DNA of 64,000 nucleotides, taken from Sphingopyxis sp. CCNWLW2 (GTDB taxonomy: Bacteria; Pseudomonadota; Alphaproteobacteria; Sphingomonadales; Sphingomonadaceae). Below are positions 1 to 64,000 of the stretch, one piece after another (the first letter of the stretch is position 1; the number at the start of each line of letters is the position of its first letter). Location: positions 558,001 to 622,000 of the forward strand of contig NZ_JBAWKJ010000002.1 of the NCBI RefSeq assembly GCF_037095755.1. The letters are read 5' to 3'. The notes beneath the pieces are model-generated. The model had not been told where the DNA came from. It worked only from the letters and a program-made list of their open reading frames with translations, and made no database searches. The position numbers and the translations under genes were made by a program.

Positions 1-686
1 ACAAGCTGATCGGCATCGGGGTTCGAGATCGCGCCCGCCGGGATCGGCTTCACTCCGGCGTCGAAATTGGTGATGCCGGTGTGCGGGTTCCGGTGGTTGT
101 CGGTGCCGATCGAGCGGATCACGATCGCGATCGCGCCCTTCTTCGCTGCGACATTGGGTCCGGTGAACCGGCCGCGCCCATAATAGCCATAGCCGCTTCC
201 ATCCTGCGTCGGCTTCATGTCGTGGTCGATGAAGACGATCTTGCCCCTCACCGCCGCGTCGGGCGCCGCGGCGAGCGCGTCGAAGCTCTCGAAATAGGCG
301 ATTTCGCCCTCGATCCCCTTTGGTCCGGTCGAGGCGCTGTTCCCGAGCGCGGTGATCGCGAGCTTCTGCGGCACGAGGCTGCTGGTCAGCCAGGCCTCTT
401 CGGCGCCGCGTACCCACACGGGCATGTCGAACGCTTCCTCGCGGACATGAGCGAAGCCCATTGCCTGCAGCCGCTGCACGGCCCAGCGGCGCGCGACGGC
501 TTCGGCGTCGGTCCCGGCCATGCGCGGACCGACGTCGGTCGTCAGGTCGCGGGTGATCGCCCATGCGGGATCCTCGCCTTGCTGCGCCAGTTCAGCGGCG
601 CTCTGAGCCGGTTGGGCGGAAGCAGCGGAGGAAAGGAGAAGGGCGGCGATCCCGGCTAAGCGGGTGGAGCTATGGGGGATTTTCAT
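1..686 (-). CDS. M28-family peptidase with PA-like domain, C-terminus outside window
   Basis: The reading frame starts with ATG and runs off the left edge of the window, so only the first 228 residues are visible. Residues 1-24 form a typical signal peptide (hydrophobic core, cleavage after Ala-Ser-Ala), so the product is exported. The region after it (TRDLTTDVGPRMAGT, then a protease-associated-like domain around residues 130-220 with GPNVAAKKGAIAIVIRS) matches secreted zinc aminopeptidases/carboxypeptidase Q-like proteins of family M28. The metal-binding residues would lie in the missing part and cannot be checked. It diverges from ettA. The rightward open frames on the opposite strand here are treated as shadows. 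Confidence 0.75.
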   Translation of the reverse strand, partial: MKIPHSSTRLAGIAALLLSSAASAQPAQSAAELAQQGEDPAWAITRDLTTDVGPRMAGTDAEAVARRWAVQRLQAMGFAHVREEAFDMPVWVRGAEEAWLTSSLVPQKLAITALGNSASTGPKGIEGEIAYFESFDALAAAPDAAVRGKIVFIDHDMKPTQDGSGYGYYGRGRFTGPNVAAKKGAIAIVIRSIGTDNHRNPHTGITNFDAGVKPIPAGAISNPDADQL

Positions 687-816
687 GCCGCTTTCGTAAC
701 GGCGCGCCCCGCGCGCGCAAGCGCCGATTGCCAACCGCGCGCCCATTCGCTAACCGGCGCGCAACTCAAACTCTCCCCGGCCGCGCCCGCGGCCCAGCCC
801 ATACCGGAGCATATCC

Positions 817-2496
<1,680 letters not shown>

Positions 2497-2501
2497 CCGG
2501 C

Positions 2502-2960
2502 ATGACCGGCATGACCGGGGAAGGACAGTCGCCAATATCGTCGAGCGCAATCCGTTTGGATGCGGACGCGCTCAACGCCTTCATGGCGGAAGCCTTCCCC
2601 CATTCGGCCCCGGGGTCGCGCGGTCATGTGGTTTCGGCGTCACCCGGGCATATCCAGGCACGGCTTGACCCGAATGAAAATGCGCTGCGTCCCGGCGGGC
2701 TGATCTCCGGCCCGACGCAGATGGGGTTCGCCGACATGGCGGCCTATGCGCTCGTCCTCGCCCATATCGGCCCGGTCGCGATGGCGGTGACGAGCGCGCT
2801 CAACTACCAATTCCTGCGCCCGTGCCGCCCGGGACCGCTGTTCGCCGACGCGCATATGCTGCGCCTTGGCAAGCGGCTCGCGGTGATGGATGTGCGGATA
2901 TGGACCGACGACGCCGACAAGCCGGTCGGGCAGGCGAATGTAACCTACGCGATTCCCTGA
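2502..2960 (+). CDS. PaaI-type hotdog-fold thioesterase
   Basis: A 152-residue single hotdog domain. The segment NALRPGGLISGPTQMGFADMAAYAL (positions about 61-85) corresponds to the helix and active-site loop of the PaaI/YdiI acyl-CoA thioesterases, followed by the strand TSALNYQFLRPC typical of the fold. It probably hydrolyses an acyl-CoA in the cytosol, but the substrate cannot be told. It begins 5 nt after the ettA stop, so it is probably co-transcribed. Two ATG codons (2502 and 2511) are possible starts, and neither has a clear Shine-Dalgarno sequence. Confidence 0.8.
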   Translation: MTGMTGEGQSPISSSAIRLDADALNAFMAEAFPHSAPGSRGHVVSASPGHIQARLDPNENALRPGGLISGPTQMGFADMAAYALVLAHIGPVAMAVTSALNYQFLRPCRPGPLFADAHMLRLGKRLAVMDVRIWTDDADKPVGQANVTYAIP

Positions 2961-2992
2961 CGGGATTGCCGATCGTCCGTTGTCGGTCAGTT

Positions 2993-3109
2993 GCTGCCGC
3001 TAGAGATGCTGCCGCTAGAGATGTGTGCCCCGGCGAAAGCCGGAGTCCAGAAGCCTGGCGCAAACCTAGCATTTTTTGCACTGGGCCCCGGCTTTCGCCG
3101 GGGCGCACA
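2993..3109. repeat. intergenic palindromic element with an adjacent 15-bp tandem duplication
   Basis: The 328-nt gap between the thioesterase and the DUF899 gene holds no convincing gene. It contains a perfect 15-bp tandem repeat (GCTGCCGCTAGAGAT at 2993-3007 and 3008-3022). This is followed by a long inverted repeat: 22 bp at 3022-3043 pair with 3088-3109 with a single mismatch. Each arm also folds on itself as CCGGC-GAAA-GCCGG. Related but different GAAA-centred palindromes occur at two other places in this window, so this looks like a dispersed REP-type element. As RNA the long arms could act as a terminator or stabiliser between the two convergent genes. Confidence 0.75.
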
Positions 3110-3288
3110 AAAGGAAGTTCCCGCCCTATAGCAGACCCGTCGCAGCTCAAAACACAGCTTTCCTACATTGTGTCGCTGTGCCAGCATCCCTGCTGGCTCT
3201 TTGAACCGTCAGAATTCCGCTCTTTCGCCTAAAGCGACAAAGGACACAATTCCGATGCGCGCATGCGGGGCTTTTGTGGCTTTAAGCC

Positions 3289-3990
3289 TCAATATTCCAG
3301 CGACGGATACCAGTCGGTCCCGCGGCCCGAGGGCGTGAGGTCGAGGATGTTCCACAGGCTCGCAATGTCGGGCGCGTCGCGCGGGTCCTGGCCCGGATCG
3401 GCCATCTCGCTCGTCATCTCGCTTCGCCAGAACAGCCGCACGTCGTTGCCGCGCTTCTTGAACACCGCGAGCGCAGGATTTTCGCTGCCGTCGGCGTTCA
3501 GCAGCCGGAAGTCGCGAGCGTAGTCATCGCCAACCAGTTGCAGGAAATCGAGCGCCTGCCATCCGCGTTCGAGCGCAAACGCCTTTTGCCGCTCGACCGG
3601 GCTGCGGCCGAAGATCTTGAACGCGACGCGCTGTTTCAGGTCGTTGGCGTTGCCGTCGACCGAGCCCAGCCAGTTCGTGCACATCGGACAAGGACGCTCG
3701 CGCTCGGGGCCGTACATCCAGAAATAGGCGACCAGCGTATCATGCGCGCCGAACAACTCGGCTAGCCCCAGTTCGGCGCCGTTGGCGTCCTTGAACCGGT
3801 AATCCTTCATCAGCGGCCCCGGCGGCAGCTGACGCCGCTGTTCCGCGATCCGCGTCATCTTGCGCCGCAGGTCGATTTCTTCGGCCAACAGCGATTTTCG
3901 GGCCTTGGTGTAGGATTCGTCTTCGCCGGGAAAAGCACGTCTACGGGAAGCAAGCGCCGGCGCAGCCGACAGGGTTTGGCGAAGGGCCAT
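3289..3990 (-). CDS. DUF899 family (thioredoxin-like) protein
   Basis: A 233-residue cytosolic protein recognisable as DUF899, a thioredoxin-fold family with a conserved Pro-Met-Cys-Thr-x-Trp segment, here RPCPMCTNWLGS near residue 100. The family has no firmly assigned biochemical role; redox or peroxidase-like functions have been suggested from the fold. The C-terminal region (GRGTDWYPSLEY) is also family-typical. ATG at 3990 is preferred over the TTG one codon upstream because AGGAG lies 7 nt before it. It stands alone; its neighbours give no functional hint. Confidence 0.85.
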   Translation of the reverse strand: MALRQTLSAAPALASRRRAFPGEDESYTKARKSLLAEEIDLRRKMTRIAEQRRQLPPGPLMKDYRFKDANGAELGLAELFGAHDTLVAYFWMYGPERERPCPMCTNWLGSVDGNANDLKQRVAFKIFGRSPVERQKAFALERGWQALDFLQLVGDDYARDFRLLNADGSENPALAVFKKRGNDVRLFWRSEMTSEMADPGQDPRDAPDIASLWNILDLTPSGRGTDWYPSLEY

Positions 3991-4091
3991 CAAGTTCTCC
4001 TTTTTTGGGAGAACGTGCCGTTAACGCCATTGTTGCAGCGGGATTTCACGGTTGCCCGCAGCCCTGCGTCGGTTCGTCGCGCGCGGTCGCG

Positions 4092-4673
4092 TCAGGCGGT
4101 CGCGGCCTCCCACAGCATCAGCTTGGTCGCGTGGACATTCTCTCGCGCGCTTTTGGCGTCGAGCCGGGTCAGTTTCACGTCGCCCTTGAGCGCGCCCATT
4201 TCGATCATCGCGTGGATTACCACGACGCCGCCCGCGCCGATATCGATCTCGAACTCGGCGGGCCGCGCGAGGCTCGCCTTTGCGGTCGCGACGTGGAGAT
4301 GATGCTTGCCGGAATCGATATCGGCCATCAGCATCTGGCCCGATTTGATCTGGCCGCTGGTCGTGCCGTCGAGCGTGACGTTCATGCCCTGGAGCGCGGC
4401 GACGAAGCCGCGGCGACAGACATAGATGCGCGCTTTGCCTTCAGGGGGTTCCATCCTCCGGGCATCGGCGACAAGGCTCTCGTCGGCCTTCACCGCGCGC
4501 TTGTTGCTCGACAGCGCCCAAACGATAACGCCGATGAACAGGATAAGCAGGATGGGCGCGACGATCATCATCGTCTCGTCGCCGATCGCTTCAAAGACTG
4601 GCGGGCCGATGAAGGCGCCGAAAACGGCCGCGATCGCAATGATCGTCAGCCACATGGCATTTTTGCCGCTCAT
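4092..4673 (-). CDS. membrane-anchored protein with DUF2846-like C-terminal domain
   Basis: A 193-residue protein with two N-terminal hydrophobic segments (about residues 7-27 and 36-54) followed by a soluble domain. The soluble part has the pattern ARIYVCRRGFVAALQGMNVTLDG followed by DIDSGKHHLHVAT, resembling DUF2846-type domains that are often found in lipoproteins. The match is by pattern only. It lies 13 nt downstream of the carbonic anhydrase gene on the same strand, so the two may be co-transcribed. No enzymatic function can be assigned. Confidence 0.6.
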   Translation of the reverse strand: MSGKNAMWLTIIAIAAVFGAFIGPPVFEAIGDETMMIVAPILLILFIGVIVWALSSNKRAVKADESLVADARRMEPPEGKARIYVCRRGFVAALQGMNVTLDGTTSGQIKSGQMLMADIDSGKHHLHVATAKASLARPAEFEIDIGAGGVVVIHAMIEMGALKGDVKLTRLDAKSARENVHATKLMLWEAATA

Positions 4674-4686
4674 CCCACTCTCCCTC

Positions 4687-5325
4687 TCAGGCGGGAGAAA
4701 ATTCTCCCGATGTTTCGTCCATCACGTGCAGTACGCCGTCGCTGATCGCGAAAAAGGCGCCGCGCAGCTTCAGCGTGCCGCGATTTTCCTTTTCCTGGAT
4801 ACAGGGGAAAGTCCTGAGATTCGCTATGCTCACGCGCACAGCTTCCATCTCCATGGCGCGGCCCGCATCGCGATTATCGAAATCGGGATATTGCGCGCGA
4901 ATCTCTTCGCTCGCCTCGTCGAGCATCGCGATCCAGTCGGCGATGAAGCCGCCGCGGCCTGGCTCGGCGCCCGCCATCGAACGGTGCAGTGCGGCGTGGC
5001 AGCCGCCGCACATGCCGTGACCCATCACGACGATTTCCTCGACCTTCAGAAACTGGACCGCGAATTCGAGCGCGGCGGAGACGCCGTGACGTCCGGGTGT
5101 CGTTTCGAACGGCGGCACCAGCGCCGCGACATTGCGAACGACGAAGATTTCGCCCGGATTGGTGTCGAAAATCTGCGACGGTTCGGATCGGCTGTCCGAA
5201 CAGGCGATCACCATCACCTTGGGCGATTGGCCCTCGGCAAGTTCGTTCCAGCGTTCGCGCTGTTGCTGCCAACCGCCGTTACGGAAACGACGGTAGCCAT
5301 CGATCATATCTGCAAAGTGAGTCAT
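4687..5325 (-). CDS. can: beta-class carbonic anhydrase
   Basis: A 212-residue beta-carbonic anhydrase that interconverts CO2 and bicarbonate in the cytosol. The zinc ligands and catalytic dyad are intact: Cys42, Asp44 and Arg46 in ACSDSR, then His103 and Cys106 in GHGMCGGC. Length matches bacterial Can/CynT. It diverges from lipA across a 62-nt spacer and is followed closely by a membrane protein gene on the same strand. The symbol follows the family; no cyanase gene is nearby that would favour cynT. Confidence 0.92.
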
Positions 5326-5387
5326 GCGTCGCCCTTAGCATAGGTAGAGAGGTTGAGAAGAGGCGCGTGCGCGACTATGTGGGCGAA

Positions 5388-6323
5388 ATGAACGCTCCCG
5401 CATCGCCCGCCACCACGCCCAGTCAGCGCCAGCGCAAGCCCGACTGGATCCGCGTCAAAGCCCCGACCAGCCCGGGCTACGCCGAAACGCGCAAGCTGAT
5501 GCGCGAGCTCAACCTCAACACGGTGTGCGAAGAAGCCGCGTGCCCGAACATCGGCGAATGCTGGACGAAAAAGCATGCGACGGTGATGATCCTCGGCGAC
5601 ACCTGCACGCGCGCCTGCGCTTTCTGCAACGTTAAGACCGGCATGCCGCGCCCTGTCGACCTGCTCGAGCCCGAGCATACCGCGATCGCCGCGGCGAAGA
5701 TGGGGCTCAGCCACATCGTCATCACCTCGGTCGACCGCGACGACTTGCCCGACGGCGGCGCGAGCCAGTTCGTGAAGGTCATCAACGCGCTGCGCCGCGA
5801 AACGCCGCAGACGACGATCGAGATCCTGACGCCCGACTTTCGCAACAAGCCCGAAAGCGCGGTTGCCGCGATCGTCGATGCGCGCCCCGACGTCTATAAC
5901 CATAATCTCGAAACCGTCCCGCGACTCTATCCGACGATCCGCCCCGGCGCGCGCTATTATGCCTCGCTCCGCCTGCTCGAAAGCGTGAAGCGCCGCGATC
6001 CGTCGATCTTCACCAAGTCGGGCGTGATGCTCGGCCTCGGCGAGGAGCGGATGGAGGTGCATCAGGTGATGGACGACATGCGCAGCGCCGACATCGATTT
6101 CATGACGATGGGCCAATATCTCCAGCCGACCCCGAAGCATGCGAAGGTGATCGACTTCGTGACCCCGCAGGCGTTTGACGCCTATGCGCAGATCGCGCGC
6201 GCCAAAGGCTTCCTGCAGGTCGCTTCGTCGCCGCTGACGCGTTCGAGCTATCACGCCGGCGACGATTTCGAACGCATGCGCGCCGCCCGCGAAGCGCAGC
6301 TGGCGCGCGTCAAGGCCGGCTGA
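5388..6323 (+). CDS. lipA: lipoyl synthase
   Basis: A 311-residue radical-SAM enzyme that inserts two sulfurs into protein-bound octanoyl groups to form lipoyl cofactors. The auxiliary 4Fe-4S cluster cysteines are Cys47, Cys52 and Cys58; the radical-SAM CxxxCxxC motif is Cys73, Cys77 and Cys80. The C-terminal RSSYHA supplies the serine ligand. The start is placed at ATG 5388 (MNAPASP) because homologous sequence begins there; a longer open frame upstream runs antisense through the carbonic anhydrase gene and is not credible. The product would serve the E2 lipoyl domain encoded at 45.5-46.8 kb. Confidence 0.96.
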
Positions 6324-6330
6324 TCGGTCT

Positions 6331-6771
6331 TTGCCAAGGCACCACGAAACCCGCGTCCTGCCGTACAGCGACGAGCAGATGTTCGCGCTCGTCACCGATA
6401 TTGCGCGCTATCCCGAGTTCCTGCCGTGGGTCATCGCGCTGCGCATCCGCAGCGACAGCGAGCATGAGGCGGTCGCCGACATGATCGTCGGTTTCAAGGG
6501 ACTGCGCGAAAGCTTTTCGTGCCGCGTTCACAAGCAGCGGCCGGGCGAGGTTTGCGTGAGCTATATCGACGGGCCGATGAAGCATCTCAACAATGAATGG
6601 CATTTCCAGCCCGCCGAGGGCGGGGGCTGTCGCGTCGATTTCCTCGTCGATTTCTCGTTCCGCAGCCGGATGTTCGAGGCGCTCGCCGGGCAAATGTTCG
6701 ACAAGGCGCTGCGCAAGATGATCGCGGCGTTCGAAGCGCGCGCCGACGAACTTTACGGCGTTGTGGCCTGA
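6331..6771 (+). CDS. RatA/COQ10-type START-domain protein
   Basis: A 146-residue polyketide-cyclase/START-like protein. The N-terminal pattern (YSDEQMFALVTDIARYPEFLPWV) and the C-terminal amphipathic helix (FDKALRKMIAAFEARADELYG) are characteristic of the bacterial COQ10/RatA group. Its members bind ubiquinone or related lipids; the E. coli relative was described as a ribosome-targeting toxin, but that naming is not good evidence of a toxin-antitoxin system here. It begins with TTG 7 nt after the lipA stop, so it is translationally close to lipA. No antitoxin partner is visible. Confidence 0.85.
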   Translation: MPRHHETRVLPYSDEQMFALVTDIARYPEFLPWVIALRIRSDSEHEAVADMIVGFKGLRESFSCRVHKQRPGEVCVSYIDGPMKHLNNEWHFQPAEGGGCRVDFLVDFSFRSRMFEALAGQMFDKALRKMIAAFEARADELYGVVA

Positions 6772-6830
6772 CTCAAAACCGGCCGTTGCCGAATCAGCGC
6801 CAGCGACGTAAGACAAAATCAGCATCAAGA

Positions 6831-6961
6831 GTTGGGGCGACGCCCAACGCCAACCTGCCGATCCGGGCAAGGTGGCACTCCGCAAGGAGGATGTGGCCGG
6901 GCCGGCAACTAAAGCGGATCAAGCCACCAAGCGTCGAACCCGAAACAGGAAACGACGCACC
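6831..6961 (+). promoter_or_regulatory. structured 5' leader of metA, possible riboswitch of unassigned class
   Basis: The 190 nt before metA contain ordered secondary structure. A perfect hairpin GTTGGG/CCCAAC spans 6831-6848. A 6-bp closing stem GGTGGC (6871-6876)/GCCACC (6923-6928) encloses CTCC-GCAA-GGAG (6878-6889, a GNRA tetraloop) and a short GCC/GGC hairpin (6896-6906), followed by a single-stranded AACTAAAGCGGATCAA. Together these form a plausible three-way junction. The metA Shine-Dalgarno lies about 20 nt further on. Methionine genes of alphaproteobacteria are often controlled by SAM-sensing leaders, but I could not match the SAM-II consensus, so the class is open. Confidence 0.45.
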
Positions 6962-7957
6962 GTGCCCATAACGATACCCGATCAACTCCCTGCTCGACAT
7001 ACTCTCGAAGCCGAGGGCGTCATGGTGATGGGTGAAGCCGACGCCGTACGCCAGGACATCAGGCCGCTGCGGATCGGCTTGCTGAACCTCATGCCGAACA
7101 AGATCGACACCGAAACCCAGCTAGCCCGGCTGCTTGGGGCAACTCCGCTTCAAATCGAATTGACGCTGGTGCGGATGACGGATCATGTTTCGCGCAACAC
7201 GCCGGCCGATCACATGGCGGCCTTCTATCGGCCGTGGAGCGACGTCAGCGCCGAGCGATTCGACGGCTTCATCATCACGGGCGCACCGGTCGAGCGGCTA
7301 CCTTATGAGGATGTTCGCTATTGGCCCGAACTGCGGTCGATCCTTGATTGGACCCAGACGCATGTCCATCGCTGCTTCACGATCTGCTGGGCTGCTCAAG
7401 CCGCCCTTTTTCACTTTCACGGCGTTCCAAAGCGCGACCTGTCGCGCAAAGCTTTCGGCGTGTTCAGGCACCAAAATCTGGCCCCCACGTCGCCTTATCT
7501 AAGGGGTTTTCCGGACACATTCGATGTACCCGTCTCGCGCTGGACAGAGGTTTGCCCGTCCGCTTTGGTCGGCGCCAAAGGGCTGCATGTTCTTGCAGGC
7601 AGTGTCGAAGTCGGCGCCGGCCTTGTCGACGACCGCGCCAACGGAATGCTGCACATGTTCAACCATCTTGAATATGATACCGGCACGCTTGCCTCCGAGT
7701 ACAACCGCGACGGCGCCACGCATTTACCGAAAAGCTATTTTCCTGCCGACGATCCTGAGCGGCCCCCGCAGAACCGGTGGCGCGGCCATGCTCACTTGCT
7801 GTTCGCGAACTGGATCAACGAAATTTATCAAACAACGCCATTTGATTTCACGGATAGCGTGAACGCGAAAACTCCGAAGCCGAAGGCGCCGCTCCTGCGC
7901 CCTCAAGCCGGCAGGGTGATATCTTCCGACGGCCGCAGTTCGTCCTTGCCGGGCTGA
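6962..7957 (+). CDS. metAA: MetA-family homoserine O-acyltransferase, predicted acetyl-CoA-specific
   Basis: A 331-residue MetA enzyme catalysing the first committed step of methionine synthesis, acylation of homoserine. The GTG at 6962 is chosen because it gives [10 protein letters not shown], the usual N-terminus, and puts the nucleophile at Cys142 (TICWAAQ), the same number as in E. coli. The His-x-Glu pair is present in FNHLEYDTG. Position 111 is Glu (GAPVERL) where E. coli has Gly; Glu111 is the known marker of acetyl-CoA rather than succinyl-CoA use. The C-terminus is somewhat longer than usual and overlaps the convergent cinA gene by 55 nt. Confidence 0.92.
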
Positions 7958-8457
7958 AGCAGGTCGAGCGCGAACAGCGTAGCGGCATGGCGGATCGCGG
8001 CGCGATCGGTCGATTCGAATTGCACCCGCTGGGTAAAATAATCGTCGGGATCCTGCCCGCGCAGTGCGCGTGCAAACACGACCTGACCCACCGGCTTCTT
8101 CTCCGACCCGCCCCCGGGTCCGGCGATTCCGGTGATCGCGACCGCGACATCGGCGTCGCTGTTGGCCAGCGCGCCCGCCGCCATCGCCCACGCGGTCGCG
8201 AGCGAGACTTCGCCAAAGGTTTCCAGGATCTCGCTGCTGACGTCGAGCTGGCTCTGCTTGGCATGGCCCGAATAGGTGACGAAGCCCGCGCTGAACACGT
8301 CCGAGCTTCCGGCAATATCGGTCAGCGCGACCGATACCATGCCGCCCGTGCAGCTTTCGGCCACGGCGACTTTCCGCCCCGCGACGCGGTTGTTCGCAAG
8401 GACGGTTGCGGCAAGGTCGTCGCGCGCGGTAAGGCGCGTTTCAGCATCGGACAGCAC
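7903..8457 (-). CDS. cinA: CinA C-terminal-type nicotinamide-nucleotide amidohydrolase
   Basis: A 184-residue stand-alone CinA C-terminal domain (PncC type), which deamidates nicotinamide mononucleotide in pyridine-nucleotide recycling. Diagnostic motifs are [11 protein letters not shown] and [18 protein letters not shown]. The N-terminal molybdopterin-like domain of full CinA is absent. GTG at 8457 is preferred, 4 nt after the ispDF stop, with GGAG about 10 nt upstream; a longer frame would run into ispDF. It is probably the second gene of an ispDF-cinA operon. Confidence 0.88.
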
Positions 8458-8461
8458 GAGT

Positions 8462-9640
8462 TCAATTCTCCGGAAGTTGCAGGGTCGCGACGGCCTGGGC
8501 CGCGATCCCCTCGCGGCGGCCGGTGAAGCCCAGCCGCTCTGTCGTAGTCGCCTTGACACTAACCCGTTCGAGCGGAATCGCAAGGATTTCGGCAATCCGT
8601 GCCCGCATCGCGGCGCGGTGCGGGCCGATCTTCGGCGCTTCGGCGATGATCGTCAGGTCGACATGGTCGATGCGCCCGCAGCGTGCGGTCACACGCTCGG
8701 CGGCAAAGCCAAGGAAGCGGTGCGACGCCGCGCCGCGCCATTGCGGGTCGCTCGGCGGGAAATGATCGCCGATATCGCCGTCGCCGAGCGCGCCGAGGAT
8801 CGCATCGGTCAGTGCATGAAGCGCGACGTCGGCATCACTATGGCCTTCAAGTCCATGACTATAGGCGATTTCTATTCCCCCGATCCACAGCGGCTTGCCC
8901 GCCACAAGGCGGTGGACGTCATATCCCATACCGACGGCAGTGCGCGTCATTCGATCGATCCCCAGCAAGCCGTTCAGGATCGCCATATCCTCGGCATATG
9001 TCAGTTTATGGAGGCGGGCGTCGCCGGGCACCGTAGCGACCGGCACGCCGAGCCGCCGGACGAGTTGCGCGTCGTCCGTCGCGGCCGCCTCGACGGCTTC
9101 GGCATGCGCGCGGCGCAATGTGCCAAGATGGAACGCTTGCGGCGTCTGGACGCGCGCCAGCGCGCTGCGGTCGACAACATCACCGGCAAGATGGGCGGCT
9201 TGTTCGACCAGCGTGTCGGGAACCGGAAGCGTCGGGATCGCCGCTTCGGCATCGTACATCGCCGCGAGCAGGCGATCGATCACCTCGGCGGTCACGCCGG
9301 GCCGCGCGGCGTCATGGACGAGCACGAACGCATCATCGCCCCAATCGGCCAGCATCGCGATCGCATTCGCGACCGATTGCTGTCTTTCGGCGCCCGGATC
9401 GGCAGAAATCCATCCCTTCGGCAGGCTGGCGATTGCTGCCGTGACGTCATCGTTGGCCACCAATACGCCGCCGTTGATCGCGGGATGCGCGGCAAAAGCG
9501 TCGAGGCTCCAGCGCAGCACCGGCTTGAGCCCAAGCGGCGCAAGCTGTTTCGGCAGCTCGAAGCCCGCGCGCGTTCCCTGGCCGCCGGCGAGCAGCACGA
9601 CCGCGACAGGCGGCAAGAGGGAAGGGGCGGACTCGGTCAT
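8462..9640 (-). CDS. ispDF: bifunctional IspD/IspF isoprenoid enzyme
   Basis: A 392-residue fusion. Residues about 1-225 are IspD (2-C-methyl-D-erythritol 4-phosphate cytidylyltransferase; nucleotide-binding LLAGGQGTRAG, then VHDAARPG). Residues about 233-392 are IspF (MEcPP synthase; metal site in GYDVHRL and the GLEGHSDAD motif). These are two non-consecutive steps of the MEP pathway to IPP/DMAPP, and the fusion is common in alphaproteobacteria. The gene diverges from dusB across 97 nt and is followed within 5 nt by cinA. Confidence 0.95.
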   Translation of the reverse strand: MTESAPSLLPPVAVVLLAGGQGTRAGFELPKQLAPLGLKPVLRWSLDAFAAHPAINGGVLVANDDVTAAIASLPKGWISADPGAERQQSVANAIAMLADWGDDAFVLVHDAARPGVTAEVIDRLLAAMYDAEAAIPTLPVPDTLVEQAAHLAGDVVDRSALARVQTPQAFHLGTLRRAHAEAVEAAATDDAQLVRRLGVPVATVPGDARLHKLTYAEDMAILNGLLGIDRMTRTAVGMGYDVHRLVAGKPLWIGGIEIAYSHGLEGHSDADVALHALTDAILGALGDGDIGDHFPPSDPQWRGAASHRFLGFAAERVTARCGRIDHVDLTIIAEAPKIGPHRAAMRARIAEILAIPLERVSVKATTTERLGFTGRREGIAAQAVATLQLPEN

Positions 9641-9737
9641 CTCGCGCGCCGTTAGCGTAGCCGCGGCTTGCGGGAAAGCTGCTTAACGTGTAGGGGCGCT
9701 GCTTATTTTTTAGGCAATTTGACGAAAGCATCCCGCC

Positions 9738-10736
9738 ATGGCGCCGCTGCGGCCCATTCAGATCGGCAACATTACCATCGCGGATCCCGTGATCCTCGCG
9801 CCGATGACGGGCGTCACCGACCTGCCGTTCCGTAAGCTCGTCCGCTATTATGGCTCGGGACTCAACGTCACCGAGATGATCGCGAGCCAGGCTGCGATCC
9901 GCGAGACGCGCCAGTCGATCCAGAAGGCGGCGTGGGATCCGGTCGAAGAGCCGGTGTCGATGCAGCTTGTCGGCTGCACGCCTTATGAGATGGGCGAAGC
10001 GGCCAGGCTCAACGAAGATCGCGGTGCGTCGATCATCGACATCAACATGGGCTGCCCGGTACGCAAGGTCACCAACGGCGATGCGGGCTCGGCGCTGATG
10101 CGCGACCTGAAACTCGCGGCGGCGCTGATCGAATCCTGCGTGAAGGCTGTCTCGGTGCCGGTGACGGTCAAAATGCGCATGGGCTGGTGCCATGACAGCC
10201 TGAACGCGCCCGAACTCGCGCATATCGCAGAGGATCTGGGCGCAAAGCTTGTCACCGTCCACGGCCGCACCCGCAACCAGATGTATCGTGGCGAGGCCGA
10301 CTGGGGCTTTGTCCGCAGCGTCAAGGATGCGGTGTCGATCCCCGTTATCGTCAACGGCGACATCTGCTCGGCCGAGGATGCGCGTACCGCGCTGGCGCAA
10401 AGCGGCGCCGATGGTGTGATGATCGGCCGCGGTGCTTATGGCCGTCCTTGGCTGCTCGGACAGGTCATGGCGGCGCTGCGCGGCGAAACCAATCGGCCCG
10501 ATCCCGGCATCGACGAGCAATATGACGTAATTACATCGCATTACCGCGCGATGATCGACCATTATGGCGAAGTGACCGGCGTCAATATGGCGCGCAAGCA
10601 TCTCGGCTGGTACGTCAAGAGCCTCCACGGCTCGGCCGAGTTCCGCAACAAGGTCAACCGGATCCCCGACAGCAAGGGCGTGCTCGACGCGCTCGAAGCC
10701 TTCTACGGCCCGCATCTGACCAAGGCGGCGGCGTGA
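9738..10736 (+). CDS. dusB: tRNA-dihydrouridine synthase DusB
   Basis: A 332-residue FMN enzyme that reduces specific uridines in tRNA. Recognisable motifs are [14 protein letters not shown] at the N-terminus, the catalytic cysteine in [16 protein letters not shown], and [11 protein letters not shown] and [16 protein letters not shown] for phosphate and FMN contacts. In alphaproteobacteria this gene (formerly nifR3) heads the ntrBC operon, as here: its stop overlaps the ntrB start in a GTGA arrangement. No clear Shine-Dalgarno precedes the ATG. Confidence 0.95.
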
Positions 10737-11820
10737 GCGCGCTCACGTCGAGCATCCCGAATTTCGACCACGACGAGCTGATCCAGTCGCACCCCGTTCC
10801 GACGCTGTTGATCGACGGCGGCGGGGTGGTGCTGTTCGTCAATGCTGCCGCCGAGCAGCTCTGCAACGTCAGTCGCTCGGCGATGGTTGGCCGTGTCATC
10901 TATGACGTCATCGAGATGGATCGCAGCTATCGCCAGCGGATGAGCGACGCCTCGACGTCGGCGCTCTTCGCGCATCGCACTGAGATTTCGGCGGCCGGTC
11001 GCCGGTCCTTTTTCGTCGATATGCAGATGGTGCCCTATGGCCAGAGCGGCCACCGTATCCTCGCGCTCGTGCCGTCGCAGAGCGACGCCGAGTTGATGGG
11101 CGGCGCGATCGGGCGTTCGGGCCGCGCGGCGGGCGCGGCGGCTTCGATGCTGGCGCACGAGATCAAGAACCCGCTCGCGGGCATCAAGGGTGCCGCGCAG
11201 CTCCTCGCGCGCAAGACCGACGCTGGGGGCGAGCGCTTCACGACGCTGATCTGCGCCGAGGTCGACCGGATCGCGACGCTGATCGACCAGATGGAGCATT
11301 TCTCGCGCGGGCAACCGATCGCGTGCGGCCCGATCAACCTCTATCAGCCGATCCATCAGGCGATGGAAACTGCGCGTGCGCGGCAGTTCGCTGGCGTCCG
11401 CTTTGCCGAGGATTTCGATCCGTCGCTGCCGTTGGTGCACGGGAACCATGACGCCATGGTGCAGATATTGCTCAACCTGCTCACCAATGGGTGCGAGGCA
11501 TTGGGCGGGCGCGACGATGGCGTGGTGCGGCTGACGACCGCCTATCGTCACGGCCTGTCGATCGACAATGGCGATGGACGCGGCCGCATCGCACTGCCGA
11601 TCGAGGTCAGCGTCAGCGACAATGGTCCGGGCGTCCCCGCCGACATCCGCGGCGATCTGTTCGATCCCTTCGTAACGACGAAGCGCGAGGGAAGGGGGCT
11701 CGGCCTTGCGCTCGTTGCGAAGCTCGCGCGCGATATGGGCGGCACCGTCCAGCATATCCGCGACGGCGAATGGACCCGCTTCCGCGTCCACCTGCCCGTC
11801 GCGCAAAAAGGACGCCCGGT

Positions 11821-11824
<4 letters not shown>
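10733..11824 (+). CDS. ntrB: nitrogen regulation sensor kinase NtrB
   Basis: A 363-residue cytosolic histidine kinase/phosphatase that controls NtrC in response to PII signalling. An N-terminal PAS domain (about residues 12-115) is followed by the dimerisation/phospho-acceptor helix with His142 in [12 protein letters not shown]. The ATPase domain carries the N box ([11 protein letters not shown]) and the G boxes ([19 protein letters not shown]). It starts inside the dusB stop and its own stop overlaps the ntrC start in an ATGA overlap, so translation is coupled. No glnB or glnA gene is visible in this window. Confidence 0.95.
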
Positions 11825-13230
<1,406 letters not shown>

Positions 13231-13323
13231 TTGGCAAAGACAAACCCGGAATCGGGGCAATTGGGCGACACTCGCGTAGATTGTGTGTTTTCTATGCAAC
13301 AGGATTGTCGTAGCGTGGCAACA

Positions 13324-15615
13324 ATGACGCAATCCCCCACTCTGGCTCTCGACATGGATTCGGACGGCCAGGAAGTGCGCTCGGGCTTCTGGCGCTTTGC
13401 CGCACCGGAATATTATACGCTCGCCATCATCATCAGCGTGGCCATCGCGACCTACATCTTCGTCACCGGCGATGCGCAGAGCGAGCGGTTGCTGACCCCC
13501 GCGCTGGTCGCGGCGATCATGGTCGTCAATCTCGTGCCGGCGATGGCGCTGATCGTGCTCATCGGCAGCCGCGTTGCGCGTGCGCGCGCCGTGCGATCGA
13601 TGGCGGGCGGCAACGGCCGCCTTCATGTCCGGCTCGTCGCACTCTTTTCGTTGATCGCCGCGGCGCCGACGTTGCTCGTCGTGATCTTCGCCTCGTTGCT
13701 GTTCCAGTACGGCGTCGATTTCTGGTTTTCGGATCGCTCGCGCGGCATGTTCGAAAATGCCGCCAATCTTGCAGAGGGATATTATCAGGAAAACCAGCGC
13801 CAGGTCGGCGCGAACACCTATGCCATGGCGACCGATCTCGGCAAGCAATTGAGCCTCGTTCCGATCGATAGCCCGGCCTTCAGCAACTATTATCTGCAAC
13901 AGGTTGTGGTGCGCAGCCTCAATGAATCGGCGATCATCGAAATCGGCAGGGATGGCGTCGCGCGCACGGCGACGGCGATCAACCCTGACGACCGGGCGGC
14001 CGAAACCCGTCTCGGTTCGGCGATGGTTGGCCGCCTCGACGCGGGCGAGGATGTCGTCGTTGTTCGTCAGCCCACGCGAATCGAAGCCGCGGCGCGGCTG
14101 CCCGGCACTGATCGCGCCTACGTCTATGCCTCACGCGACACCAACGTTCCGGGCTTCCAGCAGTCGGCCCGCGCGAGCGCGGTTCTGGCCGACTATAACA
14201 ACCTGTTCGAACGCTCGCAGCAACTCCAGCTGCAATTCAATGGCGCGCTCTATCTTGGTTCATTGCTGCTTCTCGCGCTTGCCGTCATCGCGGCGATCGT
14301 GGTTGCGGATCGTATCGTTCGTCCCCTCGGCACATTGATCGGGGCGACGCGAACCGCTGCCGGCGGCGATCTGTCGGTCCGGGTTACCCCGCCGGCACGC
14401 GATGATGAAATCGCGGTGTTGACGCGCGCTTTCAATAGGATGACCGAGCAGTTGCAGGGCCAGACCGGCGCGCTCGTCAGCGTGAACGAGCAGCTCGAAG
14501 CCCGGCGCAGCTTTATCGAGGCGGTGCTGAGCGGCGTGTCGTCGGCGGTGGTCTCGGTCGATGCCGATCACCGCATCCTGCTCGCAAATGCCGCCGCCGA
14601 GCGCTTGATTTGCCAGTCGGCCGAATGCCTGACGGGGCAGCCCCTCGACGATGTCGCGCCCGAACTGGCGCGTCTGCTGATCAGCGACGAGCGCGAGGCG
14701 ATTGTTCAACTCTCGCGAAAGGATGCCGAGCCCGCGACGCTTGCGGCGAAAGCCGTGGCGCAGGGCGATGGTTTTGTCCTGAGTTTCGAGGACATCACGC
14801 AGCAATTGCTCGATCAGCGCCGCGCCGCCTGGTCCGACGTGGCGCGGCGCATCGCGCACGAGATCAAGAACCCGCTCACCCCGATCCAGCTCGCAGCCGA
14901 ACGGCTCCAACGGCGGTTTGGCGATAAGGTGGAGGGCGATAGTGCCACCTTCCGCAAGCTCACTGACACGGTGATCCGGCAGGTGCACGACATGCGGCGC
15001 ATGGTCGACGAATTTTCGAGCTTTGCCCGGATGCCGAAACCAACCTTCGGGGTCGAGGATGTCCGCGATATCCTGCGCCAGACGGTGTTCCTGTTCGAAG
15101 TCGCAAAGCCCGACATCGCGTTCGCGGTCAAAACGCCCGCCGAGATCGAGCCGCTTGTCTGCGATCGTCGCCTGTTGTCGCAGGCCATGACGAATATTGT
15201 GAAAAATGCTGTCGAAGCGATTGAAGAAAAATACAAAAATTCAGACTCGATTGTCACCGGACATATTGCGGCCGAACTTTTTTCGGGCGCGGATGGCGAG
15301 ATCATCATTCGCGTCTCCGACGACGGCATCGGGCTGCCCGAGGCGCGCGACGCTATTGCCGAGCCTTATATGACGACGCGCCAGGGCGGGACGGGCCTCG
15401 GGCTCGCAATCGTCAAGAAGATCGTCGAGCAACATTATGGCGAACTTGAATTTTCGGACAATCCGGCGGGGCAGGGGACGTGCGTCACCCTGACGCTCCA
15501 CCCCGACCGGCTGAAGTCGTTGGCCGGCAAGGGCGGGGAAGCAAGCATGGGGCATAGTGAATCGGTTCCCGGACGCATCCGGAACCGGCAGGACAGAGAA
15601 GATCATGGCGCTTGA
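13324..15615 (+). CDS. ntrY: membrane sensor kinase NtrY
   Basis: A roughly 763-residue membrane histidine kinase. The N-terminal third has three to four hydrophobic segments (for example IIISVAIATYIFVTG and LVAAIMVVNLVPAMALIVL) and a periplasmic portion. A HAMP domain (IVRPLGTLIGATRTAAGGD), a PAS domain, the phospho-acceptor [16 protein letters not shown] and a HATPase domain (SDDGIGLPEA; GTGLGLAIV) follow. With NtrX it forms a second nitrogen- or redox-related two-component system. The start is uncertain: ATG 13324 is used, but ATG 13294 and TTG 13231 are in frame. The 93-nt gap after ntrC may hold a promoter. Confidence 0.92.
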   Translation: MTQSPTLALDMDSDGQEVRSGFWRFAAPEYYTLAIIISVAIATYIFVTGDAQSERLLTPALVAAIMVVNLVPAMALIVLIGSRVARARAVRSMAGGNGRLHVRLVALFSLIAAAPTLLVVIFASLLFQYGVDFWFSDRSRGMFENAANLAEGYYQENQRQVGANTYAMATDLGKQLSLVPIDSPAFSNYYLQQVVVRSLNESAIIEIGRDGVARTATAINPDDRAAETRLGSAMVGRLDAGEDVVVVRQPTRIEAAARLPGTDRAYVYASRDTNVPGFQQSARASAVLADYNNLFERSQQLQLQFNGALYLGSLLLLALAVIAAIVVADRIVRPLGTLIGATRTAAGGDLSVRVTPPARDDEIAVLTRAFNRMTEQLQGQTGALVSVNEQLEARRSFIEAVLSGVSSAVVSVDADHRILLANAAAERLICQSAECLTGQPLDDVAPELARLLISDEREAIVQLSRKDAEPATLAAKAVAQGDGFVLSFEDITQQLLDQRRAAWSDVARRIAHEIKNPLTPIQLAAERLQRRFGDKVEGDSATFRKLTDTVIRQVHDMRRMVDEFSSFARMPKPTFGVEDVRDILRQTVFLFEVAKPDIAFAVKTPAEIEPLVCDRRLLSQAMTNIVKNAVEAIEEKYKNSDSIVTGHIAAELFSGADGEIIIRVSDDGIGLPEARDAIAEPYMTTRQGGTGLGLAIVKKIVEQHYGELEFSDNPAGQGTCVTLTLHPDRLKSLAGKGGEASMGHSESVPGRIRNRQDREDHGA

Positions 15616-16984
15616 TATTCTGATCGTCGACGACGAACGCGACATTTGCGACCTTGTCGCCGGCGTCATGGAAGACGAAGGTTATGAGGCGCGCACCGCG
15701 TCGGACAGCGACTCTGCGCTGGAAGCGATCCGCCAGCGGCGGCCGTCGCTCGCGCTGATCGACGTCTGGCTGCAAGGGTCGCGGCTCGATGGGCTGGGGC
15801 TGGTCGAGGCGATCAAGGCGTTCGATCCGACGCTGCCGATCATCGTCATTTCGGGTCATGGCGGGCTCGATACCGCGGTCGCGGCGATCCGCCGGGGCGC
15901 GTTCGATTTCATCGAAAAGCCGTTCGAAGCGTCGCGACTTCTTCACCTCGTCGCGCGCGCGACCGAGAGCGAGCGGCTGAAGTTCGAATATGAGCAATTG
16001 CGCGAGAAGGCAGGCCCGTCGGACGAACTGACCGGCACCAGCGCCGCGATCAACAATGTCCGCGCGACGCTGAAGCGCGTCGCGGGGACGGGAAGCCGGG
16101 TGTTGATCACGGGTGCGCCCGGCGTCGGCAAGGAGGTGGCCGCGCGTGTGCTGCACGGATGGAGTGGCAGGCATAACGCGCCGTTCCGCGTCATTTCATC
16201 GGCGCGGATGGATCCCGAGACGGTCGAAACCGAATTATTCGGGTCCGAAGCCGAGGATGGTTCGATCCGCGTCGGCCTGCTCGAACAGGCGCATGGCGGG
16301 ACCCTGTTCCTCGATGAGGTCGCCGACATGCCGCTGACGACGCAGGGCAAGATCCTGCGCGTCCTCACCGATCAGAGCTTCGCGCGGGTGGGTGGCCGCA
16401 CGATGATCCGCGTCGATGTGCGGATTATTTCGGGGTCGGCGCGCGATCTGATGACCGAAATCGCCGAAAGCCGCTTTCGCGAGGACCTCTATTACCGGCT
16501 GAACGTCGTGCCCGTCCACATCCCGCCGCTGCGCGAGCGGCGCGACGATATCGCCAGCCTCTGCGACCATTATATCCGTCGTTATGCCGCCGACCGCCGC
16601 GTCGCGCCGCCCGAAATCAGTTCCGAGGCGATGGCCGCGCTCCAGGCGCACGAGTGGCCAGGTAACGTCCGCGAACTGCGCAATGTGATCGAGCGCGTGA
16701 TGATTTTGGCGCCCAGCGACCGGCTGGCGCGGATCGACGCCGATATGCTGCCGTCGGAGCTGGTGCGCGGCGGGACCGACATATTGCCTAATTCGGAATC
16801 GATCACCGCGATCCCGCTGAAGGAAGCGCGCGAGAATTTCGAGCGCGAATATCTGCGCATCCAGATCAACCGTTTTTCGGGCAATATTTCGCGCACCGCG
16901 ACCTTTATCGGCATGGAGCGCTCGGCGCTGCACCGCAAACTGAAACTTTTGGGGCTTACCGAGAGTTCGGACGGCGAGGGATAG
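15605..16984 (+). CDS. ntrX: response regulator NtrX (AAA+ domain without GAFTGA)
   Basis: A 459-residue NtrC-like regulator. The receiver has Asp53 (ALIDVWLQG) and the EKPFE lysine. The AAA+ domain has a variant Walker A (GAPGVGKEVAARVL) and GTLFLDEVADMP, and the C-terminus ends with a Fis-type HTH (SRTATFIGMERSALHRKL). Where NtrC has GAFTGA, NtrX reads FGSEAEDGSIRVGLLEQ: the sigma54-contact loop is missing, so it probably acts with sigma70-type polymerase or as a repressor. ATG 15605 is preferred (AGAGAAG just upstream) and overlaps the end of ntrY by 11 nt. Confidence 0.94.
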   Translation: MALDILIVDDERDICDLVAGVMEDEGYEARTASDSDSALEAIRQRRPSLALIDVWLQGSRLDGLGLVEAIKAFDPTLPIIVISGHGGLDTAVAAIRRGAFDFIEKPFEASRLLHLVARATESERLKFEYEQLREKAGPSDELTGTSAAINNVRATLKRVAGTGSRVLITGAPGVGKEVAARVLHGWSGRHNAPFRVISSARMDPETVETELFGSEAEDGSIRVGLLEQAHGGTLFLDEVADMPLTTQGKILRVLTDQSFARVGGRTMIRVDVRIISGSARDLMTEIAESRFREDLYYRLNVVPVHIPPLRERRDDIASLCDHYIRRYAADRRVAPPEISSEAMAALQAHEWPGNVRELRNVIERVMILAPSDRLARIDADMLPSELVRGGTDILPNSESITAIPLKEARENFEREYLRIQINRFSGNISRTATFIGMERSALHRKLKLLGLTESSDGEG

Positions 16985-17048
16985 CGGCTTTGCGCTAGAC
17001 CTTGCGCGTCCTTTGCCGCATATTGCATTGGCAAAGTAGGTCTTGAAA

Positions 17049-17102
17049 GCCGGAAAACCGGCACCGTACCCGCGGTTTTACCGCCAAAAACAGGAGGCAA
17101 AT
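17049..17102 (+). promoter_or_regulatory. hfq leader with two hairpins and strong Shine-Dalgarno
   Basis: The 118-nt gap between ntrX and hfq ends with two small perfect hairpins, GCCGG-AAAA-CCGGC (17049-17062) and GCGG-TTTTA-CCGC (17072-17084). A run of A follows and then AGGAGG (17092-17097), 5 nt before the GTG start. The A- and U-rich loops and the A run are the type of sequence Hfq itself binds, so translational autocontrol is plausible by analogy with E. coli. The hairpins could instead be a weak processing or attenuation site. This is inference from the sequence alone. Confidence 0.4.
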
Positions 17103-17603
17103 GTGTCCGATAAAAACCAGAATCTCCAGGATATTTTCCTCAACGCCCTCCGCAAAAGCAAAACCCCGGTGACCATGTTCCTGGTTAAGGGCGTCAAGCT
17201 GCAGGGCATCATCACCTGGTTCGACAACTTCTCGCTGCTGCTCCGCCGTGATGGTCAGTCGCAGCTTGTCTACAAGCACGCGATTTCGACGGTGATGCCT
17301 TCGCACGATTTCGACCTGTCGCTGCTCGGCGACAATCTGCGCGATGCGCCGGCGAGCAAAGGCAAGGCGCTGCAAGATGTCTTCCTCAACGCGGTGCGCA
17401 AGTCGGACGAGTCGGTGACGATGTTCCTCGTCAATGGCGTGATGTTGCAGGGCGATATCGTCGCATTCGACCTGTTCTGCATGCTGCTCGAGCGCGAGCG
17501 TCAGGTTCAGCTCGTCTACAAGCATGCGATTTCGACCGTTCAGCCGAACGGCCCGATCAACCTAACCGACAGCGAGCCGGACGCAGAAGCGGACAACGCC
17601 TGA
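17103..17603 (+). CDS. hfq: RNA chaperone Hfq, tandem two-domain form
   Basis: A 166-residue protein made of two complete Hfq Sm-like domains (about residues 5-68 and 87-150) joined by an acidic-leaning linker. Each domain has the Sm1 core (FLNALRKS.. and FLNAVRKS..) and the diagnostic Sm2 motif VYKHAIST. Ordinary Hfq is 70-100 residues and forms a hexamer, so this form should give a trimer of doublets. Domain 1 is close to alphaproteobacterial Hfq. Domain 2 has Met114 in place of the distal-site Lys31 equivalent, Leu124 in place of Gln41, and Asp102 on the rim. The GTG start follows AGGAGG. It lies between ntrX and hflX, the usual hfq place. Confidence 0.95.
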
Positions 17604-18952
17604 TCGACCCGATAATCGACAATGAAGACGAGGTAACGCGCGGCGCCGCCGCGCTTATCGTCGTGCCCGAATGGCATAGCCAGCGGCTTGCCCGCGATCT
17701 CGACGCGCGCGCCGAGGAGGCGCGGGGGCTTGCGCTTGCGATCGGGCTCGACGTCGTCGCGGTGCATACGCTCCGCCTGCGCCAGACGCGCGCCGCGACT
17801 TTGCTCGGCGTCGGGCAGATCGATGCGATTACGCCCGATATCGCGGCAAAGGATGTCCAGCTGGTCGTCGTCGATGCTGCGCTCAGCCCGATCCAGCAGC
17901 GCAATCTCGAAACCGCGTTCGGGACGAAGGTGATCGACCGCACCGGCCTGATCCTCGAAATCTTCGGCGAGCGCGCCGCGACCTCCGAGGGGCGGCTGCA
18001 GGTCGAACTCGCGCATCTCGATTATCAGGCGGGGCGGCTGGTGCGCAGCTGGACCCACCTTGAGCGTCAGCGCGGCGGCTTTGGCTTCCTCGGCGGGCCG
18101 GGCGAAACGCAGATCGAGGCCGACCGGCGGATGATCCGCAACCGCATGGCGCGTATCCGGCGCAGCCTCGAAGATGCGCGCCGAACGCGGCAGCTACAGC
18201 GATCGAAGCGGCAGCGCGCACCGTGGCCGGTGGTGGCTCTTGTCGGCTATACCAACGCCGGAAAATCGACGTTCTTCAATCGGTTGACCGGAAGTGACGT
18301 CATGGCGGAAGATATGCTTTTCGCCACGCTCGACCCGACGATGCGCGAAATCCGGCTGCCCGGCATCGACAAGGCGATCCTGTCGGACACGGTGGGTTTT
18401 GTGTCCGACCTGCCGACCGAATTGGTCGCGGCGTTCCGCGCGACGCTGGAGGAAGTCACCACCGCAGACCTGATCGTTCATGTCCGCGATATCGTTCATC
18501 CTGACAGCGAAGCGCAATATGACGACGTGCGCGCCATTCTGAACTCGCTCGGTGTCAACGGGCCGCAGGATGGGGAGGAGGGCGATGCGCCGCCGGTGAT
18601 CCAGCAGATTGAAATCTGGAACAAGATCGACACCGCCGATGGCGATCGCCGGGCGGACATTGAAGAGATGGCAGCGCGGCGCCCCGACGTGGCCGTGATA
18701 TCGGCCGTGACGGGCGAGGGCGTCGAAGCCGCGCGAACCCTTATGGCGTCACAATTGACCGCGCTGCATAAGGTGCGGCGCATCTATCTGAGCTACGGCC
18801 AGGGCGAAGCGGCGGCGTGGCTTCACGCGCGGGGCGAAGTACTCGCGGACGAGCCCGAGGCGGAAGGTCATGTGCTGACGGTGCGGCTCGATCCCGCCGA
18901 CAGCGCGCGGTTCGAACGGCTCTGGCCGGCTACGGACGCTCCGACGCCTTAA
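17600..18952 (+). CDS. hflX: ribosome-associated GTPase HflX
   Basis: An approximately 450-residue GTPase that binds 50S subunits and can split stalled ribosomes. An N-terminal HflX domain ([40 protein letters not shown]) and a glycine-rich linker ([16 protein letters not shown]) precede the G domain with GYTNAGKST (G1), [10 protein letters not shown] (G3) and NKID (G4). The only ordinary in-frame start after hfq is GTG 17663, which would cut into the first predicted strand (AALIVVPEW). The frame is open back to CTG 17600, which overlaps the hfq stop as CTGA and gives [14 protein letters not shown]. The CTG start is therefore proposed but unproven. Confidence 0.9.
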
Positions 18953-19703
18953 CCGCCAGCCAGTGGCTTTCCTGCGCGTCGAGCGACAGGCCCGACAGGC
19001 TGCCACCCGCGCGATCTTCCATGGCGGCAAAGCGCCGCGCGAATTTGGCGTTGGCATCGCGCAAGGCGCCTTCGGCGTCGACGCCAAGGTGGCGTGCATA
19101 ATTGACCACCGCGAGCAGCAAGTCGCCGACCTCTTCGTGGCGTTCGGCATCGGTGGTTGCGGCCGCGACCTCGGCGAGCTCCTCGGCAATCTTGTCACGC
19201 GGGCCATCGATGTCGGGCCAATCGAAACCAACGCGTGCTGCACGGCCTTGCAGCTTTTGCGCGCGGAGCAATGCGGGCAATGACAGCGCGACGCCGGCAA
19301 GCGCGCTTGCGGGACCATCGGCGGTGCGCTCGGCCGCCTTGATCTGCTCCCATTGCTGGCGGACATCGTCGGTCTTGCCGCCGCCGAATATATGCGGATG
19401 GCGGCGTTCCATTTTGTCGCTGATCGCGTTGGCGACATCGTCGAAACCGAACAGGCCATCATCGGTCGCGATCTGGCTGTGGAACACGACCTGGAGCAGC
19501 AGGTCGCCAAGCTCGTCGCAGATCGCATGGGGGTCGCCGCCGGCAATTGCATCGGAAACCTCATAGGCTTCCTCGATTGTATAGGGCGCGATCGTCGAAA
19601 AGCTTTGCGCCAAATCCCATTCGCAACCGCCGTCAGGATTGCGCAACTGCGCCATGATAGCGAGCAGGCGATCGATGGGAGATAGCGCCACAGCCTCGGT
19701 CAT
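18930..19703 (-). CDS. mazG: nucleoside triphosphate pyrophosphohydrolase MazG
   Basis: A 257-residue all-alpha NTP pyrophosphatase with two MazG domains. The first has CEWDLAQSFSTIAPYTIEEAYEV and the metal-binding ExxED-like segment in CDELGDLLLQVVFHSQ. The second has KIAEELAEVAAA and HEEVGDLLLAVVNYAR. MazG removes non-canonical or excess NTPs and is usually encoded near hflX in this group. Its 3' end overlaps the convergent hflX gene by 23 nt. Confidence 0.94.
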   Translation of the reverse strand: MTEAVALSPIDRLLAIMAQLRNPDGGCEWDLAQSFSTIAPYTIEEAYEVSDAIAGGDPHAICDELGDLLLQVVFHSQIATDDGLFGFDDVANAISDKMERRHPHIFGGGKTDDVRQQWEQIKAAERTADGPASALAGVALSLPALLRAQKLQGRAARVGFDWPDIDGPRDKIAEELAEVAAATTDAERHEEVGDLLLAVVNYARHLGVDAEGALRDANAKFARRFAAMEDRAGGSLSGLSLDAQESHWLAVKASERP

Positions 19704-19860
19704 ATCTTAAACTCGTTTTGAAAAGGGACATTGTTTACGCGACTGGAAATGAAGTCGCTGGGGCAGCGTCTAGCCTCGACATAGCGCAACGCGGCCTCAG
19801 CTCAAGTATGAGGTATCGAGAGGTCACGAACTCGGGCAATGCCCTTCCGCTTTTCCGCCG

Positions 19861-20460
19861 TCATCGCGCCCGTTCGTAATGGAGGAGAATCGTGCCCCGC
19901 TCGAACGTCCGGACATGTTTGAGGCGTAGGTCGGTGCGCCCGTCAATGTCGGTGAACAGATGCCGACCCTCGCCGACGACGACGGGATGAAGCAGAATGC
20001 GATATTCGTCGACCAGCCTGGCGTTGGTGAGCGACCGAACGAGGGCAGGGCTGCCGAATGTTATGATATCGCCTCCGTCCTCGGCTTTGAGAGCTCCGAT
20101 CTGTCGCTCGATATCATGGCCAACAAGCTGCTTCGGCGGATCGAAATCGCCCCATTTGATATCGGGAATTTCGCGTCCGGTAACGATCAGCTTGGGCGTT
20201 TTGTTGACGATGTCGCCGAGGTGCAGGCTGACATCGTCGACGCCCGGCCAGTCCCGGACATAGGGCCATTTCCTCGACAAATCGTCATAAGTGCCATGCC
20301 CCATCAAGATCGTGTCGACGGTGTCGAAATTCTCGTGAAATGACGAAGCACTGTCCTCGATGCCAGCGCCTGCCCAGAGCATGAAGTTGGTTTCGTCATC
20401 CGCGGGCCCGGTGACCACGCCGTTGAGCGTGCTGTGGATTGAAACGATGAGCTTGCGCAC
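19861..20460 (-). CDS. dihydrofolate reductase-like (RibD C-terminal domain) protein
   Basis: A 199-residue single-domain protein of the RibD C-terminal/DHFR-like fold (KLIVSIHSTLNGVV at the N-terminus, DTILMGHGTYDDLSRKWP, then GDIITFGSPALVRSL and LLHPVVVGEGRHLF). Members are probably NAD(P)H-dependent reductases with unknown substrates; they are not true FolA. GTG 20460 is chosen because AAGGAG lies 7 nt upstream. Its base composition is lower in GC than its neighbours and the upstream spacer is strikingly AT-rich, so recent acquisition is possible. Confidence 0.82.
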   Translation of the reverse strand: MRKLIVSIHSTLNGVVTGPADDETNFMLWAGAGIEDSASSFHENFDTVDTILMGHGTYDDLSRKWPYVRDWPGVDDVSLHLGDIVNKTPKLIVTGREIPDIKWGDFDPPKQLVGHDIERQIGALKAEDGGDIITFGSPALVRSLTNARLVDEYRILLHPVVVGEGRHLFTDIDGRTDLRLKHVRTFERGTILLHYERAR

Positions 20461-20580
20461 CGACTGTCTCCTTATATTCGAGCCGACCAGACCGACTTGA
20501 TATTGAGACGACGAATGGAGCTGTCGGAAATCGACATCGTTCCACAATTATTTTTTGTCGGATGGCGTGCGGGGGAGCCC

Positions 20581-20618
20581 TTATCGAACTAGAAAGTTTA
20601 TTCGATAATATATATTAT
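20581..20618. promoter_or_regulatory. AT-rich dyads upstream of the reductase-like gene
   Basis: Within an unusually AT-rich spacer two dyads lie side by side. One is a perfect 8-bp inverted repeat, TTATCGAA (20581-20588) and TTCGATAA (20601-20608), with a 12-nt spacer. The other is a perfect 14-bp palindrome, ATAATATATATTAT (20605-20618). They sit about 120-155 nt upstream of the leftward reductase-like gene and just past the end of the 58-residue gene. They could be an operator or a terminator element; no matching regulator is encoded next to them. Confidence 0.4.
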
Positions 20619-20656
20619 GTTAAATTCCTTGAGGCCCACGAGAGGCAAGGCCCCCG

Positions 20657-20833
20657 CTATGTCATCATCTGCCACGTGCGGATGACGAGGAATATGAGCC
20701 CAAAGATCGCCACCCACGCCAGCGCCATTTTGAGCCAGTCCGCCATTGGCAAGCGCCGCGCCAGCAATGAACTCAGGACCAATGTGAACGCGCCGGCGAA
20801 CCACAGGATTTGAACCGTCGTGTCGCCACTCAT
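20657..20833 (-). CDS. 58-residue membrane protein, possibly a shortened retropepsin-like protein
   Basis: This small frame starts with ATG inside the stop codon of the upstream MBL-fold gene (ATGA overlap), a strong sign of real, coupled translation. The product has two hydrophobic segments (about residues 8-24 and 36-53) separated by the basic turn ARRLPM. The sequence resembles the N-terminal membrane anchor of bacterial retropepsin-like aspartic proteases (TIGR02281 type), but no protease domain follows before the TAG stop or in the AT-rich DNA beyond. It may be a remnant or an independent small membrane protein. Confidence 0.6.
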   Translation of the reverse strand: MSGDTTVQILWFAGAFTLVLSSLLARRLPMADWLKMALAWVAIFGLIFLVIRTWQMMT

Positions 20834-21594
20834 AGTTGCACCTCCAGCCCGTCATATCCGGGTTCGACACCCGGCGGCAATTCGGCCGCAAGGTCGTCAT
20901 AATCCATCGTATTGTCCATATGTGTGATGATTGCGCGCGGATTGCCCACCTTGCCAAGGCCATCGAGCGTCATCGCCAGATGCGGATGCGTCGGGTGCGG
21001 ATAGCGGCGCAGCGCGTCGATGACGAACAGGTCGACGCCTTGGAAGAAGTCGACCATTTCGTCAGTAAACTTCGAAAAATCAGTTGCGTAGGCGATCTTG
21101 TGCGCACCGTCGCTGAAGATCAGACCACTGGCCTTGATCGGCCCGTGCGGCATTTCGATTGCTGACACTTCAATGGGGCCAATCGACTGATGATCGTGGA
21201 GATCAATCGGGTCGACCGACGCTGGATAGCCGGCATTGCCCGCAAAGGCATAGGTGAATCGCCATTTGAGGATATCGAGCACATGGTCGCGCGCATAGAC
21301 GGGAACGGCGGACCGGCGCAGGTGCATGACCTGGCGCAGATCGTCGAGGCCATGCGTATGGTCGGCATGCTCGTGGGTCCAGATGACGGCATCGATTTCG
21401 CCCACGCCGGCATCGAGCAGCTGCAACCGCATATCGGGGCTGGTGTCGACGAGGATACGAAAGCCCCCGAGCGACACCATGATCGACGCCCGGCTGCGCA
21501 GGTTGCGGGGGTTGTCGGGATCGCACTGCCCCCAGTCGTTGCCGATCCGCGGAACCCCCGAAGACGTTCCGCAGCCGAGGATTCTCAACCTCAT
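20830..21594 (-). CDS. MBL-fold metal hydrolase, PhnP-like
   Basis: A 254-residue metallo-beta-lactamase-fold hydrolase. The metal motif is intact in THEHADHTHGLDD. The N-terminus (LRILGCGTSSGVPRIGNDWGQCDP) and the late AYATDFSKF and ITHMDNTMDY segments match the PhnP/phosphoribosyl cyclic phosphodiesterase-like group. The exact substrate is unknown, since no phosphonate genes are near. ATG 21594 gives the family-typical N-terminus. It lies 13 nt after tatD and its stop overlaps the next small gene. The metG-tatD-MBL order is common in alphaproteobacteria. Confidence 0.88.
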   Translation of the reverse strand: MRLRILGCGTSSGVPRIGNDWGQCDPDNPRNLRSRASIMVSLGGFRILVDTSPDMRLQLLDAGVGEIDAVIWTHEHADHTHGLDDLRQVMHLRRSAVPVYARDHVLDILKWRFTYAFAGNAGYPASVDPIDLHDHQSIGPIEVSAIEMPHGPIKASGLIFSDGAHKIAYATDFSKFTDEMVDFFQGVDLFVIDALRRYPHPTHPHLAMTLDGLGKVGNPRAIITHMDNTMDYDDLAAELPPGVEPGYDGLEVQL

Positions 21595-21607
21595 AATGTT
21601 TGTAACA

Positions 21608-22384
21608 TCATGGCAGCGCCTTATTGAAAAGGCGGTAAAAGTTAACACTCGTCGCCTCGGCGAGCACATCTTCATCCTCGTTGCGCAAATGTGCGAGGAA
21701 CGTAAGCGTATCGGCGACGAAGGCGGGCTCGCCGGTTTTGCCACGATGCGGGACGGGGGCGAGGAAGGGGGAATCGGTCTCGATCAGCAGCCGGTCCTGC
21801 GGCAACCATTTGGCTGTGGCCTGGAGATCGGCGGCATTCTTGAAGGTCACTATCCCCGAAATCGAGATGAAGAGCCCGAGGTCGAGCGCCTTATGGGCAA
21901 AATCGTCGCTCGCGGTGAAACAGTGGATCACGCCGGGGAACACCGCCCTGCCCATCTCTTCGCCGAGCAGCGCCAGCGTATCGGCTTCGGCATCGCGCGT
22001 GTGGACGATGATCGGCAGGCCGGTTTGCTGCGATGCGTGGATATGGCGGCGAAAGCTATCCTGCTGCCGCTCGCGGTCGCTCTTGTCGTAGTAATAATCG
22101 AGCCCGGTTTCGCCGATCCCGATCACGCGCGGATGCGCGGCGCGTTCGAGCAGCTTCGCGGTATCGACATCAGGATGGTGGTCGGCGTCGTGCGGGTGGA
22201 TACCGACGCTCGCCCACACATCCTTGTTCGCTTCGGCAGCAGCGAGCACATCGTCCCATTCGCTTTCGCGCGTTGCGATGTTGAGCATCGCGGTGACGCC
22301 CCGCGCGCGCGCGCGCTCCAGCACCTCGCCTTGCTGCTCGGCGAGGCCCTTGTAGTTGAGGTGGCAGTGCGAATCGACGAGCAT
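21608..22384 (-). CDS. tatD: TatD family metal-dependent DNase
   Basis: A 258-residue TIM-barrel hydrolase. The metal-binding LVDSHCHLN opens the protein, and GIGETGLDYYYD, PIIVHTRDA, GVIHCFTAS and LIETDSPFLAP complete the family set. TatD/YcfH proteins are Mg-dependent 3'-5' exonucleases or related phosphoesterases acting in DNA repair and nucleic-acid turnover. Its start overlaps the metG stop (TAATG), so the two are translationally coupled. Confidence 0.93.
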   Translation of the reverse strand: MLVDSHCHLNYKGLAEQQGEVLERARARGVTAMLNIATRESEWDDVLAAAEANKDVWASVGIHPHDADHHPDVDTAKLLERAAHPRVIGIGETGLDYYYDKSDRERQQDSFRRHIHASQQTGLPIIVHTRDAEADTLALLGEEMGRAVFPGVIHCFTASDDFAHKALDLGLFISISGIVTFKNAADLQATAKWLPQDRLLIETDSPFLAPVPHRGKTGEPAFVADTLTFLAHLRNEDEDVLAEATSVNFYRLFNKALP

Positions 22385-23961
22385 TACGCCTCCCCTTCCC
22401 CTTCAGGCAGCTCGAGGCGGGGGAAGATCGGGACAGGCTGGCCGACCGTGAAGCCGCTGGCAGATAGTTTTGTCAGCCAATCCTTGTCATCCAGCGCAGT
22501 AAAGTCGCGCGCGTCGGTGGCGATACCCATCTGGTCGAGGAGCTTATCGGCGGCCGCGGGCACGACCGGGCGGATCGCGATTGCGAGGGTGCGCACCGCC
22601 TGGAACAGGGTCATCAACACCGCACCCATGCGCTCAGGGTCGGTCTTGCGCAGTGCCCAAGGCGCTTGCGTGTCGACATATTGGTTGCAGGCGAAGACCG
22701 CGCGGATCCAATCCTCAATGCCGATCGAGAAGGCGAGTTGTTCGAACTCGCGCGGCAGGCGGACGGCCGCCATGTCGGCGAGGTCCGCGAGCAGGTCGAT
22801 ATCCCCTTGCGTGGATACATAGTTCGCCGAAAGTTTGCCGTCCAAATTCTTGAAAATCATCGACAAGCTGCGCTGAGCGAGATTGCCGAAGCTGTTCGCG
22901 AGGTCGGCGTTCGCGGTGCGCACGATCGCATCGGCCGAATAGGTGCCGTCCTGGCCAAAGCTGACTTCGCGGAGGAGATAATAGCGTAGCGCGTCGACGC
23001 CGAACTGATCGGCAAGCGCCATCGGATCGACGACATTGCCGAGCGATTTCGACATCTTCTCGCCACGGTTGAGCAGGAAGCCGTGGCCGAACACTTGGCG
23101 TGGCAAGGGCAGCTTTGCGCTCATCAGGAAGGCCGGCCAGTAAACCGCATGAAAACGCACGATATCCTTGCCGATCATGTGGATATTCGCTGGCCAATAT
23201 TTGCCGAAATCGCTGTTCAGGTTGGGATAGCCGAGGCCCGAGAGATAGGTGGTGAGGGCGTCGACCCACACATACATCACATGACCCGGCGAGCCCGGCA
23301 CCGGCACGCCCCAGTCGAAGCTAGTGCGCGACACGCTGAGATCCTTGAGTCCGCCTTCGACGAAGCGCAGCACCTCGTTGCGGCGGGTTTCGGGCCGAAT
23401 GAAATCGGGCTGGTCGTTGTACAGCGCGAGCAGCTTGTCCTGATATTCCGACAGCTTGAAGAACCAGCTTTCCTCGACGGTCCATTCCACCGGCGTTCCC
23501 TGCGGCGAGAGGCGGACGCCCCCTTCCCCGTCGGTCAGTTCGCTTTCGTCGTAAAAGGCTTCATCGCGAACCGAATACCAGCCTTCATAACGGTCGAGGT
23601 AGAGATCGCCATTGGCTTCCATCGCCTTCCAGATCGTCTGCGAGGCCGCGTGATGCGCGGCGTCCGACGTGCGCATGAAATTGTCATAGCTGATATTCAG
23701 CCTAGCATACATCTCACGGAAATATCCCGACATTTCATCGGCAAGGTCGATCGTCGCGCGGCCCTGATCGCGCGCAGTCTGGAACATTTTAAGACCATGT
23801 TCGTCGGTCCCGGTGATCAGCCGGACATCGCGGCCGCGCGCGCGCTGGAAACGCGCCATGACGTCGGTCGCGATCGCTTCGTAAGCGTGGCCGATATGCG
23901 GACGGCCATTGGGGTAGCTGATCGCGGTGGTGATGTAGAAAGGTTCGGTGTTTTCGGACAT
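22384..23961 (-). CDS. metG: methionyl-tRNA synthetase
   Basis: A 525-residue class I aminoacyl-tRNA synthetase charging tRNA-Met. The HIGH motif (PHIGHAYEA) and the KMSKS motif (GEKMSKSLGN) are intact, and YVWVDALTTY lies at the methionine pocket. The zinc-knuckle cysteines of the E. coli-type enzyme are absent and there is no C-terminal EMAP domain, so this is the shorter MetG2 form usual in alphaproteobacteria. It follows holB by 38 nt on the same strand. Confidence 0.97.
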   Translation of the reverse strand: MSENTEPFYITTAISYPNGRPHIGHAYEAIATDVMARFQRARGRDVRLITGTDEHGLKMFQTARDQGRATIDLADEMSGYFREMYARLNISYDNFMRTSDAAHHAASQTIWKAMEANGDLYLDRYEGWYSVRDEAFYDESELTDGEGGVRLSPQGTPVEWTVEESWFFKLSEYQDKLLALYNDQPDFIRPETRRNEVLRFVEGGLKDLSVSRTSFDWGVPVPGSPGHVMYVWVDALTTYLSGLGYPNLNSDFGKYWPANIHMIGKDIVRFHAVYWPAFLMSAKLPLPRQVFGHGFLLNRGEKMSKSLGNVVDPMALADQFGVDALRYYLLREVSFGQDGTYSADAIVRTANADLANSFGNLAQRSLSMIFKNLDGKLSANYVSTQGDIDLLADLADMAAVRLPREFEQLAFSIGIEDWIRAVFACNQYVDTQAPWALRKTDPERMGAVLMTLFQAVRTLAIAIRPVVPAAADKLLDQMGIATDARDFTALDDKDWLTKLSASGFTVGQPVPIFPRLELPEGEGEA

Positions 23962-23999
23962 GCGCGCGCCTTAGCCGCTGGCGCGCGCGAGGGAAAGCG

Positions 24000-24980
24000 T
24001 CAGCGTGCCATCTGGCCCGTCCTCGGCGCCAATTCGGCGAGGCAGTTGCCGATTTCGAAACCGACCATCGCGCCGTCGTACGATCCGCGGATCGCGTCGC
24101 GGACGGTGCGCTGGACGCGGTCCCACTGTGCGAGGATCGGTGCGATTTCAGCCACCGGCCGTTCGCGCGCCAGGCGCGCGAGCAACCCTGGAACAATGTC
24201 GATGACCAGTTCGAGTCGGGCGCGATTGCTGGTCCCGCCGACTTCGCGCGCGAGCGCCTCGCGCAGCCGGTTCTCGGGATCTCCCGACGTGGCAATGGCG
24301 AGCAATTTCTTCTCCATCAACGCGACATCGCTGTCGATCAATGCAAGCGCTTTACCCGGTACACCGCCTGACGCGGCGACGATCGCGCGCACCTCGGCCA
24401 CCTCCAGCATCGGGCGCAACTCGTGCAGCCACGGCGTCATGGCGTCACGTTCAACCGGTTGAAAACGCAGTGTTCTACAACGTGACCGGATCGTCGGAAG
24501 CAAGCGTCCCGGCGAATGGCTGACGAGCAGGAAGAGCGTTTTTGCCGGCGGTTCTTCGAGCGTCTTGAGCAGCGCGTTGGCGCCATCGGTCTCCAGATCG
24601 TCCACCGCGTCGACGATGATCACGCGCCACTCGCCGAGCGACAGCGACAGGTGCAGGCGGCGGATCATCTGCCGGACCTGTTCGATCGTGATGTTGCGGG
24701 CGAGTTCCTTGGCCTTGTCTTTCGGCTGGCGCGCGAGGCGGAGGATCTCGGGATGGTTTCCAGCGTCAACAAGGCGTGCTGCCGCACCGTCGCCCGGATC
24801 GTCGAGACTCATCGCCTGACCGTCACCGCCGCGGCCATGGGTCACGAGAAAGCGCGCGACGCGTTCAGCAAATAGGCCCTTCCCCATACCCTGCGGTCCG
24901 GCGAGGAGCCAGGCGTGGTGAAGGCGGCCGCCCTGCCAGGCTTCGAGAAAGGCCTTTTCGACGTTCTGATGGCCGATCAT
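24000..24980 (-). CDS. holB: DNA polymerase III delta prime subunit
   Basis: A 326-residue AAA+ clamp-loader subunit. The N-terminal MIGHQNVEKAFLEAW, a P-loop-like GPQGMGKGLFAERVA and sensor region NALLKTLEEPPAKTLFLLVSHSPGRLLPTIRSRC (in pieces) are characteristic. The usual zinc-binding cysteines between them are missing, as in several alphaproteobacterial delta prime proteins. ATG 24980 shares its A with the tmk stop (TGATG); an in-frame ATG three codons upstream is also possible. It works in loading the beta clamp at the replication fork. Confidence 0.9.
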   Translation of the reverse strand: MIGHQNVEKAFLEAWQGGRLHHAWLLAGPQGMGKGLFAERVARFLVTHGRGGDGQAMSLDDPGDGAAARLVDAGNHPEILRLARQPKDKAKELARNITIEQVRQMIRRLHLSLSLGEWRVIIVDAVDDLETDGANALLKTLEEPPAKTLFLLVSHSPGRLLPTIRSRCRTLRFQPVERDAMTPWLHELRPMLEVAEVRAIVAASGGVPGKALALIDSDVALMEKKLLAIATSGDPENRLREALAREVGGTSNRARLELVIDIVPGLLARLARERPVAEIAPILAQWDRVQRTVRDAIRGSYDGAMVGFEIGNCLAELAPRTGQMAR

Positions 24981-25597
24981 CACAGCCATTCGGCGAGTTC
25001 GGTGAGGATCGCAGCGGTGACATCCGATGCTGCCGCGTCTGCATCGACGATTCGCCATCGCGCGGGTTCGGCTTTCGCCATCTCGACAAAACGCGCCGCG
25101 AGCCGCGCCTGATAGTCGGCGGGCTTGTTGCCCATGCGGTCGCTTCCGCCGCGTTCGGTCAACCGCCGTGCGGCTTCGCCGGCGCTGACGGTGAGCAGGA
25201 AAGTGCGGTCGGGCAGCAAGCCCATCGAACCGAATCCGTGCAGCGTCAGCAGGTCGGCGTCGGTGATGCCGCCGCCGCCGCCCTGATAAGCGCGGCTCGA
25301 ATCGACGAAACGGTCGCAGAGCACCCACGCCCCGCGTTCAAGCGCGGGACGGATCGTCCGCGCGACATGATCGGCGCGCGCGGCGGCGAAGAGCAGGGCC
25401 TCGCTACGCGCATCCCAACGGTCGTCGCTTCCCTCCATCAGCAGCGCGCGGATCGCCTCCGCGCCCGCGCTGCCGCCGGGTTCGCGCGTTGCGACGGTTT
25501 CGATGCCGCGCGCCTCGATCGCGTCCGCGAGCGCGCGAATCTGGGTGGACTTACCAACCCCTTCGCCGCCCTCGAGCGTGATGAACCGCCCGGTCAC
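24980..25597 (-). CDS. tmk: thymidylate kinase
   Basis: A 205-residue dTMP kinase that makes dTDP for DNA synthesis. The P-loop GGEGVGKST opens the protein; DRFVDSSRAYQGGG is the family signature and the DR(Y/F) motif binds the nucleotide. GTG 25597 overlaps the stop of the carboxypeptidase gene (GTGA) and gives VTGRFITLEG, the normal N-terminus, so the longer upstream frame is not used. tmk-holB-metG-tatD is a widely conserved order. Confidence 0.95.
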   Translation of the reverse strand: MTGRFITLEGGEGVGKSTQIRALADAIEARGIETVATREPGGSAGAEAIRALLMEGSDDRWDARSEALLFAAARADHVARTIRPALERGAWVLCDRFVDSSRAYQGGGGGITDADLLTLHGFGSMGLLPDRTFLLTVSAGEAARRLTERGGSDRMGNKPADYQARLAARFVEMAKAEPARWRIVDADAAASDVTAAILTELAEWL

Positions 25598-26811
25598 AGC
25601 CCGGTCAGCCGGTAAAAACCTGTTCGTGCGCGCGCCCACACGCCGCCCTCGGCGACGTCAATGGCGGCGATCAGCGGCGTCGTTTGCGGCGGCAGGCCAT
25701 CGGGCGTGACGACAAGGTCGGCGACCGGCGTCCCGCGCGTCAGCGGCGCGGCGATGGGGGCTCGGGTGCGCATCACCGCGCGATAGCCGCCCTCATAGCC
25801 CTTGGGAACCGTCATCCGCACGGCGATCCCCGCCCGAGTGGCGACCGAGGGAATGGCGCCCTTTCGGACGTCGATCCGGCCGAGGCTGGCGCCCGCGGGC
25901 ACGAGTTCCCTTCCCTCCCATTCGTCGAAGCCCCATTTCATCAGCCGTTCGGCCTCGTCGCGCCGTGCTTTTTCGCTGCTCATGCCGGCAACGACCATGA
26001 TCAGGCGACGACCGTTCCGCTTCGCCGAACCGAGGAAGCAATAGCCGGCTTCGGCGGTGTGGCCCGTTTTCAGGCCGTCGGCCCCCTCGAAACGCCCGAG
26101 AATGGGGTTGCGGTTGGGCTGGATGATCGGCTTGCCCTCGGGCGACTTGCCGTGTTGGAGCTTCGGCAGCGAGAAATATCGACTATAGCCATCCGGATGG
26201 TCGCGGATCAGCCGGTCGGCAAGCGTGATGAGATCAGCCGCGCTGACTTTGGTGATGCCGCCGTCGGGCCAGCCGCTCGGCGTTCCGAAGCGACTCGATG
26301 CCATCCCAATTTTGGCCGCTATGGTGTTCATTCTTTTGACGAATACATCCTCGCTTCCGTCGATGCCAACAGCCAGAACCGCTGCGGCATCATTGCCCGA
26401 GACGGTGATCAGTCCCTTGAGCAATTCGTCGACCGAGACTTTTTCGTTCGGGCGCAGGAACATCGTCGATCCGCCGGTGCTGCCGTTCCATTTCTTCCAC
26501 GTCGCCTCGCTGACGGTGAATTGCTTGTCGCGCGCGAGTTCGCCCTTTTTGATCAGGTCGAGCACGACATAGGCGGTCATCACCTTCGCCATCGACGCCG
26601 GGGCGAAGCGCTTGTCGGCGCCGCGCGAGAAAAGAATCGCGCCCGAATCGAGATCCTTGAGCATGATGATCGGCGCTTGCGTGACATAGAGCGGGCGGCT
26701 CACGGGAGTATTTTTGGCCGACGCGCTCTTGGGGCGGGTATCGCCTGCCGATGCTGCCGGAAAAGCCAGCGTCAACGCAAGCGCGGTCAGGCCCGCCGCC
26801 GCGCCCTTCAC
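25594..26811 (-). CDS. D-alanyl-D-alanine carboxypeptidase (PBP5/6 family)
   Basis: A 405-residue secreted penicillin-binding protein trimming pentapeptide stems of peptidoglycan. A signal peptide (about residues 1-23, ending AASA) precedes the catalytic triad motifs SxxK (ASMAKVMT), SGN (VSGNDAAAV) and KTG (GLKTGHTAEAGYC). A beta-rich PBP5 C-terminal domain follows. GTG 26811 gives the signal peptide directly, with AGGGA 6 nt upstream; longer extensions are arginine-rich shadow sequence. It sits with rlpA and mltB in a cell-wall remodelling block. Confidence 0.93.
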   Translation of the reverse strand: MKGAAAGLTALALTLAFPAASAGDTRPKSASAKNTPVSRPLYVTQAPIIMLKDLDSGAILFSRGADKRFAPASMAKVMTAYVVLDLIKKGELARDKQFTVSEATWKKWNGSTGGSTMFLRPNEKVSVDELLKGLITVSGNDAAAVLAVGIDGSEDVFVKRMNTIAAKIGMASSRFGTPSGWPDGGITKVSAADLITLADRLIRDHPDGYSRYFSLPKLQHGKSPEGKPIIQPNRNPILGRFEGADGLKTGHTAEAGYCFLGSAKRNGRRLIMVVAGMSSEKARRDEAERLMKWGFDEWEGRELVPAGASLGRIDVRKGAIPSVATRAGIAVRMTVPKGYEGGYRAVMRTRAPIAAPLTRGTPVADLVVTPDGLPPQTTPLIAAIDVAEGGVWARARTGFYRLTGL

Positions 26812-26843
26812 GATAATCCCTGGCCTCCCCACGCGCAGGCTCG

Positions 26844-27812
26844 TTAGCGATCGCGCTGGACCACCGCGTCGCGGAAGCCTTTGGCTTTGACTTTGCCGAG
26901 CGCGCCTCGCGCCTCGGCGTCGCTTGCGAAGGGGCCGACGCGAACGCGCCACAGATTGCCGGCCTTGGTGACATGGCCGCCGACCGACTTGGCGGCCGCA
27001 TTGGCACGGGTCTCGCTGCTGAACGCTCCGACCTGAATAGCATATTTCCCCGCGACCGCGACCGCGGCAGCGGGCTTGGGTGCGGGTTTTGTCGTCCCCG
27101 GACCTTCGACGACGAAGCGGTCGTCACCGGGCTTGGCCTTGCCCGATGCGATCGGCGCCGCCGGCTGAGCGGCGACAGGCGGTGCCGCAGCGACCGCCTT
27201 GGGCACCGGCAGTGCCTTTGCCTTGCTGCGCAGGATCGCCAGCAGCGATTCGGGTGTTGCAATTCGTTCCGGAACGGGCTTGCCCGACCGAAGCTGCGCA
27301 CGTTCGGCTGCGGGCGGATTAGTGCGGCGGACGCGGACCGCGGCGACGCCGTCGGTCAGGCCCAATTGTTCGGCAGCGCCGCGCGACAGGTCGATCAGGC
27401 GGTCGCCGACCATCGGGCCGCGGTCGTTGACGCGCACGAGGATCGTCCGCCCCGTATCGAGTGCGGTGACCTCAACATAGCTCGGCAGCGGCAGCGTCTT
27501 GTGCGCTGCCGATATGCCCGCGGGATCGAAAGTCTCGCCGTTCGCGGTGGGGCGCCCGGCAAGTTCCTCGCCATACCAGCTGGCATAGCCGACATCGTCA
27601 TAATCGGGGATATCGGCGGGCGTATAGGTGATGCCGCCGACCGAATAGGGATCGCCGACCTTGACCGGCACGTCGGCCACTCCCGCGACTGAAGATGCCG
27701 GCGTCGGGCTTGCCGTCGGCCCACCTTGGCGCTTGCCATCCACACTTCCACAGCCGGCGAGCATCAGCATCGCTCCGGCCATCAGGCCCCCGCCCCTAAC
27801 GATCGATTTCAT
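26844..27812 (-). CDS. rlpA: septal ring lytic transglycosylase RlpA family lipoprotein
   Basis: A 322-residue lipoprotein. The signal sequence ends in the lipobox LAGC (about residues 17-20). The double-psi beta-barrel of RlpA spans about 70-165 (YASWYGEELAGRPTANGETFD; VRVNDRGPMVGDRLIDLSR), then a Pro/Ala-rich linker, then a C-terminal SPOR domain (about 245-322; YAIQVGAFSS, WRVRVGPF) that binds denuded glycan at the septum. The start ATG 27812 lies inside the end of the mltB-family gene (17-nt overlap). Confidence 0.92.
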   Translation of the reverse strand: MKSIVRGGGLMAGAMLMLAGCGSVDGKRQGGPTASPTPASSVAGVADVPVKVGDPYSVGGITYTPADIPDYDDVGYASWYGEELAGRPTANGETFDPAGISAAHKTLPLPSYVEVTALDTGRTILVRVNDRGPMVGDRLIDLSRGAAEQLGLTDGVAAVRVRRTNPPAAERAQLRSGKPVPERIATPESLLAILRSKAKALPVPKAVAAAPPVAAQPAAPIASGKAKPGDDRFVVEGPGTTKPAPKPAAAVAVAGKYAIQVGAFSSETRANAAAKSVGGHVTKAGNLWRVRVGPFASDAEARGALGKVKAKGFRDAVVQRDR

Positions 27813-28860
27813 CCGCCAGCAACCCCACAGACAGTGCGTAAAAGTTGGAACAATTATAGTCCAATATCGCACGATAGTTACCGGTCAGCAAATAAGCCGT
27901 TCGACCGGGGCCATCGGGTTCGAGAAGCGTCGCCTGCACATTGCCGTCGGGCCAGCGGCCGCCAAGCGGCGCGATGCCGTCGGCGCGCCATTCAGCGATC
28001 GAGCGCCAGCGGCTGTGGCGATCGAAAACGCGCGGGCAACGCGTGGGGGTAAGGCGGTTGGCGACCGCGCCGCGGTTGAAGCCCGCGGGAACGGTGACCG
28101 CAACGCCCCATGGCTGCCCGGCGCGCCACCCGGCGCGGCGAAGGTAGGAGCCGATCGATTCGATCGCATCGGCCTCGCTCGACCAGATGCGCGCGACGCC
28201 GTCGCCATCGCCGTCCTCGGCGACCTGCAAATAGACCGACGGCAGGAATTGCGGATAACCGAAGGCCCCGGCCCAGCTTCCCTTGAGCGCGCTGCGCGGT
28301 ACGCCGCGTTCGACCATCACCATCGTCGCGATCAGTTCGGGTTCGAACAGGCTGCGGCGGCGCCCTTCATAGGCCAGCGTCGCCAGCGCTTCGGGGAGGT
28401 CGAAATTTCCGGTCACTTGACCATAAGCGGTTTCGTGGCCGTAGATCGCGATCATTATGCTGGTGGGAACGCCCGTGCGCTGTTCGATCCGCGAGAGCAG
28501 CGGGAGCAGCCGGTCATGGACGCGGCGACCGCCGCCGATGCGCGCCGCGTCGACATGTTTCGCCTTGTAAGGCGCGAACGACGGGATCGGGGTGTTGGGG
28601 CTCGGCGGACTGCCGAGGTTGTCGCGATCGAGCGCGACGACGCGCGGATTATAGGTCAGCCCCGCGGTTACCCGGTCGAAGGTCGTGCGCGACACACCGC
28701 GCGCCTGCGCCTTCGGCCAAAGCGACTGGACATAGGTGTCGAATCCGGACTCGTTACTCTGTGCAAGGAGCGGCGCCGACGCCGTGAGCATCCATGCCGA
28801 CAGAAACGCCGTGACAAATTTGAAAAGGCGTCCGATTCTGAAACCTATAGCGTGCATCAT
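27796..28860 (-). CDS. MltB-family lytic murein transglycosylase
   Basis: A 354-residue exported peptidoglycan lytic enzyme. A signal peptide (about residues 1-34, ending LLAQS) precedes the MltB catalytic domain: the glutamate lies in IMIAIYGHETAYG, and GSWAGAFGYPQFLPS, DGDGDGVARIWSS and AIESIGSYLRRAGW are family motifs. A C-terminal peptidoglycan-binding-like region ends LTGNYRAILDYNCSNFYALSVGLLAD. The start is the first of two ATGs at 28860, with GGTGGGG upstream. It is first in the leftward wall-remodelling block mltB-rlpA-dac. Confidence 0.92.
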   Translation of the reverse strand: MMHAIGFRIGRLFKFVTAFLSAWMLTASAPLLAQSNESGFDTYVQSLWPKAQARGVSRTTFDRVTAGLTYNPRVVALDRDNLGSPPSPNTPIPSFAPYKAKHVDAARIGGGRRVHDRLLPLLSRIEQRTGVPTSIMIAIYGHETAYGQVTGNFDLPEALATLAYEGRRRSLFEPELIATMVMVERGVPRSALKGSWAGAFGYPQFLPSVYLQVAEDGDGDGVARIWSSEADAIESIGSYLRRAGWRAGQPWGVAVTVPAGFNRGAVANRLTPTRCPRVFDRHSRWRSIAEWRADGIAPLGGRWPDGNVQATLLEPDGPGRTAYLLTGNYRAILDYNCSNFYALSVGLLADEIDR

Positions 28861-29003
28861 GTCCCCACCATAAGACGTGTCTCGCACAGATGCGAGCGGC
28901 TTGACTAGGTTGCCGCGAGACAAAGCGAGTCATTCGCGGGGCGGGCCGAACGGGCAAGGTTTCGCTTGCCGCAAGGACATCACGCGCTATGGCGACGCCG
29001 TGC

Positions 29004-29093
29004 GGACAGGTGGCCGAGTGGTTTAAGGCAGCGGTCTTGAAAACCGCCGTGGGTGCAAGCTCACCGTGGGTTCGAATCCCACCCTGTCCGCCA
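29004..29093 (+). tRNA. tRNA-Ser (anticodon TGA)
   Basis: A class II tRNA of 90 nt including encoded CCA. The acceptor stem GGACAGG pairs with CCTGTCC (29083-29089); the discriminator is G and CCA follows. The anticodon loop CTTGAAA on stem GCGGT/ACCGC places TGA at 29038-29040, reading UCA and, by wobble, other UCN serine codons. The long variable arm (GTGGGTGCAAGCTCAC) and the TTCGAAT T-loop confirm tRNA-Ser. No integrated element is seen at its 3' end; the next gene converges on it at 29098. Confidence 0.97.
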
Positions 29094-29097
29094 ACCA

Positions 29098-30189
29098 TCA
29101 GGCGAAATGCAGCCGCCGATACTTCCCGCGAAAATAGAGCAACGGATCGCGGTGCGGTTCGAACTGCGCACGCACGACCCGGCCGACGAGAATGAAATGG
29201 TCGCCCGCTTCGTGCAGCGATTCATGCTGGCACTCGAACGAGACGAGCGAACTGCCGAGCAACGGCACGCCGGTTGAGCCGGGCGCCCACGGCTGGTTGG
29301 CGAAACGGTCCTCGCCCTTTGCCGCAAAGCGGTTCGACGTTGGCTGCTGGCCGATCTGTAGGACATTCACGCCGAAATGTTCGGCCTCGCGGAGGGCCGG
29401 CGCGGTTCCCGCCGTGTTGGCAATGCACACGAGCAAGAGCGGTGGATCGAGCGAGACTGAGGTGAAGCTGTTCGCGGTGAGCCCGACCGGCGTGCCAGCA
29501 TTGTCGAGCGCGGTGACGATCGTGATACCGGTGGCGAAGCAGCCCATCGCGTCGCGCAGCGTGCGCGGATCCGATCCAGCCTTGAACTCCATCGCCTCGC
29601 GCGGCTGACGTCGTTCAAGGAATTCGAGCAGCTGGCCGAGTAGCGCCTCCTTGCGGTCGGACGCGAGTTCGAGGTCGCATTCGTTGATGTCGACGCTCTC
29701 GCCCATGGGTAGTGCGGCGTTGAACGTGTCGCTGACCGCGCTGCACTGCGCGGGTGAAAAACCGCCGCGGACGACAAGCGCCGGGACGGCCAGTCGCGCG
29801 GGCACGTTATTCGCGATCGCGTCTTCGTCGACCGGCATGTCGACCAGCACCAACCCGGCGGCGAGGAGGGCGCCATCGAGCGCCAGTGCGCGCGTCGCGA
29901 TCCATCCGCCGCGCCCAGCGGTCACGACGACCGGGCGTGAGCCCATTTGTGCGAGCACCGCGCGCATATCCTCGATATGCGGCGCCAGTCCGTCCGTCTC
30001 GCTCGCTTCGCGAAGGTCGAGATTGACGACGCGGCGCCCCGAAAGCACCAGCGCGTCGGCGACGTCGCGCCATGCGGTGCGGCCCTGCCCCAGGTCGGGA
30101 ATGAGCAGCACGGCGGGGTCGTTTTCGTCGCCCAGCATGTCGGCCGACAGAGGGACGCCGCCGAAACCCTTATATTCGATGAGACTCAA
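29098..30189 (-). CDS. degenerate alpha/beta-hydrolase fused to flavin reductase domain
   Basis: A 363-residue two-domain protein. Residues about 1-195 have the spacing of an alpha/beta-hydrolase (PAVLLIPDLGQGRTAW near the oxyanion strand), but the nucleophile elbow reads TAGRGG at 90-95, with Gly92 where serine is expected. Residues about 200-363 are a flavin-reductase-like FMN-binding domain (LRDAMGCFATGITIVTA, GLTANSFTSVSLDPPLLLVCI, EAGDHFILVGRV). It could supply reduced flavin to a monooxygenase; the adjacent nitronate monooxygenase-like protein normally uses tightly bound FMN, so partnership is only a guess. Confidence 0.82.
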   Translation of the reverse strand: MSLIEYKGFGGVPLSADMLGDENDPAVLLIPDLGQGRTAWRDVADALVLSGRRVVNLDLREASETDGLAPHIEDMRAVLAQMGSRPVVVTAGRGGWIATRALALDGALLAAGLVLVDMPVDEDAIANNVPARLAVPALVVRGGFSPAQCSAVSDTFNAALPMGESVDINECDLELASDRKEALLGQLLEFLERRQPREAMEFKAGSDPRTLRDAMGCFATGITIVTALDNAGTPVGLTANSFTSVSLDPPLLLVCIANTAGTAPALREAEHFGVNVLQIGQQPTSNRFAAKGEDRFANQPWAPGSTGVPLLGSSLVSFECQHESLHEAGDHFILVGRVVRAQFEPHRDPLLYFRGKYRRLHFA

Positions 30190-30303
30190 AAACCCCCCTT
30201 GCCGCGCCGGCTGGCGCGGGCGCCGGCGGCTTTCGATGTGATCAAGTTGCGAAGAATCGGATCATATCGAAAGCTACCGCGCCGCGCCAGCACGCCGGGC
30301 AAA

Positions 30304-31284
30304 TTACGCGCGCATCGACGCGAGCCGCTGATCGACGATGGCATCGGCCTCGGCGATAATGCGGTCGATGAGTTGCTGGCACGTCGGAATGTCGTGGATC
30401 AACCCCTGAACCATGCCCGCCCAGAACACACCCTTGGTGAGGTCGCCGCTCTCCAGCAATTCGCGGCCCGCCTTGCCGTTCACCAGTTCGGCGACGTCGG
30501 CGAAGGTCGCGTCGGGCACCGCAAGGCGGCGCACCACCTCTTCGCTCACGTCGCTCTTGCCGACGCGCGCGGTATTCTTGAGGCTGCGGAAGATCAGGAA
30601 GCTGCCGCGTTCGTCATTGTCGACATAGGCTTGCTTCACATTGTCGTGGATCGGCGCCTCGACCGTCGCGCAGAAGCGCGTGCCCATGTTGATGCCCTCG
30701 GCGCCCAGCGACAGCGCCGCGACGAGGCCGCGACCATCGCCGAAGCCGCCCGAGGCAAGCATCGGGATCTTCACCTTGTCGGCGGCGGCGGGGATCAGGA
30801 TCAGGCCGGGGATATCGTCTTCGCCGGGGTGCCCAGCGCATTCGAAGCCGTCGATCGAGATGATGTCACAACCCGCGCGCTCGGCCGACAACGCGTGCCG
30901 CACCGCAGTGCATTTGTGGAGGATGGTGACGCCATGGGGTTTGAGCATCTCCCAGATTTCGCGCACCGCCTGTGTACCCGCGGTCTCGACGATCTTGACC
31001 CCGCCGTCGATGATCGCCTGCGCGTAGGCCTTGTAATCGGGGGCATTGATCGTCGGGAAGACGGTCATGTTTACGCCGAAGGGCTTGTCGGTCATCGACC
31101 GGCACTTTTCGATTTCCTCGCGCAGCGCTTCGGGGCTCGGCTGTGTCAACGCCGTGATGATCCCAAGGCCGCCGGCGTTCGATACCGCGCTCGCCAGTCC
31201 GGCATAGCCGACGCTCTGCATCCCGCCCTGGACGATCGGATGTTCGATACCCAGCATTTCGGTGATGCGTGTCTTGAAAGCCAT
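30304..31284 (-). CDS. nitronate monooxygenase family FMN oxidoreductase
   Basis: A 326-residue TIM-barrel flavoprotein of the nitronate monooxygenase/2-nitropropane dioxygenase family. Motifs are EHPIVQGGMQSVGYAGLASAVSNAGGLG at the N-terminus (shown in part), CAGHPGEDD, ASGGFGDGRGLVAAL and EGINMGTRF. Proteins with this sequence type are frequent in acyl-CoA degradation clusters, where true substrates are often unknown. ATG 31284 is supported by AGGAGAG upstream. It diverges from an acyl-CoA dehydrogenase gene, and the shared spacer holds a candidate operator. Confidence 0.88.
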   Translation of the reverse strand: MAFKTRITEMLGIEHPIVQGGMQSVGYAGLASAVSNAGGLGIITALTQPSPEALREEIEKCRSMTDKPFGVNMTVFPTINAPDYKAYAQAIIDGGVKIVETAGTQAVREIWEMLKPHGVTILHKCTAVRHALSAERAGCDIISIDGFECAGHPGEDDIPGLILIPAAADKVKIPMLASGGFGDGRGLVAALSLGAEGINMGTRFCATVEAPIHDNVKQAYVDNDERGSFLIFRSLKNTARVGKSDVSEEVVRRLAVPDATFADVAELVNGKAGRELLESGDLTKGVFWAGMVQGLIHDIPTCQQLIDRIIAEADAIVDQRLASMRA

Positions 31285-31343
31285 TCGATCTCTCCTGTGC
31301 GGTCCTGCCCTTACGGCACCTTCGCCCCGATCCATGAAATAAC

Positions 31344-31359
31344 TTGACGCTTACGTCAA
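31344..31359. promoter_or_regulatory. candidate operator, copy 1 (LiuR/MerR-like dyad)
   Basis: TTGACGCTTACGTCAA is a near-perfect dyad (7-bp arms with one mismatch, 2-nt spacer). The same dyad and its flank recur upstream of the acyl-CoA dehydrogenase at 32697. The first half also reads as a -35 box, with the dyad inside a 19-nt spacer and GACTAG in the -10 place, as MerR-type activators require. ACGT-centred dyads of this type are known for LiuR, a MerR-family regulator of branched-chain amino acid and acyl-CoA catabolism. The regulator gene is not in this window. Confidence 0.6.
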
Positions 31360-31404
31360 CGTCGGGTTGACTAGGAAAATAGTTAGATAGCGAAGGGAAT
31401 CGAA

Positions 31405-32586
31405 ATGACGGCGGGCGAAGGCATATCGGATCGGGCGCTGGCCATTGCCGCAAAGGTCGAAGCGTTCGTTCGCGAAGCCATCATTCCCTACGAGCAGGAT
31501 CCGCGCCGCGACCATCATGGCGCGCCGACCGACGAGCTGGTGATGGAAATGCGCGAACATGCACGCGCAGCTGGCGTATTGACGCCGCATATCTTCGATG
31601 ATGGCAGCCACCTCAACCAGCGCGAGACCGCAGTTGTGCTGATAAAGAGCGGCCTGTCACCGCTCGGCCCGCTCGCGTGCAACACGATGGCGCCCGACGA
31701 GGGCAATATGTATCTGCTCGGCAAGGAAGGAAGCCCCGAACTCAAGGAGCGTTTCCTGAAGCCGATGGTCGAGGGGCGCGTCCGCTCGGCCTTCTTCATG
31801 ACCGAGCCCGCCGAGGACGGCGGGGCCGGGTCCGACCCGTCGATGATGAAGACGACGTGCCATCCCGATGGCAATCATTGGGTCATCAACGGCCGCAAGA
31901 CCTTCATCACCGGCGCGCAGGGCGCGCGCGTCGGGATCGTGATGGCGAAGTCCGAGCAGGGCGCGTGCATGTTCCTCGTCGACCTGCCCGACCCCGCGAT
32001 CCGCATCGACCATGTTCCCAACACGATCGACAGCTCGATGCCCGGTGGCCATGCGACGCTGACCATCGACAATTTGCGGGTGCCTGCCGACCAGATGCTG
32101 GGCGAGGCCGGCGAAGGCTTTCGCTACGCGCAGGTCCGTTTGTCCCCTGCCCGCCTGTCGCACTGCATGCGCTGGCTCGGCGCGTGCATCCGCGCGCATG
32201 AGATCGCGACCGACTACGCCAATCGCCGTGAGGCGTTCGGCAAGCCGCTGATCGAGCATGAGGGCGTCGGCTTCATGCTCGCCGAAAATATGATCGACCT
32301 GAAACAGGCCGAACTGATGATCGACTGGAGCGCGGGCGTGCTCGACACCGGATCGCTCGGCACCGTTGAAAGCTCGATGGCGAAGGTTGCGGTGTCGGAG
32401 GCGCTGATGCGCATCGCCGACCGCTGCGTCCAGGTGATGGGCGGCACCGGGGTGACCGACAAGACCATCGTCGAACAGGTGTTCCGCGAGGTTCGCGCGT
32501 TCCGCATCTACGACGGCCCGACCGAGGTCCACAAATGGAGCCTCGCCAAGAAGATCCGCCGCGACTGGAAAGCCGGGCTCGCCTGA
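31405..32586 (+). CDS. acyl-CoA dehydrogenase, ACAD10/11-like
   Basis: A 393-residue flavoprotein oxidising an acyl-CoA to the enoyl-CoA. The N-terminal helical domain is followed by the substrate/FAD middle domain (FFMTEPAEDGGAGSDPSMMKTTC, WVINGRKTFITGA) and the C-terminal helical domain ending GGTGVTDKTIVEQVFREVRAFRIYDGPTEVHKWSLAKK, quoted in part, which is the ACAD10/11-type ending. All three domains are full length. It is preceded by operator copy 1 and begins the rightward catabolic run; the next gene has its own operator/promoter block. Confidence 0.92.
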   Translation: MTAGEGISDRALAIAAKVEAFVREAIIPYEQDPRRDHHGAPTDELVMEMREHARAAGVLTPHIFDDGSHLNQRETAVVLIKSGLSPLGPLACNTMAPDEGNMYLLGKEGSPELKERFLKPMVEGRVRSAFFMTEPAEDGGAGSDPSMMKTTCHPDGNHWVINGRKTFITGAQGARVGIVMAKSEQGACMFLVDLPDPAIRIDHVPNTIDSSMPGGHATLTIDNLRVPADQMLGEAGEGFRYAQVRLSPARLSHCMRWLGACIRAHEIATDYANRREAFGKPLIEHEGVGFMLAENMIDLKQAELMIDWSAGVLDTGSLGTVESSMAKVAVSEALMRIADRCVQVMGGTGVTDKTIVEQVFREVRAFRIYDGPTEVHKWSLAKKIRRDWKAGLA

Positions 32587-32629
32587 CACGACCGCCAGTT
32601 GCGCGGCGAAAAGCGTAGCGTCAAAGGGC

Positions 32630-32645
32630 TTGACGTTTACGTCAA
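32630..32645. promoter_or_regulatory. candidate operator, copy 2 (perfect dyad)
   Basis: TTGACGTTTACGTCAA is a perfect 7-bp inverted repeat around TT. It continues into ACGTCCGGTTCACTGG, almost the same as the flank of copy 1, so whole promoter/operator blocks are conserved, not only the dyad. It lies 67 nt before the start of the next acyl-CoA dehydrogenase; copy 1 lies 61 nt before its gene. This indicates that both transcription units answer to the same regulator. Confidence 0.65.
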
Positions 32646-32696
32646 CGTCCGGTTCACTGGCCGCAACGAGATAATGGGAGAAGGACGGGTGCGCGC

Positions 32697-33791
32697 ATGA
32701 CGATCCTCTATGACGAAGGCCAGCAGGCGATCGCGACCGAGTCCCGGCGCGTTCTCGAAGCGCGGGTCAGCAAGGATGCGCTGTTGCCGCTGCTCGAAGC
32801 GACCGGCGAATATCATCGACCGTTCTGGGACACCGCAAAGGAACAGGGCTGGACCGCGCTCGCGCTTCCCGAAGCCGTCGGCGGACTGGGTCTTGGTCTC
32901 ATCGAACTGGGTCTGATCGCGCATCAGGCGGGACGCAGCATCAGCGGTGCACCATTCCTGACGTCGGGTTTCGGCGCGGCGAAGGCGATCGAGCTTTTCG
33001 GATCGGGCGCACAAAAGATGCGCTGGCTGCCGGGTCTGGCGAGCGGCCAAATCATCGGCGCGATCGCCTTTGCGGCTGGCCCTGACGCCCTTCCTGCACG
33101 CCCCGACGTGACCTTTACCGGCGATAGGCTCGACGGCACAGTGCGCGGTGTTTCTGCGGGGCTCGCGGCCGATGTCGCAATCGTCTTTGCGAACGGACCG
33201 GGCATGCCGGTGCTCACGCTGGTCGATCTCGCCGGCGCACAACGCTCTCCCGTCCCAAGCTTCGACAATAGCCGCCTGATTACCGACCTCAGCTTTTCTG
33301 GTGTGCCGGCCCAAACGCTCGCGGTTGGTAGCGCGGCGCGCGATGCGGCGCTTCACATCCTCGCATTGCAATCGGTCGTCACCGCGCATGAACAGACCGG
33401 CGGCGCCGAGGCGCTGATGGAAATCGCGCGCGACTATGCCCTCACCCGCCGCGCGTTCGGCCAGCCGATCGGTGCTTTTCAGTCGGTGAAGCATCGTATT
33501 GCCGAACTGTACGGCCTCGTCGAACTTGCCCGCGCGAACTGCATCCACGCCGCGGCGCGCGAAGGCGCCGCCGATTTCATCACCGCGGCGGCTGCGGCGC
33601 GCCTGTCGGCGACCGAAGCCTATGATACCGCGGCGCGCGATTGCATCCAGATCCATGGCGGTATCGGTGTGACCTGGGAAATTGGTCTGCACCTTCATAT
33701 GCGCCGGGCGCGCAGCCTCGCGATCGAGCAAGGCAGCAGCCTGTTCTGGGAGGATGTTCTCGTCGACCGGCTGGCAGGAGAAGCCGCATGA
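32697..33791 (+). CDS. acyl-CoA dehydrogenase family protein (divergent subunit)
   Basis: A 364-residue acyl-CoA dehydrogenase fold. N- and C-terminal helical domains are clear (ALPEAVGGLGLGLIELG; TRRAFGQPIGAFQSVKHRIAELY; QIHGGIGVTWEIGLHLHMRRAR), but the middle domain is weakly conserved and lacks the usual TEPxxGSD motif. Such proteins commonly pair with a full partner to make a heteromeric enzyme, and here the stop overlaps the start of the next dehydrogenase (ATGA). A Shine-Dalgarno (GGGAGAAGG) and operator copy 2 lie upstream. Confidence 0.88.
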   Translation: MTILYDEGQQAIATESRRVLEARVSKDALLPLLEATGEYHRPFWDTAKEQGWTALALPEAVGGLGLGLIELGLIAHQAGRSISGAPFLTSGFGAAKAIELFGSGAQKMRWLPGLASGQIIGAIAFAAGPDALPARPDVTFTGDRLDGTVRGVSAGLAADVAIVFANGPGMPVLTLVDLAGAQRSPVPSFDNSRLITDLSFSGVPAQTLAVGSAARDAALHILALQSVVTAHEQTGGAEALMEIARDYALTRRAFGQPIGAFQSVKHRIAELYGLVELARANCIHAAAREGAADFITAAAAARLSATEAYDTAARDCIQIHGGIGVTWEIGLHLHMRRARSLAIEQGSSLFWEDVLVDRLAGEAA

Positions 33792-34993
33792 GCGATCTTG
33801 AAGCCTATCGCGCCAAGGCCGCAGCCTGGCTCGCCTCGATGGCGCCGACCTATGGCCGCGACGCGCGCAAGGGCCTGGCCGAAGCCGATGATCTGGCGCT
33901 GGGTCGCCGGTATCAGAAAGCTAAGTTCGACGCGGGCTATGCCGGGATCAACTGGCCGACCGAGTATGGCGGTCAGGGCCTTGGCCACCTCGAAAAAGTT
34001 ACCTTCGATGCCGAGGAAATGAAGCACGGCTTCCCGAGCTTCTATTTCGGCATTTCGCTTGGCATGCCGGTGCCCGTGCTGATGCAGTTCGGCAGCGACA
34101 AGGAATTCGTCAAGGAGCGCGTGCTCAAGGCGCTGCAGGGCGAGGAAATCTGGTGCCAGCTCTTTTCGGAACCCTCGGGCGGATCGGACCTTGCAGGGCT
34201 GCGCACGAAGGCCGAGCCTGACGGTAACGGGTGGAAGATCAACGGCCAGAAGGTGTGGACGAGCTGGGCGCATTACAGCGATTATGGCGTCATCGTCGTC
34301 CGCACTGACCCGACCGTTCCGAAGCACAAGGGCCTCACTTACTTCTGGGTCGATATGAAGGCGCCGGGCGTTACCGTGCGGCCTATCAAGCTCGCGGGTG
34401 GTGACAGCCACGTCAATGAAGTGTTTTTCGACGATGTGAAAATCACCGACGATCACCGCATGTCGCCGGTCGGCGGCGGCTTTGCCGTTGCGATCGCGAC
34501 GCTGATGATCGAACGCTATGTCGCGACCGACAGCGCGGGTTTCGGGCCGCATCTCGACCTGTTCGTCGAACTGGCGAAAGAGGTCCAGCTCAATGGGCGT
34601 CCGGCGATCGAGGATGGCCGTATCCGACAGCAGATCGCGCGCAACCATGCGATGCGCGCGGGACTTGATTCGATCAATGTCCGCGCGCGGCTGATGATGC
34701 AGGCGGGAATGATGCCGGGGCCCGAAGGTTCGCTCAACAAGCTCGTCGCGGTGCGCTCGCGCCAGAAGCTGTCGGAGCTTGCGCTCGATCTTCAGGGCAG
34801 CGACGGCTTCCTGTTCGACGAGCACGCCTCGCAGAAAGAAGATTGGGCGTCGAGCTGGATCAACGCCCCTACCGGCCGCATCGCGGGCGGATCGGACGAG
34901 ACGCTGCTCAACACGATCGCCGAAAAAGTCCTGAGACTGCCGCAGGACCATCGCCCCGACAAGGGCATCCCTTTCAACCAGATTCCGGCCTGA
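33788..34993 (+). CDS. acyl-CoA dehydrogenase (probable partner of preceding gene)
   Basis: A 401-residue acyl-CoA dehydrogenase. The FAD/substrate region is canonical (WCQLFSEPSGGSDLAGLRTKA; WKINGQKVWTSWAHYSDYG) and the C-terminus carries the adenine-binding RIAGGSDETLLNTIAEKVLRLP. The start ATG sits in the stop of the preceding gene, suggesting equal production of two subunits. The pair resembles the FadE-type heteromeric dehydrogenases used on bulky substrates such as steroid side chains. The substrate here is unknown. Confidence 0.92.
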   Translation: MSDLEAYRAKAAAWLASMAPTYGRDARKGLAEADDLALGRRYQKAKFDAGYAGINWPTEYGGQGLGHLEKVTFDAEEMKHGFPSFYFGISLGMPVPVLMQFGSDKEFVKERVLKALQGEEIWCQLFSEPSGGSDLAGLRTKAEPDGNGWKINGQKVWTSWAHYSDYGVIVVRTDPTVPKHKGLTYFWVDMKAPGVTVRPIKLAGGDSHVNEVFFDDVKITDDHRMSPVGGGFAVAIATLMIERYVATDSAGFGPHLDLFVELAKEVQLNGRPAIEDGRIRQQIARNHAMRAGLDSINVRARLMMQAGMMPGPEGSLNKLVAVRSRQKLSELALDLQGSDGFLFDEHASQKEDWASSWINAPTGRIAGGSDETLLNTIAEKVLRLPQDHRPDKGIPFNQIPA

Positions 34994-35005
34994 GGAGGCG
35001 CGCGC

Positions 35006-35788
35006 ATGAAAATCGATTCCTGCATTTCCGCAGTTGTCACCGGCGGCGCGTCGGGCCTCGGCCGTGCGACCGCCGAAGCGCTGGCCGCGTCGGGCGTGAA
35101 AGTTGCGATCTTCGACATCAACGACGCGCTCGGCGAGGAGGTGGCGGCGTCGATCGGCGGACTGTTCGTGCATGTCGACATCACCGACGAACAATCGGTC
35201 TTGGATGGCTACGCCAAGGCGCGCGCCGCGCATGGGCAGGAGCGCGTGTGCGTCCATTGCGCAATGACCTCGCGCCGCGGCAAGACGCTCGCTTACGACA
35301 AGGAAACGGGCACGTTCCGCCGCACGCCGACCGAAGATTATGCCTATGGCGTCGCGGGCATATTGACTGCGAGCTACCGCATCGCATCGATCGCCGCCGA
35401 GGGCATGGCGAACCTTCCCGAAATGGACGACGGCGAGCGCGGCGCGATCATTTTCACCGCATCGGTCGCCGCGCAGGACGCGCAGATCGGGCAGGTCATC
35501 TACGGATCGGCCAAGGCCGGCGTGAACGGCCTCGTCCTGCCGATGGCGCGCGACCTGATGGACCTCGGCATCCGGGTCAATTCGATCATGCCCGGCGTGT
35601 TCGGCACCCCCTTGCTCGGTAATATGAACCCGAAGGTGAAGGAGAGCCTCGAAGCCTCGGTCCCCTTCCCCAAGCGCCTCGGCAAGGCCGAAGAATATGC
35701 GAGCCTCGCGATGGAGATGGTTCGCAACACCTATTTCAACGGCCAGGCGGTCCGCCTCGACGGCGCGATCCGCATGGCTCCCCGTTAA
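35006..35788 (+). CDS. short-chain dehydrogenase, 3-hydroxyacyl-CoA dehydrogenase type
   Basis: A 260-residue SDR. The Rossmann motif is TGGASGLG, the catalytic pair is in YGSAKAGVNG, and the overall pattern (IFTASVAAQDAQIGQ; RVNSIMPGVFGTPLLG) is like 17-beta-HSD10/type II 3-hydroxyacyl-CoA dehydrogenases. The usual NNAG structural motif reads VHCAM instead. In the cluster it would oxidise the 3-hydroxyacyl-CoA before thiolysis. It starts 12 nt after the dehydrogenase and is followed by the thiolase. Confidence 0.88.
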   Translation: MKIDSCISAVVTGGASGLGRATAEALAASGVKVAIFDINDALGEEVAASIGGLFVHVDITDEQSVLDGYAKARAAHGQERVCVHCAMTSRRGKTLAYDKETGTFRRTPTEDYAYGVAGILTASYRIASIAAEGMANLPEMDDGERGAIIFTASVAAQDAQIGQVIYGSAKAGVNGLVLPMARDLMDLGIRVNSIMPGVFGTPLLGNMNPKVKESLEASVPFPKRLGKAEEYASLAMEMVRNTYFNGQAVRLDGAIRMAPR

Positions 35789-35814
35789 TCTCGCCGACCA
35801 AAAGGAATTTCATC

Positions 35815-37065
35815 ATGGCCGAAGCCTATATCATCGACGCCGTTCGCACCCCCCGCGGGGTTGGCAAGCCCGGCAAAGGCGCATTGTCGCACCTCCACCC
35901 CCAGCATTTGGCCGCGACGGTGCTGGCCGCGATCCGCGACCGCAACAATCTCGACACCGCGACGGTCGACGACATCGTCTGGTCGACGTCGAGCCAGAAT
36001 GGCAAGCAGGGCGGCGATCTCGGCCGCATGGCAGCGCTGTCGGCGGGTTATGACACCAAGGCGAGCGGCACGACGCTCGATCGTTTTTGTGGAGGCGGGA
36101 TCAGCTCGGTGAACTTCGCCGCGGCCAGCGTGATGAGCGGCATGGAAGATTGCGTCATCGCGGGTGGCACCGAGATGATGAGCTACACCACGGCCTACGC
36201 TGCGGAACAGGCGAACGCCGGCCTGCCACCGCGCCTGATGGGATCGGGCCACGAGGCGCTCGACGAATTGCATCCGCAATCGCATCAGGGCGTGTGCGGC
36301 GATGCCATCGCGACGATCGAAGGGATCAGCCGCGAGGCGCTCGACGCCTTGGCGCTGGTCAGCCAGCAGCGCGCCGATCGCGCGATCAAGGAAGGCCGCT
36401 TCGCCAAGTCGGTTGTGCCGGTGTTCAACCCGGACGGCAGCGTCGCGCTCGACCACGAGGAATTCCCGCGGCCCGAAACGACGGCCGAGGGGTTGGCGTC
36501 ACTCAAGCCCGCCTTCACCGGCCTCGCCGATTTCGACCTTGGAGGCGGCTTCACCTTCCGCAAGCAGGTCAATCGCCGCTATCCCGACGTCGAGATCCAG
36601 CATTTCCACCATGCGGGTAACTCGTCGGGCGTCGTCGATGGCGCCGCGGCGTTGCTGCTCACCTCAAAGGATTACGCCGACAAGCATGGCTTGAGGCCGC
36701 GTGCGCGCGTCGTCGCCTATGCCAATATCGGCGACGATCCGACGCTGATGCTCAACGCCCCCGTCCCGGCGGCCAAGAAGGTGCTCGAAAAGGCCGGGCT
36801 GACCAAGGACGACATCGACGTCTGGGAAATCAACGAAGCCTTTTCGGTTGTGGCCGAGAAGTTCATCCGCGACCTCGACCTCGACCGCGAGAAGGTGAAC
36901 ATCAACGGCGGCGCGATGGCGCTCGGCCATCCGATCGGCGCAACGGGTTCGATCCTTATCGGCACCGCGCTCGACGAACTCGAACGGTCGGGCGGTCGCT
37001 ATGGCCTCGTCACCATGTGCGCCGCGGGCGGCATGGCGCCCGCGATCATCATCGAACGCATTTAA
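35815..37065 (+). CDS. acetyl-CoA C-acyltransferase (thiolase)
   Basis: A 416-residue thiolase giving the chain-shortening step. The nucleophilic cysteine is in TLDRFCGGGISS. The other catalytic segments are WEINEAFSVVAEKF, GGAMALGHPIGATG (histidine) and VTMCAAGGMAPA (second cysteine). Length and motifs are complete for a degradative thiolase. It forms an operon with the upstream SDR and the downstream racemase-like gene. Confidence 0.93.
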   Translation: MAEAYIIDAVRTPRGVGKPGKGALSHLHPQHLAATVLAAIRDRNNLDTATVDDIVWSTSSQNGKQGGDLGRMAALSAGYDTKASGTTLDRFCGGGISSVNFAAASVMSGMEDCVIAGGTEMMSYTTAYAAEQANAGLPPRLMGSGHEALDELHPQSHQGVCGDAIATIEGISREALDALALVSQQRADRAIKEGRFAKSVVPVFNPDGSVALDHEEFPRPETTAEGLASLKPAFTGLADFDLGGGFTFRKQVNRRYPDVEIQHFHHAGNSSGVVDGAAALLLTSKDYADKHGLRPRARVVAYANIGDDPTLMLNAPVPAAKKVLEKAGLTKDDIDVWEINEAFSVVAEKFIRDLDLDREKVNINGGAMALGHPIGATGSILIGTALDELERSGGRYGLVTMCAAGGMAPAIIIERI

Positions 37066-37081
37066 GGCACAGGAGAGTCAA

Positions 37082-38212
<1,131 letters not shown>

Positions 38213-38215
38213 CGC

Positions 38216-38917
38216 CTAGGCGCCGCGCGCGGTCATCGCTTCCCAGAGGCCGCGCCCGCCAAAGCCGGCAACCTGACGCCCCAGCCGCGCCGCCCAAAAG
38301 GCATCGTTTCCGTGTGCTCCGCGCCAGCGCATTAGCGGGACGGTCACCCGGTGGAGGTCGTATTCTTCGGTGAAGCCGATCGCGCCATGCACCTGATGCG
38401 CGATGGCGGTGACGACGCCGACGGCGCGATTGGCGCGCAGTTTCGCTGCGGCGATCTCGAAATCGGCTGCTGCTGCATCGAGCCCCACGGCATCAAGCCG
38501 CGACGCCAGCGCCGCCGCTGCCGCCTCGACCGCGCGGACTTCGCACGCCATCGCGGCCAGCGATTGCTGCACCGCCTGGAACTTGCCCAGCGGGCGGCCG
38601 AATTGCTGGCGGGTATTCACATGGTCGATCGAGAGCGAAAGCGCCCGCCCCATCGCGCCCGCCATCAGGCTGACCGTTGCCGCAGGCTGGAACGCTTCAC
38701 CCGCGATCAGCTCGGCGACCGGGAGATCCGGCACGATCACACCGGCGATCTGCAGCACCGCGTTCACGTCGCCCCAGTCACCGCCGAAACCATTGTTTTC
38801 CTCGGGAACCAGCAGCAGGCCAAAGCCCGCTTCCTCGACCGGAGCGATCCCCGCCGTCGCGGCCTCGGCGAAGACCGCGCGTGCCGTATCGCAGAGCATG
38901 TCGCGTGCCGCGCTCAT
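38216..38917 (-). CDS. short acyl-CoA dehydrogenase subunit lacking most of the middle domain
   Basis: A 233-residue protein with a brief N-terminal helical part (EEAGFGLLLVPEENNGFGGDWGDVNAVL) joined directly to a normal C-terminal dehydrogenase domain (NTRQQFGRPLGKFQAVQQSLA; HQVHGAIGFTEEYDLHR). About 120-150 residues, including the beta-sheet middle domain, are absent, so FAD and substrate binding would need a partner. Its start overlaps the stop of the full-length dehydrogenase gene (ATGA). This is the pattern of an alpha-beta heteromeric enzyme. It converges on the racemase-like gene. Confidence 0.85.
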   Translation of the reverse strand: MSAARDMLCDTARAVFAEAATAGIAPVEEAGFGLLLVPEENNGFGGDWGDVNAVLQIAGVIVPDLPVAELIAGEAFQPAATVSLMAGAMGRALSLSIDHVNTRQQFGRPLGKFQAVQQSLAAMACEVRAVEAAAAALASRLDAVGLDAAAADFEIAAAKLRANRAVGVVTAIAHQVHGAIGFTEEYDLHRVTVPLMRWRGAHGNDAFWAARLGRQVAGFGGRGLWEAMTARGA

Positions 38918-40053
38918 CTGAGGCCCAATCCGCGTGCGATGATCCCGCGGATCACCTCGCGCGTTCCGCCGCGCAGCGAGAAGCTGGGCGATGCGATGAG
39001 GAGGGCGCGGAGCAGTTTCGCGAGATCATTTTCATCGTCCCAGCCGCTTGTCACAATCGCCTGCACCCGGCGCGGCATATCCTGTTCAAAGGCATTGCCG
39101 AGTTCCTTGACCACCGACGCCTCGACCATCGGGTCTTCGCCAGCCGCGAGCTTCGCCGCGGTGGACATGGAGAGTTGGCGCAGCGTCCATATTTCGGCGG
39201 TGAGTTCGCCGATCAGCGTGGTGATTGCCGGATCGGGTTCGGGGCCCGCTGCATCGATGAGCGCCACGAGCAGCGCATGGCTCGACAGATAACGTTCGGG
39301 GCCCGAGCGCTCGAGGCCGAGTTCGGCGGTGACCTGCTTCCACCCCTGCCCGCGTTCGCCAACCAATGCGCCGTGCGGGACGAGTACATCGTCGAAGAAA
39401 ACCTCGTTGAAATCATGATGCCCCGCCATGTCGATGATCGGACGGATCGTGATGCCTGGGGTGTCGAGATCGATCAGCAATTGACTGAGCCCCGCGTTGC
39501 GTTCGCTCCCTTCTTCGGTGCGGACGAGCGCGAGCATGATATGCGAGAAATGTGCGCCGGTGGTCCAGATCTTCTGGCCGTTGATCCGCCAGCCCTCAGC
39601 AGTTTCGCGTGCCGTCGTTCGCACTGCGGCGAGGTCGGAACCGGCGCCGGGTTCGGACAGGCCGATGCAGGCATAAAGCTCGCCCGCCGCAATTCCCGGG
39701 AGGTAGCGCTGCCGCTGTTCCTCGCTGCCATAACGCAGGATCAGCGGGCCGGTCTGGCGATCGGCGATCCAGTGCGCGCCGACGGGCGCTCCGGCGGCCA
39801 GCAATTCCTCGATCACGACATAACGTTCGAGCGGATGGCGGTCGCTGCCGCCGTATTGCGTCGGCAACGTCATGCCGACATAGCCCGCTGCGCCGAGCGC
39901 GCGACTGAAACTGGCGTCAAAACTCGCCCAGCAATTCGCTCGCGCTACCACGTCGCTCTGCGGCTGGTTCGCCGCAAGCCAGTCCCGCAAATCGGTACGC
40001 AGTGCGGCAATGTCGCCGGGCGGATCGAAAGGATAGAGCGCAAAGCCTTGCAT
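38914..40053 (-). CDS. acyl-CoA dehydrogenase (probable large partner of short subunit)
   Basis: A 379-residue full-length acyl-CoA dehydrogenase. The middle domain has ACIGLSEPGAGSDLAAVRTTA and WRINGQKIWTTGAHFSHIM; the C-terminus ends SFSLRGGTREVIRGIIARGLGLR, the adenine-binding segment. ATG 40053 is used; TTG 40071 is an in-frame alternative, and neither has a strong Shine-Dalgarno. It diverges from the enoyl-CoA hydratase gene across about 50 nt, so one promoter region serves both. Confidence 0.9.
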   Translation of the reverse strand: MQGFALYPFDPPGDIAALRTDLRDWLAANQPQSDVVARANCWASFDASFSRALGAAGYVGMTLPTQYGGSDRHPLERYVVIEELLAAGAPVGAHWIADRQTGPLILRYGSEEQRQRYLPGIAAGELYACIGLSEPGAGSDLAAVRTTARETAEGWRINGQKIWTTGAHFSHIMLALVRTEEGSERNAGLSQLLIDLDTPGITIRPIIDMAGHHDFNEVFFDDVLVPHGALVGERGQGWKQVTAELGLERSGPERYLSSHALLVALIDAAGPEPDPAITTLIGELTAEIWTLRQLSMSTAAKLAAGEDPMVEASVVKELGNAFEQDMPRRVQAIVTSGWDDENDLAKLLRALLIASPSFSLRGGTREVIRGIIARGLGLR

Positions 40054-40104
40054 GTCGCACCAGCCATGCAATAGCTTTGGTTAGTCAGCAAAGGATAATT
40101 GAAG

Positions 40105-40908
40105 ATGGGCGAATTTCTGAGTGTCGAGCGGCGGGGCAAGATCGCGATCCTGACGATGATCAAGCCCGAGAGTATGAATGCGATCGGCACGCACGAAGAT
40201 TGCCAGGACATCATCGACACGCTCCGCGCCCTTGGCGACGACCGCAGCGTCAGCGCGATTATCCTGACCGGCAGCGGCAAGGCGTTCAGCGCGGGCGGTA
40301 ACCTCAAGGGTATGCAGGATCGCCAAGGCATCGGCGTGCTCGATCAGCCCGATTCCACGCGTGCCAACTACCGCAAGGGCGTGCAGGCGGTGATTCGTGC
40401 GCTGATGGATTGCGAGGTGCCGATGATCGCCGCGGTTAACGGCCATGCAATCGGCCTCGGCGCCGATCTTGCCTGCACCTGCGATATCCGCATTGCCGCC
40501 GAGAGCGCGAAATTCGCGTGCAGCTTTATCAAGGTCGGGATCGTTCCCGGCGACGGCGGAGCGTGGCTGCTCCAAAAGATACTCGGCTATCCGCGTGCCG
40601 CCGAGCTGTTCCTGACCGGGGACCGCTTTGACGCGGTGCAGGCAAAGGAATATGGTCTGGTCACGGACGTCGTGCCCGATGCGGAACTGCTCGACCGTGC
40701 AATCGCCATTGCCGAGCGGATCGTCTGCAACCCGCCGCGCGCGCTGCGTCTGACGAAGCGTTTGCTGCGCGAAGCGCAGCACAGCCGGATGAGCGATATT
40801 TTGGAACTTAGTGCAGCCTATCAGGCGATCGTCCATGAAACCGCGGATAACCGCGAGGCGATCAACGCGTTCGTCGAAAAGCGTCCGCCGGTGTTTACAG
40901 GAGAATGA
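40105..40908 (+). CDS. enoyl-CoA hydratase/isomerase family protein
   Basis: A 267-residue crotonase-fold protein. The CoA and oxyanion motifs are GSGKAFSAGGNLKGM and NGHAIGLGADLACTCDIRIAAE. The catalytic glutamates of classical hydratases lie in a region reading KVGIVPGDGGAWLL, with Asp at the second position, so isomerase or another crotonase reaction cannot be excluded. ATG 40105 is preferred over TTG 40099. Its stop overlaps the start of the next gene. Confidence 0.9.
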   Translation: MGEFLSVERRGKIAILTMIKPESMNAIGTHEDCQDIIDTLRALGDDRSVSAIILTGSGKAFSAGGNLKGMQDRQGIGVLDQPDSTRANYRKGVQAVIRALMDCEVPMIAAVNGHAIGLGADLACTCDIRIAAESAKFACSFIKVGIVPGDGGAWLLQKILGYPRAAELFLTGDRFDAVQAKEYGLVTDVVPDAELLDRAIAIAERIVCNPPRALRLTKRLLREAQHSRMSDILELSAAYQAIVHETADNREAINAFVEKRPPVFTGE

Positions 40909-41690
40909 TGATGATTGCCGAGCGTGTCCTGCCACTGGCCGGCGTCCACAATTTCCGGGACTATGGCGGTTACGCGGTCGAGGGTGGCGGGCGGCTGCGT
41001 GACGGGACGCTCTGGCGCTCGGCGCACCATGAGGCCGCGACCGACGATGATCTGGACGCACTCGATACGCTGGGGCTGGAGACGGTGATCGACCTGCGCG
41101 GTGACGACGAACGCGAGTTGCACCCGTGCCGGCGCTCCGAGACTTTCTCGGCGCGCGTGCTGTTCGCGGGCGGCATTACCGCCGGGCTCGCGCCGCACCT
41201 GCAGGCGGCGGGCGGGACGATCGACGTAGAGACGGCGCGCGAGCGGATGATCGATACCTATGCCGGCATGCCCTATCGCCCCGCGCTCGTCGCAACGCTG
41301 CGGCTCTATCTGGCCGCGCTCACGGAATATGATGCGCCGAGCCTTGTCCACTGCGTCGCGGGCAAGGACCGCACCGGATTTGCGGTGGCAATCGTCCACC
41401 GGCTGCTCGGGGTCCACGAGGACGATTTGATGCAGGATTATCTCCTCACCAACACCGCGGGCAAGATCGAGGAACGCATCGCGCAGGGCGCGGCGCATAT
41501 CCGCTCGCGTTACGGCGCCGAAATCCACGACGATGCGATCCGCGCTTTGATGTCGGTCAACCCCGCCTATCTCGACGCCGCGCTCGCCACGGTGCGACGC
41601 GACCATGGCGACATTCCGACCTATGCCGAGGCGGTGCTGAACTTCACCCCCGACATGCGCGAAGCATTGGTCGACCGGCTGGTGCTGTAG
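40905..41690 (+). CDS. tyrosine phosphatase family protein (Y_phosphatase3-like)
   Basis: A 261-residue cytosolic phosphatase with the CX5R signature in VHCVAGKDRTGF and an N-terminal pattern (LAGVHNFRDYGGY; WRSAHHEAATDDDL; VIDLRGDDER) typical of bacterial LMW-unlike tyrosine/phosphoinositide phosphatases. Several ATGs in a row open the frame, with AGGAGA just upstream. The first overlaps the hydratase stop, so it belongs to that transcript, but its role in acyl-CoA catabolism is unclear. Confidence 0.88.
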   Translation: MMMIAERVLPLAGVHNFRDYGGYAVEGGGRLRDGTLWRSAHHEAATDDDLDALDTLGLETVIDLRGDDERELHPCRRSETFSARVLFAGGITAGLAPHLQAAGGTIDVETARERMIDTYAGMPYRPALVATLRLYLAALTEYDAPSLVHCVAGKDRTGFAVAIVHRLLGVHEDDLMQDYLLTNTAGKIEERIAQGAAHIRSRYGAEIHDDAIRALMSVNPAYLDAALATVRRDHGDIPTYAEAVLNFTPDMREALVDRLVL

Positions 41691-41693
41691 GGG

Positions 41694-43028
41694 CTATTTG
41701 CCCCTGACGAGCACCCCGCCCTTCACCACCGCGTCGACGCTTTCGAGCTGGCGCACTTCGGTCAGCGGATTGCCGTCGACCGCGACGATATCGGCGTAGC
41801 GCCCAACCGCGATCGCGCCGACATCCTTCTCGCGGCCCAGCGCCTCGGCGGCGTTCTTTGTCGCGGCCTGGATCGCCTGTAGCGGGGTCATTCCATATTC
41901 GACCATGACGCGGAACTGGCCGCCGACCTGCCCGTGCGGCATCACGCCCGCGTCGGAACCGAACACCATGCGCACGCCGGCCTTCACCGCTTTCCGGAAA
42001 TTGTCGCGCTGGATTTGTGCGACTTCGCGGTCCTTGCGCAGATTATCCTCGAGCACGCCATTCTTCGCGCCTTCGGCCTGCGTATAGTCGGTGTTGTAGA
42101 TATCCATCGAGAACCACACCGGCTGCTTGCGTGCGAGCGCCATGCGGATGCCCTCGTCATCGACGAGGCTGACATGCTCGATCGTGTCGATCCCGGCGGC
42201 AATTGCGGCGCGGATGCCCGAAGCGCCGTGCGCGTGCGCCGCGACGCGCAGACCCCATTGATGCGCCTCGTCGGCGATGGCGGCGAGCTCCTTTTCGGAG
42301 ACCTGCAACTGGCCGGGTTCGGTGTTGCGCGAGAATACGCCGCCGGTCGCGCAGACCTTGATCACCTCGGCGCCATATTTGCGTTGGCGGCGGACCTGGA
42401 AGCGCAGTTCTTCGGGCGTGTCGCCGATCCCCTCTTCCTTGCCGTCCTTCTTCTCAAGGCTGGGCGGCAGGAAGGTGCTGTCGCAATGCCCCCCGGTCGC
42501 GCCGAGCGCATAGCCCGCAGGGACGATGCGCGGACCCGTTGCGTAGCCCGCGTCGATCGCCTGCTTCAGCCCAATATCGTTGCGGTTGTCCGACCCGACG
42601 TTGCGCACGGTGGTGAAGCCCGCGCCGAGCATGTCATTGGCATTTTTGACCGCGGTCATGCTCCAGAAGCTGTCGGTGAATTCGAGGCCGCGATAGCCGC
42701 CGATGTCGGCGGGCCCGTCGAGATGGACGTGCATATCGATCAGACCCGGGACGAGCGTCTTGTCGCCGAGGTCGATATGTTTGACGTTCGATCCCCAGCG
42801 CACGGTGCGCGCATCGGCGATGTTCGTGATGCGGCCGTCGGCGCCGACGAAGATCGCAGGAAACTCAACCGTCTTGCCGGTCAGCACGTCGACGTAGCGC
42901 GCGGCTGTGATGACGGTCTGGCCGGCATCTTCCTGCGCCTTCGCGGGGGCGATCGAGGCGACGAAAAGCGCCGTCGAGCCCAAAGCGATTCCCCGCAGAA
43001 AACTGCCTAACTTCACTCGCGATTGCAT
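41694..43028 (-). CDS. exported amidohydrolase (prolidase/imidazolonepropionase-like)
   Basis: A 444-residue metal-dependent hydrolase with a signal peptide (about residues 1-31, ending APAKA). The amidohydrolase motifs are all there: LIDMHVHLD (metal), IKVCATGG (bridging lysine), AHAHGASG, TIEHVS and FGSDAGVMPHG. The group includes Xaa-Pro dipeptidases and organophosphate-active enzymes; periplasmic location suggests action on peptides or N-acyl amino acids. It ends 3 nt from the convergent phosphatase gene. Confidence 0.88.
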   Translation of the reverse strand: MQSRVKLGSFLRGIALGSTALFVASIAPAKAQEDAGQTVITAARYVDVLTGKTVEFPAIFVGADGRITNIADARTVRWGSNVKHIDLGDKTLVPGLIDMHVHLDGPADIGGYRGLEFTDSFWSMTAVKNANDMLGAGFTTVRNVGSDNRNDIGLKQAIDAGYATGPRIVPAGYALGATGGHCDSTFLPPSLEKKDGKEEGIGDTPEELRFQVRRQRKYGAEVIKVCATGGVFSRNTEPGQLQVSEKELAAIADEAHQWGLRVAAHAHGASGIRAAIAAGIDTIEHVSLVDDEGIRMALARKQPVWFSMDIYNTDYTQAEGAKNGVLEDNLRKDREVAQIQRDNFRKAVKAGVRMVFGSDAGVMPHGQVGGQFRVMVEYGMTPLQAIQAATKNAAEALGREKDVGAIAVGRYADIVAVDGNPLTEVRQLESVDAVVKGGVLVRGK

Positions 43029-43102
43029 ATCTTACCCGCCTGTTGTTGGTGCCCGGATATCGTGATGGCAAAGCGGTGCGAAATAGGACAGCGGAAAATG
43101 CG

Positions 43103-43726
43103 TCAGGCGGTCGCCCTGTGCCTTGCGACCCACCAGACGCCGAGCAACGCGAAGCCGGTGCCGAGCATCGTGCCGCCGACGATGTCGCTCGCCCAGTGGA
43201 CGCCGAGCATGATGCGCGAGAAGCCGTTGAGGATGATCATCGCCGCCGCGAGCGTCCAGGCATAGGGGCGCCAGCGCGGCGGCGCGAGCCAGGCGAGAAG
43301 CAGGTAGACGGCAGCGGCGCTGGTCGCGTGGCCGCTGGGGTAGGAATAGCTGGTCTGATGGTCGAGGTGATCGATCAGGTCGGGGCGCGCACGGGCGAAG
43401 CCGAGCTTGAGCAGGCTGGACGCGAGGTTCGAGAGTAGCGACGCGCCGCCGAGCGCGACGGCACAGCGCGGGCCGCACCAGTGCCAGACGAGCCCGCAGA
43501 GCAGGATCACGATGATCCAGCGCGGTGTGCCGCCGCCGATCCAGCTCGCGCCTTGCATGAAGGCGATGAAGGCGGGATCGCGTTCGTCGACGCGGATCGC
43601 CAGCGTGTGCGAGATTTGCCAGTCGGCGGTCTCGGTCCAACCCGCGCCGACCGCGAAGCCGAGCAGGATGACGGCGAGGAGGAGCGCCGCCGCGATGGCG
43701 GGAAAGCGATAGGATTCGGCGTTCAC
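43103..43726 (-). CDS. PAP2-family phosphatase, integral membrane
   Basis: A 207-residue membrane phosphatase with about five to six hydrophobic segments. The three PAP2 motifs are intact: KLGFARARPD (KX6RP), SYPSGHATSAA (PSGH) and SRIMLGVHWASD (SRX5HX3D). Substrates are probably undecaprenyl pyrophosphate or lipid phosphates at the periplasmic face. GTG 43726 is chosen; the longer upstream frame reads through the palindromic repeat and is spurious. A GGGGGAG lies very close to the start. Confidence 0.88.
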   Translation of the reverse strand: MNAESYRFPAIAAALLLAVILLGFAVGAGWTETADWQISHTLAIRVDERDPAFIAFMQGASWIGGGTPRWIIVILLCGLVWHWCGPRCAVALGGASLLSNLASSLLKLGFARARPDLIDHLDHQTSYSYPSGHATSAAAVYLLLAWLAPPRWRPYAWTLAAAMIILNGFSRIMLGVHWASDIVGGTMLGTGFALLGVWWVARHRATA

Positions 43727-43737
43727 AACTCCCCCTT

Positions 43738-43834
43738 CGTCATTCCCGCGAAAGCGGGGACCCAGTTGCGACCTCGGCTCGCTGGGTTGCTTACCAGAGT
43801 CACGTGCCTCTGGCCGCCTTTCGCGGGAATGACG
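43738..43834. repeat. palindromic element with 17-bp terminal inverted repeats
   Basis: This spacer between the PAP2 gene and lpdA is filled by a repeat. CGTCATTCCCGCGAAAG at 43738-43754 is perfectly repeated in inverted orientation at 43818-43834. The left arm continues as CGGGGACCCAG and folds as CCCGC-GAAA-GCGGG. The arrangement, two inverted units around a variable core, is that of paired intergenic repeats seen widely in proteobacteria. A related single unit occurs at 48.75 kb. Confidence 0.8.
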
Positions 43835-43847
43835 AGGTTGGTGAAGA

Positions 43848-45245
43848 TCAAATATGCAGCGGCCGTCCGAATGCCGCGAGCACGCCTTCGTGCATCGTTT
43901 CGCTGAGCGTCGGATGCGGGAAGACGGTGCCGATGAAATCATCCTCGACCAGCTCGGCGGTCTTGCCGATCGTATAGCCCTGGATCAGCTCGGTCACCTC
44001 GGCGCCGATCATGTGCGCGCCGAGCAATTCGCCGGTCTTCGCGTCGAACACGGTCTTGGTGAAGCCTTCGGACTCGCCCAAAGCAATCGCCTTGCCGTTG
44101 CCGATGAAGGGGAAGGTGCCGGCCTTGACCTCGTAACCCAGCTCCTTCGCCTTCGCTTCGGTCAGGCCGACGCTGGCGATCTGCGGGCGGCAATAGGTGC
44201 AGCCCGGGATGTTGCGCGGGTCCATCGCGTGCGGATGGTTGCCCGCGATCGCCTCGACCGCGATCACCGATTCGTGCATCGCCTTGTGTGCGAGCCACGG
44301 CGGCGCGGTGACGTCGCCGATCGCCCAGATGCCGGGGACGTTGGTGCGGCACATCGCGTCGGTGTCGATATGGCCCTTGGTCGTCTTCACGCCGAGCGCT
44401 TCGAGCCCGATATTCTCGGTATTCGGGACGATGCCGATTGCGACGATCGCGTGGCTGAACTCGGCGCTTTCGGTCTTGCCGTCCTTGGTCTTGATCTTCG
44501 CGGTGACGCCGGTCGCGGTCGCTTTCAGTTCCTCGACGCCCGCGCCGGTGAAGATCGTCATGCCCTGCTTCTTGAGCGCCTTTTCGAGGAAGGCCGAGAC
44601 ATCGGCATCCTCGACGGGGACGAGGCGGTCGAGCATTTCGACGACGGTCACGTCGACGCCCATGTCGCTGTAGAAGCTCGCGAATTCGATCCCGATCGCG
44701 CCCGATCCGATGACGAGCAATTTCTTGGGCATTTCGGGCGGGACGAGCGCGTGGCGATAGGTCCAGATGCGCTTGCCGTCGGCGGGCGCGAACGGCAGGT
44801 CGCGGGCGCGGGCGCCGGTCGCGACGATGATATTCTTCGCAGTGAGGGTCTCGGTCCCCTTCTCGCCCTTCACTTCGAGCTTGCCGGGTGCGGTCAATTT
44901 GCCCTCGCCCATATGGACGGTGATCTTGTGCTTCTTCATCAGGAAGGCGACGCCCTGGCTGAGCTGTTTCGCGACGCCGCGCGAACGCTTCACGACCGCG
45001 TCGATGTCGGCGCTGATCTGCTGCGCGATCAGGCCATAGTCGCCCGCATGCTGCATATAATGATAGATTTCGGCCGAGCGCAGCAGCGCCTTGGTCGGAA
45101 TACAGCCCCAGTTGAGGCAGATGCCGCCAAGGTTCTCGCGCTCGACGATCGCGGTTTTCAGCCCGAGCTGCGCCGCGCGGATCGCCGCGACATAGCCGCC
45201 GGGGCCCGAGCCGAGGACGATGAGGTCGTAGTTGGTGTCAGCCAT
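43848..45245 (-). CDS. lpdA: dihydrolipoyl dehydrogenase (E3)
   Basis: A 465-residue FAD disulfide oxidoreductase that re-oxidises dihydrolipoyl groups of 2-oxoacid dehydrogenase complexes. The FAD motif GSGPGGYVAAIRAAQLG, the redox-active disulfide in GGICLNWGCIPTK, the NAD motif GSGAIGIEFASFY and the C-terminal HPTLSE (catalytic His-Glu) are all there. It follows aceF in the same direction with one small gene between, so it most likely serves the pyruvate dehydrogenase complex. Confidence 0.95.
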   Translation of the reverse strand: MADTNYDLIVLGSGPGGYVAAIRAAQLGLKTAIVERENLGGICLNWGCIPTKALLRSAEIYHYMQHAGDYGLIAQQISADIDAVVKRSRGVAKQLSQGVAFLMKKHKITVHMGEGKLTAPGKLEVKGEKGTETLTAKNIIVATGARARDLPFAPADGKRIWTYRHALVPPEMPKKLLVIGSGAIGIEFASFYSDMGVDVTVVEMLDRLVPVEDADVSAFLEKALKKQGMTIFTGAGVEELKATATGVTAKIKTKDGKTESAEFSHAIVAIGIVPNTENIGLEALGVKTTKGHIDTDAMCRTNVPGIWAIGDVTAPPWLAHKAMHESVIAVEAIAGNHPHAMDPRNIPGCTYCRPQIASVGLTEAKAKELGYEVKAGTFPFIGNGKAIALGESEGFTKTVFDAKTGELLGAHMIGAEVTELIQGYTIGKTAELVEDDFIGTVFPHPTLSETMHEGVLAAFGRPLHI

Positions 45246-45252
45246 TATCCGT

Positions 45253-45519
45253 TCAATCCCTCGTCATTGCCCAAGCAAATGCTGCAAAGAATGCAGCCAC
45301 GGCGAACACGCCAAACGCAATGGGCCAACTTGAATCCGTTTCGTCTTTTCTAACGATCTCAATCGTGATTTTGCCGTCTTTCGCCGCTTCCACAGCTTCT
45401 CGACCAATCACGATTGGTTCTCTATCATTTTGGGCAACCAAGAAAGTGGCCGTGCCGCCGATTCCTGCCGCTAAAAGGGGAATGGCGCCTAGATAGATAA
45501 GCTTCTCTTTGGGCGACAT
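45253..45519 (-). CDS. 88-residue two-helix membrane protein between aceF and lpdA
   Basis: The product is unrecognised. It has an N-terminal hydrophobic segment (about residues 8-29), a charged middle (REAVEAAKDGKITIEIVRKDE) and a second hydrophobic segment (about 64-84). The gene starts directly after the aceF stop and ends 7 nt before lpdA, so it sits inside the operon. Its DNA is visibly poorer in GC than both neighbours and uses rare codons such as AGA, CTA and TTA, which suggests acquisition or relaxed selection. It could be a small membrane accessory protein. Confidence 0.65.
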   Translation of the reverse strand: MSPKEKLIYLGAIPLLAAGIGGTATFLVAQNDREPIVIGREAVEAAKDGKITIEIVRKDETDSSWPIAFGVFAVAAFFAAFAWAMTRD

Positions 45520-46842
45520 TTACGCGACCAAGCCTAGCGGCGCCTCCACCAGTTCCTTGAAGGTCTTCATCAACAGCGCGCCGTCGGCGCCGTCGATCGC
45601 GCGGTGGTCGAAGCTGCCGGTCGCCGACATGACGGTCGCGATCGCGAGCGCGTCGTCGACGATATAGGGCCGCTTCTCGCCCGCGCCGATCGCCATGATC
45701 ATCGCTTGCGGTGGGTTGATCACCGCGGTGAACTGCTTGATCCCCATCATGCCCATGTTCGAGATCGAGGCGGTGCCGCCCTGATATTCAGCGGGCTGGA
45801 GCTTGCCTTCCTTCGCCTTCGCCGCGAGCTCGGACATTTCGGTCGAGATTTTCGACATCGACTTGCCGCCCGCATCGACGATGATCGGGGTGATCAGGCC
45901 GCCCGGAATGCTGACCGCGACCGAGATGTCGGCGCGTTTATACTGGCGCATCACATCGCCGCCGAAGCTGACGTTGCACGCGGGCACGCGTTCGAGCGCG
46001 ACCGCGAGCGCCTTGATCAGCATGTCGTTGACGCTGAGCTTGACGCCGCGGCTTTCGAGGCTGGCGTTGAGCTCGCCGCGAAGCTTGAGCAGCGCATCGA
46101 GACGGATGTCGACCGTGAGGTAGATGTGCGGCGACTGCTGCATCGATTCCGTCAGGCGCCGCGCGATCGTCTTGCGCATGCCCGACAGCTTCGTGTCCTC
46201 GTGCGGGATGCCGAAATCGGGGATGGCCCCGGCGGTGGCCGGTGCGGGAGCTGCTGCCGGAGCAGCGGTGGCGGAGACCGGTGCGGCGGTTGCGGCGATT
46301 GCGGCAGGTGCCGCGGCGCCAGTGGGGGCGCCTTCGAGGTCGGCCTTTACGATGCGGCCACCCGGGCCGGTGCCGGTCAGACTCTTGAGGTCGATACCCT
46401 GCTCGGCGGCGAGGCGCTTGGCGAGCGGGCTGGCCTTGATGCGGTCGCCCGACGCAGCGGGGGCGGCTGCCGGAGCCGGGGCCGGTGCGGGAGTCGGAGC
46501 AGACGCAGCGGCGGGCGCTGGCGCTTCGGTCTTCTGTTCAGCGGCGGGAGTCGCGGCCGGGGCCGGCGCCGGCGCAGCCTTCGCGCTCCCGGCATCTTCG
46601 CCCTCACCCGCGATCACCGCAATCACGGTGCCGACCTTCACATTGTCGGTGCCTTCGGCGACGAGAATCTGGCTGACGACGCCTTCGTCGATCGCTTCGA
46701 ATTCCATCGTTGCCTTATCGGTCTCGATCTCGGCGAGCAGATCACCCGATTTGACCGTGTCGCCTTCCTTGACCAGCCATTTGGCAAGCGTGCCCTCCTC
46801 CATCGTCGGCGAGAGAGCGGGCATTTTGAGTTCGATTGGCAT
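45520..46842 (-). CDS. aceF: pyruvate dehydrogenase complex dihydrolipoamide acetyltransferase (E2)
   Basis: A 440-residue E2. One N-terminal lipoyl domain has the modified lysine in [10 protein letters not shown] (about residue 43). An Ala/Pro-rich linker and the peripheral subunit-binding domain ([30 protein letters not shown]) follow, then a second long Ala-rich linker. The catalytic domain ends with the active-site [11 protein letters not shown]. The alternating Ala/Pro tracts are flexible swinging-arm linkers, not an independent repeat. The sequence is of the pyruvate type. E1 genes are not adjacent; the upstream gene is divergent. Confidence 0.93.
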
Positions 46843-47002
46843 ATTCGGGCTTGTCCCTGTCAGTCTTGCAGGCTTGGGCCTGCCGCTACGGATTCTTCCT
46901 CGCCATAAGCCCTGCGTCGGTCAAGGTCTAGCGGGCCAACTTGCGTTTCATACGAATGTGACGCACTCTTCGCCCCAAGCAAAAACACGAGGGGTCGGGG
47001 TG

Positions 47003-47458
47003 ATGCGGACATATCTGGTGGTGATCGACGATAGCCCGGAGGCGACGCTGGCGCTGCGCTTTGCCGCGCGCCGCGCGGCGCGGACGGGCGGCGGCCTCAT
47101 CGTGCTGGCGATCATCCCGCCGCAGGATTTCGTCGCATTCGGCGGCGTCCAGGCGACGATTGAGGCCGAAGCGCGCGAGCATGCCGAGGAACTGGTGGCC
47201 GCTGCCGCCGATGCGGTGGTGCAGGAAGCGGGTGTGACACCGCAGATCATGGTGAAGTCGGGCAAACCCGCCGAGGTGGTGCGCGAAGTGATCGGTGCGA
47301 GCGACGAGATTGCGGCGCTGGTGCTCGCGACGGCGGCGTCGGGTGCGCCCGGCCCGCTGGTCGCGCATTTCACCGGACAGGATGCGGGTACGCTTCCCTG
47401 TCCGGTGATGCTGGTGCCGGGCGGGATCGATATCGCCCGGCTCGATGCGCTGAGTTAG
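47003..47458 (+). CDS. universal stress protein (UspA-like)
   Basis: A 151-residue single Usp domain with the N-terminal TYLVVIDDSPEATLALRFAARRA typical of the fold and a C-terminal strand PCPVMLVPGG. The GxxGxxxxxxxxG(S/T) ATP-binding loop is not clearly kept, so ATP binding is doubtful. The start is ATG 47003; the longer open frame upstream is antisense to aceF. It diverges from aceF, and its last 4 nt overlap the convergent membrane protein gene. Confidence 0.85.
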   Translation: MRTYLVVIDDSPEATLALRFAARRAARTGGGLIVLAIIPPQDFVAFGGVQATIEAEAREHAEELVAAAADAVVQEAGVTPQIMVKSGKPAEVVREVIGASDEIAALVLATAASGAPGPLVAHFTGQDAGTLPCPVMLVPGGIDIARLDALS

Positions 47459-47844
47459 ACGACAAGGCTGCGCGGCGCGCCCGCGTCCTTCCATTCGAGG
47501 ATGGCAAAGCCGAGCACGCCGAAGGCTTGCGCCACGACGACCGCGATGCCGAGGCCGGTCATCTGCGCGGCAAAGGTCGCGACCACGGCGAAGCTCGCCG
47601 CGACCCAGCCGAGGTTGCCGATTGCGATGAGCTTGACCAGCGCCGGGCTCGGCACCGCCTGCCGGGCGGCGACGATCATCAGCAGCGCGGCGGCGAGACA
47701 GATCCAGCCACCGATCGCGACGATATTTTCGGGCAGCCCGAGCAGCGCGCCGACCGGCGCGGCGGCGAAGAGGCCGATGGCAAAGACACCCCCGCAGGTG
47801 ATGGCGTCGGCGACGAGGATATTCTTCAGGTTGAGGATCGACAT
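47455..47844 (-). CDS. four-helix integral membrane protein, unknown family
   Basis: A 129-residue protein with about four hydrophobic segments (AITCGGVFAIGLFAAAPVGALLG; IVAIGGWICLAAALLMIVAA; LGWVAASFAVVATFAAQ; LGIAVVVAQAFGVLGFAIL, all given in part order). I do not recognise a function. AGGAGA lies 8 nt before ATG 47844. It is divergent from the XRE regulator at 47962 across 117 nt, a layout suggesting that the regulator controls it. Confidence 0.75.
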   Translation of the reverse strand: MSILNLKNILVADAITCGGVFAIGLFAAAPVGALLGLPENIVAIGGWICLAAALLMIVAARQAVPSPALVKLIAIGNLGWVAASFAVVATFAAQMTGLGIAVVVAQAFGVLGFAILEWKDAGAPRSLVV

Positions 47845-47961
47845 ATGGGTTCTCCTTTCGACCTCCTCAAACTGGACTCGAAAAGGAATGGCGTCGATTA
47901 CGCCGGAGGTAATGGAAAACAGGAAGGCGGAGGTATAGCTCTCCGGACGAAGGAGACGATC

Positions 47962-48744
47962 ATGCAAGTCGCGACGCTGGGCGAGCAATTGCGCGAATGG
48001 CGCACCCGCCGCCGGATGAGCCAGATGGACCTCGCGCTCGATACCGAGATTTCGACGCGCCACCTGAGCTTTATCGAAACGGGGCGGTCGAAGCCGAGCG
48101 CGGCGATGTTGCAGCGAATCGCCGACTGCCTCGACGTGCCGCACCGCGCGCGCAACGCGATGCTGCTCGCGGCGGGCTATGCCCCCAACTATCAGGAGCG
48201 GCCGCTCGACAGCGCCGAAATGGCGGGGATGCGCGCGATCGTCGAGCATGTGCTGAAGGGGCACGAGCCCTATCCCGCGCTCGCGGTCGACCGGCACTGG
48301 AATATGGTGGCGGCGAACAGCGCCGTCGAAATCCTCGCGGGGCTTGCCGCACCACACCTGTTCGAACCACCCGTCAACGTGCTCCGCATTGCGCTGCATC
48401 CCGAGGGGCTCGCGCCGCATATCGCCAATCGGGGCGAATGGCGCGCGCATCTGCTCGAACGGCTCGATCACCAGATCGATGCGAGCGCCGACGCCGGGCT
48501 GATCGCGCTGCGCGAGGAACTGGCGGGCTATCCGGCGACGGAGGATGTGCAGCATCGCAGCGCGGCGAACGGCATTGCGGTGCCGCTGATTCTCGACACG
48601 CCGATGGGTCAAATTCGCTTTGTGTCGACGGTGACGATTTTCGGCACGCCGGTGGATATCACCTTGTCTGAACTCGCGATCGAGGCATTTTTCCCGGCCG
48701 ATGCGGAGAGCGCAGCACTGTTGCAGAAGCTGGCAAACCAATAG
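47962..48744 (+). CDS. XRE-family transcriptional regulator with MmyB-like domain
   Basis: A 260-residue regulator. The N-terminal helix-turn-helix (about residues 8-62) reads LREWRTRRRMSQMDLALDTEISTRHLSFIETGRSKPS, quoted in two overlapping halves of the motif. The rest (about 95-255; HWNMVAANSAVEILAGL; TLSELAIEAFFPADAES) matches the MmyB-like ligand-binding domain, a PAS-related fold thought to bind fatty acids in actinobacterial relatives. AAGGAG is 7 nt before the ATG. It probably regulates itself and the divergent membrane protein gene. Confidence 0.88.
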   Translation: MQVATLGEQLREWRTRRRMSQMDLALDTEISTRHLSFIETGRSKPSAAMLQRIADCLDVPHRARNAMLLAAGYAPNYQERPLDSAEMAGMRAIVEHVLKGHEPYPALAVDRHWNMVAANSAVEILAGLAAPHLFEPPVNVLRIALHPEGLAPHIANRGEWRAHLLERLDHQIDASADAGLIALREELAGYPATEDVQHRSAANGIAVPLILDTPMGQIRFVSTVTIFGTPVDITLSELAIEAFFPADAESAALLQKLANQ

Positions 48745-48747
48745 CTC

Positions 48748-48792
48748 GTTATTCCCGCGAAAGCGGGAACCCAGCAGCAACGCCGGAATAAC
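48748..48792. repeat. single palindromic repeat unit downstream of XRE gene
   Basis: ATTCCCGCGAAAGCGGGAACCCAG, split here as ATTCCCGCGAAAGCGGG and AACCCAG, begins at 48751. It shares its core with the left arm of the repeat at 43.74 kb. Flanking GTTATTCC (48748-48755) pairs with GGAATAAC (48785-48792). It lies just after the XRE stop and before a convergent gene, so it may also act as a bidirectional terminator. Confidence 0.7.
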
Positions 48793-48840
48793 CGCCCATC
48801 CGCTCCCGACGCCAAATTGGGCCAGTCAGATCTGCGCTAC

Positions 48841-49101
48841 TCAGGCCCGCCCGGTCAGCACGTCGGGATCGGCCCAGCCATTCACATAGGCGACATAATA
48901 GAGGACGAAGGTGGCCGTCGCGGCAATCGTCATCTGGAGCAGGATGCGTCCGGGACGGAAGGTCGCCGGTGCGCCCGGTTCCTGCCCCCGCACGAGCGGC
49001 GTCGCGTCATCGCTCGCGCGGCGGCCATGGAAGGGCAGCACGAAAAAGGCGCTGAACGCCCAGAACAGCAGGTAGATGGCAAGCGCCGAGGTCCATTTCA
49101 T
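48841..49101 (-). CDS. DUF1467 family membrane protein
   Basis: An 86-residue protein with two hydrophobic helices (LAIYLLFWAFSAFFVLPFHG near the N-terminus and TIAATATFVLYYVAYVNGW near the C-terminus) and the family-typical HGRRASDD stretch between. DUF1467 proteins are small alphaproteobacterial membrane proteins of unknown function, usually encoded after rnj, as here: it follows rnj by 17 nt on the same strand. Confidence 0.88.
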   Translation of the reverse strand: MKWTSALAIYLLFWAFSAFFVLPFHGRRASDDATPLVRGQEPGAPATFRPGRILLQMTIAATATFVLYYVAYVNGWADPDVLTGRA

Positions 49102-49118
49102 CGTCGTGTTTCCGTGTG

Positions 49119-50753
49119 TCAGATGGTGACGAGCATGACATCGACGACGGGCTTCTTGCCCGTCCAGTCGGTTGCGACGCGGCGCACGCCGAGGCGGATC
49201 GCCTCGCGCAGCTTTTCCTCGTCGCGCGCGGGTCCGGTCGCGGCCTGTTCGGCGGCTTCGCGCATCTCATCGATAAAGGCTTCGCGCTCATCCTCAACGG
49301 GCACGCCGCGGTAGCTGACCGCGCTTTCGATAAAGCGCTTGTCCGAAAAGATCACCGCGACGGTGATATGCCCGTTGAGCGAGAGTTTGCGCCGTTCGTT
49401 GATCGTCTCGCCGTCGGCGGGCAGGATGACGTCGCCGTCGAGGATCAGCCGCCCCGCGCGCACGCGCTCGACGATCTTCGCGGTGCCGGGCGCCAGCTTC
49501 ACCAGGTCGCCATTTTCCTGCACGAGCGCGTCGGGAACGCCCTTTTCGAGCGCGAAGCGCGCCTGTTCGTGCATATGGCGGATCTCGCCATGCACCGGCA
49601 GGACGAGCTTGGGGCGCAACCAGCCGTACAGCGCGGCAAGCTCGGGCTGTCCCGGATGGCCGCTGACATGGATATGCGCCTGCTTCTCGGTGACGGTCAG
49701 GATGTCCTTCGCCGCGAGCTGATTCATAATCCGCCCGATAGCGACCTCGTTGCCCGGGATCTGCTTCGACGAGAAGACGACGGTGTCGCCCGCTTCGAGC
49801 TTGATCTGGTGGATGTCGGCCGCCATGCGCGCGAGCGCCGCGCGCGGTTCGCCCTGCCCGCCGGTGGCGATCACCATCACCTTGTCGCGCGGCAGCCGCA
49901 TCGCTTCGTCGAAATCGACCGTCGGCGGGAAGTCCTTGAGGTAACCGACCGAGCGCGCGACGCCTAGAATGCGGTCGAGCGAACGGCCCGCGACACACAA
50001 GGTGCGTCCAGTTGCTTTGGCGACCGCGCCCAGCGTCGCAAGCCGTGCCGCGTTCGATGCGAAGGTGGTGACGACCACCCGGCCCTTCGCCGCACCGACC
50101 GCCTGCTCCAGCCCTTCGCGCAAGCCGCCTTCGCTGCCCGAGGCTTCAGGGTTAAACGCATTGGTCGAATCGCAGACGAGGACGTCGATGCCCTCGTCGC
50201 CGACCGCGGTCAGTGCCGCGGCGGTGGCAGGAACCCCAAGGATCGGTTCCTCGTCGAGTTTCCAGTCGCCGGTGTGGAAGACGCGGCCATAGGGCGTGTC
50301 GATCACCACCGCGCTCATTTCGAGGATCGAATGCGCGAGCGGGATCAGCCGGATGCCGAATGGGCCGATCTGGAAATTGTCGTCGATGTCGACAGTCTTG
50401 AGCGTGACCGCCTTCTCCAGCCCCTCTTCGGCGAGCTTGTGCGCGATCAGCCCCGCGGTGAAGCGGTTGGCGTAAAGCGGCACACCGAGGTCGGCGGCGA
50501 GATAGGGCAGCGCCCCGATATGATCCTCGTGCCCGTGCGTCAGCACGATGCCGAGCAAATCCTTCTTGCGGTCCTCGATGAATTCGAGATCGGGCATGAC
50601 GATGTCGATGCCCGGATAATCGTGGCTACCAAAGGTCACGCCGAGGTCGAGCATGATCCATTTGCCGTCGCAGCCATAGAGATTGGCGTTCATGCCGATC
50701 TCGCCCGATCCGCCCAATGCGAGAAAAAGCAGCTCCTTGCCCGGAGTCGTCAT
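49119..50753 (-). CDS. rnj: ribonuclease J
   Basis: A 544-residue metallo-beta-lactamase/beta-CASP ribonuclease with 5'-3' exo- and endonucleolytic activity, a major mRNA and rRNA processing enzyme. The metal motif is [14 protein letters not shown] and the beta-CASP motifs include HVSGHPGQ and [10 protein letters not shown]. Length is typical. ATG 50753 overlaps the coaX stop (ATGA); the extra 64 upstream residues of the open frame are shadow. It belongs to the nuoN-birA-coaX-rnj block. Confidence 0.95.
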
Positions 50754-51535
50754 ATTGTTGGCTTCCGTTGATGATAGAGGTGCATCAGCCCGTTCAGCGT
50801 CAGGTCGGGCTCGATACGATCGAACAGGTGCGCCTGTTCCTGAAAAAGTGTCGCAAGGCCGCCCGTCGCGATAACGGTGAGCGGCTTGCCGATTTCGGCC
50901 TTCATTCGCGCGATCAGCCCTTCCATCATCGAGACATAGCCCCAATAGACGCCGATCAGCATCTGGCTTTCGGTAGTGCGCCCGATAACGCTGCTCGTTG
51001 CCGGGGCTTCAATCGCAATACGGGGGAGTTTTGCGGCCGCCGCGACGAGCGCCTCAAGCGAGAGATTGACGCCCGGCGCGATGATCCCGCCCAGATAGGC
51101 ACCGTCGGGGCCGATATGGTCGAGCGTCGTCGCGGTGCCGAAGCTGATGACGAGCTTGTCCTTGCCGGGCTCGACCGCCTGCGCCGAGATTGCATTGACC
51201 GCGCGGTCGGCGCCGACCGACTGCGGCTCGTCGACCTTGAGCGCGATACCCCAGGTCACGGGCTCGCGGCCCGCGACCAGCGCATCGACGCCGAAATATT
51301 TATGGGCGAGCAGCTGGAGATTGTGGAGCGCGCGCGGGACGACGGTCGAGATGATAACCGCTTCGACGTCGGCGCGGTCGTGCCCCTCGATCCGCATCAA
51401 CTGGTCGAGCCAGACCATATATTCGTCGGCGGTGCGCCGGTCGTCGGTCGCGATGCGCCAGCGCGCGAGCAGCTCGGTGCCGCGAAACAGCGCGAATTTG
51501 GCGTTGGTATTGCCGACATCGATCGCGAGCAGCAT
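50750..51535 (-). CDS. coaX: type III pantothenate kinase
   Basis: A 261-residue ASKHA-fold kinase performing the first step of CoA synthesis. [17 protein letters not shown] has the phosphate-binding motif, [10 protein letters not shown] and [11 protein letters not shown] carry catalytic and pantothenate-binding residues, and [11 protein letters not shown] the late adenosine motif. Type III enzymes are insensitive to CoA feedback and need a monovalent cation. It starts 1 nt after birA and its stop overlaps rnj. Confidence 0.95.
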
Positions 51536-51536
51536 C

Positions 51537-52262
51537 TCAATTCCCCTCGACCGGGCGCCGCAGTTCGACGTCTCCCGCGTGAATCAACATGGTCTCGCCA
51601 CCCTCGCGGCGCAAGCGCAGCGCGCCATCCTCGGCAAGGCCGTCGAAGAAACCGTCGATGCCCTGTTCCGAGACGCGAAGCGGCGTGCCGACGGGATGCG
51701 CCTGCGGAATCCACGCGCGCACGATGCTTGCCACGCCTTCCTGCCGCCACGTCCACAGCGCATCGATCATCGCGATGCCGAGCGCGCCCGCGAAATGATC
51801 ACGGTCTATGTCGGCGCCCTTAGCCGCCAGCGTCGCGGTCGGACGGTCGGGGAGTTCGGGCGCGGCGGTCAGATTGACCCCGATGCCGATCACCACCGAA
51901 TTGCCCGTGCGTTCCATCAGGATGCCGGCGCATTTCGCGCCATCGATCAACAGGTCGTTCGGCCATTTGAGCTGCGCGTCGACGCCCGGCGCGAGCGCCG
52001 AAACGGTCTTGGCGAGCGCGACTCCGGCGACGAGCGCCAACGTTGCGGCAGAAGGATCGCCGATCGTCAGGTGGACGACGGTCGAGCCCATGAAATTGCC
52101 CTGCCCGTCGTTCCAGCCGCGGCCGAGGCGCCCGCGCCCGGCGGTCTGGCGGTCGGCGACGAGCCAATGGCCTTCACCGACATGCTCGCCGCCTGCCAGC
52201 CGCGCCAGCAGGTCGGCGTTGGTCGAACCTGTCTGCGCGATCCGCTCGATGGGCGGTATCAG
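51537..52262 (-). CDS. birA: biotin--[acetyl-CoA-carboxylase] ligase (no DNA-binding domain)
   Basis: A roughly 241-residue biotin protein ligase. The family start [14 protein letters not shown] is followed by [13 protein letters not shown] (biotinyl-AMP binding), [18 protein letters not shown] and GIGVNL. The N-terminal winged helix of E. coli BirA is absent, so it should not act as a repressor. No ATG, GTG or TTG lies near the expected N-terminus. CTG 52262 overlaps the nuoN stop as CTGA and gives [14 protein letters not shown]; the nearest ordinary start, GTG 52337, would extend 25 residues back into nuoN. Confidence 0.88.
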
Positions 52263-53692
52263 AACAGCACCGCGGCGGCGCTGGCCGAAAGGACCGCCAG
52301 CACGGGAATGAAGAGATAGCCGATGACCGAGAGCCACAAGGCGCTCGCGGTAATCACCGCATCCTCGACGATCGCACCGCCGCCCGCGGGGAATTCGGTG
52401 TCCGATTTGTCGTCGAAGTACATCGTCTTGATGATCGCGATATAATAGAAAGCGCCGATCACCGAGGCGACGATACCCGCGACCGCCAGCGGCACGAGGT
52501 TCGCGTTCACCGCGGCCTCGAAGACCAGATATTTCGGCCAGAAGCCGAAGAGCGGCGGGATACCGGCGAGGCTGAACAGGAACACCGCCATCGCCGCGGC
52601 AAGGCCGGGGCGGCGCTGCGACAGGCCGGCGAGCGCCGGGATGCTCTCGACCTGGTTGCCATCGGCATCGCGCAACTGGAGCACGACGAGGAAGGCGCCG
52701 AGCGTCGTCAGCATATAGACGAGCAGATAGGTCAGCACGCCCTCGACCCCCTGCTGCGTTCCGGCGGCGAGGCCGACGAGCATGAAGCCGACATTGTTGA
52801 TCGACGAATAAGCGAGCAGGCGCTTGATATTCTTCTGCCCGATCGCGCCGACCGCACCAAGGATGATCGAGGCGAGCGACAGAAAGATGATGATCTGCTG
52901 CCAGGCGCCGACCGCGGGGCCCATCGCGTCGATCACCACGCGCGTCATCAATGCCATCGCCGCGACTTTCGGGGCGGTAGCGAAGAAGGTCGTCACCGGG
53001 GTCGGCGCACCTTCATAGACGTCGGGGGTCCACATGTGGAACGGCACGGCGCTGATCTTGAAGCCGAGACCCGCGAGCACGAACACGATGCCAAAGATCA
53101 GCCCGATGTTGAGCTCGCCGCCGAGCACCTTCGCGATCCCGGCGAAATCGGTCGTGCCGGTGAAGCCGTAGAGCAGCGAAATGCCATAGAGCAGCATGCC
53201 CGACGCGAGCGCGCCGAGGACGAAATATTTAAGACCCGCTTCGGTCGACCGCTCGTCGGTGCGCATGAAGCTGGCGAGCACATAGGCGGCAAGGCTGTTG
53301 AGCTCGAGCCCGACGTACAGCGTCATCAGGTCGCGCGACGAGGCCATGATGCCCATGCCGAGCGCCGCGAACAGGATCAGCGTCGGATATTCGGCGCGCA
53401 TCCCGCCGTTGAAGAAGCGCGGCGCGATGACGATGCAGACGAAGCTCGCGGCATAGATCAGCAGCTTGGCGAACCCGCCGAAGCTGTCGACCGACAGCGT
53501 GCCCGAGAAGACGGTCGTTTCGATGCCGAACAGCGCGACGACCGCGGCGGCGGCGGCGGCGAGCGTCAGCAGCGAGCTTAGCTGATAAAGACCGACATTG
53601 CGGTCACCGAAGAAGGTGCCGAGCATCAGCGTGATGAGCCCGCCGATCGTCAGGATCAGTTCGGGCCAGATGAGCATCAGGTCGGCGGTCAT
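52259..53692 (-). CDS. nuoN: NADH-quinone oxidoreductase subunit N
   Basis: A 477-residue antiporter-like membrane subunit of complex I with about 14 hydrophobic helices. Conserved segments include the lysine-bearing [39 protein letters not shown] (in part) and [18 protein letters not shown]. It is one of the proton-pumping modules. Its start overlaps the nuoM stop (ATGA). It is the last nuo gene, and translation may pass into birA through the CTGA overlap. Confidence 0.95.
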
Positions 53693-55242
53693 TGGACGCC
53701 TCCTGCATGGCTCGATCCGTGGGCGGCTTCACCATGCGCCTCGGCGGGTTTCGGCTTGCCGGCGGCAAGATGCGCGTCACCCGCGGGCTTCGCCGGCGCG
53801 AGGCGCGCAACGACGGTGGTCACGTCACCGCGCATCGGCGCGAGGAAGCTTTCGGGATAGACGCCCATCCACAGCGCCACGGCGGCCAGCGGCACCATGA
53901 TCGTCCATTCGCGTGCGTTGAGGTCAGGCATCGCCTTCACATCGTCCTTGGTCAGTTCGCCGAACACGACGCGGCGGTAGAGATAGAGCATGTACGCGGC
54001 ACCGAGGATGATCCCGGTGGTGCACACAAAGGCGACCCAGCTCGACGCTTCATAGATACCGGCGAGGCTCAGAAATTCGCCGACGAAGCCGCTGGTGCCG
54101 GGCAGGCCGATCGACGCCATGGTGAACAGCATGAAGAACAGCGCATAGGCCGGCATGTTCACCGCGAGGCCGCCGTAACGGTCGATCTCGCGCGTGTGGA
54201 GCCGGTCATAGATCACGCCGACGCAGAAAAAGAGCGCGGCCGAGACGACACCATGGCTGAGCATGATGATCAGTGCGCCCTCGATACCCTGCTGATTGAA
54301 CGCGAAGAGGCCCGCGGTGACGATCGCCATATGCGCGACCGACGAGTAAGCGATCAGCTTCTTCATGTCGCTCTGCGCCAGCGCGACGAGGCTGGTGTAG
54401 ACCACCGCGATCATCGACAGGCCAAAGACGATCCACATCAGCTGCGCCGACGCGTCGGGGAACATCGGCATCATAAAGCGGATGAAGCCATAGGCGCCGA
54501 GCTTCAGCAGCACGCCCGCGAGGATCATCGAACCCGCGGTCGGCGCCTGCACGTGCGCGTCGGGAAGCCAGGTGTGGACCGGCCACATCGGCATCTTGAC
54601 CGCAAGGCTGGCGAAGAAGGCGAGCCACAGCCACGTCTGCATCTGAACCGGGAAATCATAGTTCAGCAGCGTCGGGATGTCGGTCGTCCCTGCCTCGGCG
54701 ATCATCGCGATCATCGCGATCAGCATCAGCACCGATCCGAGCAGCGTGTAGAGGAAGAATTTGAACGCCGCATATTTACGGTTCGCGCCGCCCCAGATGC
54801 CGATGATGAAATACATCGGGATCAGGCCGGCTTCGAAGAAGATGTAAAAGAGCAGCAGATCCTGCGCCATGAAGACGCCGATCATCACGACTTCCATGAT
54901 CAGGAACATCGACATGTAGAGGCCGACGCGGCTCTTGATCGCGTCCCAGCTCGCGAGGATGCAGAGCGGCATCAGGAAGACGCTGAGCATGATCAGCATC
55001 AAGGCCATACCGTCGATGCCGAGCGCATATTGGAAACGCCCGAACAGGTCGGCGCGCTCGGTGAACTGCCACTGCGCGCCGCCGATGTCGAACTGCGCCC
55101 ACAGGATACAGCCGAGGACGAAGGTCGCGAGCGTCGCGCCGAGCGCAACCCAACGCGAGGTCTTGTCGCCGACGAACAGGCAAAGGATGGCGGCGACCGC
55201 GGGGACCGCCAGCATCAACGAAAGGATCGGAAAGCCGCTCAC
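53689..55242 (-). CDS. nuoM: NADH-quinone oxidoreductase subunit M
   Basis: A 517-residue proton-pumping antiporter-like subunit of complex I. Characteristic parts are [20 protein letters not shown] (key glutamate), [20 protein letters not shown] (in part), [15 protein letters not shown] and [12 protein letters not shown]. The C-terminal 60 residues form a His- and Ala-rich hydrophilic tail ([10 protein letters not shown]). Overlaps of 4 nt with nuoL and nuoN show coupled translation. Confidence 0.95.
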
Positions 55243-57287
55243 AGGAAATTCACCATGGCCCAGCTGGCGAGGCCGACAAGACCGAGCAGCATCACAAACG
55301 CATATCCATAAACATAACCCGATTGCAGCCGGACCGCGAGACGGGTCCCCCCAGCGACGAGCGCGGCGGCGCCATCGGGACCGAAGCGGTCGATGGTGCC
55401 TTCATCCCCGCGCTTCCAGAAGAAGCGGCCGATCGCGAAGGCGGGCTTCACGAAGAGGATGTTGTAGAGCTCGTCGAAATACCATTTATTGTACAGGAAC
55501 TGGTGGAGCAGCTTGAACTGCGCCACGAAGCGCGCCGGCAGACTGGTGTTGCGAATATAGCTGTTCCACGCGAGGAACAGGCCGATCGCCATCACCGTGA
55601 ACGGCGTCCACTTCACCCAGAGCGGCACTTCGTGCGCGGCGTGCATCAGATGCTCGTCGAACGCGAGGCTGCCCTTCCAGAACGCCATGCCCTCTTCGGG
55701 ATAGATGAACTGGTGGTGGAACGCGATGCCCGCGAACACCGCACCGATCGACAGCACGATCAGCGGGATGAGCATCGAAAGCGGGCTTTCGTGCGGGTGA
55801 TAGCCCGCGGTGCCGTCGCCGTGCGTTTCATGGTGATGCGCGTGCGCATGATCGTCGGCCGAATGTTCTTCGGAAGGATCTTCATGCTCGCCATGAACCG
55901 CGTGCTGGATATGCTCGCTCTGTTCCCAGCGCGCCTTGCCATAGAAGGTCAGGAAGACGAGGCGCCACGAATAGAAGCTGGTGAGGAAGGCCACGAAAAT
56001 GCCGACCCAGAAGGCCACCACACCGCCGCCACCGCTCGCATAAGCGGCCTCGAGGATGCCGTCCTTCGAATAGAAGCCGGCGAAGCCCGCGACGCCCGCG
56101 ATACCGACGCCGGTGATCGCCAGCGTGCCGAGCATCATCGCCCAATAGGTGATCGGGATCGATTTCCGCAGATTGCCATAATAGCGCATGTCCTGTTCAT
56201 GGTGCATCGCATGGATGACCGAACCGGCGCCAAGGAACAGCAATGCCTTGAAGAAGGCGTGCGTGAACAAGTGGAACATCGCGGCGCCATAAGCGCCCGC
56301 GCCCGCGGCGAAGAACATGTAGCCGAGCTGCGAACAGGTCGAATAGGCGATGACGCGCTTGATGTCCCACTGCGTCGTCGCGACGGTTGCGGCGAAGAAG
56401 CAGGTCGCGGCACCGACGAACATCACCACGCCCTGCGCGATGTCCGAGGTTTCGAACATCGGCGACAGGCGGCAGACCATGAACACGCCCGCGGTGACCA
56501 TCGTCGCGGCGTGGATCAGCGCCGACACCGGGGTCGGGCCTTCCATCGCGTCGGGAAGCCAGGTGTGCAGGCCAAGCTGCGCCGACTTGCCCATCGCGCC
56601 GATGAACAGCAGCAGGCAGAGGATCGTCATCGTGTCGAGACGCATCCCCAGGAAGCTGATCGTCGATCCCGCCATGCCCGGCGCGGCGGCGAGGATCTCG
56701 GGGATCGAGACGGTGCCGAAGACAAGGAAGGTACCGAAAATGCCAAGCATGAAGCCGAGGTCGCCGACGCGGTTGACGACGAACGCCTTGATTGCCGCGG
56801 CATTGGCGCTCGGCTTCTTGTACCAGAAACCGATGAGCAGGTACGACGCGAGTCCGACGCCTTCCCAGCCGAAGAACATCTGGACGAGGTTGTTCGCGGT
56901 CACGAGCATCAGCATCGCGAAAGTGAACAGCGAGAGGTAAGCGAAGAAGCGCGGCTGGTCCGGGTCTTCCTCCATATAGCCCCAGCTATAGAGGTGGACG
57001 AGCGCCGACACCGTCGTGATCACGACGAGCATCACCGCGGTCAGCGCGTCGACGCGAAGTTCCCAGTTGAACTGGAGCGCACCCGACTGGACCCAGTGCA
57101 GAACCGGGGTCACCGTCGCCTCGCCGCTTCCCGTCACGAACGACAGGAAGATCGGCCAGCTCAAGGCGCAGCTGATGAACAGCGCGCCCGTGGTCAGGAT
57201 TTTCGACGGCACATTGCCGATCACGCGCTGGCCGAGACCTGCGATAAGTGCCGCGAGCAGCGGCAGGAAAACGATCGCCTGGATCAC
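55239..57287 (-). CDS. nuoL: NADH-quinone oxidoreductase subunit L
   Basis: The largest antiporter-like subunit at 682 residues, with about 16 helices, including the long lateral helix expected at the C-terminus. Conserved parts are [38 protein letters not shown] and [15 protein letters not shown] His-rich cytoplasmic loop ([14 protein letters not shown], about residue 480) interrupts the C-terminal part. GTG 57287 is preceded by AAGGGG. It spans the arm that couples electron transfer to proton pumping. Confidence 0.95.
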
Positions 57288-57291
57288 CGGT

Positions 57292-57597
57292 TTACCCCTT
57301 CATCCGGTTGGCATCGTCGACGGCAATGGTGCCGCGGCCGCGGAAGTAAATAACGAGAATGGCGAGACCGATCGCGGCTTCACCCGCCGCAACGGTCAGC
57401 ACGAACATCGAAAACACCTGCCCGACGAGATCGCCGAGCGCCGCGCTGAACGCGACGAGGTTGATGTTCACCGCCAGCAGGATGAGCTCGATCGCCATCA
57501 GGATGACGATGATATTCTTGCGGTTGATGAAGATGCCGAGCACGCCGAGCGTGAAGAGCACCGCCGAAACGGCGAGATAATGGCCGACCGAAATCAC
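57292..57597 (-). CDS. nuoK: NADH-quinone oxidoreductase subunit K
   Basis: A 101-residue subunit with three helices. The two membrane glutamates of NuoK lie in [12 protein letters not shown] and [17 protein letters not shown] 57597 overlaps the nuoJ stop (GTGA) and gives [12 protein letters not shown], the normal N-terminus; a longer open frame on this strand reads antisensically through nuoJ in the wrong frame. Confidence 0.94.
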
Positions 57598-58205
57598 AGT
57601 TCCATCCCCTGCCCGACGCCCGGATCGACCAGCCGCGTTGCGTCCTGCGGACGGCGCTGGTTCTGCTTCGAAATATTCTGCGTGCGCACCCCGCCGCGCT
57701 TGCGGTGCGTCAGCACGATCGCGCCGATCATCGCGACGAGCAGGACGATACCCGCCGCCTCGAACAGGAAGATATAGCGCGTGTAGAGCAGTTCGCCGAT
57801 CTGCTGGATATTGCTCTTGTCGCTGACGACCGGCGCCGCGCGCGCCGCGAGGTCGACCCCGCCCGCGCTCCATGCGCCGACCGCGAACACGAGTTCGGCA
57901 GCCAGGATGATCGCCACCAGCGCGCCGAGCGGCAGGTAACGCACGAAACCGGCGCGCAGCTCGGCGAAATCGATGTCGAGCATCATCACGACGAACAGGA
58001 ACAGCACCGCGACCGCACCGACATAGACGATGACGAGCAGCATCGCGATGAACTCGGCGCCCGCGAGCAGCATCAGCCCCGCCGCATTGAAGAAAGCGAG
58101 GATCAGCCACATGACGCTGTGGACCGGGTTGCGTGCGAAAATAACCATCGCGGCCGACGCAATGACGATCGTCGCGAACAGGTAAAAGGCGAAGAGTTGG
58201 ATCAT
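57594..58205 (-). CDS. nuoJ: NADH-quinone oxidoreductase subunit J
   Basis: A 203-residue subunit with five helices, including the pi-bulge helix of the E-channel region ([19 protein letters not shown]). The C-terminal hydrophilic tail ([19 protein letters not shown]) lies on the cytoplasmic side, as in alphaproteobacterial relatives. It follows nuoI by 12 nt, and its stop overlaps the nuoK start. Confidence 0.94.
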
Positions 58206-58217
58206 GTGCGCGCGCCC

Positions 58218-58706
58218 TTATCGATAGGGCGCGTCGGCGGCAAGATTCGCCGCGATCGCGCGTTCCCATTTGTCGCCATTGGCGAGCAGCTTGGCCTTGT
58301 CATAGAGCAGTTCTTCGCGCGTTTCGGTCGCGAATTCGAAGTTCGGCCCCTCGACCACCGCATCGACCGGGCACGCTTCCTGACAGAAGCCGCAATAGAT
58401 GCACTTGGTCATGTCGATGTCGTAGCGTGTCGTGCGGCGCGAGCCGTCTTCGCGCGGCTCGGCCTCGATCGTGATCGCCTGCGCCGGGCACACCGCTTCG
58501 CACAGCTTGCACGCGATGCAGCGTTCCTCGCCGTTCGGATAACGGCGCAGCGCATGCTCGCCGCGGAAACGCGGCGACAGCGGGTTCTTCTCGAACGGAT
58601 AGTTGATCGTCGCCTTCGGCTTGAAGAAGTACTTCAGCGTGAGGGCATGCGCCTTCACAAACTCCCACAGCGTGAAGCTTTTGATGAGGTGGGCAATGGT
58701 ACTCAT
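58218..58706 (-). CDS. nuoI: NADH-quinone oxidoreductase subunit I
   Basis: A 162-residue ferredoxin-like subunit holding clusters N6a and N6b. Both CxxCxxCxxxCP motifs are intact: [16 protein letters not shown] and [16 protein letters not shown]. The N-terminal amphipathic region ([19 protein letters not shown]) contacts NuoH. The start overlaps the nuoH stop. Confidence 0.95.
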
Positions 58707-59746
58707 GAATACCTCGTCAGCATCAGATAGCCGGAGATCAGGAAGATCCAGAGAAGCGAGATTGGCAGGAAGACCTTCCAGCCCAGCCGCATCAGCTGGT
58801 CATAGCGATAGCGCGGTACGGTCGCCTTGACCCAGCTGAAGACGAAGAAGAAGAAGAGGATCTTCGCGAACAGCCAGACAATGCCCGGAACGGCATAGAG
58901 CGGCGCCCAGTCGATCGGGGGCAGCCAGCCGCCCCAGAAGAGCACGGCATTAAGCGTGCACATCAGCAGCACGTTGGCATATTCGCCGAGCCAGAAGAGC
59001 GCGAAGCTCATCGACGAATATTCGGTCTGGTAACCCGCGACGAGCTCCGATTCAGCTTCGGTCAGGTCGAACGGCGCGCGCGCGGTTTCGGCGAGCGACG
59101 AGATCAGGAACATCACCGCGAGCGGGAAGAGCAGCAGGTTGAAGCCGAAGGCGTTGACGATGCCGAGCCCGTGGCCCTGCTGCGCCTTGACGATCTCGTT
59201 CATGTTGAAGCTGTCGGCGAAGAGCACGACGCCGATCAGGATGAAACCGATCGACACTTCATAGCTGATCATCTGCGCCGATGCGCGCATCGCCGAGAAG
59301 AAGGGATATTTCGAGTTCGACGCCCAGCCCGACAGGATCACGCCATAGACGCCGAGCGACGAAATCGCGAGGATATAGAGCAATCCGACGTTGATGTCGG
59401 CGAGCACTGCGCCCGAATTGAACGGGATCACCGCCCAGGCGAGCAGCGCCACCGTGAAGGTGATGATCGGCGCGATCAGGAACAACCCGCGGTTCGCGCC
59501 CGACGGGACGATCGTTTCCTGAAGGAACACTTTCAGGCCGTCGGCGAAGCTCTGCAGCAGACCGAAGGGGCCAACGACGTTCGGACCGCGGCGCAGCGCG
59601 ATCGCCGCCCAGATCTTGCGGTCGGCATAGATGATCATCGCAACCGCGAGCATCAACGGCAGCGCGATGAGCAGGATGCCGACGATCGTCGCGACGCCCC
59701 ACGCCCAATTCGGGTCCATGCCCCAGGAGATGAAGGTCTCGGTCAT
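58703..59746 (-). CDS. nuoH: NADH-quinone oxidoreductase subunit H
   Basis: A 347-residue membrane subunit forming much of the quinone chamber, with about eight helices. Conserved parts are [25 protein letters not shown] (in part), [21 protein letters not shown] and a C-terminal [16 protein letters not shown] 59746 is preferred over GTG 59773; it overlaps the stop of the small gene upstream (ATGA). Confidence 0.95.
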
Positions 59747-59880
59747 TTCCGGGTCCCGTCCTGGTTGCGCCAACCGTTATGCGGGCCGGGCTTTTCCGAC
59801 TTGCGCGGATTGAACCCGCGCCAGACCGAATAGCCCATCCCGACCAGCAGGATGCTGGCAATCGCATGCACCGGGGTCAT
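59743..59880 (-). CDS. 45-residue membrane protein between nuoG and nuoH
   Basis: An unrecognised small protein with one hydrophobic helix (about residues 3-20, [16 protein letters not shown]) and a basic, glycine-rich tail. Its ATG overlaps the nuoG stop and its own stop overlaps the nuoH start, both as ATGA. It is therefore precisely fitted into the operon, strong evidence that it is translated. Paracoccus is known to have extra reading frames in its nuo operon. It may be a small accessory or assembly subunit of complex I. Confidence 0.75.
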
Positions 59881-61889
59881 TCCGCGGCCTCCGCAAAGTC
59901 TGCGCCATGGATCAGCTCTTCCGAGCAGCGCTGCATCGTCGGCGACGCGCGGCAGATGGCGTTGGTGAGATAGAAATCCTTGATCGGCGACGGGATCGCG
60001 CGCGCCTCGGGCTTCGCGGGCAGCTTCGGCACCGTCCAGCCATAGTCGGCAATCCCTTCGACGCCGAGCGCCGGCACCGCGGTGATCATCGCCGCGCGGC
60101 ACTGGGCGAAGCTGTCGAAGCCGAGCGACACGCCGAGCGCATCGGCGAGCGCGCGGAAAATGCTCCAGTCCTCGCGCGCGTCGCCGGGTGCGAACACGGC
60201 CTTTTCGCTGCGCTGGACGCGGCCCTCGGTGTTGACCGTGGTGAAGTCCTTTTCGGTCCACGCCGCGGCGGGCAGGATGACGTCGGCGGCATGCGCGCCC
60301 TTGTCGCCATGGTGGCCGACATAGACTTTGAACGTGTCCGGCAGCGCCGCGAAATCGACCTCGTCGGCGCCGAGGAAGAAGGCGAGCTTCGGCTTCGCCG
60401 CGATCACGTCCTTGATCCCGCCAGGCAGGCCGTAGCCGAGCATCAGCGACCCCATACGCGCGGCCGAGAAATGCACGACATTATAGCCGTTCCAGCCGTC
60501 CTTGATCGCGTTCACCGACTTGGCGAGCGCGAGGCCCGCGCCGTGGACGCCGGGCACCGACAGCGCGCCGCCGCCGAAGACCAGCATCGGCCGCTCGGCG
60601 CCCTTGAGCGCGTCGAGCACCGCTGCGGGCAGCTTCGAAACGAGCGAAGCGTCGTCGCCGAGCCACTGCGCCTTGTACGTCAGGTCGGTTTCCGGGCCGA
60701 TGGCGAAAACCTTCGCGCCCTTCTTCCACACCGCCTTGCGGATGCGCGTGTTGATCAGCGGCGCTTCCCAGCGAAGGTTCGTGCCAACGAGCAGGATCAC
60801 GTCGGCATTTTCGGCCTCGGCGATACCGGTGTTGAAATTGACCGCCGACAGGCTGGTGACATCATAGTTGAGCCCGGTCTGGCGTCCTTCGAGCAGATTG
60901 CCGCCGAGCGCGTTCACCAGCGACTTCGCCGCGAACATCGTCTCGCAATCGGCGAGGTCGCCCGCGATCGCAGCGACCGACGAACCGGCGTTGACCGCCG
61001 CGATCGCGGCAAAGGCTTCGGCCCAGCTGGCGGGCTGAAGCGCGCCGTTCACGCGAACATAGGGCTGATCGAGGCGGCGGCGCGTCAGGCCGTCGACATG
61101 GTGGCGCGTCTTGTCGCTCGCCCATTCCTCGTTCACGTCGTCGTTGACGCGCGGCAGCACGCGCAGAACCTGACGGCCGCGCGCATCGATGCGCACATTG
61201 GTACCGACTGCGTCCATCATGTCGATGCCGAGCGTCTTCGAAAGCTCCCACGGACGCGCTTCGAACGCATAGGGCTTCGACGTCAGCGCGCCGACCGGGC
61301 AGAGGTCGACGATATTGCCCGACAATTCGCTGCCTACCGCGCGTTCGAGGTACGACGTGATCTGCATATTCTCGCCGCGATAGATCGCGCCGACATCTTC
61401 GACGCCCGCGACTTCCTCCGCAAAGCGGACGCAGCGCGTGCACTGGATGCAGCGGGTCATCACCGTCTTGACGATCGGACCCATATACTTCTCGGTGACC
61501 GCGCGCTTGTTCTCGTCATAGCGCGTCGCGCCGCGGCCATAGGCGACCGACTGGTCCTGCAGGTCGCATTCGCCGCCCTGATCGCAGATCGGGCAATCGA
61601 GCGGGTGGTTGATGAGCAGGAACTCCATCACCCCTTCGCGCGCCTTCTTGACCATCGGGCTGTCGGTCTTGATCACCTGCCCCTCGGCGGTCGGCAACGC
61701 GCACGACGCCTGCGGCTTCGGCGGGCCCGGCGACACTTCGACGAGGCACATGCGGCAATTGCCGGCGATCGACAGGCGTTCGTGGTAACAGAAGCGCGGG
61801 ATTTCCTTCCCCGCCAGCTCGCACGCCTGCAGGACGGTCGCGCCCTGCGGGACGTCGAGTTCTACGCCATCTACGGTGACTTTAGGCAC
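59877..61889 (-). CDS. nuoG: NADH-quinone oxidoreductase subunit G
   Basis: A 670-residue iron-sulfur subunit of the peripheral arm. The N-terminal 2Fe-2S domain has CYHERLSIAGNCRMC; the His-ligated cluster motif is HPLDCPICDQGGECDLQD; the next 4Fe-4S set is CIQCTRCVRFAEEVAG with DLCPVGAL. The rest is a molybdopterin-oxidoreductase-like domain without cofactor function. GTG 61889 (VPKVTVDG) is chosen, with GAGGTG upstream; GTG 61901 is possible. It overlaps the preceding gene by 8 nt. Confidence 0.94.
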   Translation of the reverse strand: MPKVTVDGVELDVPQGATVLQACELAGKEIPRFCYHERLSIAGNCRMCLVEVSPGPPKPQASCALPTAEGQVIKTDSPMVKKAREGVMEFLLINHPLDCPICDQGGECDLQDQSVAYGRGATRYDENKRAVTEKYMGPIVKTVMTRCIQCTRCVRFAEEVAGVEDVGAIYRGENMQITSYLERAVGSELSGNIVDLCPVGALTSKPYAFEARPWELSKTLGIDMMDAVGTNVRIDARGRQVLRVLPRVNDDVNEEWASDKTRHHVDGLTRRRLDQPYVRVNGALQPASWAEAFAAIAAVNAGSSVAAIAGDLADCETMFAAKSLVNALGGNLLEGRQTGLNYDVTSLSAVNFNTGIAEAENADVILLVGTNLRWEAPLINTRIRKAVWKKGAKVFAIGPETDLTYKAQWLGDDASLVSKLPAAVLDALKGAERPMLVFGGGALSVPGVHGAGLALAKSVNAIKDGWNGYNVVHFSAARMGSLMLGYGLPGGIKDVIAAKPKLAFFLGADEVDFAALPDTFKVYVGHHGDKGAHAADVILPAAAWTEKDFTTVNTEGRVQRSEKAVFAPGDAREDWSIFRALADALGVSLGFDSFAQCRAAMITAVPALGVEGIADYGWTVPKLPAKPEARAIPSPIKDFYLTNAICRASPTMQRCSEELIHGADFAEAAE

Positions 61890-62598
61890 CCGACACCTCA
61901 CTCATTCGATACAATGCGTCTGCGATATGATTGCGCACGTCGCGGACGTCGACCCGATATTGCGCGCTTTCTGGCATGCAACCGGACAGCGCGGCGGCCA
62001 TGGCGCGCATGGCGGCAGTTTCCTCATGCGAACCGACGGCCGTGCCGAGGAGCGCCAGCGATCCGGCTGGATCGGCCGCGGCGATACAGCCGGAAAAGCT
62101 GGCGACAAAAGCGCGGCCGCGCGCAACGGGGACGCGGACTGCGGGAACGGGAGCCAGAGAGTCAAGCTTCACCTTGCGGTCCTTGTCGGCGTGGATTGCG
62201 TTCTCCGCCAAAGCCCCACGAAACTCGCCGCTCCTGCCGCTGATGAACGGCACCTTGGCGCAAGCGTCAAATTGCGCAATCGAATTGAGCGCCGCGCGCT
62301 CCGCCGGAGTATCGACCGCGGTGCCGAGCGCCGCACGCACCCTGTCGGGTGCCTGCCGCCAGATGCAAGCGGCGAAATCGTTTATCACCTGCTGTTTCGG
62401 TACAAGCTGCTGCGCCAACGCCGGTCGCGCATCGCGCATCTCGTCCTGCCGGTCGAGTTTCTCGCGAAGTTCACGGTGCTTATCCCACTGCCCCATATTG
62501 GTGGGCGTTGTGACGGACGAAGGCTGCGAACCCTGCGCGAAGGTTGACGCAGGTCCGGCGAGCAGAGCCGACACAAGCAGCGCGTGCTTCATACCCAT
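61882..62598 (-). CDS. 238-residue secreted protein with internal duplication, between nuoF and nuoG
   Basis: Not recognised. Residues 1-21 form a signal peptide (LLVSALLAGPASTFA), so the mature protein should be periplasmic. Two related modules can be seen, about residues 73-137 and 166-231: each has F-x2-C-I, then LGTAV 13 residues later (Cys78/LGTAV91-95; Cys171/LGTAV184-188), an E-x-A-A helix, and a second Cys (113; 207), suggesting one disulfide per module. Its ATG shares a base with the nuoF stop (TGATG), and its end overlaps nuoG. A role in complex I is not evident, as the complex has no periplasmic arm. Confidence 0.8.
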   Translation of the reverse strand: MGMKHALLVSALLAGPASTFAQGSQPSSVTTPTNMGQWDKHRELREKLDRQDEMRDARPALAQQLVPKQQVINDFAACIWRQAPDRVRAALGTAVDTPAERAALNSIAQFDACAKVPFISGRSGEFRGALAENAIHADKDRKVKLDSLAPVPAVRVPVARGRAFVASFSGCIAAADPAGSLALLGTAVGSHEETAAMRAMAAALSGCMPESAQYRVDVRDVRNHIADALYRMSEVSGA

Positions 62599-63887
62599 CA
62601 CTCCGCAGCCTCCAGCGCGCCGCCATTCTCGCGGATGCGGCGTTCGATTTCGGGGCGGAAGTGCCTGATCAGGCCCTGGATCGGCCACGCCGCGGCATCG
62701 CCGAGCGCGCAGATCGTGTGACCTTCGACCTGCTTGGTCACGTCGAACAAGGTGTCGATCTCGCTGATGTCGGCGTCGCCGGTGCGCAGGCGCTCCATCA
62801 CGCGCCACATCCAGCCGGTGCCTTCGCGGCACGGGGTGCACTGGCCGCAGCTTTCATGCTTGTAGAAATAGCTGATGCGGCTGATCGCCTGGACGACGTC
62901 GGTCGACTTGTCCATCACGATCGCGGCGGCGGTGCCAAGGCCCGATCCGACGGCTTTCAGCCCGTCGAAATCCATCGGCGCGTCCATGATTTCGGCCGCG
63001 GGGACGAGCGGAACCGACGAACCGCCCGGGATCACCGCGAGCAGATTGTCCCAGCCGCCGCGGATGCCGCCGCAATGCTTGTCGATCAGTTCGCGGAAGG
63101 TGATGCCCATCTCTTCCTCGACGACGCACGGGCGCTCGACATGACCCGAGATCTGGAAGAGCTTGGTGCCCTTGTTGTTCTCGCGCCCGAAGGAGGCGAA
63201 CCACGGCGCGCCGCGGCGCAGGATCGTCGGCACGACCGCGATGCTCTCGACATTGTTCACCGTCGTCGGGCAGCCATAAAGGCCGGCGCCCGCCGGGAAC
63301 GGCGGTTTCAGGCGCGGCTGGCCCTTCTTGCCCTCGAGGCTTTCGATCATCGCGGTTTCTTCGCCGCAGATATACGCGCCGGCGCCGCGGTGGACGAATA
63401 CGTCGAAATCATAACCCGACTTCGCGGCATTCTTGCCGAGCAGGCCGGCGTCATACGCTTCCTGCACCGCGGCGAAGAGCGTCTCGGCTTCGCGGATGAA
63501 TTCGCCGCGGATATAGATGTAGGCGGCGCGCGCGCGCATCGCGAAGCCCGCGATCAGCGCGCCTTCGATCAGCTTGTGCGGATCGTGGCGGATGATTTCG
63601 CGGTCCTTGCACGAACCCGGCTCGGATTCGTCGGCGTTGATGACGAGGAAGCTCGGGCGGTCGGCGCGCGGTTCCTTCGGCATGAACGACCATTTAAGGC
63701 CCGTGGGGAAGCCCGCGCCGCCGCGGCCGCGCAGGCCCGACGCCTTGATCTCCTCGATGATCGCGTCCTGGCCGCGCTTCATCAGGTCCTTGGTATTGTC
63801 CCAATCGCCGCGCGCCTGCGCGGATTTGAGGTTCCACGGCTGGAAGCCGTAGAGATTGGTGAAGATGCGATCTTTGTCAGCGAGCAT
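62598..63887 (-). CDS. nuoF: NADH-quinone oxidoreductase subunit F
   Basis: The 429-residue NADH-oxidising, FMN-binding subunit. The NADH/FMN region is [15 protein letters not shown] and [15 protein letters not shown]. The 4Fe-4S cluster N3 ligands are in [15 protein letters not shown] plus the later Cys of [16 protein letters not shown] 63887 (MLADKDRIF) is preferred; GTG 63899, overlapping the upstream small gene's stop, is the alternative. Confidence 0.95.
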
Positions 63888-63895
63888 GGCGGGCC

Positions 63896-63997
63896 TCACT
63901 CACCCTTCTTATTGTTGTCGCGGCGGGCGATGGTCGCAGCGAAGAATATGATGCCGATCCCGATGAAGGCGGAACCCAATGCAATCCAGACCGCCAT
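63896..63997 (-). CDS. 33-residue membrane peptide upstream of nuoF
   Basis: A tiny frame reading [10 protein letters not shown] through one hydrophobic helix (about residues 4-23) to a charged tail ([10 protein letters not shown]). It begins with a TAATG context, consistent with overlap of the stop of an upstream gene (presumably nuoE, outside the window), and ends just before nuoF. The frame is open to the window edge, so a longer protein cannot be excluded. Together with the 45- and 238-residue genes it makes three extra frames in this nuo operon. Confidence 0.55.
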
Positions 63998-64000
63998 TAC

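Follow-up and report, generated by a model that had tools for sequence, protein, structure and literature searches.

The window analysed here is the whole 64,000-nucleotide stretch of Sphingopyxis sp. CCNWLW2 DNA shown above. It carries an hfq gene whose product consists of two Hfq domains, D1 and D2, joined in one chain (a doublet). The gene, its parts and its neighbours are as follows, in window coordinates.

15557..16984, forward strand: ntrX, the upstream neighbour and a synteny marker (NCBIfam NF051870, 703.9 bits)
17092..17097, forward strand: AGGAGG, Shine-Dalgarno-like, read from the sequence
17103..17603, forward strand: hfq, encoding a tandem two-domain Hfq of 166 aa (GTG start, translation, NCBIfam NF010691)
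17124..17306, forward strand: Hfq domain 1, D1 (PF17209, 103.8 bits; contig 575124-575306)
17187..17189, forward strand: codon of Lys29 in D1 (E. coli position 28), a fixed substitution specific to D1
17301..17369, forward strand: inter-domain linker, residues 67-89, lying between the equivalents of Pro64 and Leu7
17370..17558, forward strand: Hfq domain 2, D2 (PF17209, 90.4 bits; contig 575370-575558)
17442..17444, forward strand: codon of Met114 in D2 (E. coli position 31), a substitution specific to D2
17547..17600, forward strand: short acidic C-terminal tail, residues 149-166, the single tail of the doublet
17663..18952, forward strand: hflX, the downstream neighbour and a synteny marker (NCBIfam TIGR03156, 429.2 bits)

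Both halves of the chain lie well clear of chance at the PF17209 cut-off of 27 bits, which upholds the statement in an earlier, sequence-only reading of this DNA that two full Hfq domains are present in one chain. Their cores are 66% identical to each other. The whole protein scores 184.9 bits with TIGR02383 (cut-off 61.7), and the helix and five strands of the Sm fold are found in it. The proximal-pore residues Gln8, Lys56 and His57 occur in D1 and D2 alike; the same reading had named Gln9/91, Phe43/125 and the YKH triplets at 57-59/139-141 as kept in both domains, and this is correct as it stood. A PF17209 search of the 4.6 Mb genome returned two matches, which are the two halves of this protein, and no second Hfq gene. 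The first two codons of the linker overlap the 3' end of the D1 match, and among 102 distinct tandem proteins the linker has a median length of 22 residues (range 15-23). Of the 36 loci of the genus Sphingopyxis that were tallied, that of CCNWLW2 included, 35 begin hfq with GTG (L115 and L121 are outside the tally).

Tandem Hfq in earlier work

The fusion itself is not new, as the sequence-only reading also remarked, since a two-domain Hfq was reported in 2010 for Zymomonas mobilis (ZMO0347) and for another six species of Sphingomonadales (PMC2877685), and NCBIfam holds a model of the tandem protein (NF010691/PRK14091). The accessible part of that report describes two Sm-like domains, which give the chain a second set of interaction sites and a second nucleotide pocket, asks whether three proteins would suffice for a ring, and records tolerance phenotypes of a Z. 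mobilis hfq mutant. The same part contains no site-by-site comparison of D1 with D2, no exchange at positions 28 and 31, and no placement of the duplication on a tree. CCNWLW2 Hfq has the same two Sm/Hfq domains per chain as the Z. mobilis-type protein. It scores 306 bits with the tandem model (cut-off 270), residues 1-161 aligning with model positions 16-174 of 176, and all 62 proteins in an alignment of CCNWLW2 Hfq with 61 relatives (A1) match PRK14091 at E <= 1e-10. A term search of the accessible text of three Z. mobilis papers (PMC9797736, PMC5770649, PMC7546472) found nothing on the domain architecture of Hfq, and the matches listed from the open-access literature held no answer to the question of three chains or six. 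No solved tandem structure was found by sequence in the PDB, where the 35 distinct Hfq sequences retrieved range from 63 to 114 residues. In Sphingopyxis granuli TFA the sRNA SuhB acts in an Hfq-dependent manner, according to excerpts of PMC6563040. The architecture is known; what is new here is a clear, testable account of how the two domains differ.

Distribution of tandem and single-domain Hfq

An Hfq match was found in 388 of 397 Sphingomonadaceae genomes, and nine were without one. Full tandems were recognised by score in 335 of these genomes (E below 1e-50), and five more, diverged and all of genus g98, by reading the sequences. Single-domain Hfq was indicated by score in 47 genomes from 15 genera; 17 of these, at least one per genus, were read, giving 16 intact single-domain proteins and one broken gene (L165). 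In one further genome (G436) the match is broken at a contig end.

Outside the family no tandem was seen by score. With CCNWLW2 Hfq as query there was none in 24 genomes from other families of the order. In a class sample of 387 genomes the six tandem-like scores all belonged to Sphingomonadaceae (every one of the six sampled), with none among 327 matching genomes outside the family. A phylum sample of 299 genomes gave tandem-like scores in 15 of 16 Sphingomonadaceae and in none of 225 matching genomes outside. These counts were made by score and could have overlooked a tandem of divergent sequence or independent origin, because the five g98 tandems themselves score like single-domain proteins. 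A few genomes carry two Hfq matches, eg seven in the phylum sample, one in the class sample and one in the order.

The low scores of genus g98 raised the possibility that it had lost D2. This was rejected on reading five of ten sampled low-scoring genomes, as two diverged domains are present in each (L145, L146, L148, L164 and L166). In all five, Lys occupies position 28 of D1, and position 31 of D2 is Met, Leu or Ala. Their D2 keeps Gln8, Gln52, Lys56 and His57; every one of the five has changes at Gln33 and Tyr55, and two have a change at Phe42. Both domains are much diverged, the proteins being 42-51% identical to CCNWLW2 Hfq, and they show Phe-Lys-His in D2, Gly in place of Trp38 in D1, and almost no acidic tail.

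Support for a single duplication in place

The gene hflX is adjacent to hfq at 113 of 115 tandem loci (the other two have no hflX match) and at all 47 single-domain loci. For ntrX the figures are 114 of 115 tandem loci compared with 18 of 47 single-domain loci. We take the CCNWLW2 gene to be the ordinary hfq of the cell, standing before hflX just as the single-domain gene of alphaproteobacteria does.

In a tree of 152 HflX proteins (108 from tandem and 44 from single-domain loci) the tandem rows formed one side of a single branch with SH-aLRT support of 96, so that tandem versus single is accounted for by one change; the tree came from a quick search, was midpoint-rooted and has long branches flagged. 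None of its single-domain rows fell within the tandem clade. Eighteen from the same family lay outside it, the nearest being L147. A tree built from 169 distinct domains placed D1 in one clade (support 100/96) and D2 in another (100/100), each recovered in 200 of 200 bootstrap trees, on only 62 columns, with the bootstrap unsettled and long branches flagged. As D1 and D2 are each a single clade, there is no sign of gene conversion. A single in-frame, in-place duplication in the ancestor of most sampled Sphingomonadaceae, with copies that have stayed unhomogenised, is the simplest reading and is well supported. Loss of D2 in the single-domain genera of the family was also considered and found no support: in the HflX tree their rows fall outside the tandem clade, and those that were read have Asn28 and Lys31. 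That pair would not be the product of a deletion between the two domains.

Reciprocal substitutions at positions 28 and 31

Sites were compared in 115 tandem and 47 single-domain proteins and numbered after the E. coli Hfq sequence. L165, which has an internal TAA, L144, whose frame is broken close to the end of a contig, and the two copies of the window's own locus (L031 and L032) were dropped before counting. Because the window's genus, or the name Sphingopyxis, accounts for 38 of the 115 tandem rows, the raw counts lean towards that genus. Several genomes are present twice, and a set of 88 distinct tandems was made by removing rows with identical domains; the truncated L081 was left out of the 88-, 102- and 114-row sets.

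The two domains differ at positions 28 and 31. Position 28 is Lys in D1 and Asn in D2 in all 115 tandems, and Asn in all 47 single-domain proteins (Lys in none). Position 31 is Lys in every single-domain protein; in D1 it is Lys in 110 and Arg in 5, and in D2 it is Met in 112, Ala in 2 and Leu in 1. Read as positions 28 and 31 of D1 followed by those of D2, 109 of 114 tandems are K,K,N,M and the other five are K,R,N,(M/A/L), compared with N,K in the 47 singles. CCNWLW2 Hfq itself has Lys29 and Lys32 in D1, and Asn111 and Met114 in D2. The doublet thus keeps two basic residues at 28/31, now both in D1. With Lys acquired by D1 at position 28 and Lys31 absent from D2, the picture is one of redistribution and not of plain loss from D2.

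When a site was called derived if at least 90% of the singles shared one state and at least 85% of a domain another, in the 88 distinct tandems, D1 had one such site (28) and D2 had three (31; 38, Trp to Ala; and 63, Met to Gln). The derived states are conserved at 100% (Lys28 in D1), 98% (Gln63), 97% (Met31) and 86% (Ala38). Among the 59 columns of D2, Gln63 ranks 20th and Met31 23rd in conservation.

The sequence-only reading had placed all the change in D2. The asymmetry it described is real, old and specific, but it overlooked the fixed change of D1 itself, from Asn to Lys29. Its observation that Met114 replaces the distal-site Lys in D2 holds as made. Leu124 is indeed present, but not as the loss of Gln41: D1 has Asn42, all 47 singles have Asn, and the change is from Asn to Leu. 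That the listed D2 substitutions would be fixed and not freely varying is true of Met114, half true of Leu124, as position 41 of D2 is commonly but not invariably Leu (100 of 115, with Gln in 9, Ala in 3 and others in 3), and untrue of the rim residues, which vary.

Caulobacter crescentus Hfq is a homohexamer. Its chain (PDB 6gwk) has a single domain in which position 28 is Asn and position 31 is Lys, whereas CCNWLW2 Hfq has two domains. Compared with E. coli and Pseudomonas Hfq, with their A-R-N distal site, the CCNWLW2 protein is without Lys31 in one domain and has an extra Lys28 in the other. In the published excerpts available, position 31 acts in the A and R sites through its backbone amide (PMC6422490), and residue 28 contacts the N nucleotide through its backbone in simulations (PMC8121710). 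Excerpts of two mutant studies show that position 31 matters in E. coli: only 26 +/- 4% of K31A Hfq was mRNA-bound, placing it among the worst-impaired mutants (PMC7987339), and K31A chimeras in a preprint gave 28% of wild type, with mild effects cited from an earlier reporter study (PMC12262471).

Pore, pockets, rim and charge

D2 has kept the residues of the pore and base pockets. Gln8 is present in all 115 copies of each domain, and Lys56 in 114 of 115 copies of D2, the remaining row being truncated. Sixteen pocket and pore columns, picked by us, in part from the literature, and including 28, 31, 41 and the A- and R-site residues given in PMC6422490, had a median entropy in D2 of 0.00, compared with 1.06 for the 43 other columns (p = 1.9e-5). 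The sequence-only reading had expected weak A-sites in D2. Against this, the residues listed as contacting bases in the A and R sites (25, 26, 30, 32, 33, 52 and 61) are largely kept in D2, at 94 to 100%. The base-contact residues given in the accessible part of PMC6422490 are present in both domains of CCNWLW2 Hfq; Phe stands for Tyr25 and Val for Ile30 of E. coli and Pseudomonas Hfq, as in all 47 singles. Gln8, Asp40 and Tyr55, intersubunit residues according to an excerpt of PMC9228748, are retained in D1 and in D2 in the 115-tandem comparison.

The rim of D2 is less conserved than that of D1. Over positions 13 and 16-21 the mean entropy is 2.19 bits in D2 and 0.70 in D1. Arg16 is present in 87 of 115 copies of D2 and in all copies of D1, and Lys or Arg occupies position 17 in 69 of 115 copies of D2, again against all of D1. 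Position 19 of D2 is variable (Asp 37, Gly 36, Glu 17, Asn 7, Arg 5, Ala 5). A weakened D2 rim had been proposed from the CCNWLW2 sequence, and the proposal holds across the family, but mostly not at the residues named. Ser101 is not a loss, its counterpart in D1 being Ser19 (Glu18 in E. coli). The CCNWLW2 D2 also retains Arg99 and Lys100, which correspond to Arg16 and Arg17 of the E. coli protein. Asp102 is a genuine change of rim charge (Lys20 in D1, Arg19 in E. coli) and the chief difference in the CCNWLW2 rim; an R19D rim mutant at the equivalent position is among those in the excerpted text of PMC7987339.

The mean core charge is +4 in singles, +4.9 in D1 and -1.4 in D2 (+5 and -2 for the two domains of CCNWLW2). 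The tail after D2 has a median net charge of -5 and is negative in 99 of 102 distinct tandems. D2 has evolved about twice as fast as D1, with mean p-distances of 0.306 and 0.165 over the 88 distinct tandems, or 0.275 and 0.130 after removal of the five diverged ones. At variable sites the faster evolution of D2 could reflect relaxation and not specialisation. An analysis of D1-D2 covariation drew on the 88 distinct proteins, whose Neff of 24 amounts to few independent sequences.

Predicted structure and a model of the ring

AlphaFold2 predicted two Hfq folds for the CCNWLW2 protein (pLDDT 88.7, core pLDDT 92-98, pTM 0.84), and for the diverged relative L166, 43% identical to it, the pTM was 0.87. 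These are monomer predictions, judged by their confidence scores. A single Hfq chain gives a TM of only 0.36-0.41 against the doublet model when normalised to doublet length, so pTM values of 0.84 and 0.87 imply a confident mutual placement of D1 and D2. In fold searches with the doublet model the 50 matches listed in each were all single Hfq chains; the searches confirm the Hfq fold of the predicted model, chiefly for D1, and barely probe D2.

It is probable, in our view, that three doublets form one ring in which D1 and D2 alternate and the two halves divide the work. Three chains would close into one six-domain ring, with both kinds of subunit lining one U-binding pore and one distal A-R-N track. 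D1 contributes the two distal lysines (28 and 31) together with the basic rim. D2, which keeps the residues of the pore and base pockets, has no lysine at the distal positions, and its rim is relaxed and its core on average net acidic. Because D2 is without a distal lysine, lysines would stand beside every second distal segment only, ie the distal face would present three lysine-rich and three lysine-free segments. The rim would have three reliable annealing patches, not six. Each doublet has a single acidic tail, the linker occupying the place of D1's tail, and nearly all base contacts would be retained in the U pockets and the A-R-N pockets, six of each. The substitutions in D1 and D2 are read directly from the alignment; the division of labour is what we infer as their functional consequence. 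A more detailed proposal is put forward tentatively, as having something less than an even chance: reciprocal remodelling may have produced, in most Sphingomonadaceae, a pseudo-hexamer of three doublets with true three-fold symmetry, in which D1 has taken over the rim and both distal lysines, D2 is a lysine-free acidic pocket subunit, RNA is bound with a two-triplet period on the distal face and annealed on three patches of the rim, and mRNA and sRNA are held in a fixed register.

The conserved interface residues suit two stacked homohexamers equally well. Six doublets could build such rings, one of D1 domains that resembles ordinary Hfq and an acidic one of D2 domains, joined by six linkers; interface conservation in both domains, the self-consistency of each domain type and a linker of the median length, which could span the distance, are all in keeping with this. 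We nevertheless regard it as rather improbable, since the confident D1-D2 placement in the two AlphaFold models reads more easily as side-by-side packing within a chain, and the gain of Lys28 in D1 with Lys31 absent from D2 would be more natural on one RNA track. Very unlikely is a hexamer made by D1, with D2 dangling from it either in decay or in an accessory role. The roughly twofold rate of D2, its relaxed rim and its average net negative core would fit such a fate, but across the 88 distinct proteins its residues in the pore, the pockets and the interface scarcely vary, if at all, Gln8, Gln52, Lys56 and His57 survive even in the fast g98 clade, and no single-domain row is nested in the tandem clade.

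A different objection leaves the alternating ring in place and is compatible with it, so the likelihoods expressed here are not meant to add up to certainty. It holds that the asymmetry is without function, the six rim and distal sites having become redundant after duplication and D2 having drifted. The free variation of D2 rim positions agrees with this, as does the partial activity retained by E. coli K31A and R16A in the accessible part of PMC12262471. Drift alone, however, does not predict conserved derived states such as Lys28, Gln63, Met31 and Ala38, and the low mRNA occupancy of K31A in the excerpt of PMC7987339 also speaks against it; we consider it unlikely, if worth keeping in mind. 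The alternating ring with divided work is the reading that we prefer.

Implications for Hfq function

Hfq has been studied as a symmetric hexamer, in which any mutation strikes six sites together. The asymmetry of the tandem protein is strong and old. If the alternation is real, a natural ring of two linked, unequal subunits would make it possible to ask which of the six sites of each kind (distal, rim and proximal) the ring requires, and whether RNA is bound to it in a fixed register. A two-triplet period (strong, weak, strong, weak), if true, would provide a docking register that is unavailable to a symmetric hexamer. The substitutions tabulated between D1 and D2 name the residues for swapping.

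Other features of the window

An ORF ending at 7957 presumably encodes a homoserine acyltransferase of the MetA/MetX type, judging by eye. It is headed by a SAM-I/IV riboswitch (RF01725, 62.7 bits) at window positions 6817-6922 on the forward strand. A tRNA gene was identified by Rfam at 29004-29090, also on the forward strand.
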